NCBI GenBank assembly: GCA_015233395.1
Contig: JADFXV010000029.1
Location: 1-36,054 of the forward strand
DNA: 36,054 nucleotides
Reading direction: 5' to 3'
From: Desulfovibrionaceae bacterium
GTDB taxonomy: Bacteria; Desulfobacterota; Desulfovibrionia; Desulfovibrionales; Desulfovibrionaceae
Below the pieces are notes generated by a model. It was not told the DNA's origin and made no database searches. It saw only the letters and a program-made list of their open reading frames with translations. Shown in pieces: positions 1 to 36,054 of the stretch (position 1 is the stretch's first letter; every line of letters begins with the position of its first letter). Both the position numbers and the translations under genes were made by a program.

Positions 1-36
1 ATCGGCAACGCCGGGAATCTTCTTGCGCTCGTTCAT
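1..36 (-). CDS. 5' fragment of an ORF in the terminal repeat (possible transposase)
   Basis: ATG at 36-34 on the minus strand, preceded by GGAGG at a spacing of 5, opens a frame that reads MNERKKIPGVAD and runs off the contig. The right-hand repeat encodes the same first ten residues. Calling it a transposase is inference from its place in a duplicated, gene-disrupting element; the residues seen do not identify a family. Confidence 0.45.
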   Translation of the reverse strand, partial: MNERKKIPGVAD

Positions 37-127
37 GACCGCCTCCATCGTTGAAGATGGAGATAAATTAACATAAATTACAGCAAGTTGAAAGACAAAT
101 TATGCTGTTTTGCCGTGCAGGGGTCTC
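1..127 (-). mobile_element. Left copy of a terminal inverted repeat, probable IS end
   Basis: Positions 7-127 are the reverse complement of 35934-36054 over all 121 bases. Beyond 127 the two flanks differ at once (island DNA here, comM at the other end). The shared block holds an AT-rich leader, a GGAGG ribosome site and the first codons of an ORF that points out of the window. One mobile element present twice, with the assembly broken inside each copy, explains this best. The insertion-sequence family cannot be named from this little sequence. Confidence 0.7.
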
Positions 128-205
128 TGTGGGCATCCTTTGGGGTTGCCTGACTCCCCAGGTTTCCATGGCCTGCCTGGGCCTCGTTGCTTTTTTGGTG
201 TCTTT

Positions 206-391
206 TCAGTCATTGGCCGCCGCCTCCTTTTCGTCGCCGTGCAGTTTGAGTATGTTCTCGTGCTGGACGGGTTTTATCCACTGCCGATCCGGGCAAGCCT
301 CACACAATTCCGGGCAACCAGGCCAGCATCCATGGCACGGATCACGCCCCGGGTCGGCCGGAAGATGCCGCAGGTAAATGATGCCGCTCAT
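206..391 (-). CDS. Small Cys-rich protein, putative zinc finger
   Basis: This is a 61-residue ORF whose ATG overlaps the stop of the ERCC4 nuclease gene in an ATGA, so the two are probably translationally coupled. Residues about 18-34 hold five closely spaced cysteines and a histidine (CHGCWPGCPELCEAC), consistent with a small metal-binding fold; the tail is acidic and lysine-rich. I recognise no family. The coupling suggests a partner or regulator of the nuclease. It is the last island gene before the contig's repeated end; the 78 bases between the stop and that repeat hold nothing I can identify. Confidence 0.6.
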   Translation of the reverse strand: MSGIIYLRHLPADPGRDPCHGCWPGCPELCEACPDRQWIKPVQHENILKLHGDEKEAAAND

Positions 392-846
392 GCCGCCGCC
401 TTTTTCGTCACGGCCTGGTATCGCCGTTCGATTGTTCGCTGGTAATGGCGCAGGAAAGAAAAGGTGAAGCGCTCCGCACCACGCCGGTCCTGGGCAAAGT
501 AGAAGGTCAGCCGATAGCGGCACATGAAGGCCACCACGCTTTCGTAAGCGGCCTTCGGGTTCAACGCGCTCCGGAACTCGCCAAGCTCCAGGGCGGCCAT
601 GGGCGATTCGATCACCACGGCGGCGGCCTCATATCCCCGCAGGCGTTCAAGCTCGCGCTCGAAGCGGTCACGCTCTCGGCCGAGACAGGCGACCAGGTCG
701 CACAACTCTTTGCGCTCCACGGCCACCAGAGATTCGAGGCCAGCCAGGCTGTAGTCGCCAGCCGTCAACGCGCCCTTGACCACTTGGGCGTCGTATCCCT
801 CAAAATCAAAAGGGCGTTGCTCGCGGCTATCAACGATGATCTTCAC
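388..846 (-). CDS. ERCC4-type nuclease domain protein
   Basis: A 152-residue protein that is essentially one ERCC4/XPF-type nuclease domain. It shows VDSREQ at residues 5-10, GDY at 30-32 and the metal-binding motif VERKELCD at 43-50, matching the family pattern ERKxxxD. The start is GTG at 846-844, supported by GGAGG five bases upstream. XPF-family nucleases cut branched or flap DNA; in islands and phages stand-alone versions are thought to process replication or recombination intermediates. It overlaps the 59-residue ORF upstream by 17 bases and the Cys-rich ORF downstream by an ATGA, so it is the middle gene of a tight set at the end of the island's replication block. No helicase or HhH domain is fused. 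Confidence 0.88.
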   Translation of the reverse strand: MKIIVDSREQRPFDFEGYDAQVVKGALTAGDYSLAGLESLVAVERKELCDLVACLGRERDRFERELERLRGYEAAAVVIESPMAALELGEFRSALNPKAAYESVVAFMCRYRLTFYFAQDRRGAERFTFSFLRHYQRTIERRYQAVTKKAAA

Positions 847-1009
847 GATGCCCTCCGCGTTTCGGCCGCCACCCCCCGCGCCGAACGGCCAATCGCCGCT
901 CCAAACCCACCAGATAGGCTATCGCCTCTTCCTCGGTGTGCTCTTTTGGGCTCGAAGGGGTTTCATGGGTTTTCGGGGTTTTTTCCAGCCCCTTTATATA
1001 AAGTGTCAT
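830..1009 (-). CDS. 59-residue hypothetical protein
   Basis: ATG at 1009-1007 is preceded by GGGAG with good spacing, and the frame runs 59 codons to TGA at 832-830, overlapping the GTG start of the ERCC4 gene. The product is basic, begins MTLYIKGLEKTPKTHETP, has an EEEAIAYLVGLERRLAV helix-like middle and an Arg/Gly/His-rich end. No family recognised. Its ribosome site and start codon lie in the loop between the arms of a long inverted repeat (955-984 / 1044-1073), and one arm is inside its coding sequence, so its translation may depend on RNA folding. Its reality rests on the ribosome site and on gene packing. Confidence 0.5.
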   Translation of the reverse strand: MTLYIKGLEKTPKTHETPSSPKEHTEEEAIAYLVGLERRLAVRRGGWRPKRGGHREDHR

Positions 1010-1073
1010 TGTATCTCCCTGCCACTTTCCGCGTTAGGATTGAAAAAAACCCCGAAAACCACTGAAACCCCTT
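955..1073. repeat. 30-nt inverted repeat bracketing a start codon
   Basis: Arms 955-984 and 1044-1073 are complementary at 28 of 30 positions; the two mismatches are adjacent. The 59-base loop holds the ribosome site and ATG of the 59-residue ORF. On the minus strand the first arm begins just after the TAA stop of the helicase gene. It could be a terminator with readthrough control, an RNA switch, or a relic of an inverted duplication. Confidence 0.8.
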
Positions 1074-1075
1074 TT

Positions 1076-3628
1076 TTAGGCCTCGCCTTCGGGAATGACT
1101 TTCCAATTTGCTGAACCGTCGGTTATCGTCGTGGCCTTTATCAACTTGAGGCCGCCGGAGATGCGCCCGGCCTGTCGAAGCAACCAACGCCCCAAGCGCT
1201 TGGAATTGATGTCTCCACGTTCTCCAGCGATCTCTTCAAGGGGCTCTTCCAAGGGTGAATCATCTTCTGACGCAGCCCGTATGATCTCTTTGACGGTCCG
1301 AGGTGTCCGGCCAAACCTGGTATTCCATGCAGCAAGAAGTGTCCGCAGTTGGGCGGCCTCGGGGTCATCGTCCATGATCCCGGTCCGGCTCTCAAATGGA
1401 TCTTCCGCCCCGGCCCAGACCAAGGCGGACCGCACCAGGGATGACCAGCGCTCGAAGCTCCCGAACGGCGTCAACTGCATATCCGGTCGGCCGGCAGCGA
1501 CGTAGCCCCGCACGATGGTCAAGGCCGCGTTCACGTATCCGGACCGATGTTCAAGCGCCCTGGCGACGGGATCAAAGGAGAAGACCCTCTCTTCCGGCCG
1601 CTCCATCTGCGGATCGAGCCGGATCAGAAGCGCCCGCCGCGTCAGATCGCCGGCCAGGACCAAGTTGTTGCCGTTCGCGGCCCACAACGCTGAATTGGGA
1701 ATCTCGGATTGCACGCTCGAACCCAGCGGCCGGACTTTGAGCGTTTCCGCCGTGATTCCCTGACAGAGCAGATCGGACCGCAGCGTCCCGTTCACGTTGT
1801 CCAGATTGACCAGGGCGTCCCCGGCGAGCAGACAGCCGACCAGACGTTTTTCGAGTTCATCCCGGTCAGCCGAGACGGATAAAACCGCGCTGCGCCGACC
1901 CGTGGCGATAACAGCCGCTACGTCCAGGAGTGTAGACTTCCCCGATCCCCGGACCGGGCTGGACGTTGAGAAAAGGGGCACATAGTCCAACGCCGGCCGG
2001 GCCACGGCAGTCAGGATCAAGGCAAGGCCCACGGAGCGATCCACCGGCGAGACGAACGAGAACCCGGCCAAAAGCGCCGTCAGGGATTCCAGGGCTTTCG
2101 CGGCGTCATTCAGGCTGGGTTTGTCTGACACGGCCACCTTGAGGTCATGCGCCAGATAGTAGCCGCTCGCCGGGTCATACCCGGGCTCAAGCAGGAGCGT
2201 TCCATCGGCGCGCACTGTCGGACAGCAGACAACGCCGCGCAGGGCCGGGAATGGCCATTGACCAGACCGGGCCAGAATGGCGTCGGACACGCCACGGGGA
2301 GGATCGACCGCGCGCCACGACTTCTCGCGTTTGTCGAATCGCTGGAATTTGCCATGCCGGGATAAGACCGGCTGCAAAAAGGCCGTGGCCACGGGCATAA
2401 TCACTGCCGCGCCTTGCGGCCGCGCAACACCTTCCGAGAAATCCGCCGCAGGAAGGACCGCAACGCGAACCATTTGCCCGCCGCGCTGAAACACCTTGTC
2501 AGCTATCGGGAGGGCCGGCCGAGCCAGGATCACCTCGCAGGCGTCGACCAGGCGGGCAAGCTCGCCATCGCGGATTTGGACCGTACTGGCGTCATCCTGT
2601 GGACTGTCTTCGGCATCAGGTGAAGCGATAACCGCCGCAAACGCCTCCGGGGACAGCTTGTGCGACTTGATATGCTCACGCACCCGGGCGCTATTCCAGC
2701 CCTCGGCTTCGGCATCGGCCAAATCCCAGCCCTCGGGCGCATCCCTCGGGGGATCAACAATATGGACCTCGGCTGCACCGGCAGCTTTGACCCTGGCGGC
2801 AACTCCCAGAGCAGCTTTCCGCCCTGGTTCGTCCGCATCCGGTCAGATTGCCACGCGGCGGCCCTTCAACGGCGAGAAATCGGCCTTCGATACGGCCTTG
2901 CATCCGCCCGGCCAGGTCAGGACCACGGCCACAGGTAAAAGGCGCTGTGCGGCGTCGGCGGTCTTCTCGCCCTCGACCAGCAAAACCGGCGCATCCGGTT
3001 CTGCATTGGCCAGACGATCCAACCCGTACAAGGGTCGTGGATCGGGGAATGACTTCCAGCGCCAGTGCTTCTGGCCGCTGGAATTTTCAGCGTAGACGAG
3101 CGGGATAATCTCCTTGCGCCCGTCATGCTCAAACCGGCAGACATGGCCCAGGGGTCGCCCTTCACCATTTTTATAGATCCATCGGGCCACAGGGTTGCCA
3201 TGTCTGAAGTGCCTGAAATCCGACTCCGGGGCATCGTCAGGGGCCGGCAGGATAGGCCGCCAATCGTCTTGCTTGGCTTGCGCCTGTACCTGTGGCCGGT
3301 TGCCATTCCCATTCCCATTCCCATTCCCATTGCCGTTATCAATCCCAAGCTCGCGAGCCAGCGCCTTTGCGGCCTCGCCGTGCTTCATCTTGTGGATCGC
3401 GGCATACAGGGAAACTGGGTCGCGGCCCCGATCTTCCCCAGCGAAATCAGCCCAGGAGCCCGTCGTCAGGTTCACGGAACAGGACCGGCCCGGACCGCCG
3501 TTCAAGTCGCCCGTAATGTACTCGTGCCCCTCGACGCGGCCACCAGGCAGCCACCGGGGCAAGAGGTCCTGCAAACGAGAGAGCGCAGCGGCGTTGATCG
3601 AGGCGAAATCGATTCGAGGGCCGGTCAT
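1076..3628 (-). pseudogene. Primase-helicase of the island, split by an in-frame TGA
   Basis: The frame is open for 850 codons except for one TGA at 2845-2843 (codon 262). The N-terminal part has a primase-like region, an Asn-Gly linker at about 98-110 and the first TOPRIM motif, LLVEGEK (217-222). The TGA falls in GRRVAI-stop-PDADEPG, where TOPRIM primases commonly have Trp; the DxD motif (264-266) follows directly in the same frame. The C-terminal part is an AAA/SF3-like helicase with Walker A GSGKST (Lys about 564) and a Walker B-like LVNLDNVNG. TGG to TGA is one base change. A downstream TTG at 2722 could start a 548-residue helicase, but without a convincing ribosome site. A selenocysteine is unlikely here. 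Either a real nonsense mutation or a sequence error; if real, priming is probably lost while a helicase piece might persist. Confidence 0.85.
3304..3333. repeat. Hexanucleotide tract coding an Asn-Gly linker
   Basis: Four perfect CATTCC units and one variant (CATTGC) in tandem encode part of the alternating Asn-Gly run in the primase-helicase. Slippage by whole units would change the linker length without shifting the frame. Confidence 0.85.
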
Positions 3629-3879
3629 ATTTCGTCCCCGGGTTCGTCTTCGGCTTCCAGTTCAAGAAGATGATCGACGCAAGCCAGCATGGCCGATGCT
3701 CGCCGGGTGTAATCCCGGTCAAGGGCCTTTGCGTGGTCCCGTCGCATCCGTCGCAGATCGGATACCCGTCGCCACTTGCCGAAGGCCGCCCGCAGGGGTA
3801 GGAATTTGCCAGCCGCTTTCCATTCCCAAGGCCCCCGGTTGCGTTGCAGCGCGAAGGGGGCTGTCTCATTTCTGGACAT
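3625..3879 (-). CDS. 84-residue hypothetical protein
   Basis: The 84-residue ORF ends in an ATGA overlap with the primase-helicase start, so the two are likely coupled. ATG at 3879 has GGGGGAAATC just upstream. The product is rich in Arg and Trp in its first half (WEWKAAGKFLPLRAAFGKWRR) and ends in an acidic tail (ELEAEDEPGDEI). I do not recognise a family. Its place between the AlpA-type regulator and the primase suggests an accessory role in replication of the element, which is inference only. Confidence 0.6.
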   Translation of the reverse strand: MSRNETAPFALQRNRGPWEWKAAGKFLPLRAAFGKWRRVSDLRRMRRDHAKALDRDYTRRASAMLACVDHLLELEAEDEPGDEI

Positions 3880-3888
3880 GATTTCCCC

Positions 3889-4149
3889 CTACGCCGCCGC
3901 GCCCGTCTGTCTCGGCACCCTGGGGGCTTCGACCTTGATCCTCGTCGCCAGCCAATCGGCCAGGGCATCGCGGTCATAACAAACCAGCCTGCCGACGCGG
4001 AAAAAGGGCGGCCCTTGGCCTATGCTGGCGAGGTTAGCCATGAAGCCGGGGGAGTAGGGAAATCCTGTTTTTTTCAGGTCGGGTCGCCGGATGATCGGCG
4101 GGGCCTCTTTGCGGAACGTGGCGAGAACGTCTTGAGATTGAGATTGCAT
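3889..4149 (-). CDS. AlpA-type excisionase/regulator (MerR-like HTH)
   Basis: An 86-residue protein with the layout of AlpA/excisionase family proteins: a short N-terminus, then PIIRRPDLKKTGFPYSP (first helix pair), a middle with PPFFRVGRLVCYDRDALADW, the typical strand-strand-helix that places the DNA-binding wing, and a basic end. Such proteins activate integrase or excision genes, or act as excisionases, in P4-like elements. ATG at 4149 is preceded by GGAGAAAC. A large dyad at 4160-4204 lies immediately upstream and is the natural candidate operator. The 84-residue gene and the primase follow within ten bases, so this is probably the first gene of the replication operon. Confidence 0.82.
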   Translation of the reverse strand: MQSQSQDVLATFRKEAPPIIRRPDLKKTGFPYSPGFMANLASIGQGPPFFRVGRLVCYDRDALADWLATRIKVEAPRVPRQTGAAA

Positions 4150-4159
4150 CGCGGTTTCT

Positions 4160-4204
4160 CCTCACTTGATTCAACACTTGGTTTAATTGTTGAATAATGT
4201 GAGG
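4160..4204. promoter_or_regulatory. Nested dyad, candidate operator upstream of the AlpA gene
   Basis: CCTCAC-N3-ATTCAACA-N11-TGTTGAAT-N3-GTGAGG: two nested perfect arms of 6 and 8 bp with matching 3-base gaps, centred near 4182. It begins 11 bases upstream of the AlpA start codon. A dimeric regulator binding here would control the replication operon. It could also fold as a leader hairpin. Confidence 0.65.
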
Positions 4205-4220
4205 CCAGGATGACAAAATA

Positions 4221-4378
4221 GGCGTCATAGACGCCAAGATAGACATGATTTTAGAAGGATACGAAGAGGGTAAGGCGGCTTAACATGCTTAAATTACAGG
4301 ATCAGTAGGGAGTGGCCTCAAATAACAGCCCGGGGGAAATGTCTATCGGGGTCTATCAAAATGTCTATTCGTGTCTAT
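4221..4378. repeat. Iteron-like hexamers, candidate origin or binding region
   Basis: The hexamer ATAGAC occurs at 4227 and 4239 (12 apart), and its complement GTCTAT at 4341, 4351, 4363 and 4373 (10, 12 and 10 apart), close to helical phasing. A perfect GGCGTC-ATA-GACGCC palindrome sits at 4221-4235. This is the only AT-rich non-coding stretch of the island and lies beside the replication operon, as iterons of plasmid or satellite origins do. The last repeat overlaps the stop of the 233-residue gene. Confidence 0.55.
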
Positions 4379-5076
4379 CCTCTATACTTCTTTTTTCTAC
4401 TTGCGGGTCTTGGCAACGGGGGGAGTTTGGGACCAGCAGGATCATGGACCGCGTATTGTTCACCGGCTTCGATACGGCGTGTTACGGTTCTCACAGTTTT
4501 TCCAAGTAGTCTTGCAATTTTCATATTAGTCCAATTCTCTACATGAGACGCATAGTAGGCTTTTACATCTTGCCATTTTTCTGGATTTTCTTGATAAAGT
4601 ATATCCATATATGTCACGTATTGCTCTGACACAGATACATTTTTTGAGTTTGAGTTTAATTGTTTGCCGTCTCCATTCACAGGGACATCCACCGCCTGCG
4701 GCGAATTATCTGAAAGATTTGCCGTTTGTGGTTTACCTAAGAACTTTTCAACATCTTCACGAATAAATATAAATTCCAAAAGATCATCAAAAAACAATTC
4801 TTTGTCTACAAGGTGGCCATTTCTTTGATAACGATCTGGCACTGACGATAAATAGTCTTCTCTGCTCCCAAGGCTATTCCACTCCTCTTGTGGCCAATTC
4901 ATGGCTTGTCTAAGTAAATACTTGTCAACATGAACAAGCGCTTTTGCTGTTCTTTCAGTAGGCTCGCCAAATTTGTTGGTAGCCTTAAGCCCGCGCGCCA
5001 TCCAGAGAACCAATTCAAACGGCTGTAAGTTGTGCTGGATAAGTATCTCTTTCCCCAAAATGCGTTCACTCGACAT
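4375..5076 (-). CDS. 233-residue protein with C-terminal HTH, AT-rich gene
   Basis: ATG at 5076 follows GGGAGG with good spacing. The C-terminal region (about 175-210: WTNMKIARLLGKTVRTVTRR) looks like a helix-turn-helix of the resolvase/sigma type, followed by a basic Pro-rich tail ending RKKKYRG. The first 120 residues have no motif I recognise but are rich in aromatic and acidic residues. The gene is clearly AT-richer than its neighbours and uses A/T-ending codons, which suggests a different origin. Its stop codon lies within the iteron-like repeats, so its product might bind them as a replication initiator or repressor; this is inference. Confidence 0.65.
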   Translation of the reverse strand: MSSERILGKEILIQHNLQPFELVLWMARGLKATNKFGEPTERTAKALVHVDKYLLRQAMNWPQEEWNSLGSREDYLSSVPDRYQRNGHLVDKELFFDDLLEFIFIREDVEKFLGKPQTANLSDNSPQAVDVPVNGDGKQLNSNSKNVSVSEQYVTYMDILYQENPEKWQDVKAYYASHVENWTNMKIARLLGKTVRTVTRRIEAGEQYAVHDPAGPKLPPLPRPASRKKKYRG

Positions 5077-5110
5077 GGCAAGCCCTCCCAGGCTTCCCCC
5101 AGGTGAAATA

Positions 5111-5165
5111 TCCCCGGCCAGGCGGTGGGAGTGCCGCTTTTCGCGCCGTCGCGCTAGGCCGGGGA
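5111..5165. terminator. GC-rich hairpin between island genes
   Basis: Perfect 9-bp arms TCCCCGGCC (5111-5119) and GGCCGGGGA (5157-5165) flank a loop with further pairing. On the minus strand it lies just after the 120-residue gene and before the 233-residue gene. No clear T-run follows, so it may be an attenuator or transcript-end structure rather than a simple terminator. Confidence 0.4.
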
Positions 5166-5172
5166 AATGGTG

Positions 5173-5535
5173 CTACGCGAGTCTTTGAGCCTGTTCGATC
5201 TTCTCCTGGTCAAATTCCTGGGGCGTCTTGCACCACTTCACGAGAAAGGCCCCCGGGTCGCCTGGTTTTGCGGGCATCAGGTCGTTAATCCGGTGAAACG
5301 TGCTGGCTATGGCGTTGCGTCGCACGTTCTCCACGTCAACAACGCGGCCCGGACTGCCAATGTAGACCGTCGCCAGCTTGGATATGCGCGGGTCCACGCC
5401 GGAGAAGTCCAAAAACACCTTGAACTTACCGCCCCTGGCCAGGAACATGAAGGCGTTCCAAAGTTCCTTGATGCGGCGGATGCGGACCATGAGGGGCGTC
5501 TCCCAAACCATACGAGACGATTCTGAATTACTCAT
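5173..5535 (-). CDS. 120-residue hypothetical protein
   Basis: The start overlaps the end of the 133-residue gene by 8 bases, so both are likely in one transcript. The sequence has a basic amphipathic N-terminal third (MVRIRRIKELWNAFMFLARG), a strand-rich middle with KVFLDFSGVDPRISKLATVY, and a charged C-terminal helix. No signal peptide, membrane segment or catalytic motif was found, and I do not recognise a family. It lies in the accessory slot between the toxin-antitoxin pair and the replication region, where islands often carry defence or host-interaction genes; no such role can be shown here. Confidence 0.6.
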   Translation of the reverse strand: MSNSESSRMVWETPLMVRIRRIKELWNAFMFLARGGKFKVFLDFSGVDPRISKLATVYIGSPGRVVDVENVRRNAIASTFHRINDLMPAKPGDPGAFLVKWCKTPQEFDQEKIEQAQRLA

Positions 5536-5929
5536 GGTTCACCTCGCCAGCCCAGGCCACCGCGATCTCGCGCAAGCGCCTTTTCATCTCCATGTTTTCC
5601 CGCCTCAATTCCAAACCAGCCAAAACGATGTCTTGAAACTCCCGAGCCATGGCCTCGAACCTCTCTAAAAAACAGGTCAAAGCATGGGCGGCCGGATGCT
5701 CCGCGTTGCCTTGGTTGTGATCGGTAGTCCTCACACCGCCCGGGCCACTCTCCAAATCGCAGCGAAGACGCATGACAGCATCATGTTGTGACGGATATTT
5801 TTTCCGAGACCGTTGAAAATCATGCAAGTGGAGTGGCATACCCCGCACGGTAATTTTCCTCGGCAGCGGCCGTGAGGGCAAAAACCACTTGTACAGGTCG
5901 GTACGTGTCGCTAGAGAACGATCAGCCAT
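5528..5929 (-). CDS. 133-residue hypothetical protein
   Basis: A basic protein with an Arg/Lys-rich first half and a likely helical C-terminal half (ALTCFLERFEAMAREF, then RRENMEMKRRLREIAVAW) that may form a coiled coil. It overlaps the next gene downstream by 8 bases. No known domain recognised. The toxin-antitoxin pair lies upstream across a hairpin at 5960-5996, so this gene probably starts its own transcript, although I see no confident promoter. Confidence 0.55.
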   Translation of the reverse strand: MADRSLATRTDLYKWFLPSRPLPRKITVRGMPLHLHDFQRSRKKYPSQHDAVMRLRCDLESGPGGVRTTDHNQGNAEHPAAHALTCFLERFEAMAREFQDIVLAGLELRRENMEMKRRLREIAVAWAGEVNHE

Positions 5930-5959
5930 GATGCACCCCCCTATGGTGTGTTGTGGTTA

Positions 5960-5996
5960 GGCCCTGGTCGGGAGGTAGTGTCTCCCAACCGGGGCC
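5960..5996 (+). terminator. Hairpin with T-run after the toxin-antitoxin pair
   Basis: Arms 5960-5974 and 5982-5996 pair at 14 of 15 positions (one G-T) around a 7-base loop, followed by GTTTTAT on the plus strand. It separates the toxin-antitoxin pair from the unknown genes. The T-run favours action on plus-strand transcripts; on the minus strand it may still protect the 3' end of the antitoxin message. Confidence 0.5.
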
Positions 5997-6030
5997 GTTT
6001 TATGATCTCGCCCACGCTGGGCGGGGTCAG

Positions 6031-6312
6031 CTATTGGCTTTGCTGGAAGTCCAACTTGAGTTTGCTCCCCGTGGCAGCCGCATAGCGCCGCAGGATGTCC
6101 AGGCTTACGTTGCTCCCGGCCTCGATCTTGGCGACGCGGGGCTGACTCACGCCCATGCGCTTGGCCACCTCGGCTTGGGTCAGGCCTGCCCGGCTCCTTG
6201 CCCGGATCATCGCCTGGGCAATGGAGAACTCTTCTTCCAGGGCATCATACTCCCTGGCGTATTCGGCATCCTCACGCATCATGCGCTCGTGAATTTCTTT
6301 GGCGTCGATCAT
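6031..6312 (-). CDS. XRE-family antitoxin (HigA-like)
   Basis: A 93-residue protein with an XRE-type helix-turn-helix at about 36-75 (RAGLTQAEVAKRMGVSQ then RVAKIEAG), the classic HTH_3 pattern, after an acidic N-terminal helix (EYDALEEEFSIAQ). Its ATG overlaps the toxin stop in an ATGA, which fixes this start over one six codons upstream. Family knowledge says it binds and neutralises the toxin and represses the pair. The order is toxin first, as in higBA systems. Confidence 0.85.
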   Translation of the reverse strand: MIDAKEIHERMMREDAEYAREYDALEEEFSIAQAMIRARSRAGLTQAEVAKRMGVSQPRVAKIEAGSNVSLDILRRYAAATGSKLKLDFQQSQ

Positions 6313-6635
6313 AACCCATGCTCCCCGCACCTCTTGAGTGCCAGCTTGATTTCGTCCTGGGGCGTCTGCTGGGCCTTCTTTTCAAAGAACCTCAGCACCA
6401 CGAGACGGCGGCCCGCGACGGCCACATAGAGCCCCCTGGCGATGCCATCCTTCCCCTTGGCCCGCATTTCCCACAACCGGCCCTTCACGGGGCGGGCGTA
6501 GGGCATGACAAGAGCGCTCAAGCCCTCGTCTTGCACCATCCGAAATATCCGCTGGAAGCGGGCGCGGATGTCGGATGGCAGCTGCACAAACTCGGGAACC
6601 GCCTCATCAAGGAATTTTACTGTCCAGGCTTCCAT
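6309..6635 (-). CDS. RelE/HigB-type toxin (Gp49-like)
   Basis: A 108-residue protein of the phage-derived Gp49-like/HigB family. It begins MEAWTVKFLDEAVPEF, has the core RPVKGRLWEMRAKGKDGIARGLY (about 48-70) and the strand RRLVVLRFFEKKAQQTPQDEI typical of ribosome-dependent mRNA interferases of the RelE fold. It sits directly upstream of and overlaps the antitoxin. In an integrated element such a pair usually stabilises inheritance. The ribosome site is weak (AAGGG about 14 bases upstream). Confidence 0.85.
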   Translation of the reverse strand: MEAWTVKFLDEAVPEFVQLPSDIRARFQRIFRMVQDEGLSALVMPYARPVKGRLWEMRAKGKDGIARGLYVAVAGRRLVVLRFFEKKAQQTPQDEIKLALKRCGEHGL

Positions 6636-6685
6636 GGATATTTATAACCCTTGAGTTATGAGTTGTCCAGGGCGGCGGCCAGCGA

Positions 6686-7900
6686 TCAATCCCGGCCGAT
6701 GCGCACCATCTTGCCGCTGCGGCCCTTCTCGAAGGCCTCCAGGTTGGCCACGGCCTCGCGCACATGGTCCGGGGCAAGGTGGCTGTATCGTTCCGTCATG
6801 CTCAAAGTGGAATGCCCCAAGAGCCGCGCCACGGTGTAAAGCGGCGTCCCGGCCATGACGAGCCATGAGGCGTAGGAGTGCCGCAGGGTGTGGAAGCAGA
6901 CCTTCTGGCGGCGGTCTGTGACGCCGTCGTTAAATCCCAGCTTGACGAGGGCGTGGTGGAAGCTCTGGGATACTTGAGGTGAAGGGCGGCCGGTCCTGGC
7001 CGGGAAAACCAAGATTTCAGGCGTATGCGCCTTGGCCTCGCCTTGGCGTCTGGTCAGCATGTCGCGGACCTTGGCGGTCATCGGTATGGAGCGCTGGCCG
7101 TGCTTGGTATCGAGCAGGTGCAGATTGTTGGAATTGAAATCGACATTGCCCCACGTCAGGCCCGCCACCTCGCCCCACCGGCAACCGGAGAACAGCGAGA
7201 GCAGCGCTTGGTCGTGAACATCCTGGGAGTATTCCGCCAGGGTTGCGAGCAGCTGTTCTGCTTCCTCGGGCGACAGGAAACGGACGCGCTGATTGACCAC
7301 CTTCGTCTTGCTCACCTGTTTGGTTGGGGAGTCGCCCGCGAATAGACCTGCCTTGCGAGCGTGGTTGAACATCTGGCGGACCAGCGCCAGGGCGTACTGG
7401 ATCGTCCGGGCGGACCTCCCGACGGCGGCCAAGCGCTTTTTCATGCGCTCCAGGTCGAGCGGCGACACCTGCTTGAGCGGCTTTGATCCCACGGTCGGGG
7501 CAACCCACAGCTTCCACAACTCCTTCTCGCGGCGCATGCTTTTCGGTTTGGTCCCCATGGCCACATCAAGATAGCCGGGCCACAGGTTGGCAAGAGACAA
7601 CTCGGCGCGCGCCGTTTCTGCATCGGCCTGGGCCTTGATCTCGCGCTCGACCTTTGCTTGCTCCCGAGATTCCGCCAGGGTGACAGGCCCCTTGCCCGTG
7701 CGCTTGTTCTCCAGCAACTCTGAAAGCCGAGCCTTGGCCTTTTTCAAATCCCAGCCCTTACTGGCCCACCCGAGTCCTTCCTCGCGCTGCTTTCCGTCCA
7801 GGCGGTAGTAGATGCTGAAATAGCGGTCGAGCCTGACGCCATGTTTGCGGGTCGGATGTTCACGATACCGGATTCCTTCGTCAGCCTTGAACCATTTCAT
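6686..7900 (-). CDS. Tyrosine recombinase, island integrase
   Basis: A 404-residue phage-type integrase. The N-terminal arm-binding part (about 1-90) is followed by a core-binding SAM-like domain (about 100-190) and the catalytic domain with Arg241 (SGCRWGEVAGL), Lys266, His337 and Arg340 (HTLRHSYASW), His363 (LLGHSTLSM) and the nucleophile Tyr372 (ERYSHL); all are present, so it should be active. ATG at 7900 is preceded by GAGGATAA. It is the gene nearest to the tRNA-Lys fragment at 8136-8183, as expected of an integrase that uses that tRNA gene as its target. The weakly structured 7901-8135 stretch to the junction probably holds arm-type sites, which I cannot define. Confidence 0.93.
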   Translation of the reverse strand: MKWFKADEGIRYREHPTRKHGVRLDRYFSIYYRLDGKQREEGLGWASKGWDLKKAKARLSELLENKRTGKGPVTLAESREQAKVEREIKAQADAETARAELSLANLWPGYLDVAMGTKPKSMRREKELWKLWVAPTVGSKPLKQVSPLDLERMKKRLAAVGRSARTIQYALALVRQMFNHARKAGLFAGDSPTKQVSKTKVVNQRVRFLSPEEAEQLLATLAEYSQDVHDQALLSLFSGCRWGEVAGLTWGNVDFNSNNLHLLDTKHGQRSIPMTAKVRDMLTRRQGEAKAHTPEILVFPARTGRPSPQVSQSFHHALVKLGFNDGVTDRRQKVCFHTLRHSYASWLVMAGTPLYTVARLLGHSTLSMTERYSHLAPDHVREAVANLEAFEKGRSGKMVRIGRD

Positions 7901-8135
7901 GGGGTTATCCTCTGTGCGCTGGACAGGCGCTGGACAAAGTGAACGGTCCTGGCGGTTCTCTCCAATAAATCGCCTTGCGAATCCCTATGCCTGATTCTGT
8001 CCAGCATTTGTCCAGCGTTTTTAACTGAAGCGGGATGATTTTTGATGAATCCCTGTGAAGACAGATAGGAGGGTAAGCCTTTGCTGTCAATGCTTTTCGT
8101 GGGAATAAATGAAGCTGGGTGAAATATTAAAATAG

Positions 8136-8183
8136 GGACTCTTAATCCGTTGGTTGATGGTTCGAGTCCATCATGTCCCACCA
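8136..8183 (+). other. tRNA-Lys(CTT) 3' fragment, island attachment junction
   Basis: The sequence from GGACTCTTAATCC onward reads as the anticodon arm (anticodon CTT), variable loop, T arm (GATGGTTCGAGTCCATC) and acceptor 3' strand ending CCCACCA. The 5' half of the tRNA is absent: upstream sequence does not pair with the acceptor. This is the displaced 3' end left when an element integrates into a tRNA gene. The intact tRNA should be at the island's unseen left end. Confidence 0.8.
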
Positions 8184-8193
8184 GGTAATTCAG

Positions 8194-8227
8194 GGGCTTG
8201 CCGCAAAGACGCGGCAGGCCCTTTTTA
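8194..8227 (+). terminator. Rho-independent terminator behind the tRNA-Lys
   Basis: Arms 8194-8204 and 8211-8221 pair at all 11 positions (one G-T), 6-base loop, then a T-rich tail. It is 10 bases after the tRNA CCA end and belonged to the original tRNA gene, which supports chromosome to the right of the junction. Confidence 0.85.
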
Positions 8228-8323
8228 TTTTGCCCTGAACCTCTCCAATCCTCTCCCAACCTTTTTTCTGATGAAGGGTGAAATTGGGTGAAAATTCCCG
8301 CAGGGAGGACTGGCTCAGCCAGG

Positions 8324-8818
8324 CTATTTCAGCAGATTGATGGCCGATTGTGGGGCATTGTCGTTCGCCTGCGCCATCCCGTTGGCTGCCGACTGAGAGA
8401 GGGCTTGTATTGGATTGCCGGGCGCCACGGCGTTTGGGGTGGTGGCGTTAGGATCCTGGACTGCTGGATTGACTGTAGTCATCATGTACTTCTGCGTTCT
8501 CGCCTGGTCCGCTGCGGACATTTTTGACAATTGGGCGCGATTCTCGGCATCGCTCTGCGCCGTCTCGTCGAATTTCTGCTGTATGTCGGCAGGGCTTTGC
8601 TTCATGGCGACGCCGGCATCCGTCCCCGCCGCCAACTTGCCTTTGAGCATCTCCGGCGGATTCTGGAACGTCGCGGCCGAACCGGAGCTGGGCCCTGCCT
8701 TGCTTTTCGGAGTGGATGCCGAGGTATTTTGGTCGAGGTTCTGGGTCATTTGCTGAAGTGTCGCGTTCGCGATCACCTTCATATTCGCGATCCCCGGTTT
8801 ACCAATGAAAATCGACAT
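8324..8818 (-). CDS. 164-residue hypothetical protein
   Basis: ATG at 8818 follows AAAGGAGC with good spacing, so the gene looks real. The product is rich in Ala, Gln, Asn, Ser and Pro, contains no Cys or Trp, and has no signal peptide or membrane segment. The N-terminus (MSIFIGKPGIANMKVIANAT) and the run KMSAADQARTQKYM may be helical; the rest looks low-complexity. I do not recognise a family. Composition recalls small exported or structural helical proteins, but nothing in the sequence shows export. It stands alone between the tRNA-Lys terminator and a tRNA-Arg relic. Confidence 0.65.
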   Translation of the reverse strand: MSIFIGKPGIANMKVIANATLQQMTQNLDQNTSASTPKSKAGPSSGSAATFQNPPEMLKGKLAAGTDAGVAMKQSPADIQQKFDETAQSDAENRAQLSKMSAADQARTQKYMMTTVNPAVQDPNATTPNAVAPGNPIQALSQSAANGMAQANDNAPQSAINLLK

Positions 8819-8873
8819 AGCGTGGCTCCTTTCCTGCGGGCCTCACCTTGGCAGATCCAACCAGAGGCGAGTC

Positions 8874-8947
8874 GCGCCCTAAATGGGCTTATCGGATGCG
8901 GGGGGGGATTCTATAGGCCACACGTTCAAATCGTGTCGGGCGCTCCA
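8874..8947 (+). pseudogene. Degenerate tRNA-Arg(TCT)-like relic
   Basis: GCGCCC at 8874-8879 pairs with GGGCGC at 8938-8943, followed by TCCA. The T arm ACACG-TTCAAAT-CGTGT is perfect and GGATTCTA matches the anticodon arm of tRNA-Arg(TCT). About four bases of the 3' anticodon stem are missing, the D arm cannot form, and T replaces the usual purine before CCA. It is best read as a tRNA relic from an old integration at a tRNA-Arg gene; a working tRNA is unlikely. Confidence 0.55.
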
Positions 8948-8952
8948 AAAAT

Positions 8953-9629
8953 TCAGGGGGTTATTGGAGAAATTTTTCTCAAGTAGCAGAAAAAACAAAG
9001 ATTTCTTGTGATAACTCTGGTCAGCTATCGGCCAACCATTTTGATGAAGTCGTCAATATGGTCGAATTGGGCTCAGGGGCCAAGAGGGAAGTGGCCGATT
9101 ACAAGCTATCACGCTATGCTTGTTACCTAATCATCCAGAATGGAGACCCCGCAAAGCCTGTCATCGCCAACGGACAGACCTATTTTGCGATCCAAACAAG
9201 GCGTCAAGAAATAAGCGATGACCAGGCGTTTGCTGGACTTCCCGAGGATGAAAGGCGTTTAATGCTACGCAAGGAGATGGCAGAGCATAATAAGGCTCTT
9301 GTCGCTTCCGCCAAGGGTGCAGGAGTCGAGACGACCCTTGATTATGCGATTTTTCAGGACCATGGATACAAGGGGTTATACGGAGGACTTGGGGCTAAAG
9401 ACATCCATGCCCGCAAGGGACTCAAAAAAGTCACAAGATTTTAGATCACATGGGAAGTACAGAACTGGCAGCCAATCTGTTTCGGGCTACTCAAACAGAG
9501 GAAAAACTTCGACGAGACAATATCAAGGGCAAGCAGGCCGCTAATAAGGCCCACCACGAGGTTGGAGCCAAGGTCCGACAGGCGATCAAGGAAATAGGCG
9601 GAACAATGCCTGAAAATCTCCCTACGCCT
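8953..9629 (+). pseudogene. dinD: dinD relic (DNA-damage-inducible protein D family)
   Basis: The conceptual product matches the DinD family: YWRNFSQV near the front, MVELGSGAKRE, SRYACYLIIQNGDPAKPVI, then TYFAIQTRRQE, RLMLRKEMAEHNKAL, DYAIFQDHGYKGLYGG and KDIHARKGLKK. The frame then breaks in a run of six A at 9424-9429; adding one A restores DHMGSTELAANLFRATQTEE and on to MPENLPTP at 9629, after which similarity stops. The N-terminus is also missing: homology begins within 20 bases of the tRNA-Arg relic end. So it is truncated at both ends and frameshifted. A downstream ATG at 9058 gives a 128-residue piece that is unlikely to work. Confidence 0.85.
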
Positions 9630-9771
9630 GCCTTGCACTTTTGGGATAATGGCGGAAAACTTTTCGTTTCGCCTCACCCGAAGGCCTTAGGGCCAGTGCC
9701 CAGCGCCGTTTGCCGCGATCCCGGCCGTCTCGGTCCCCGGTGGTCAATTCAGGGGCGCCGGAGGAACAAAT
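9630..9771. other. Short gap after the dinD relic
   Basis: No gene is seen. It contains a third ATTCAGGGG (9747-9755), the 9-mer that also follows both tRNA 3' ends at 8188 and 8951, which may mark the outer edge of the old insertion. Confidence 0.4.
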
Positions 9772-10086
9772 TCATAGGCCGCCGTAAAATCGCCCGAAGG
9801 TATGGGCGAGCATGAGCGACATGGTCAGGACGCCCGCTCCAAGAACGAGCGCATGCAGGGTCTTGCGCGAATCGAAACTTCCGGAGCGGCACAGAAGCAG
9901 ATAGGCGGCAACGAGGTTGAAGAAGCCCCACAGCACGTTGATCGCCGCGGAGGATAGACCCTCTCCGGGCGGCGAGGCAAAAGGACTTTGGAACGGATGC
10001 CCGCAGACTCCGCTGACGAAATGGGGTATGGCGTTCGCGAGAAAAGCGCCTCCGAAAAAGTATGCAAGGTAATGATACCAGCGCAT
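9772..10086 (-). CDS. Small membrane protein, three TM segments
   Basis: A 104-residue protein with three hydrophobic spans: about 5-25 (YLAYFFGGAFLANAIPHF), 46-67 (INVLWGFFNLVAAYLLL) and 79-98 (VLGAGVLTMSLMLAHTF). The ATG at 10086 has GGAGAG at good spacing; an upstream start four codons earlier lacks one. The His-Phe pair in the first span (NAIPHF) and a Cys-Gly-His after it are notable, but I do not recognise the family. It stands alone, minus strand, opposite the histidine kinase gene. Confidence 0.75.
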   Translation of the reverse strand: MRWYHYLAYFFGGAFLANAIPHFVSGVCGHPFQSPFASPPGEGLSSAAINVLWGFFNLVAAYLLLCRSGSFDSRKTLHALVLGAGVLTMSLMLAHTFGRFYGGL

Positions 10087-10117
10087 GTTGCTCTCCAATA
10101 GTCAGGGTTGGCGGTCT

Positions 10118-10148
10118 GTTGAAAAACGCCGCCCTGGCGTTTTTCAAC
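10118..10148. terminator. Perfect 13-bp hairpin in the divergent gap
   Basis: GTTGAAAAACGCC (10118-10130) and GGCGTTTTTCAAC (10136-10148) pair completely around a 5-base loop. It lies 32 bases upstream of the small membrane gene and about 200 bases before the kinase start. It resembles a scattered palindromic repeat more than a gene-specific terminator. The rest of 10149-10347 is GC-rich and I see no clear promoter in it. Confidence 0.5.
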
Positions 10149-10347
10149 GGGCTGTCAGGCTTCAAGCCTTCCAATCCCACAACCCCGCTCGATATTCAAG
10201 GGCCATCGGGGCCCGGACAACGGGGCAATGTGGCCCCGCCTGGCCAGGACGGATTTTTTCCGTTTCTTTCATTCCTCCCACTTCCCTACGGTCCAATATC
10301 CTGGTACCAATTGAAAATCGCAACCCTTCAGCCTCACCGAGGGATTT

Positions 10348-13182
10348 ATGCTTGATTCCGAAAAAACCAGAGAACAGCTCATCGCGGAACTGGCCTCGAT
10401 CGCGCGGATGAAAAATCACGACACGGGATTGTTCAAGATTATTCTGGACGGTCTTCCGATGCCATATCTGTTGGTGGATGTCGATGAACGGGTGATACAG
10501 ACCAATCAGGCCTGTCTGGATATGCTTGGAATCGATGATTTTGAGAAATGTTGCTATGGGAAAACGACCGCCGAGGTATTCTATGGCGATCCAAACCACA
10601 CGACAATCGTGGGAAAAAGCATGCGCGAGGACAAAGTTTTTCGCGATATCGATGTGCTGACCACGGATCACAAGGGAAGAAAGCGAAATATTTTGGCAAA
10701 TATTTTTCCGCTATATGATTTTGACAATCAATGTATCGGAGGAATGTCTATATACATAGATTGCACGGAGAGAAAGCAGGCGGAAGAGGCGTTACACAAT
10801 TCCAATCGCGCGCTCAAGGCTTTCAAGGAGAGTGGGAAAGCTCTCATCAGGGCGCGTGATGAAATATCGTACCTCACCAGCATGTGCAACATATTGGTTG
10901 AGACCTGCGGATACGTCATGGCCTGGGTCGGCCTTGCCGCGGCGGACGCCAAAAAAACGGTCGCCCCCGTGTGTTTCGGGGGGGCCGACGGCGGCTATCT
11001 CAAAAACATCACCGTAACCTGGGACGAGTCCGAAACAGGCTGCGGTCCGACAGGCGCCGCCATACGGACGCTGCAGCCTCAAATCGCACGGTGCATCGCC
11101 AGCGACCCGCGAATGATTCCTTGGCGGGAAGCGGCGCAAGCCAGGGGATATCAGGCCGTTGTCGCCCTGCCTTTGCGCGACCGGGACGTCTGCCTGGGAG
11201 CGCTGACCATTTACGCCAGCGAGCCCGACGCCTTTGACGCCGGCGAGGTGGAATTGCTTTCGGAATTGGCCGGCGACCTCGCTTTCGGGATCGTCTCGCT
11301 GCGGCTCCGGGAAGAGCACCGGCGAGCGGTGAAGGCCTTGCGGCACAATAAAAACATCCTCAGGGGCATCCTGGACACCGTCCCTCAATCCATATTTTGG
11401 AAAGACGTCAATAAAACGTACCTGGGCTGCAATCATGCTTTTGCACGGGATGTCGGGCTTGGGAGCTATACGGAAGTAATCGGCAAGACCGATCTCGATT
11501 TGCCCTGGACGCCCGAGGAAGCGCAAGCGTATCGCGCCGACGACGAGCAGGTGATGGTTCATGACCGTCCCAAAGTGCATTATATTGAACACGCGCGTCT
11601 CGCCGGCGGCCACCGGTGGGTTGATACATCGAAAATGCCGCTCAAAGACCAGGAAGGGAAAGTCTACGGCGTTCTGGGGGTTTATGAGGACATCACCGAG
11701 CGCAAGGCGGCCGAGGAAGCGTTGCGGGAGAATGAAGAGCTCTTCAGGTCATTGTTTGAAGACGCCGGGGACGGGATCTATTTGACCGACACGACGGGCC
11801 GGTATTTTCGGGTGAACCGCGAGGCTGAACGCCAGACGGGATTTTCCCGCGCTGAACTCTTGAAAATGAATGTGCCCGATCTCGACCTCAACCTGACCCC
11901 CGAATCGTTTCGGACAATCGTCGCGAACGGCGTCAAAGACCATACTCTCACTTTAGAGACCAAACTTCGTCGCAAGGACGGCGGCCATATTCCGGTGGAA
12001 CTCAGGGTCATGCGGCTGGAATTGACTTCCGGGCCGATACTCATGGGCATCGCCCGCGACCTCACCGGGCGCAAGCTGGCCGAAGAAGCCATTGTGGCGC
12101 AACGCAACGAACTTTCGACGCTCTTGAATGGGGTGCCGACGCCTATTTTCTATGTGAATTTGGATAACTGCGTCACCATGGCCAACGAGTATTGGTTCAA
12201 GTCGCTCGGACTCGATCAATCGGCGCTCAATATCCCCTTGGAGCAAATCCTTCCCAAGGAGATGGCCGAGACATTTCACGGGAACGACTTGAAATTCATC
12301 GCATCGGGACAAGATGGACTGGTGACCGAGGACGAAATTCGTACTGCCGACGGCTGGCGTCACGTCATGACGCACAAGATCCTGCACAAGGATGCAACCG
12401 GGGAGATAATCGGGCTCATCTGCGTTTCCTTCGACGTCACCGAACTGAAGCGGGCCAAAGAGTCGGCCGAGGCGGGCGACAGGGCGAAGTCGGAATTTCT
12501 CGCCACCGTGACCCACGAACTCAGAACGCCGATGAACGGCGTGCTCGGCGCATTGCAACTCTTGGGATTGACGGAGCTTAACGGTGAACAGAAGGATTAC
12601 GTCGATACGGGCTTGCTCGCGGCGAACAACCTCCTGAAACTGATCGATCAAATCCTTGAGGTCACCCGCGCTGAAAATAAAGAATGGGAAATCAATGAAA
12701 GCGAGTTCCTCGTGTCCGATCTGCGCCACTCGATATCGAGCGCCTTTGAGCCGCGGACGCGAAAGAAGCAGCTTGAATTTACCATGGAAATTTCTCCGGA
12801 CGTTCCGGACGTCGTCATCGGGGACGCCGGCCGCATCCGGCAGGCGCTCGCGAGCCTCGTCGAGAACGCCGTTAAGTTCACCGCCAAAGGCGGGGTCAAG
12901 GTCCTGATAGAGGCCGGCGGGCGCGAGGGGCCGGGTGCGAGGAAACTTCTTTTTTCCGTCTCCGACACCGGCATAGGCATTCCCGAGGATCAAATCTCGC
13001 GGGTGTTTACGCCCTTTACCCAGCTCGACGCCTCCTCGACCCGGAAGTATCAAGGCTCGGGCCTTGGACTGGCCATCGTGAAACGGCTCGTCGAACGCAT
13101 GGGCGGCGTCGTGGGCATCGAGAGCGCGCTTGGCCGGGGGACGACCGTACGCTTCGAGATTCCCGTCGGGACGCCCGTCTAG
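10348..13182 (+). CDS. Multi-PAS/GAF sensor histidine kinase
   Basis: A 944-residue cytoplasmic kinase; no membrane segment is seen. Domains in order: PAS (about 30-145), GAF (about 170-320), PAS (335-455), PAS (460-580), PAS (585-705), HisKA with His723 in [12 protein letters not shown], and HATPase_c (about 825-940) with N, G1 (DTGIGIP) and G2 ([10 protein letters not shown]) boxes. The several ITERK/LTGRK endings are typical PAS-PAC junctions. The start has GAGGGATTT upstream. The C-terminus has no receiver or Hpt domain, so it needs a separate partner; no cognate regulator is adjacent. Signals cannot be told from sequence; the first PAS might bind a small ligand. Its TAG stop falls in the first arm of a convergent hairpin element. 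Confidence 0.92.
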
Positions 13183-13274
13183 TGTCGCGTTCCGCAAACC
13201 GCGTTTGCGGCGAGCGATCTTTCCAGAAATAGCTGGTTGGAAACAACCACCTATTTGCTGGAACATCACACTAG
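13179..13274. terminator. 96-bp branched palindrome between convergent genes
   Basis: Outer stem CTAGTGT (13179-13185) / ACACTAG (13268-13274), continued after a 3-base internal loop by GTTCC (13189-13193) / GGAAC (13260-13264). Inside are two hairpins: CCGCAAAC/GTTTGCGG (13192-13210) and a long one (13221-13263) capped by a GAAA loop. The TAG stops of both convergent genes lie in the outer CTAG ends. It is probably a bidirectional terminator, possibly derived from a miniature inverted-repeat element. Confidence 0.65.
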
Positions 13275-14377
13275 GACGTCTTTTCCCCTTCGCGCATGCA
13301 GCGCAGGCCTCTGCCCGAGCGGGCTTCGGCCATGCACAGGTTGTCGGACAGGCAGGCGGCCGGGCGCAAGTCGCCGCTTTCCCAGCGCGCGATCAACCCC
13401 GGTTCGCGGATCAAAGGCCGCGAGAGGGCGATCAGGTCGGCTGCGCCTTCCTCGATCAGCGCCTTGGCGGTTTGCGGCGCGCGCACGCCGCCGACCAGGG
13501 CGACGGGGATGGCCAGCGAGGCCTTGATGGCGGCCGCGTCGACGCGAAACCAGGCCTCTCGGCCCGGGGTGTCGCAGCGGCCGGCGCGGATCGGCGAAAA
13601 TTTCGGGTCGCTGGCCATGGTTCCGCCGGAGAGTTCCGCCAGGTCGAGCCCCTCGTCTTGCAGGGTGCGGCAGACCAGGGCCGTTTCTTCCGGGGTCAGG
13701 CCCGGTTCGAGGTAGTCGCGGCTGTTGATCTTGATCAGCACCGGGTAGTCCCCGCCCACGGCGGAGCGCACCGCCCGGTAGACCTCCAGCGGAAGTTTCA
13801 TGCGGTTCTCGATCGGCCCGCCGTAGGCGTCGGTGCGTCGGTTGTAGTACGGCGACAGCGCTTGGGAGAGCAGGTAGCCGTGGGCGGCGTGGAGCTGGAC
13901 CGCGTCGAAGCCGGCCGCTCGCGCCCGGACGGCGGCCCGGGCGAAGGCCGAGGCGAGTTCGCTTGCGTCCTGCCCGGTCAGCTCCCGGCAGGCCGGGATC
14001 TTGCCGAAGGACAGGTTGGATAGGCCAAGCGGCGTCGAGCCGTCGACCGGGTCGCTGTAGCACCCGGAATGGGCGATCTGGACGGCGATGGCGCCGCCCT
14101 CGCGGTGCGCCGCCTCGGCCATCCGGGCGAGTCCCGGCAGGAGTTCGTCGCGGTCGATGGCCATCTGGGTGGGCCGGGTGCGGCCGTCGCCGCGCACGTA
14201 GGCGTTGCCGGTCACGATCAGCCCGGCGCGGCCCCGGGCCAGCTCGGCCATGAGCGCGGCGAGTTTTTCGGTGACTTCGCCGCCCGGCCCGGCCAGCCCC
14301 TCGAAGGTGGCCGAGCGCAGGAAGCGGTTTTTCAGGGTCATCGAGCCGATGCGAATCGAGGTGAAGAGCTGGTTCAT
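13271..14377 (-). CDS. NADH:flavin oxidoreductase, Old Yellow Enzyme family
   Basis: A 368-residue TIM-barrel flavoprotein of the OYE family. The N-terminus MNQLFTSIRIGSMTLKNR carries the usual start of the barrel, VQIAHSG and LHAAHGYLLSQALSP hold FMN- and substrate-binding residues, and YGGPIENR and VGGVRAP are family signatures of the FMN phosphate region. A short C-terminal Cys cluster (ACLSDNLC, then RGLRC) resembles the iron-sulfur stub of dienoyl-CoA-reductase-like members but lacks their full FAD/NAD domains. ATG at 14377 has AGGAGG upstream. It probably reduces an activated C=C bond with NAD(P)H; the substrate is unknown. Its TAG stop sits in the shared hairpin element. Confidence 0.9.
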   Translation of the reverse strand: MNQLFTSIRIGSMTLKNRFLRSATFEGLAGPGGEVTEKLAALMAELARGRAGLIVTGNAYVRGDGRTRPTQMAIDRDELLPGLARMAEAAHREGGAIAVQIAHSGCYSDPVDGSTPLGLSNLSFGKIPACRELTGQDASELASAFARAAVRARAAGFDAVQLHAAHGYLLSQALSPYYNRRTDAYGGPIENRMKLPLEVYRAVRSAVGGDYPVLIKINSRDYLEPGLTPEETALVCRTLQDEGLDLAELSGGTMASDPKFSPIRAGRCDTPGREAWFRVDAAAIKASLAIPVALVGGVRAPQTAKALIEEGAADLIALSRPLIREPGLIARWESGDLRPAACLSDNLCMAEARSGRGLRCMREGEKTS

Positions 14378-14423
14378 GAAAGCCTCCTGGGCCTGGAAAA
14401 GACTGGGACGGGAGCGCAACTTC

Positions 14424-15164
14424 CTACGGCTTTACGCCGACGACGATATCTTGTCCGTTGTCCATGCCCGCGCGGCCGCACCAGGAACCCGGGATCAGCC
14501 GGGCGATCTCGATGCCGCGCGAGGCGTACATGGCGCGCACGAAACTTTCGGAATAGCCAACGGCGTCCTCCATCGCGGCCGGGTCTTCGACGTAAAAAGA
14601 GCCGTAGCGGTGCGTGAGCGCCGGCTTGCCCCGTCCCTCGCGCAGCAGGGCCCGGGACTCGTCGTTGAGCAGGAAATAGGTGATGCAGGCGCGGCCGCCC
14701 GGGGCGAGCACCCGCGCCATTTCCTCGAAATACCGCGCCATGTCGGCGGGGAGCATGTGGGTGAACACCGAGGTGGCGATGATGCACTCGAAACTCGCGT
14801 CCGGGTAGGGGAAACGAAACTCCGAGGCCGGCGTCTTGCCGTAGGGGTTGTAGAGCGTATTGAAGACGTCGGCGCGCTCGAAGACGAAGCGCGGATGCCT
14901 GGGCGTGATATGTTCCCGGCACCAATCGACCCCGAAGGGGTAGGCGTCGAACCCGCGATACGAGCCTCGCCCGCTGAGATACGCGGTGAGCGGCACGGCC
15001 GCCCGGCCCGCGCCGCAGCCCACGTCCAGGACCCGGTCGTGCGGCGTCAGCCCCGCGTATTCGATGAACTGGCGCAGCAATTTTTCGCCCATCGCCCGGA
15101 AGTCGCCGCCGCCGAAGGCGATCCACAAATCTTCCGGCGGAATGAGGTCGCTTGGATACTCCAT
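14424..15164 (-). CDS. Class I SAM-dependent methyltransferase
   Basis: A 246-residue Rossmann methyltransferase with motif I VLDVGCGAGRAAVPL (about 45-60), the acidic residue after strand 2 in YRGFDAYP, and FECIIATSVFTHMLP (motif IV region) followed by MARVLAPGGRACITYF. ATG at 15164 overlaps the glycosyltransferase stop (TGATG) and has GAGGGG seven bases upstream, better than the ATG six bases earlier. The link to the glycosyltransferase suggests methylation of a sugar or glycan, perhaps of flagellin or a surface polysaccharide. This is inference from context. Confidence 0.88.
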   Translation of the reverse strand: MEYPSDLIPPEDLWIAFGGGDFRAMGEKLLRQFIEYAGLTPHDRVLDVGCGAGRAAVPLTAYLSGRGSYRGFDAYPFGVDWCREHITPRHPRFVFERADVFNTLYNPYGKTPASEFRFPYPDASFECIIATSVFTHMLPADMARYFEEMARVLAPGGRACITYFLLNDESRALLREGRGKPALTHRYGSFYVEDPAAMEDAVGYSESFVRAMYASRGIEIARLIPGSWCGRAGMDNGQDIVVGVKP

Positions 15165-16210
15165 CAGCATTCCCCTCGCGAGGCGTTCAAATAGATTTGC
15201 GCGACGCGCTTGTCGTCGCAAACCTCCGCGAAGTGCAAATACAGCCGTTTGAGATACTTCCGGCGAAGTTCCGCGGCTTTTTCGCGGCGGCGCCCGGGCT
15301 GGTCCGGATCAAGCCCGGAGACGAGGTCCAGAAAGGCGCTTGCCCGGCGCCGGGCGCGGTGGTCGCGGTCGACGCGGGCCAGGCCGGCCCGCGCCATGGC
15401 CGCGCGTTTTTCGGGCGAGCGCAACAGGTCCTCGCAGACCCGCGCGCAGGCCGCCGCATCGCCGGGCGGGTAGAGCGCGAGCTCCTTGCCCGGGGTGAAA
15501 AGCTCGCGCAGGCCGTGCCCGATGTCGGGAGTCACCAGGCACGAACCGCAGCCCAGAGCCTCGAAAACCCTGAAATTGAGGTCGCCGCGTTCGGCTTCGT
15601 TGAGCACGATGCGAGCCAGGGGATAAAGCTGCGTGTAATCGCCGGTGCGGATCGCAAGCCCCGCGAGCCTGGTTTTCAGCTCGCCCAAAAAGGCGATCCG
15701 GCCGGGGTTGCGGTCCGGCTGCATGGCGCCGACGAACAAAACGTCGTAGAGCGGGCTTTGGGCCGTGGCCGCGGGCTTGTCCGTCTCTCTGGAAAAAGCG
15801 GGCAGCCAGGCCAGCTGGTTCGCCGCCAGCGCCCCCCCCTCGAAGCGGCCCAGATGGTCCTTGAGGCTGACGGTGCACAAATCGAACGCCTGGGCGTAAT
15901 GCTCCATCCACCCGTGGATGTGGGTGTCGACGCAATGGATCGCGGTCAGGCAGGGAAAGTCCTCGACGCCGACGAAAACGGGCGGCAACGAGGCGTCGCC
16001 AAGAACCAGCAGGTCCGGCGCGCGGCCGGTTCTCTCCAGAATATGCTTCCAGTCGAAGACGGCCGGCTGGTGCTGCGGGAACACCTGAAGCGCAATTCCC
16101 GGCCCTTCCAGCGAATGGGCGAAATGGCGGGCGCCGAACCAGGCGACGCGAAGGTCGCGCGTCCTTTGCGGGCTTGCCGCGTTGCCGCCGGGCAAGTCGG
16201 TTTGAGGCAT
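15164..16210 (-). CDS. CgeB-like glycosyltransferase
   Basis: A 348-residue protein of the CgeB/DUF3880 type: an N-terminal half with RVAWFGARHFAHSLEG and a C-terminal GT-B half with LNFRVFEALGCGSCLVTPD and the activating region LYPPGDAAACARVCEDLL. These match the Glyco_trans_1_2 pattern in which FE binds the nucleotide-sugar. Proteins like this are frequent in Desulfovibrio in flagellin- or polysaccharide-modification loci. It is coupled to the downstream methyltransferase by TGATG. The donor and acceptor cannot be told from sequence. Confidence 0.87.
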   Translation of the reverse strand: MPQTDLPGGNAASPQRTRDLRVAWFGARHFAHSLEGPGIALQVFPQHQPAVFDWKHILERTGRAPDLLVLGDASLPPVFVGVEDFPCLTAIHCVDTHIHGWMEHYAQAFDLCTVSLKDHLGRFEGGALAANQLAWLPAFSRETDKPAATAQSPLYDVLFVGAMQPDRNPGRIAFLGELKTRLAGLAIRTGDYTQLYPLARIVLNEAERGDLNFRVFEALGCGSCLVTPDIGHGLRELFTPGKELALYPPGDAAACARVCEDLLRSPEKRAAMARAGLARVDRDHRARRRASAFLDLVSGLDPDQPGRRREKAAELRRKYLKRLYLHFAEVCDDKRVAQIYLNASRGEC

Positions 16211-16313
16211 GGCGCCTGGCCTTTTCGTTTGCGCGGCATCGCCGCCGGCTTGTTTCGCCGCGCAGTGTAAAAATTTCGCAGTGGCGGCGCAAGGGGGCTG
16301 CCGGCCCCGGCGG

Positions 16314-16577
16314 TCAGGGCATCTTCCGTCTCACCGCGTAGGCCAGCTCGAAGACGTCCTCGCTCACGCGCAGGCTGCCCGCGACGCCGCGCGAATAGAT
16401 GAAGTCCGGGCCGCGCATGCGCACGAAGAAATCCAGATCTTCCAGAAAGCGCAAGGCTCGCGGACCGTCCCCGGCGGCGAGCCGCGCGATCTCGCGCTCG
16501 ATCAGCTCCCGGACGGCCTGCCGGTGTTCGCCTCGCACCAAGGCCACGATGTCGTGCAGCGCTGTTTCCTGGTCCAC
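16314..16577 (-). CDS. 87-residue hypothetical protein
   Basis: GTG at 16577 with GGAGGG five bases upstream opens an 87-residue, mostly helical protein with an acidic N-terminus and the run RFLEDLDFFVRMRGPDFIYSRGV. No membrane segment or Cys. The same frame stays open far upstream, but only as a shadow of the plus-strand TPR gene, so the GTG start is preferred on ribosome-site grounds. No family recognised. Confidence 0.6.
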   Translation of the reverse strand: MDQETALHDIVALVRGEHRQAVRELIEREIARLAAGDGPRALRFLEDLDFFVRMRGPDFIYSRGVAGSLRVSEDVFELAYAVRRKMP

Positions 16578-16763
16578 GTCGTCCCTCCGGCGGCATCGGC
16601 GTTCAGAATAACCGGCTCTGGGGAATTGGCAAGGGGGGGCGGCCGCAGCTTGCCTTTTTTCGGGGCTTGGGCCATTGATGCCGAACCCGGCGCGGTGAAC
16701 GTTCCGTCCGCAGGCGCGTCGCCGGCGGCCGTCCGGATCAATCCATTGTTTCGGCCAAACGCC

Positions 16764-17828
16764 ATGAATGAGACCAAATCCCTGTCCGCGGTGGTCTGCG
16801 CGAACGCCGAGGAAAGCCGGCGCGACCGCGCCAGCCTTACGCGTTTGAATTACGCCCGGGTGGTCTGCTTCGAGGCCGGCCGCGAGGCGTTCGAGTCCCT
16901 GCTGCAGACCCCGGCCGACGTCATCCTGACCGCCTTCGAACTGCGCGACATGAGCGGCGCGACCCTGATCAAAATGCTCAAGGGCGACAGCCGCACGGCC
17001 CATATCCCGGTGATCATGGTCACCCACCGCAACACCAAGGAGACGGTCCTGCGCGCCATTTCGGCCGGCTGCGCGGGGTACGTGCTTCGGCCCTATTCCG
17101 AAAGCGTCCTGCAGCGCCACCTGAACCAGGCCCGGTCCGCCGGCCGGTTCGACGAAATCGAGCGCGAACAATTGGGCCACGCCCGGGAACTCGTGCTCCA
17201 GGGCGATTTCGACGCGGCCATCGACGAATTCTCGGAACTCGCGGCCGCGCCCGAGGACGCCCAGCACTACTTCGACCTCGGGACCAGGTACCTGCTCGAA
17301 CAAAAATACGGCAAATCCATCATCGCCTTCAACAAGGCCATCAAGATCAACGAACTTTTCGCCGAGGCCTACCGGGGGCTGGCCGACGCCTACAAGGGCA
17401 AGGGCGATACCGAAAAATACCAGCAATATCTCAAGCGGGCGGCCGACATTTACGCCTTCCAGGACCGTTTGCAGGAAACCAAGGAGCTCTTCGCCGAAAT
17501 TTTGGCGACCGACGCCTACGCGGTCAATCCGTACAACAATCTGGGCGTGCAACTGCGCCACAAGGGCGATCTGGCCGGGGCGATCCGGGCTTACGCCCGG
17601 GCGTTGGAACTCACCCCGAAAGACGAGAACATCCATTACAACGTCGCCAAGGCCTACCACCTCTCGGGCCAGACCGGCGCCGCCCTGACGGCCATCACGA
17701 GCGCCCTGGAGCTCAATCCTTCCTTTGAAAAGGCGCGCGAAATCTACAGCCTGATCGCCAAACGCGAGTGGCACGTCCCGGCCGAGCCCGGGGGCGGCCG
17801 GATTTCGGAGTCGCTTACCGACGTTTGA
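16764..17828 (+). CDS. Degenerate-receiver TPR protein
   Basis: A 354-residue protein: an N-terminal receiver-like domain (about 8-120) and at least four TPR repeats (about 150-340; for example YFDLGTRYLLEQKYGKSIIA, AEAYRGLADAYKGKGDTEKY, VNPYNNLGVQLRHKGDLAGA). The receiver keeps the fold pattern but lacks the phospho-accepting Asp (Ala57 in VILTAFELRDMSG), the acidic pair (ANAEE) and the conserved Lys (Arg109 in LRPYS), so it probably cannot be phosphorylated in the usual way. TPRs suggest a scaffold. The ribosome site before ATG 16764 is weak. Confidence 0.85.
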   Translation: MNETKSLSAVVCANAEESRRDRASLTRLNYARVVCFEAGREAFESLLQTPADVILTAFELRDMSGATLIKMLKGDSRTAHIPVIMVTHRNTKETVLRAISAGCAGYVLRPYSESVLQRHLNQARSAGRFDEIEREQLGHARELVLQGDFDAAIDEFSELAAAPEDAQHYFDLGTRYLLEQKYGKSIIAFNKAIKINELFAEAYRGLADAYKGKGDTEKYQQYLKRAADIYAFQDRLQETKELFAEILATDAYAVNPYNNLGVQLRHKGDLAGAIRAYARALELTPKDENIHYNVAKAYHLSGQTGAALTAITSALELNPSFEKAREIYSLIAKREWHVPAEPGGGRISESLTDV

Positions 17829-17848
17829 GAAGGAATCGGGATTGGAGC

Positions 17849-17868
17849 CCTTTGCCGGCAAAGGGCCA
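17849..17868. terminator. Perfect 20-bp palindrome after the TPR gene
   Basis: GCCCTTTGCC followed directly by GGCAAAGGGC, 20 bases after the TPR-protein stop. There is no T-run, so termination is uncertain. Confidence 0.35.
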
Positions 17869-17925
17869 TCGTCCGGCGGGTTCTCCCCTCTTTCTTATCC
17901 CGCGAATTGATCGGATTTTATTACT

Positions 17926-18042
17926 TGGAGCATGAAGTTTTTAACTTCATGCTCCATGCTGCGGACGCCGCCTGGCCCCGCGAAGAGCGGGGCCATACTG
18001 ATAAACGGGAGCACGAAAATGAAGAAATTTTCTGCTCCCGTT
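17926..18042. terminator. Three tandem hairpins between convergent genes
   Basis: Hairpin 1: 17926-17939 / 17943-17956, 14 bp perfect, 3-base loop. Hairpin 2: 17973-17981 / 17987-17995, 9 bp perfect. Hairpin 3: 18004-18020 / 18027-18042, 16 pairs with one bulged base. The MTase TAA stop lies at the edge of hairpin 3. They close both the TPR gene and the restriction-modification unit and may mark its boundary. Confidence 0.7.
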
Positions 18043-18688
18043 AATATTTGAGAGGCAACTGAAAGTGCGACGGGTGGGCGGCGGAATGGTTGGCATAGGT
18101 CGGCCAAGTAGGCTCGTATTCCTGCGCCTGATTGCCGAAACCGGTCCACCCCGCCCGCGGGCCTCTTGCGAACAGTTCGAAATAGGGGCCGGGGCTGCAT
18201 GACTCGATGACGCCGTATTGCTCGTCCGGCTTTCTGGAATGTTCCCGCTTTCGGCTGCCGATGAAGTTGACCTGGCTCCTGCCCGGCGGGAGGGTGCGGG
18301 CGTTTTTCCCTTTGGTTCCAAAAAGGATGATTTCCGTCGTGTTTCTGAAATAGAAGCCGACTCCCCGCCCATCCGGGCCGCCGTCTTTGCGTGTTTTATG
18401 CCAGATTAGATTGGTTTTGTAGGTGAATCCCCAGGATTGCAGGACCGAGAGTCCATCCGGGAGCAAGGCGTTGGGAACCCAGAGATACAGATGGGCGACA
18501 TCGGCGGTGATCGCATTGACAGGCAACGACATGATGTCTTTCAGGCTGAGAGTGTCGTACCGGTTGAGCCGCTTGTGTTCGGGCGCCATCTTGCCGGTCC
18601 GGTTGGTGAATTGCCAAGGAGGATCGGCGAGTATGGTCTTAAAACGCGCGCCACCGGCGGCATCGAGTAATTCTTGGTCGAGGCTCAT
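18041..18688 (-). CDS. MT-A70-family DNA adenine methyltransferase
   Basis: A 215-residue MT-A70 family protein with the catalytic motif LADPPWQF (about 21-28), the family run AHLYLWVPNALLPDGL and the later RGVGFYFRNTTEIILFGTKG. Bacterial members are N6-adenine DNA methylases, often in restriction-modification units or phages. ATG at 18688 has GGAGG upstream and overlaps the nuclease stop by ATGA; an ATG 17 codons earlier lacks a ribosome site. Its partner is the BglII-like endonuclease, so it should protect that enzyme's site. The recognition sequence cannot be read from the protein alone. Confidence 0.9.
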   Translation of the reverse strand: MSLDQELLDAAGGARFKTILADPPWQFTNRTGKMAPEHKRLNRYDTLSLKDIMSLPVNAITADVAHLYLWVPNALLPDGLSVLQSWGFTYKTNLIWHKTRKDGGPDGRGVGFYFRNTTEIILFGTKGKNARTLPPGRSQVNFIGSRKREHSRKPDEQYGVIESCSPGPYFELFARGPRAGWTGFGNQAQEYEPTWPTYANHSAAHPSHFQLPLKY

Positions 18689-19284
18689 GATGATTCCTCC
18701 AGGAGTTCCGGCGTCATGCCCAATACAAGTATGGGGCAACCGCCGCTGCGTCCCGCTTCGAGCCGGGGCAGGAGTTTGCCCAGATGCGTGGTGCTGGCGC
18801 CGTACTTTTGGGAAACGGCCTGACCCAGGGACTTAAACCAGGGATCGAGCCGGTCGCTTCGGGTGACGATGACGCCGACGCTGATTTTGTTGAATTCGAA
18901 GAATGTGCGAAAAGCGTACAAGTCCCGGTCGAATGTCTGGTCCTTTGAGTTCCATTCCAAATCGAAAGCGACTCGACCCTTGAGAAAGTCCACCTTGTGG
19001 GTGTCTTGGCGAATTTCCTCGCCGTCCACGACCATGGAGGCCGTGAGCTTTCCTTCCAGCCAACCCAAGGGGCGCATGAGTCCGGACATGGTTTTGGGAA
19101 TCCGGCTTTCATTGCCGCCGCCCGCGAGAACGTCGTCTTTGCGGAAGCGAAAGCGCATCAACGCGCCGCACAATTCCTCGAATTCCAATCGGAACTCGCA
19201 AGAGAGCAACGCTGCGGCATGCCGGTAATCGCGGACTTCATAAAGCCGGGAGATCTCGTCAGGAATGTGGGCTTGCCAAGTCAT
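18685..19284 (-). CDS. BglII/BstYI-like type II restriction endonuclease
   Basis: A 199-residue protein that fits the BglII-like endonuclease family: the central VDFLKGRVAFDLEWNSKDQTFDRDL (about 93-117) has the Asp and Glu positions expected of the metal site, and it is followed by a helix-rich part with YAFRTFFEFNKISVGVIVTRSD. Known members cut AGATCT or RGATCY; whether this one does is untested. The gene is coupled to the methylase by ATGA, with the nuclease first, so methylase dose depends on nuclease translation. Between two convergent hairpin zones it looks like a transferable unit. Confidence 0.75.
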   Translation of the reverse strand: MTWQAHIPDEISRLYEVRDYRHAAALLSCEFRLEFEELCGALMRFRFRKDDVLAGGGNESRIPKTMSGLMRPLGWLEGKLTASMVVDGEEIRQDTHKVDFLKGRVAFDLEWNSKDQTFDRDLYAFRTFFEFNKISVGVIVTRSDRLDPWFKSLGQAVSQKYGASTTHLGKLLPRLEAGRSGGCPILVLGMTPELLEESS

Positions 19285-19611
19285 TGAATGGATTCCTCGG
19301 GCCGGCTGCCATAGCCGTCATATCCACGCGGGACAACGGTCTACCGCCTCAAAGGGTGCATTGAAGATCCATTTTCGTCAAGCGTCTTTAACGGTCCGGC
19401 CGGGAGAAAGCCCAAATCGCCGAGAGCGCGGCCGCTCGTCTTTCGAGGACGCTCCGGGCGATATTTTTTGCGGCTGAAATGGTTGGTTTTTTAAAGGGGA
19501 AACGGGATAAATCAAGCGATATTGCGGGGATATCTTCTGCCTGGCGCGGCAGGAAATTTGCTTGTCTCCTTGCGGCCGGAACAAAAATCCGGCCCAAAGG
19601 AGAGCGCCGCC
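19285..19611. other. 327-base gap upstream of the endonuclease gene
   Basis: No credible gene on either strand. It holds small GC hairpins (CTGCC/GGCAG near 19539-19555 and GGCCGGA/TCCGGCC near 19573-19594) and an AT-rich patch near 19462-19515 that could carry promoters for the restriction unit (leftward) or the zinc-ribbon gene (rightward). No confident -35/-10 pair was found. Confidence 0.4.
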
Positions 19612-19824
19612 ATGTCCAGGCATACCTGCCAAGTGTGTGGAAACGAGGTGAAGCCCCACGACTTCGCGACTCTGTCGCCGGTGGGCATGGTTTGCGGCAG
19701 CTGCTGGGCGCGGGAAGGCAAACCCGGGCTCGGCGCGGTCCGCCTCGACGGCGTCGAAAAACCGGCGCGGCCCGTGCCCATGCCCGAGGCCTTGGCGCTG
19801 ATGTTCCTCAAGACGTCCGGCTGA
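19612..19824 (+). CDS. Small zinc-ribbon protein
   Basis: A 70-residue protein with CQVCGNE and CGSCWARE, a CxxC-x(n)-CxxC pair typical of a small zinc ribbon, then a Pro-rich stretch and a helical end. ATG at 19612 follows AAGGAGAG with good spacing, so it is preferred over upstream starts. Stand-alone gene; the function is not known. The two CxxC pairs and the small size suggest a zinc-binding regulator or adaptor. Confidence 0.75.
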   Translation: MSRHTCQVCGNEVKPHDFATLSPVGMVCGSCWAREGKPGLGAVRLDGVEKPARPVPMPEALALMFLKTSG

Positions 19825-20206
19825 GCGACCGGGCAAAAAGGCGGTTTTTTGACGTCTCCGGCGGCCAAAGGGCTGCGTCCTTTGGAATCCCACATGATTT
19901 TGCTTCGTTGCGTAGCGTTATTGCGCGTCTGACCAGGCGGTAAACGAATTTTGCCAGAGGCTCCGGAACCGTTGTTTTTCAGGGACTGCCGCCTCCAGGC
20001 CCCTGCTTCAAGCCGAACAAACCGGCATCAATCCCCTGGAATGATTGTTTAATAAAGGGGCGTTGCAGCTCTGGGCGAGGGCATCCCCAAAAAAATATCA
20101 AAGTTTTTTGGGATAGGGGGTCTGGGGGAAAATCCTTTTGTTCACAAAAGGGTTTTCCCCCAGTCTTCTCTTCTCTCCGCCGCCCGGTCCGTCCGGTCCG
20201 CCCCGC
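19825..20206. other. 382-base gap downstream of secA with a terminator
   Basis: No gene is seen. It holds the repeat that reads as a partial palindrome around CCAAAGGG...CCTTTGG (19861-19892), also found inverted near 35703-35722, and the long hairpin at 20122-20163 that ends the secA transcript. The remaining sequence is unremarkable. Confidence 0.5.
20122..20163 (-). terminator. 20-bp hairpin downstream of secA
   Basis: Arms 20122-20141 and 20144-20163 pair at 19 of 20 positions plus one G-T, with a 2-base spacer. The same core (CTGGGG...CTTTTGT-TC-ACAAAAG) recurs at 24048-24091, so this is a family of terminator-like repeats. Confidence 0.75.
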
Positions 20207-22717
<2,511 letters not shown>

Positions 22718-22742
22718 GCGTTTCTCCGATTGTCGCGGGCGC

Positions 22743-23882
22743 TTAGACGTCCGCGCCGATGGACATGTTGTCGCGGTGGACGGCCTCGGGGTAGGGGGCC
22801 ATGCCCAGAATTTTTTCGATTGCGGCGCTCTTGCGGCCCATGATGCGCGCCATGTCCGCCGAGCGGTAGTTGGCCAGGCCGACGCCCAGGCGCTCGCCGC
22901 CGGGGCCGTCGATGGACACGGGGTCGCCGGCCTCGAATTGGCCGGTTACGTTCGTGACGCCGGCGGGAAGCAGGCTCTTGCCGTGATCGGCCAAGGCCCT
23001 GGCCGCCCCGGCGTCGACCGTGAGCGCGCCCCTGGGCGCGGTGGCGAACGCCAGCCAGAATTTGCGCCGCGAGACGGCCTGTTCATGAGCCGCGATCCAG
23101 GTGCCGACGTCCTGGCCGGCAAAGGCCCGCACCAGCGAGTCCTTCTCCCGGCCGGGCAAAATCAGGGTCGGCACGGAGAGCTTGGCCACGCGCTTGGCGG
23201 CGGCGAGCTTGGAATACATGCCGCCGCTGCCGGCGCTCGTCTTGGCGCCGCACATGGCGTTCAGGTCCAGGCTGTCGATGTCCGGGACGTGCGCCAGACA
23301 GGCGGCTCCCCCGGGCGCGGGATAGGCCGCGAAAACGCCCGCGGCGCTGGTCAGGTTGACCGCCAGCTCGGCCTCAACGGCCGGCGACAGAAGCGAGGCC
23401 AGGCAATCGTTGTCGCCGTAAACCAGTTCATGCACGGCCACGGTGTCGTTTTCGTTGACGATCGGGATCGCCCGCCACTCGCGCAGGGTGCGCAAAGTGT
23501 TGCGGATATTGAGATAGCGCTCCCTGGATTCCAGATCGTCGCGGGTGAGAAGCAGCTGGGCCGTGACCACGCCGTGGGCGCCAAAAGCCTCGTCCCAGGC
23601 GCGCATCAAGCGCGATTGGCCGACCGCCGCCGCCGCCTGCTTGCTGGGCAGGGCGTCTATTTTGGCCTTGCCTGTTAAAGCGCGCCGGCCCGCGGCCACG
23701 GCGCCGCTGGAAACCAGCACGATGTCCACGCCGCGAGCGTGCAACGCCGCCATCTGAGCGGCCAGCGAGCTTACGACCCCGGCGTCCAGGCCCTCGCCGC
23801 CGGTCAATACGGCGCTGCCCACTTTGATGAGCACCCGCTTGGCCTTGGTCAGCCGGTGATTGCGATCCTCGCGCCAATCCAT
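22743..23882 (-). CDS. proB: Glutamate 5-kinase with PUA domain
   Basis: A 379-residue ProB: an amino acid kinase domain (about 12-255) with [45 protein letters not shown] and [16 protein letters not shown], then a PUA domain (about 280-365). It catalyses the first step of proline synthesis from glutamate. The usual FGDND motif reads YGDND, a small variation. Length matches the E. coli type with PUA. The ribosome site is weak (AAGG, then a short gap). It lies 25 bases upstream of secA on the same strand. Confidence 0.95.
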
Positions 23883-23898
23883 GGGGAACCTTTATGGG

Positions 23899-23945
23899 AG
23901 GAAGAGAACCGGGGGAAACCCCCTTCCCCAAAAAAACTTTGTCAG
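23899..23945. repeat. Inverted partial copy of the terminator-repeat family
   Basis: The stretch GGGGGAAACCCCCTTCCCC followed by AAAAAAACTTTG is the reverse complement of the leading part of the repeats near 20098-20163 and 24024-24091 (AAAGTTTTTTTGGG then a G-rich run). It lies upstream of proB. Confidence 0.55.
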
Positions 23946-24047
23946 GTTTAGGCAATCAGGGGGAGCCGGTTGTCTCGGGCCGCGTCCGCCATCGGTCGCA
24001 AAGCCATTATCTCTCCAATATGATAAAGTTTTTTTGGGAAGAGGGGT

Positions 24048-24091
24048 CTGGGGAGAAACCCCTTTTGTTCACAAAAGGGGTTTCTCCCCAG
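24048..24091 (-). terminator. Perfect 21-bp hairpin downstream of the lipoprotein gene
   Basis: Arms 24048-24068 and 24071-24091 are fully complementary with a 2-base spacer. It lies 40 bases past the stop of the minus-strand lipoprotein gene and shares its core with the secA terminator. Confidence 0.8.
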
Positions 24092-24130
24092 ATTTTTTCC
24101 TCCAAAATTTCTTTTGAATGGATTCCCGGG

Positions 24131-24760
24131 TCAGTTGGCTTCGATCTTTTTGGTGCGCAGCATTTCCTTGGACATAAAGGAGGTCAGCTCGTAGTCCGAC
24201 ACGGCGTTGGTCAGGGCTTCGGACAAAATGTCGGCCAGGGCGCTTTCGTTGTCCGCCTCGGACGGGGTGAGCACGACCTTGCGGTCGCCCGACACCTTGA
24301 AGGTGCGCTCCAGGCCGTGCCCGTTGTTCTGGGCCACGGCCCTGACCTCGGCCGAGCAGGTGATCGTCTTGGGCACGCTGTCGAGATCGGCCTTGTAACC
24401 CAGGGCGACGATTTCGACCGTGAGGTGGCGCAGGGCGTCCGCGGCCACGCTGGTCCCGGGCGGGGCGGCCACGACCCGGAAGCCTTCCTCGGTCAGCCCC
24501 TTGGCCACGGCCCGAAGCGCGTTGTCCTCAAGACCGTCGACGGCCGTGATCGAAGTCAGGCGGCCGAGATCCGGATCGCGTACGCCGATGACCTTGTTGG
24601 CTCTCGCATCCACGACCGTGACCACGATTTCCTTGCCCCGGCCGCCGTCGCCGCCCTCGGAGCGCACCTGGGGGCTGAGCTCCACTTTCTGGCCGCTCAT
24701 CACGCACGAGGCAAGGACAAGAGCGAGCGCTGCGATAACAAAGCATTTCATTGTATGCAT
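24131..24760 (-). CDS. YajG-like lipoprotein
   Basis: A 209-residue lipoprotein: a short basic N-terminus, a hydrophobic stretch (CFVIAALALVLASC) and a lipobox LASC, so Cys at about 17 is the lipidated residue. The mature part looks like the YajG family (Lipoprotein_16): EIVVTVVDAR, VIGVRDPDLG, ALRAVAKGLTEEGF and VEIVALGYKAD in the usual order. ATG at 24760 has GGAG about ten bases upstream. Function is unknown; the family is anchored in the outer or inner membrane. It stands alone and ends in a strong hairpin. Confidence 0.88.
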   Translation of the reverse strand: MHTMKCFVIAALALVLASCVMSGQKVELSPQVRSEGGDGGRGKEIVVTVVDARANKVIGVRDPDLGRLTSITAVDGLEDNALRAVAKGLTEEGFRVVAAPPGTSVAADALRHLTVEIVALGYKADLDSVPKTITCSAEVRAVAQNNGHGLERTFKVSGDRKVVLTPSEADNESALADILSEALTNAVSDYELTSFMSKEMLRTKKIEAN

Positions 24761-24901
24761 CGGGTTGATTCTCCAGGAAGTCAAAAAACTGATTGGCCCC
24801 TCTTACCCCCGGTTTTTTGCTTTGGCAATCAAATATACGCCCCTGTTTTGACAGGATAAACAGGAATGTCCGGGCAAGCGCGGGCCCAGCCGGCCGTTTT
24901 G

Positions 24902-24950
24902 CCCCGCGTCAGGGGCGCGTCCTGCCCCCCAACGTGGGGGTCCGGGGGCG
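24902..24950 (+). repeat. Direct repeat copy 1 beside a cysteine hydrolase gene
   Basis: Forty-nine bases starting CCCCGCGTCAGGGGCGCGTC and ending GTGGGGGTCCGGGGGCG, identical to 25520-25569 except for one inserted C and one C/T change. It starts 4 bases after the hydrolase stop codon. Confidence 0.85.
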
Positions 24951-24953
24951 TTG

Positions 24954-25484
24954 CTAATCCACGATCGCCGCCCCCGCCCGGCGCATGGCCCACAACGCGA
25001 AGCGTTTCTTCCAACGCGCGTTGCTGGCCACCGCCCGGGCATGGACAACCACCGCAAAACCCAGCCTGACGGCGTCGATCGCCGTTGCGCGCACGCAACC
25101 CTCGGCAAAGACGCCCAGGACGTGCAGTTTCTTGACCCCCTCGGCGCGCAGGTAGGCTTCAAGCCCGGGATTGGAAAAGGCGCTCGGCGCGGCCTTGGAA
25201 AAACACCGCGCCGTCCATACTCTCTCGATCCTTGGATCGATCATCGCCCCGGCGCCGCCGGCCACGGCCGCATTGTTGCGAAAGAAATTGGCGACGCGCG
25301 CGCCGGGCGAAAATTCGTTGACCACGAACACCGGCAACGCCCCGGCTAAAACCCGCCGCGACAAGACCTCGTTCGCCGCCCGGATCGCCGCCTCGGCCCC
25401 AAGCCGGTCGACCGGCAGCCTGCCGCCCTTGCAATCGAGGAAGTCCCTCTGCAGATCCACCAGCAACACCGCGGACTCGGGCAT
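24954..25484 (-). CDS. Isochorismatase-like cysteine hydrolase
   Basis: A 176-residue isochorismatase-fold protein with the triad expected of nicotinamidase-type members: Asp10 in VLLVDLQRDFLD, a Lys in TARCFSKAAPSAF, and the Cys nucleophile in VLGVFAEGCVRATAIDA. Such enzymes hydrolyse amides or enol ethers, for example nicotinamide; the substrate here is unknown. ATG at 25484 has AAAGGAGAA upstream. The gene is framed by two direct repeats (24902-24950 and 25520-25569), which could let recombination delete it. Confidence 0.88.
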   Translation of the reverse strand: MPESAVLLVDLQRDFLDCKGGRLPVDRLGAEAAIRAANEVLSRRVLAGALPVFVVNEFSPGARVANFFRNNAAVAGGAGAMIDPRIERVWTARCFSKAAPSAFSNPGLEAYLRAEGVKKLHVLGVFAEGCVRATAIDAVRLGFAVVVHARAVASNARWKKRFALWAMRRAGAAIVD

Positions 25485-25519
25485 ATGGCGTTCTCCTTTC
25501 CCGGGGCTTTGCCCCGGAC

Positions 25520-25569
25520 CCCCGCGTCAGGGGCGCGTCCCTGCCTCCCAACGTGGGGGTCCGGGGGCG
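25520..25569 (+). repeat. Direct repeat copy 2 beside a cysteine hydrolase gene
   Basis: Same unit as 24902-24950 with 48 of 50 aligned positions equal. It is followed by two GC-rich hairpins, CCGGGGGCGAT/ATCGCCCCCGG (25561-25582) and CCAAGGGGC/GCCCCTTGG near 25589-25609, which may end the Nudix transcript. Confidence 0.85.
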
Positions 25570-25622
25570 ATCATCGCCCCCGGTGGGCTCCAAGGGGCAA
25601 AGCCCCTTGGCCCCCGGAGGGT

Positions 25623-26021
25623 CTAATCTCCCCGCCCCAGGGCGATCACGATATCGCGGTCGGCTTCGAGGAAGAGGCTGGGGTCCATATCGCCGGGTTT
25701 GGCCCAGCGCAGGGTTTGGTTTTCTTTGGGCGTGGGCGCGCCGGTGAAGCGTCTGACGTGGAAGAAGTGCAGGGTGAGCGGGCGCCCGGCCGAGACCACG
25801 GATTTTTCGCGCCAGAAGTCGCAGGTTTGGGGCGTGACGCCGAGTTCTTCTTGCAGTTCGCGGATCAGGGCGTTTTGAAGCGATTCGCCGGGCTGGACCT
25901 TGCCGCCCGGGAATTCCCAGAATCCGGCCAGGATTTTGCCTTCCGGGCGGCGCACGGCGAGATAGCGTCCATTGCGCCAGAGGATGCCGGCGACGACGGC
26001 AAGTCGCGGGGGCGTGTTCAT
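25623..26021 (-). CDS. MutT-type Nudix hydrolase
   Basis: A 132-residue Nudix hydrolase of the MutT/8-oxo-dGTP pyrophosphatase type. The start reads MNTPPRLAVVAGILWRNGR; the Nudix box runs from GGKVQPGES (about 37) to RELQEELGV (about 61), with the REx2EE core intact. The usual role is to remove oxidised dGTP, limiting mutation. The frame is open upstream to 26195, but that extension is Pro/Ala-rich and not family-like, so the ATG at 26021 is preferred. The ribosome site is weak. Confidence 0.9.
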   Translation of the reverse strand: MNTPPRLAVVAGILWRNGRYLAVRRPEGKILAGFWEFPGGKVQPGESLQNALIRELQEELGVTPQTCDFWREKSVVSAGRPLTLHFFHVRRFTGAPTPKENQTLRWAKPGDMDPSLFLEADRDIVIALGRGD

Positions 26022-26218
26022 GGCTTTGGGGGCCAGTGCGGCCAATGCGGCCGGACGCGCGGGTGGGGCAGGTAGGGCGGCATGGCGCGCATGATACAGC
26101 GGGGGCGGGGCCGGGCCAAGGGGACATTTTTGTATGACGGGCGGCCTTGATCTTACAAAATTGAAATACGCCGGGGCGGGTGAATATGCAAACATGGCGA
26201 TTTAATTCATAATGGTTC

Positions 26219-26235
26219 TTGGCCCGTTCTTTGCT
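26219..26235 (+). promoter_or_regulatory. Sigma-54 type promoter of nifE
   Basis: TTGGCCCGTTCTTTGCT fits TGGCACG-N4-TTGCW with one change, and the GG and GC pairs are separated by exactly 10 bases. Start of transcription would fall near 26246, which excludes the GTG at 26238 as a start and supports ATG 26268. No TGT-N10-ACA NifA site was found in the 200 bases upstream. Confidence 0.7.
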
Positions 26236-26267
26236 TTGTGCTTATCTCCAGAGGGGTTTTTACAAAA

Positions 26268-27653
26268 ATGGAAACAAGCACTGAAACACCCATCTTCGAC
26301 GAGCGGCGCGACCAGATCCATCGCACCGGCGAGACGCCGTTCGCGATCGCCTGCAACCGCGACAGCCTGGCGGGAGCGGTCAGCCAGAGGGCCTGCGTCT
26401 TTTGCGGGGCGCGCGTGGTGCTTTACCCCATCGCCGACGCCCTGCACCTGGTCCACGGGCCGATCGGCTGCGCCGCCTACACCTGGGACATCCGGGGCGC
26501 GCTTTCCTCGGGGCCCGAACTCCACCGCCTGAGCTTCTCCACCGACCTTCAGGAAAAGGACGTCATCTTCGGCGGGGAAAAAAAGTTGCACCTGGCTCTC
26601 ACCGAGCTCATCGACCGGCATAAGCCCAAGGCCGCGTTCGTCTATTCCACCTGCATCGTCGGCATCATCGGCGACGACTTGGGCGCCGTGTGCCGGCGCG
26701 TGGCCGAAGAAAAGGGCGTTCCGGTTCTGCCCGTGGCCTCCGAAGGCTTCAAGGGCAACAAGCGCGAGGGCTACTACGCCGCCTGCAAGGCCATGTTCGA
26801 CCTGACCGGCACGGGCGACACCGCGGGCATTCCCAAGCTGTCGATCAATATTTTGGGCGATTTCAACCTGGCCGGCGAGATCTGGATCGTGCGCGAGTAT
26901 TTCAAGCGCATGGGCGTGACCGTGGTCGCCAACGTCACCGGCGACGGCCGGGTCGACGACCTGCGCCGCTCGCACGGGGCTTCGCTCAACGTGGTGCAGT
27001 GCTCCGGGGCGACCATCGAACTGGCCAAGCTGATGCAGGAAGCCTACGGCATTCCCTTTTCCCGGGTGTCCTACTTCGGCATCGAGGACATGGCCGAAGC
27101 GCTCTACAGCGTGGCCAGGTTCTTCGAGAAGGACGACCCGGAGATCATGGAGCGGACCAAGACCCTGGTGCGCGAGGAATTCGCCGTGATGTACCCGCAA
27201 CTGACGCAGTATCGCCGCGACCTGGAAGGCAAGAAAGCGGCCATCTACGTCGGCGGGGCGTTCAAGGCCTTTTCCCTGGTCAAGGCCTTCCGCCATCTGG
27301 GCATGAAGACCGTCCTGGTCGGCTCCCAGACCGGCACCGAGGAAGACTACCGGGAACTGGCGGCCGTCACCGATCCGGGCACGATCATCGTCGACGACTC
27401 CAATCCGCTGGAGCTCTCCGCCTTTCTCCAGGAAAAGGAAGTGGACATCTTCGTCGGCGGGGTCAAGGAGCGTCCCATCGCCCACAAGCTGGGCGTCGGT
27501 TTCTGCGACCACAACCACGAACGCAAGGAAGCCCTGGAGGGCTTTGTCGGCATGGTCAATTTCGCCCGCGAGGTCCACGCCTCGGTCATGAGCCCGGTTT
27601 GGCGATTCACGCCCAGGCGCATTCAAATCGCATCGTCAGGGAGCCAGTCATGA
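26268..27653 (+). CDS. nifE: NifE, FeMo-cofactor scaffold subunit
   Basis: A 461-residue NifE: ACVFCGARVVLYPIADALHL, HGPIGCAAYTWDIRG, STDLQEKDVIFGGEKKL, VYSTCIVGIIGDD, VASEGFKGNKREGYYAA and the C-terminal GGVKERPIAHKLGVGF. These match NifE rather than NifD, which would have a longer insertion and its own cofactor ligands. With NifN it forms the scaffold on which the FeMo-cofactor precursor is matured. ATG 26268 is chosen by the promoter. It overlaps nifN by ATGA, so both are coupled. nifHDK are not in the window. Confidence 0.96.
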   Translation: METSTETPIFDERRDQIHRTGETPFAIACNRDSLAGAVSQRACVFCGARVVLYPIADALHLVHGPIGCAAYTWDIRGALSSGPELHRLSFSTDLQEKDVIFGGEKKLHLALTELIDRHKPKAAFVYSTCIVGIIGDDLGAVCRRVAEEKGVPVLPVASEGFKGNKREGYYAACKAMFDLTGTGDTAGIPKLSINILGDFNLAGEIWIVREYFKRMGVTVVANVTGDGRVDDLRRSHGASLNVVQCSGATIELAKLMQEAYGIPFSRVSYFGIEDMAEALYSVARFFEKDDPEIMERTKTLVREEFAVMYPQLTQYRRDLEGKKAAIYVGGAFKAFSLVKAFRHLGMKTVLVGSQTGTEEDYRELAAVTDPGTIIVDDSNPLELSAFLQEKEVDIFVGGVKERPIAHKLGVGFCDHNHERKEALEGFVGMVNFAREVHASVMSPVWRFTPRRIQIASSGSQS

Positions 27654-29047
27654 TCCAGGCCGCCAAGGAACCGTACGTTTCCACGACCAACGCCTGCAAG
27701 CTGTGCAAGCCGCTCGGCGCCGCCCTGGTCTTTCGGGGCGTCGAGGGCGCGGTGCCCTTCCTGCACGGCTCGCAGGGCTGCGCCACCTACATGCGCCGCT
27801 ATATCATCAGCCATTTCCGCGAGCCCATGGACATCGCCTCCTCGGCGCTCTCGGAAAAGCACGCCGTGTTCGGCGGCGGCCCCAACCTCAAAAAAGGCCT
27901 GCTCACGGTCATGCAGAAATACGGGGCCAAGCTCGTGGGCGTGGCCAGCACCTGCCTGACCGAAACCATCGGCGACGACATGCCCGGGCTGGTGCGCGAA
28001 TTCAGAAACGAGTTCGCCGATCTCGGCCTGCCCGAGGTGGTCACCGTGAGCACGCCGTCGTACTCCGGCACCCACGCCGAGGGCTTCCACGCGGCGGTCA
28101 AGGCTTTGGTCGAGCAGCTCGCCGTGCCGGACGAATCGGGCGTACCGGGCGAATCGGGCGAATCGGGCGAAGCTGGCCTGGCCGTCAATCTGCTGCCGGG
28201 CTTCGTCTCGCCGGCGGACATCCGCTACCTGGCGGAGATTTTCGACGATTTCTGCCTGCCGGTGACCATTTTGCCCGACATTTCGGAGACGCTCGACGGT
28301 CCGGCGCTCGACGAATACCAGAAGATTCCCGAAGGCGGCACGCCGATCGCCGCCATCCGGGCCATGGGACGGTCAGCGGCCACCATCGAATGCGGCCGGA
28401 CCCTGTTCGGCGTGGAAAGCGCCGGCGAGGTTTTGGAAAAACGCCGCCAGGTTCCGCTGTTCAAGCGCGGCCTGCCCATCGGCCTGCGCGAGACCGACTC
28501 CTTTTTCAGCGTCCTTGAGACCCTGGCCGGGGCGCAGATGCCCCGCCGGCACGCCCTGGAGCGCGGCCGGCTCATCGACGCCTACGTGGACGCCCATAAA
28601 TACCTCTTCGGCAAACGGGCCGTGCTCTACGGCGAGGAGGACCTGGTCATCGGGCTGACGAGCTTTCTCACCGAAATCGGCGTGAAGCCGGTGCTGGTCG
28701 CCTCGGGCGGCAATTCCGGCAAACTCGAGGAAGCGGTCAAGTCGGTGACCAGCGGCATCCTGGGAGAAGCGCCAGAGACCGCCGCCGGAACGGATTTTTA
28801 CCAGATCGCGGCCCGGGCCAAGGAGCTCGCCCCGGACCTGATCGTCGGCAATTCCAAAGGCTACCGCATGGCCAAGGAACTGGACGCGCCGCTGGTGCGC
28901 GCCGGTTTTCCCATCCACGACCGCTTCGGCGGACAGCGCATCCTGCACCTGGGCTACCGGGGGGCGCAGGCGCTTCTGGACACGATCGTCAACGCGTTGC
29001 TCGACAAAAAACAAGCCGGTTCGGAAATCGGCTACGGATACATCTAG
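27650..29047 (+). CDS. nifN: NifN, FeMo-cofactor scaffold subunit
   Basis: A 465-residue NifN: STTNACKLCKPLGAALVFRG, FLHGSQGCATYMRRY, SSALSEKHAVFGGGPNL, ASTCLTETIGDDMPG and a C-terminal VGNSKGYRMAKELDAPLVRAGFP region near GFPIHDRFGGQRILHLGYRG. It pairs with NifE as the cofactor assembly scaffold. A small low-complexity stretch (about 160-172; ESGVPGESGESGEAG) is encoded by tandem GAATCGGGC units (28132-28173) and is a likely insertion in a loop. The ATG overlaps the nifE stop. nifB follows 46 bases later. Confidence 0.95.
   Translation: MIQAAKEPYVSTTNACKLCKPLGAALVFRGVEGAVPFLHGSQGCATYMRRYIISHFREPMDIASSALSEKHAVFGGGPNLKKGLLTVMQKYGAKLVGVASTCLTETIGDDMPGLVREFRNEFADLGLPEVVTVSTPSYSGTHAEGFHAAVKALVEQLAVPDESGVPGESGESGEAGLAVNLLPGFVSPADIRYLAEIFDDFCLPVTILPDISETLDGPALDEYQKIPEGGTPIAAIRAMGRSAATIECGRTLFGVESAGEVLEKRRQVPLFKRGLPIGLRETDSFFSVLETLAGAQMPRRHALERGRLIDAYVDAHKYLFGKRAVLYGEEDLVIGLTSFLTEIGVKPVLVASGGNSGKLEEAVKSVTSGILGEAPETAAGTDFYQIAARAKELAPDLIVGNSKGYRMAKELDAPLVRAGFPIHDRFGGQRILHLGYRGAQALLDTIVNALLDKKQAGSEIGYGYI
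28132..28173 (+). repeat. 9-bp tandem units in nifN
   Basis: Four units close to GAATCGGGC (one as GTACCGGGC) encode a Gly-Glu-Ser linker inside NifN. Unit gain or loss keeps the frame. Confidence 0.75.
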
Positions 29048-29093
29048 GCCGCCAGACGGCCCCGCCAGTTAGACAAACGCCAAGGGGAACACC

Positions 29094-30368
29094 ATGTCTC
29101 ACGCACCCGTCGACACCAGCCTGCACCCCTGCTTCAACGAGAAGGTCAAGGGAACGCGGGCGCGCATCCACCTGCCGGTCGCGCCCAAGTGCAACCTGAT
29201 GTGCAATTTCTGCAACCGCAAATACGACTGCGTCAACGAATCGCGCCCGGGCGTGACGAGCGCCGTGCTCTCGCCGGCCCAGGCGGAGAGCTACCTGGCC
29301 ATGGCCCTTGAGCGCGAACCGAGGATCTCGGTGGCCGGCATCGCCGGACCCGGCGACCCCTTCGCCAACGCCCGCGAAACCCTGGACACCTGCCGGCGCA
29401 TCCGCAACCGCTGGCCGGAGATGATTCTGTGCCTGGCCACCAACGGCCTGGAACTGGGCGATCACCTCGACGAGGTGGCCGAGATCGGCGTCTCGCACGT
29501 GACCGTGACCGTCAACGCCGTCGATCCGGAGATCGCCGCGAAAATTTATTCCTGGGCCAGGCTGGGCAAGGTCCTCTACCGGGGCGCCGACGCCGGGGCC
29601 GCGCTTTTGTCCCGGCAGGGCGACGCCATCAAGGGGCTCAAGGAGCGCGGCGTGATCGTCAAGGCCAACACCATCGTCATCCCGGGGGTCAACGACCACC
29701 ACGTGGAGGCCGTGGCCCGGCGCATGCGCGAGCTCGGCGCGGACATGCTCAACTGCATTCCCATGCACCCCAACAAGGACACCAAGTTCGAGGACGTCCC
29801 GGAACCGGCCAAGGAAATGATGGCCGCGCTGCGCGACACGGCCGAAGCCTACCTGCCCCAGATGCGCCATTGCAAGCGCTGCCGCGCCGACGCCGTGGGC
29901 TTGCTCGATTCCGACCGTTCCGGGGAATTCGCGGGACTGCTCGGCGCCTGCTCGCGCTCCGCGCCCACGATCGACGAAGCCAGGCCTTACGTGGCCGTGG
30001 CCAGCCTGGAGGGGCTCTTGGTCAACCAACACCTGGGCGAAGCCGGGCGCTTTCTTGTTTTCGCCAAAAAAGACGACGGCTACGCCCTGGTCGAGGAACG
30101 GCAGGCTCCGGCCTCCGGGGCCGGCCCGAACCGCTGGTACGCCCTGGCCGAGGCGCTGAAGGACTGCCGCGCCGTGCTGGTGGCCGCGGCCGGAGAAACG
30201 CCCAAGGCCGTGCTCACGGAGGAAGGACTCACGGTCGTGGAAATGAACGGACTGATCGACCAGGGACTGCGCGCGGTATACGAAACCGGCGACTTCGCCG
30301 GTCTGGCCAAGCGCTCGGGCAAAGGCTGCTGCGGCGGCCTCAAGGGCGGCGGCTTCGGCTGCGGTTGA
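29094..30368 (+). CDS. nifB: NifB, radical-SAM NifB-cofactor maturase with NifX-like tail
   Basis: A 424-residue NifB. The radical-SAM motif is CNLMCNFC (33-40, Cx3Cx2C) followed by NRKYDC. The SAM domain continues to about residue 270 with GPGDPF and NTIVIPGVNDHHVE, and Cys cluster residues lie in RHCKRCRADAVG. Residues about 295-410 are a NifX/NafY-type domain (YVAVASLEGLLVNQHLGEAG), as in many NifB proteins, and the tail is Cys-Gly-rich (CCGGLKGGGFGCG). NifB builds the 8Fe-core cluster given to NifEN. The GGGGAAC ribosome site precedes ATG 29094. Confidence 0.96.
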   Translation: MSHAPVDTSLHPCFNEKVKGTRARIHLPVAPKCNLMCNFCNRKYDCVNESRPGVTSAVLSPAQAESYLAMALEREPRISVAGIAGPGDPFANARETLDTCRRIRNRWPEMILCLATNGLELGDHLDEVAEIGVSHVTVTVNAVDPEIAAKIYSWARLGKVLYRGADAGAALLSRQGDAIKGLKERGVIVKANTIVIPGVNDHHVEAVARRMRELGADMLNCIPMHPNKDTKFEDVPEPAKEMMAALRDTAEAYLPQMRHCKRCRADAVGLLDSDRSGEFAGLLGACSRSAPTIDEARPYVAVASLEGLLVNQHLGEAGRFLVFAKKDDGYALVEERQAPASGAGPNRWYALAEALKDCRAVLVAAAGETPKAVLTEEGLTVVEMNGLIDQGLRAVYETGDFAGLAKRSGKGCCGGLKGGGFGCG

Positions 30369-30411
30369 GACGAGGCAATATTGCGATAACCCGTTACCCA
30401 AGGAGACCGAT

Positions 30412-30660
30412 ATGCTCAAAAGCACCTGGGAAAAAGTGTTCGAATACGCCTCCATGCCCGTGCATGGAACCCTGTCGCGCAAACTGCGCAAGGACGTCAA
30501 AATCCAGATCAACGAAGGGAAAATCTACGAAGACGCGGTCATTTTTCTCGGCGAGGAGTTCGCCCGCGTCACCGAAAAGGCCGGCGGCGAAGCCGTCAAC
30601 ACCTACTACGATTGGGAAAAAATCGCCTGCATCCGCACCTACGGCAAACCGGCGGAGTAG
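30412..30660 (+). CDS. 82-residue protein, last gene of the nif operon
   Basis: ATG at 30412 has AAGGAG upstream and lies 43 bases after nifB, so it is probably co-transcribed. The protein has no Cys, a probable N-terminal helix (MLKSTWEKVFEYASM), a strand-rich middle (VKIQINEGKIYEDAVIFLGEEFARV) and a hydrophilic end. I do not recognise the family. Its place behind nifENB and before the operon's terminator suggests a role tied to cofactor assembly, which is inference only. Confidence 0.8.
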   Translation: MLKSTWEKVFEYASMPVHGTLSRKLRKDVKIQINEGKIYEDAVIFLGEEFARVTEKAGGEAVNTYYDWEKIACIRTYGKPAE

Positions 30661-30696
30661 CGCCGGGCCAGGCGCGCGAGGCTGGGCAATTCGCAT

Positions 30697-30735
30697 GGGG
30701 CGAGGGAAAACTTTTCGAGAGTTTCCCCTCGCCCC
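30697..30735 (+). terminator. Terminator of the nif operon
   Basis: Arms 30697-30711 and 30721-30735 pair at 14 of 15 positions around a 9-base loop, 36 bases past the small nif-linked gene. It also separates this operon from the convergent tilS gene. Confidence 0.75.
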
Positions 30736-30790
30736 GTCTCGTTTCTTCGGCCGTCGCCGCGCCCGGGGCCTAAAAAGCGCCGGCTCCGGT

Positions 30791-31888
30791 TCAGCCGCCG
30801 GGGCGTTTTTTGGCGCCCCCGGCGCGGCGCGCGCCCGCGACCCTCAGGCATTCCACCCCGCCGGGCGCGACCCGGGCGAGCTTGCCGCCCGGAAAGCGGA
30901 ACATCCCGCCCATGCGTCCCCTCGCCCAGGCGTCCGCAAGGTCAAAGAGGCTGTCGGCCCGCGACTCCCCGGGGCCGAGCCGGTCGAGCGCGGCTTTGAG
31001 CAGCCGCAGCCGCAGGGCCGGATGCGCGCCCGCCAGTTCGCTCGCGCCGACGACGATCGCCCCGGGCCGCGCGGCCGGTCCGTCTTGCGTCAACGGCGGC
31101 AGATGCGAGGCGGTCAGGCCGTCGAAATACTCCGCGTCCAGGCGGGCCAGCCGCCACAGCCGGGCCACGGCCCGGCCAAAGCCCGGGTTTTCCTCGGTCA
31201 AACGCGGCAGGACGTCGCCCCTGATCCGGTTGCGCCGGTAGTCCCGGCCCGCGTTGGACGGGTCCTCGATCCAGGACGCGCGAAGTTCGCGCAGAAATTC
31301 TTCGATGCGCGCCCTGGGAGTCATGAGCAGCGGCCGCACGAGCGCGCGCTCCGGATCGGCGGCCGGCATGCCGCCGAGCGCCGGCCAGCCCGCGCCGCGC
31401 ACCAGGCGCAAGATCACGTCCTCGCACAGATCGTCCAGGTGATGGCCGAGGCAGGTCAGGGCCGCGCCGGTTCGGCCCCGGACGCGCTCGAAAAACGCGT
31501 ACCGGGCCAAGCGTCCGGCCTCTTCGAGACCGGCGCCGCGCGCCTTCGCCAGCGCGGCGACATCGACGCGTTCGCCGTAAAAGGCGATTCCCATGTCCCG
31601 GCAGAAGGCGCCCGCCCGTTCGGCCTCGGCGGCCGAGGACGCGCGCAGGCCGTGGTCCAGATGGCAGGCGGCAAGCGAGACGCGCAGCCTCGGGGCGAGA
31701 CAGGCCAGGGCCAGAAGCAGGGCGGTCGAATCGGCGCCGTGGGAAAAGGCGACGGTAAGCGTGGCGCCCGGGGCGAGATCCGGCGGCGCGATTTCCCGGA
31801 AAAAAGCTTCGATCTCCAGGCAGAACCGGGCTTGGCGCGGCGGGAGCTCCTGGAGGCGACGGGGAAGCCGGTCTGGGGCGTACGGCAT
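30791..31888 (-). CDS. tilS: TilS, tRNA(Ile)-lysidine synthase
   Basis: A 365-residue TilS. The PP-loop reads VAFSHGADSTALL (about 45-57), where the usual second Gly of SGGxDS is His; this is unusual but the Asp and Ser are kept. Further signatures are AACHLDHGLR, LGHHLDDLCEDVILRLVRGAGWPALGGM and PLLMTPRARIEEFLR. It converts the wobble C of tRNA-Ile(CAU) to lysidine so that it reads AUA. The C-terminal part is shorter and less typical than in long TilS types. ATG at 31888 has only a weak ribosome site. It lies 22 bases downstream of a small unknown gene on the same strand. Confidence 0.92.
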   Translation of the reverse strand: MPYAPDRLPRRLQELPPRQARFCLEIEAFFREIAPPDLAPGATLTVAFSHGADSTALLLALACLAPRLRVSLAACHLDHGLRASSAAEAERAGAFCRDMGIAFYGERVDVAALAKARGAGLEEAGRLARYAFFERVRGRTGAALTCLGHHLDDLCEDVILRLVRGAGWPALGGMPAADPERALVRPLLMTPRARIEEFLRELRASWIEDPSNAGRDYRRNRIRGDVLPRLTEENPGFGRAVARLWRLARLDAEYFDGLTASHLPPLTQDGPAARPGAIVVGASELAGAHPALRLRLLKAALDRLGPGESRADSLFDLADAWARGRMGGMFRFPGGKLARVAPGGVECLRVAGARRAGGAKKRPGG

Positions 31889-31910
31889 GGGGCAGGCGGT
31901 TTTGACCGGT

Positions 31911-32246
31911 TCAGACCGGGATGTCGCATTCCCTGATGAGCGCGTCGATCAGGCCGATGGCCAGTTCGCGAAGAACGGGTCCGGCGTAGGCGATGCACGA
32001 GCAGCGCAGTTTGCCCCGGCCGCGCACCAGAAGCTCCAGGCGCAAAAAATCCTCGCCCGCTTCCAGGATCAAAACGTACGGCCCGCATTCGCCCGCGTGA
32101 GCGGCCTGCTCCTCGCTTAACAAGTCAAGCGGGGCGGGCAGGTAGTAGACGCCGTCCAGCGGACTTTCGTAGCCGCGCGCCTCGAGCGCCCCGGTGATGC
32201 GCGCCAGGTCGGCCGCGCTGAGTTCGTCGATCAGGTAAGAGCGCAT
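31911..32246 (-). CDS. 111-residue hypothetical protein between hemA and tilS
   Basis: ATG at 32246 directly follows the hemA stop, with GGGAGG upstream, so the two are coupled. It is an acidic protein with strand-rich sequence (SPLDGVYYLPAPLDLLSE, GPYVLILEAGEDFLRLELLV) and two nearby Cys (RCSC). No membrane segment. I do not recognise a family; because it follows hemA directly, it may be a small partner in that operon. Confidence 0.75.
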   Translation of the reverse strand: MRSYLIDELSAADLARITGALEARGYESPLDGVYYLPAPLDLLSEEQAAHAGECGPYVLILEAGEDFLRLELLVRGRGKLRCSCIAYAGPVLRELAIGLIDALIRECDIPV

Positions 32247-33638
32247 TTAGTCCCTCCCGTCCTCGGTCATCCCGGCGTCGTCCAGGCAGTCCTCGCGGGC
32301 GTCCCGGGGAAGTTCGTCCGGCTCGCCGTCGCCGGTCCGGTCCAGGTGGGCGTCCCCGGGCACGGTCTCCTTGTCCAGGTTGAACATGCGCCTGGCCAGA
32401 TCGATGAACTTGTCGGCGGAGCGTTCCTCCCTGGCCCGGCGCTTCAGAAAGACCAGCGGTTCGTGGTAGAGCTTGCGGCCGATCGACAGGACCAGGGTTT
32501 CCAGGGCCTGCTCGGTTTCCGGGGAAACGTCCGGCCCCAGGCGGCGCAGGGTCTTTTTGAGTTCGCGCTTGGCCACGCCCTCGCCAAAGGACAACAGGTC
32601 GACGATGGTCGGCTGCAGATCGAGCGAGGTCAGCCAGTGCCCGAATTTTCCGGTCTCAAGGTCCACGATCTCGACCGCCTTGGCCGCCTCTTCCTGGCGT
32701 TGGGCCAGGTTTTCCTCCACGATCTCCTGCAAGTCGTCGATGTCGTAGAGATAGACGTTGTCGAGGCTGTTGATGTCCGGATCGATGTCGCGAGGCACGG
32801 CGATGTCGATGAAGAACATCGGCCGGTTGCGGCGTTTGCGCAGGACTTCCTTGACGTCGCGGGCGCGGATGATGGCCGTGGGCGAGCCGGTGGAGGAGAT
32901 GACGATGTCTGTCTCGGCAAGCCTGGTGATGAGCTCGGCAAAGGACACGGCCCGGCCGCTAAAGCGTTTGGCCAGCTCCACGGCCCGCTCGTAGGTCCGG
33001 TTGGCGACCAGGATGCGCTCGACCCCGGCGTTTTGCAGATGGGCGGCGGCCAGTTCGGCCATTTCGCCCGCGCCGACGAGCATGGCCGTCTTGCTGCGCA
33101 TGTCGCCGAAAATGCGCTTGGCCAGCTCCACGGCGGCGTAGCTGATGGACACGGCCGAAGCGCCGATGCCGGTTTCGGTGCGCACCCGTTTGGCCACGGA
33201 AAAGGCCTTGTGCAGCATGCGGTTGACGATCACCCGGGTCGAGCCGTTTTCCACCGCCGCGCGGTAGGCCTGCTTGAGCTGGCCCAGGATCTGCGGTTCG
33301 CCGAGCACCATGGAATCTAAGCTCGACGCCACGTAAAACAGGTGATGCACGGCCGTGAGTCCGGCGTGGACGTACAGATGGGGGGTGAGTTCGCCGGGAG
33401 CGCGGCCGCAGTGCCCGGCCCAGGCGGACGCGGCCAGTCCGGCCAGATCGGCGCCGGCGCGGCCGACGGCGAGCACCTCCACCCGGTTGCAGGTGGAGAC
33501 GACCAGGGCCTCGCGCACGCCCGGGGCGGTCAAAAGCCGCTTTTCCAGGGTGCCTGCTTCCTTGACCGCGAAAAGCTCGCGGACTTCCACGTCCGCGGTG
33601 CGGTGGTTGAGCCCGATAAGACAGATTTCGTGTTGCAC
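32247..33638 (-). CDS. hemA: HemA, glutamyl-tRNA reductase
   Basis: A 463-residue glutamyl-tRNA reductase with LIGLNHRTADVEVREL, the catalytic Cys in VSTCNRVEVLA, YVASSLDSMVLGEPQILGQLKQAY, the NADPH-binding AMLVGAGEMAELAAAHL and VISSTGSPTAIIRARDV, and a C-terminal dimerisation domain. The GTG at 33638 places the catalytic Cys at position 50, as in other HemA proteins, and is preferred over a TTG nine codons upstream; neither has a strong ribosome site. It makes glutamate-1-semialdehyde for tetrapyrroles. Upstream lie hemX and the siroheme dehydrogenase. Confidence 0.96.
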   Translation of the reverse strand: MQHEICLIGLNHRTADVEVRELFAVKEAGTLEKRLLTAPGVREALVVSTCNRVEVLAVGRAGADLAGLAASAWAGHCGRAPGELTPHLYVHAGLTAVHHLFYVASSLDSMVLGEPQILGQLKQAYRAAVENGSTRVIVNRMLHKAFSVAKRVRTETGIGASAVSISYAAVELAKRIFGDMRSKTAMLVGAGEMAELAAAHLQNAGVERILVANRTYERAVELAKRFSGRAVSFAELITRLAETDIVISSTGSPTAIIRARDVKEVLRKRRNRPMFFIDIAVPRDIDPDINSLDNVYLYDIDDLQEIVEENLAQRQEEAAKAVEIVDLETGKFGHWLTSLDLQPTIVDLLSFGEGVAKRELKKTLRRLGPDVSPETEQALETLVLSIGRKLYHEPLVFLKRRAREERSADKFIDLARRMFNLDKETVPGDAHLDRTGDGEPDELPRDAREDCLDDAGMTEDGRD

Positions 33639-33669
33639 GTAAGTTACGTCCCAGCCCTCGCGCAAAGGC

Positions 33670-34497
33670 TCAGGATTTGAAGCTGTGATGCGTGGGCAAA
33701 AGAAAATTGATGCCGATCATGGACGCGAGCGTCAGGCCGAAAACCCAGATCACCATCCAGGCGGTCTTGCGGCCCTGCCAGCCGAGCATGACGCGCTGAT
33801 GGAACAGGAAGGCGTAGAGCAGCCAGATGAAGATGGCGGCGACTTCCTTGGGATCCCAGGAAAAGGTCTTGCCCCAGGTGAATCCGGCCCAGATAAATCC
33901 GGACAAAAGCCCCAGGGTGTAAAGCGGAAACCCGGCGGACACGGCCAGGCGGTTCATCCTGTCGAACGTGGACAAGGGCGGCAGGGTCTTGAAGAAGCCG
34001 CTGAGTTTTTCCTTGGCCTTGATCTTGTGGTCGATGGCGATGTAGGCCGCTCCGGCGGCGCAGGCCATGGCCAGAAGCCCGATGGCGGTGAACAGCGCTC
34101 CGATGTGCAGGCCGAAAAAAAGCCCCGAGAGCGCCGGCGGCAAGGGCAGCCGCCCCCCGCCGAGAGCCATGGAGGAGACAAACAGGATCAGCGCCAAAGG
34201 CGCGGCCACCAGGCCCAGAAACGAGGCGGACAAACGCCACCAGAGGACGAAAAAAATCAGCAGCAGGCTCCAGGCCAGCAGGCTGAAATAAAAATCCGAG
34301 CGCGTCAGCTCGGCGCTCCACTGCACCGCGAGCATGACGCCGAGCACGCCCGTGTGCATGGCGAAGCCGCACAGGGTCAGGGCCGCGCCCGCCCGGACGG
34401 CCCGGGCGCGGCCCGCCACCGCGCCGCCCACGTGCACCGCCGCGCCGCAGAAATACAAGGCGGCGATCAGGGCGTCGACGATTTTAATAAAGTCCAT
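33670..34497 (-). CDS. HemX/CcsA-like membrane protein
   Basis: A 275-residue integral membrane protein with about eight hydrophobic spans. The tryptophan-rich stretch WGKTFSWDPKEVAAIFIW (about 225-242) is the WWD-type signature of CcsA/HemX proteins, which handle haem in cytochrome c assembly or affect HemA levels. It overlaps the siroheme dehydrogenase by 14 bases and precedes hemA by about 30, forming one operon. In this group the three-gene order is typical. Whether it works in cytochrome c biogenesis or as a HemA regulator cannot be told from sequence. Confidence 0.9.
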   Translation of the reverse strand: MDFIKIVDALIAALYFCGAAVHVGGAVAGRARAVRAGAALTLCGFAMHTGVLGVMLAVQWSAELTRSDFYFSLLAWSLLLIFFVLWWRLSASFLGLVAAPLALILFVSSMALGGGRLPLPPALSGLFFGLHIGALFTAIGLLAMACAAGAAYIAIDHKIKAKEKLSGFFKTLPPLSTFDRMNRLAVSAGFPLYTLGLLSGFIWAGFTWGKTFSWDPKEVAAIFIWLLYAFLFHQRVMLGWQGRKTAWMVIWVFGLTLASMIGINFLLPTHHSFKS

Positions 34498-35161
34498 CGA
34501 GCAACTCGCCTGCCAAGGGGTGCAGCTCCGGGGGCAATTCCGCGAGCAAGACGGCTTTGGCCGCCGCCAGATCCTTATTTTCCAAGGCGCTCAGCAGGTC
34601 GGAATTCACCAGCCGGCGAAAGACCGCCGCATTGGCCTCGGCGCCGTGGCCCAGGCCGATGATATGCGGCCGCAGCCGGCTCATCAGAATGAGCAGGGCG
34701 CCGTAGCCCGAGCCGAAGAAATCTCCGAGATCCTGGCGGATCCTGCGGGCCAGGGCCGGGGAGGCCCCGCCCGTGGACACGGCCACGGTCAGATCTCCCT
34801 GGCTTAAGATGGCCGGCACGATGAAGCCGCATTTTTCGGGCTGGTCCACGATGTTGCACAGGATATTTTGGGCCGCGCACAGACGCGAGATCGTCCAGTT
34901 GAGCTCTTCGTCGTTCGTGGAGGCGATGACCAGCGTGCGTCCCGCAATGTCTTGCGCGACAAAGGCCCGGCGCTCGAAACGCACGCCGGGAAGGCTGCGG
35001 ATCGCGTCGAACTCGGGGCCGGGATCGGCCACGTCCAGGACCAGCGTCTCGGCGGCGCCGCAGGAGGCCAGGGTGGCGATCTTGCGCCGGCCGACCTGGC
35101 CCGCGCCGACCACCAGGCATTTCTTCCCGGTCAGATTCACGAAGATGGGGTAATAGCGCAT
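34484..35161 (-). CDS. Precorrin-2 dehydrogenase/sirohydrochlorin ferrochelatase (CysG N-terminal type)
   Basis: A 225-residue protein matching the N-terminal half of CysG/Met8: MRYYPIFVNLTGKKCLVVGAGQVGRRK holds the NAD-binding Rossmann motif (GAGQVG), followed by VIASTNDEELNWTISRLC, NIVDQPEKCGFIVPAIL and VSTGGASPALARRIR, the signature of the dehydrogenase-chelatase. No SAM uroporphyrinogen methyltransferase domain is fused. It makes siroheme, the cofactor of dissimilatory sulfite reductase, which suits a sulfate reducer. ATG 35161 has AAGG upstream; an ATG four codons earlier lacks one. Confidence 0.93.
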   Translation of the reverse strand: MRYYPIFVNLTGKKCLVVGAGQVGRRKIATLASCGAAETLVLDVADPGPEFDAIRSLPGVRFERRAFVAQDIAGRTLVIASTNDEELNWTISRLCAAQNILCNIVDQPEKCGFIVPAILSQGDLTVAVSTGGASPALARRIRQDLGDFFGSGYGALLILMSRLRPHIIGLGHGAEANAAVFRRLVNSDLLSALENKDLAAAKAVLLAELPPELHPLAGELLDGLY

Positions 35162-35308
35162 GCGCGCCTTCATAGCAAAATCGTCCGGGCCTTAAAAGCC
35201 TTTCCTGCGGGCGCGGTGAATTTTGATTTTCGCGTTCCCGGTGATTTTCGTTGCCTTTTGGCCTCAAGCGGTTAAAGTGACGCCAATCGGCATTACGCGG
35301 AGCAGGGC

Positions 35309-35683
35309 ATGAGCGAAAACAGCGGCGAAAGCCTCACTTCTTGCGGCGTTCAATCGGACCGGGTCTGGGACCGGCAGCGCCTGCTCGACCGCTACGAAGG
35401 CGACATGGCGACGGTGATCGAACTGTGCCAGGCCCTGCGCGAGGACCTGCCGGCCAAGACCGCGCGCCTGACCATGGCCGCCGCCTCCGGCGACCTGGAG
35501 CGGCTGAGCGCGCTCGCCCATTCGGTCAAGGGTATTTGCGGCACCATGGCCGCCGAGCCCTGCCGCCTCCTGGCCCTGGAGCTGGAAACCGCCGCGCGAG
35601 GCGGCGCCGCGGCCGCCGCGCGGGGCGTCCTGCCCGGGCTTCTGGCCTGCCTGGACAAGCTGTTGGGCGAAATGCCGCAATAG
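35309..35683 (+). CDS. Hpt-domain phosphotransfer protein
   Basis: A 124-residue protein that is essentially one Hpt domain: four predicted helices with His71 in LSALAHSVKGICGTMAA, the phosphorylated position of the HxxKG motif. Such proteins relay phosphoryl groups between hybrid kinases and response regulators. The start ATG at 35309 has GGAGC upstream. It is divergent from the siroheme gene and stands alone; no cognate kinase or regulator is adjacent. Confidence 0.9.
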   Translation: MSENSGESLTSCGVQSDRVWDRQRLLDRYEGDMATVIELCQALREDLPAKTARLTMAAASGDLERLSALAHSVKGICGTMAAEPCRLLALELETAARGGAAAAARGVLPGLLACLDKLLGEMPQ

Positions 35684-35770
35684 TCAGCCCATTGCGATAT
35701 GGGATTCCAAAGGGTGAAGCCCTCCCGCCGCCGGGGGCTTTCTTCCACACCCACACCCACACCCCCGGCC
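35684..35770. other. Gap with a repeat copy and a CACACC tract
   Basis: It contains GGATTCCAAAGGG...AAGCCCT, an inverted relative of the repeat at 19861-19892, and a short CACACC run at about 35748-35765. No gene. Confidence 0.45.
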
Positions 35771-35940
35771 CTATCCCGCCTCGCCCCGCCTATCGAGATT
35801 GCGGTAATTGACCGCCTCGGCCAGGTGCTCGACGTTCACGTCGGCCGCGCCTTCCAGATCGGCCACGGTGCGGGCGATGCGCAGGACCCGGGTGTAGGCC
35901 CGGGCCGAGAGTCCCAGGCTCTTGACCACGTTCGAGACCC
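35771..35940 (-). pseudogene. comM: C-terminal remnant of comM (Mg-chelatase-like)
   Basis: The last 50-odd residues match the C-terminus of ComM/YifB proteins (LGLSARAYTRVLRIARTVADLEG, then HLAEAVNYRNLDRR). Upstream the match ends at about VSNVVKS, where the terminal repeat starts; the first in-frame codons MLFCRAG come from that repeat. The gene is thus cut by the inserted element and the N-terminal ATPase part lies, if still present, outside the contig. ComM helps integrate transforming DNA during natural competence, so loss could reduce uptake; this is inference. Confidence 0.85.
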
Positions 35941-36054
35941 CTGCACGGCAAAACAGCATAATTTGTCTTTCAACTTGCTGTAATTTATGTTAATTTATCT
36001 CCATCTTCAACGATGGAGGCGGTCATGAACGAGCGCAAGAAGATTCCCGGCGTT
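35934..36054 (+). mobile_element. Right copy of the terminal inverted repeat, probable IS end
   Basis: Identical to the reverse complement of positions 7-127. It begins at GAGACCC, where the comM match ends, and runs to the contig end with the AT-rich leader, GGAGG site and first codons of the same ORF seen at the left end. Confidence 0.75.
36025..36054 (+). CDS. 5' fragment of the ORF in the right terminal repeat
   Basis: ATG at 36025 with GGAGG five bases upstream starts MNERKKIPGV and runs off the contig. It is the same product start as at 36-1 on the minus strand. Confidence 0.45.
   Translation, partial: MNERKKIPGV

Follow-up and report, generated by a model that had tools for sequence, protein, structure and literature searches.

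A probable recent nonsense codon in the TOPRIM core of the primase-helicase gene of a tRNA-Lys(CUU) island in a Desulfovibrionaceae bacterium

A mobile island and its gene content

The window considered here is the whole analysed stretch of 36,054 nucleotides from a Desulfovibrionaceae bacterium (contig JADFXV010000029.1). Judging by gene content, a mobile island of the integrase/int-alpA kind lies at its beginning, encoded on the minus strand and inserted at tRNA-Lys(CUU), and the primase-helicase gene described below belongs to it. From the contig start inwards, and always on the minus strand, the island comprises an ERCC4-domain nuclease gene (388-846; Pfam ERCC4, E 1.2e-10), the primase-helicase frame (1076-3628), a gene for a small protein without Pfam match in the position of an AlpA or excisionase gene (3889-4149), a candidate for AlpA, and a probable regulator (4375-5076) with only a sub-threshold match to Sigma70_r4_2. 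These are followed by an int-alpA RNA (RF02996; 5096-5164; 64.4 bits, gathering score 35.8), a toxin-antitoxin-like pair (6031-6635) made up of an HTH protein (6031-6330) and a Gp49-family protein (6309-6635), the latter presumably of the HigB type, and a phage-type integrase of 404 amino acids, free of internal stops (6686-7900; Pfam Phage_integrase, E 1.9e-28). A sub-threshold match to an R1162-like plasmid antisense RNA (RF00043; 40.8 bits, gathering score 55, E 0.00024) lies where one of the uncharacterised island genes begins (5922-5997, minus strand).

Beyond the integrase, at 8136-8192 on the plus strand, the 3' portion of tRNA-Lys(CUU) is repeated, 98% identical over 57 bases to the intact gene located on contig C96; this is probably one copy of the attachment site. 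The contig begins within the island, whose other end was not found in the 2.4 kb that follow the intact tRNA on C96, where the main match (72% over 523 bases) corresponds to positions 9107-9628 of the window, outside the island. An integrase and a candidate attachment site are present, as for a phage-satellite island (PICI or P4-like). Beside the attachment-site copy, positions 8959-9695 hold a decayed remnant in two frames, presumably DinD-like, with 70-73% identity to an open gene on C96 that is situated just downstream of the intact tRNA-Lys; this remnant perhaps derives from another element inserted at that tRNA.

The int-alpA RNA was also detected in two of the seven relatives' neighbourhoods searched (L119 and L120, the match in L120 being exactly at the gathering score). 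These islands are alike in joining an integrase to RF02996, but the matched primase region of neither L119 nor L120 contains a stop, unlike that of the window.

An in-frame TGA between the TOPRIM catalytic residues

The primase-helicase frame, read on the minus strand from 3628 to 1076, contains 851 codons including the final stop, and stop codons occur in it only at codon 262 and at codon 851, a terminal TAA. The internal one (2843-2845) is TCA on the plus strand and hence TGA on the minus strand. The motif LLVEGEK, with E219, lies 5' of it, and PDADEPG, with D264 and D266, follows directly in the same frame (locally RRVAI-stop-PDADEPG), so that the TGA falls between the TOPRIM glutamate and the aspartate pair, a pair of the type that has a catalytic role in TOPRIM domains. 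The initial annotation had described precisely this, a frame of about 850 codons broken only by a TGA at codon 262, with EGEK before it and DADEPG right after it, and both statements stand. Across an alignment of 26 sequences, in which the window's row has the TGA read as Trp, E219 and both aspartates never vary, and residue 262 falls in the class conserved at 90% or more. At third codon positions, G+C amounts to 0.716 upstream of the stop and 0.706 downstream, with a lower value, 0.614, in residues 263-350. A hexanucleotide repeat at 3303-3332 encodes an Asn-Gly run in the primase linker; because the repeat unit is six, it would be unable to shift the frame.

We regard the frame as a real gene and not a chance open frame, since its three best relatives match residues 7-845 without any internal stop (52-53% identity; 51-52% by tblastn). 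Pfam, PHROG and alignment motifs together point to an N-terminal part, a TOPRIM domain and a P-loop module. DUF6371 covers residues 180-264 above the cut-off, and Toprim_3 gives a weak match, below the cut-off, at residues 217-306. The best PHROG match, over residues 306-843, is a family of unknown function, and the other matching families are annotated as DNA primase or DNA primase/helicase in the N-terminal half and as DNA polymerase/primase over residues 451-845. The P-loop (GSGKS, residues 561-565, from the alignment) stands in the C-terminal half. Searches against solved structures, with one sequence and with profiles, returned nothing better than E 0.1.

The two halves of the protein are swappable: some relatives match only about residues 1 to 340 and others only about 302 to 848, the module junction lying near residues 300-350. 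Furthermore, helicase-only ORFs of 580 amino acids (L010) and 540 amino acids (L023), their starts being chosen mechanically, exist among the relatives, and in other relatives the helicase module carries a different N-terminal part; of the 12 sequences in alignment A1, one has a Prim-Pol domain. Such arrangements would be in keeping with a deliberately split gene, that is, a primase fragment and a separate helicase, both of them useful. However, the break lies inside the TOPRIM core, between catalytic residues and away from the module junction, and for this reason a split was rejected; we give it practically no credence.

In the host's family, 25 of the 149 genomes match the gene at E 1e-20 or better, the window's own included, and among these only the window's own has a TGA within the match. 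At the level of the class, matches to the N-terminal 311 residues come from 40 of 348 genomes, the window's own again among them; TGA is found in none of the 48 relative rows of this comparison, and TAA in two, aligned with residues 9 and 201, from which it follows that broken copies occur in this primase-helicase family. The residue aligned with codon 262 was counted in fetched loci covering residues 256-270, one row being taken per distinct aligned sequence and leaving aside those of the 48 rows without a fetched locus as well as plasmid- and phage-collection matches. The resulting 30 rows are 27 with Trp, two with Leu and the window's stop, and among the 29 distinct relatives there is neither a Cys nor a stop at this position. 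The initial annotation's statement that Trp is common at this place in TOPRIM primases is therefore well founded, and homologues ending naturally at this point, which it had named as evidence to the contrary, were not encountered among those 29. In the plasmid and phage collections the relatives are below 60% identity and none spans 80% of the query in one place, and a scan of viral contigs for the TGA site with either purine gave no match.

Since the frame is open but for this one codon, the assembly is a draft of 158 contigs (98.9% complete) and the genome has no second copy for comparison, the TGA might be an error of sequencing, culture or assembly, the organism's gene having no stop here. 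Nevertheless, the TGA site is outside any homopolymer run, and genes of the same contig with SecA, AA-kinase/PUA (ProB-like) and glutamyl-tRNA reductase domains are full-length and without internal stops. Intact genes of core function nearby make poor sequence less likely, and we consider an error improbable, an estimate that is a matter of judgement.

Possible decoding of the TGA by the host

General recoding of UGA to Trp is unlikely, and was rejected in view of the release factor, the tRNAs and the use of TGA as a terminal stop. The host has RF2 (prfB, 481 bits, cut-off 370), and TGA closes 11 of the 26 ORFs counted in the window and four of the 10 counted in the island. Moreover, the gene contains 17 TGG codons and one internal TGA, not the several in-frame TGAs that such recoding would lead one to expect. 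The tRNA survey gave 44 matches plus a tRNA-Sec; one match at a contig edge, uncalled by ARAGORN, was read by eye as Thr (CGU). A suppressor, whose presence the initial annotation had proposed to check, did not come to light: no tRNA-Trp(UCA) was found, the UCA anticodon occurring only in tRNA-Sec, in a tRNA set that is incomplete, as no tRNA-Ile(GAU) is among the matches. Because of this incompleteness a suppressor tRNA may exist unassembled, which we count against reading the codon as a plain nonsense mutation.

Another way of passing the codon would be leaky readthrough by tRNA-Trp, producing a little full-length primase, enough for replication of the island, and possibly acting as a brake. 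A near-cognate tRNA-Trp would insert the same residue that the relatives have, and among the stop codons of E. coli and Salmonella it is UGA that leaks most according to a portion of PMC4989110, with readthrough of at least 1e-2 to 1e-3. In contrast, the tRNA-Trp(CCA) of this host has A9, G24 and a U27-G43 wobble, which is the top pair of the anticodon stem (positions numbered by hand from the ARAGORN drawing). According to a section of PMC13092985, reading of UGA in E. coli rose when the top pair was unpinned, but C27U was the only variant without a rise in flexibility in the simulation. Furthermore, since none of the 48 relative rows shares the TGA, nothing suggests that it has been selected for. 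Taken with these points, leaky readthrough as a working mode of the gene seems very unlikely.

The host also possesses the machinery for selenocysteine, namely a tRNA-Sec (85.7 bits), SelB (340.5 bits, cut-off 242.25) and a formate dehydrogenase gene with an in-frame TGA, which makes recoding as Sec worth testing; two other matches just above the tRNA-Sec cut-off are called Ser tRNAs by ARAGORN. The TGA of the primase-helicase is followed, 24 nt further on, by a hairpin with a 9-bp stem and the loop AAAG (2795-2845 with the TGA, minus strand; -22.9 kcal/mol over 51 nt), which would have to act as a SECIS element. The presumed SECIS hairpin of the host's formate dehydrogenase is of similar build (9 bp, loop GGC, 23 nt) and agrees with the bacterial consensus. 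The latter, as set out in a part of PMC13188914 that includes the legend of its Fig. 2A, consists of a loop of 3-9 nt, a stem of 4-16 bp, a G in the first two loop positions, a spacing of 16-37 nt and an energy of -7.5 kcal/mol or lower. Spacing, stem and energy of the primase hairpin are within these limits, but there is no G in the first two positions of its loop. The search for Sec machinery and a SECIS-like hairpin that the initial annotation had suggested thus had a mixed outcome: the machinery exists, and so does a hairpin at a suitable distance, lacking the loop G.

The weight of this hairpin has to be seen against its surroundings. Among the 29 sequences folded at the site, the window's and those of 28 relatives (mean -15.2 kcal/mol, sd 3.4), its energy is the lowest, and this greater stability is counted against the nonsense interpretation. 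Within the gene, 27 of 834 codon windows are at least as low in energy, the hairpin's own included; its z-score is -3.1 with 200 shuffles and -2.4 with 60, and 38 of the 834, again with its own, have an equal or lower z. Stems of at least 9 bp at the hairpin's spacing occur in 19 of the 834. As for the SECIS structure rules, 377 of the 834 codon windows conform to them when the G rule is left out and 186 when it is applied, and at 16 ordinary Trp codons the corresponding counts are 12 and seven. Structure alone is a weak test for SECIS.

Like the selenoprotein genes for bacterial formate dehydrogenase, the primase-helicase gene has an in-frame TGA and then a 9-bp hairpin at about 24 nt; unlike them, it lacks both the loop G and Cys homologues. 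It must be considered that a subset of real bacterial SECIS elements falls outside the consensus, as a passage of PMC13188914 states, and that a program based on the consensus missed at least 13% of the known selenoprotein genes in one test described in part of PMC12013277. Nevertheless, Sec decoding of the TGA is unlikely because none of the 29 relatives has Cys at this position; selenocysteine was rejected on this point together with the loop, and the complete proposal, a TGA read as Sec with the 3' hairpin as SECIS, we hold to be extremely improbable. The selenocysteine variant of the initial annotation's readthrough option merited a test, given the Sec machinery of the host, but finds no support in the loop or in the homologues. 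Whether Trp was inserted by a near-cognate tRNA or Sec by its own, the idea that production of the primase depends entirely on rare decoding of UGA appears highly improbable; were it true, the translation state of the host or its selenium supply would gate the replication of a mobile element.

Probable loss of the primase, comparable elements and neighbouring loci

The stop in the primase most probably reflects a plain and recent loss of function, not a special mode of decoding. In the interpretation that we consider very probable, a nonsense codon has arisen recently in the TOPRIM primase-helicase of the tRNA-Lys(CUU) island, at a position of the TOPRIM core where Trp is conserved. In its favour are the single internal stop in 851 codons, the lack of a stop at the site in all 29 relatives, the loss of D264 and D266, invariant in 26 sequences, that such a stop entails, and the decayed gene adjoining the attachment-site copy. 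The 588 codons 3' of the TGA contain no second lesion, which counts against decay beyond the single stop. The very recent loss that the initial annotation had offered as one possibility fits well with one stop, no further lesion and a downstream codon bias that is kept overall.

Normal termination at the TGA would yield an N-terminal fragment of 261 amino acids (2846-3628, minus strand) without the aspartate pair. TOPRIM catalysis would then be lost, with priming absent or only at the level of background readthrough, and because the fragment lacks the pair, the island would be unable to start its own replication, or would do so only at trace level. Given the leakiness of UGA in E. coli and Salmonella, a certain amount of full-length protein may be made, and this is counted against a simple nonsense codon. 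The integrase and the other island genes are still open, as is the helicase module. The helicase half may be made from a downstream start: a product of 548 amino acids from a TTG at 2722 (residue 303; 1076-2722, minus strand), with GAGG just upstream, is plausible, and helicase-only products are conceivable because helicase-only ORFs exist in relatives.

The likeness of this gene to PICI pri-rep and to the P4 alpha protein is one of role and place. As portrayed in portions of PMC6092414 and PMC8628076, those integrated elements combine an integrase, an AlpA-type regulator and a large primase-helicase; the island of the window has an integrase, a candidate AlpA gene and a primase-helicase gene, the last of which is interrupted. 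As to what such an interruption may cost, transfer of an E. coli PICI with pri-rep deleted was in the tens, compared with about 1e5 for a differently marked island, in the experiment described in part of PMC6092414. Among P4-like satellites, a section of PMC8628076 reports an alpA pseudogene in 98% of the variants lacking alpA. These pseudogenes resemble the present case in that early stops break an island gene in otherwise recognisable elements; they are, however, frameshifts in alpA, whereas here there is one nonsense codon in the primase. A literature search found no comparable case. The locus would offer a clear-cut case of an integrated island with a replication gene apparently inactivated by one nonsense codon and an integrase that is still open. 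In turn, for hosts that use Sec, it argues for checking an in-frame TGA against the SECIS loop rule and the homologues' residue before a gene is called a pseudogene.

Further along the window, a gene for a BglII-type restriction endonuclease adjoins an MT-A70 methylase gene (18041-19284, minus strand), and the two likely form a restriction-modification pair. At 26238-30368 the plus strand encodes two proteins of the nitrogenase component 1 type, together with a radical SAM protein that has a dinitrogenase cofactor domain. In one of the relatives (L116), CRISPR repeats (CRISPR-DR4) are found at 16806-17434, about 5.6 kb from its primase gene.
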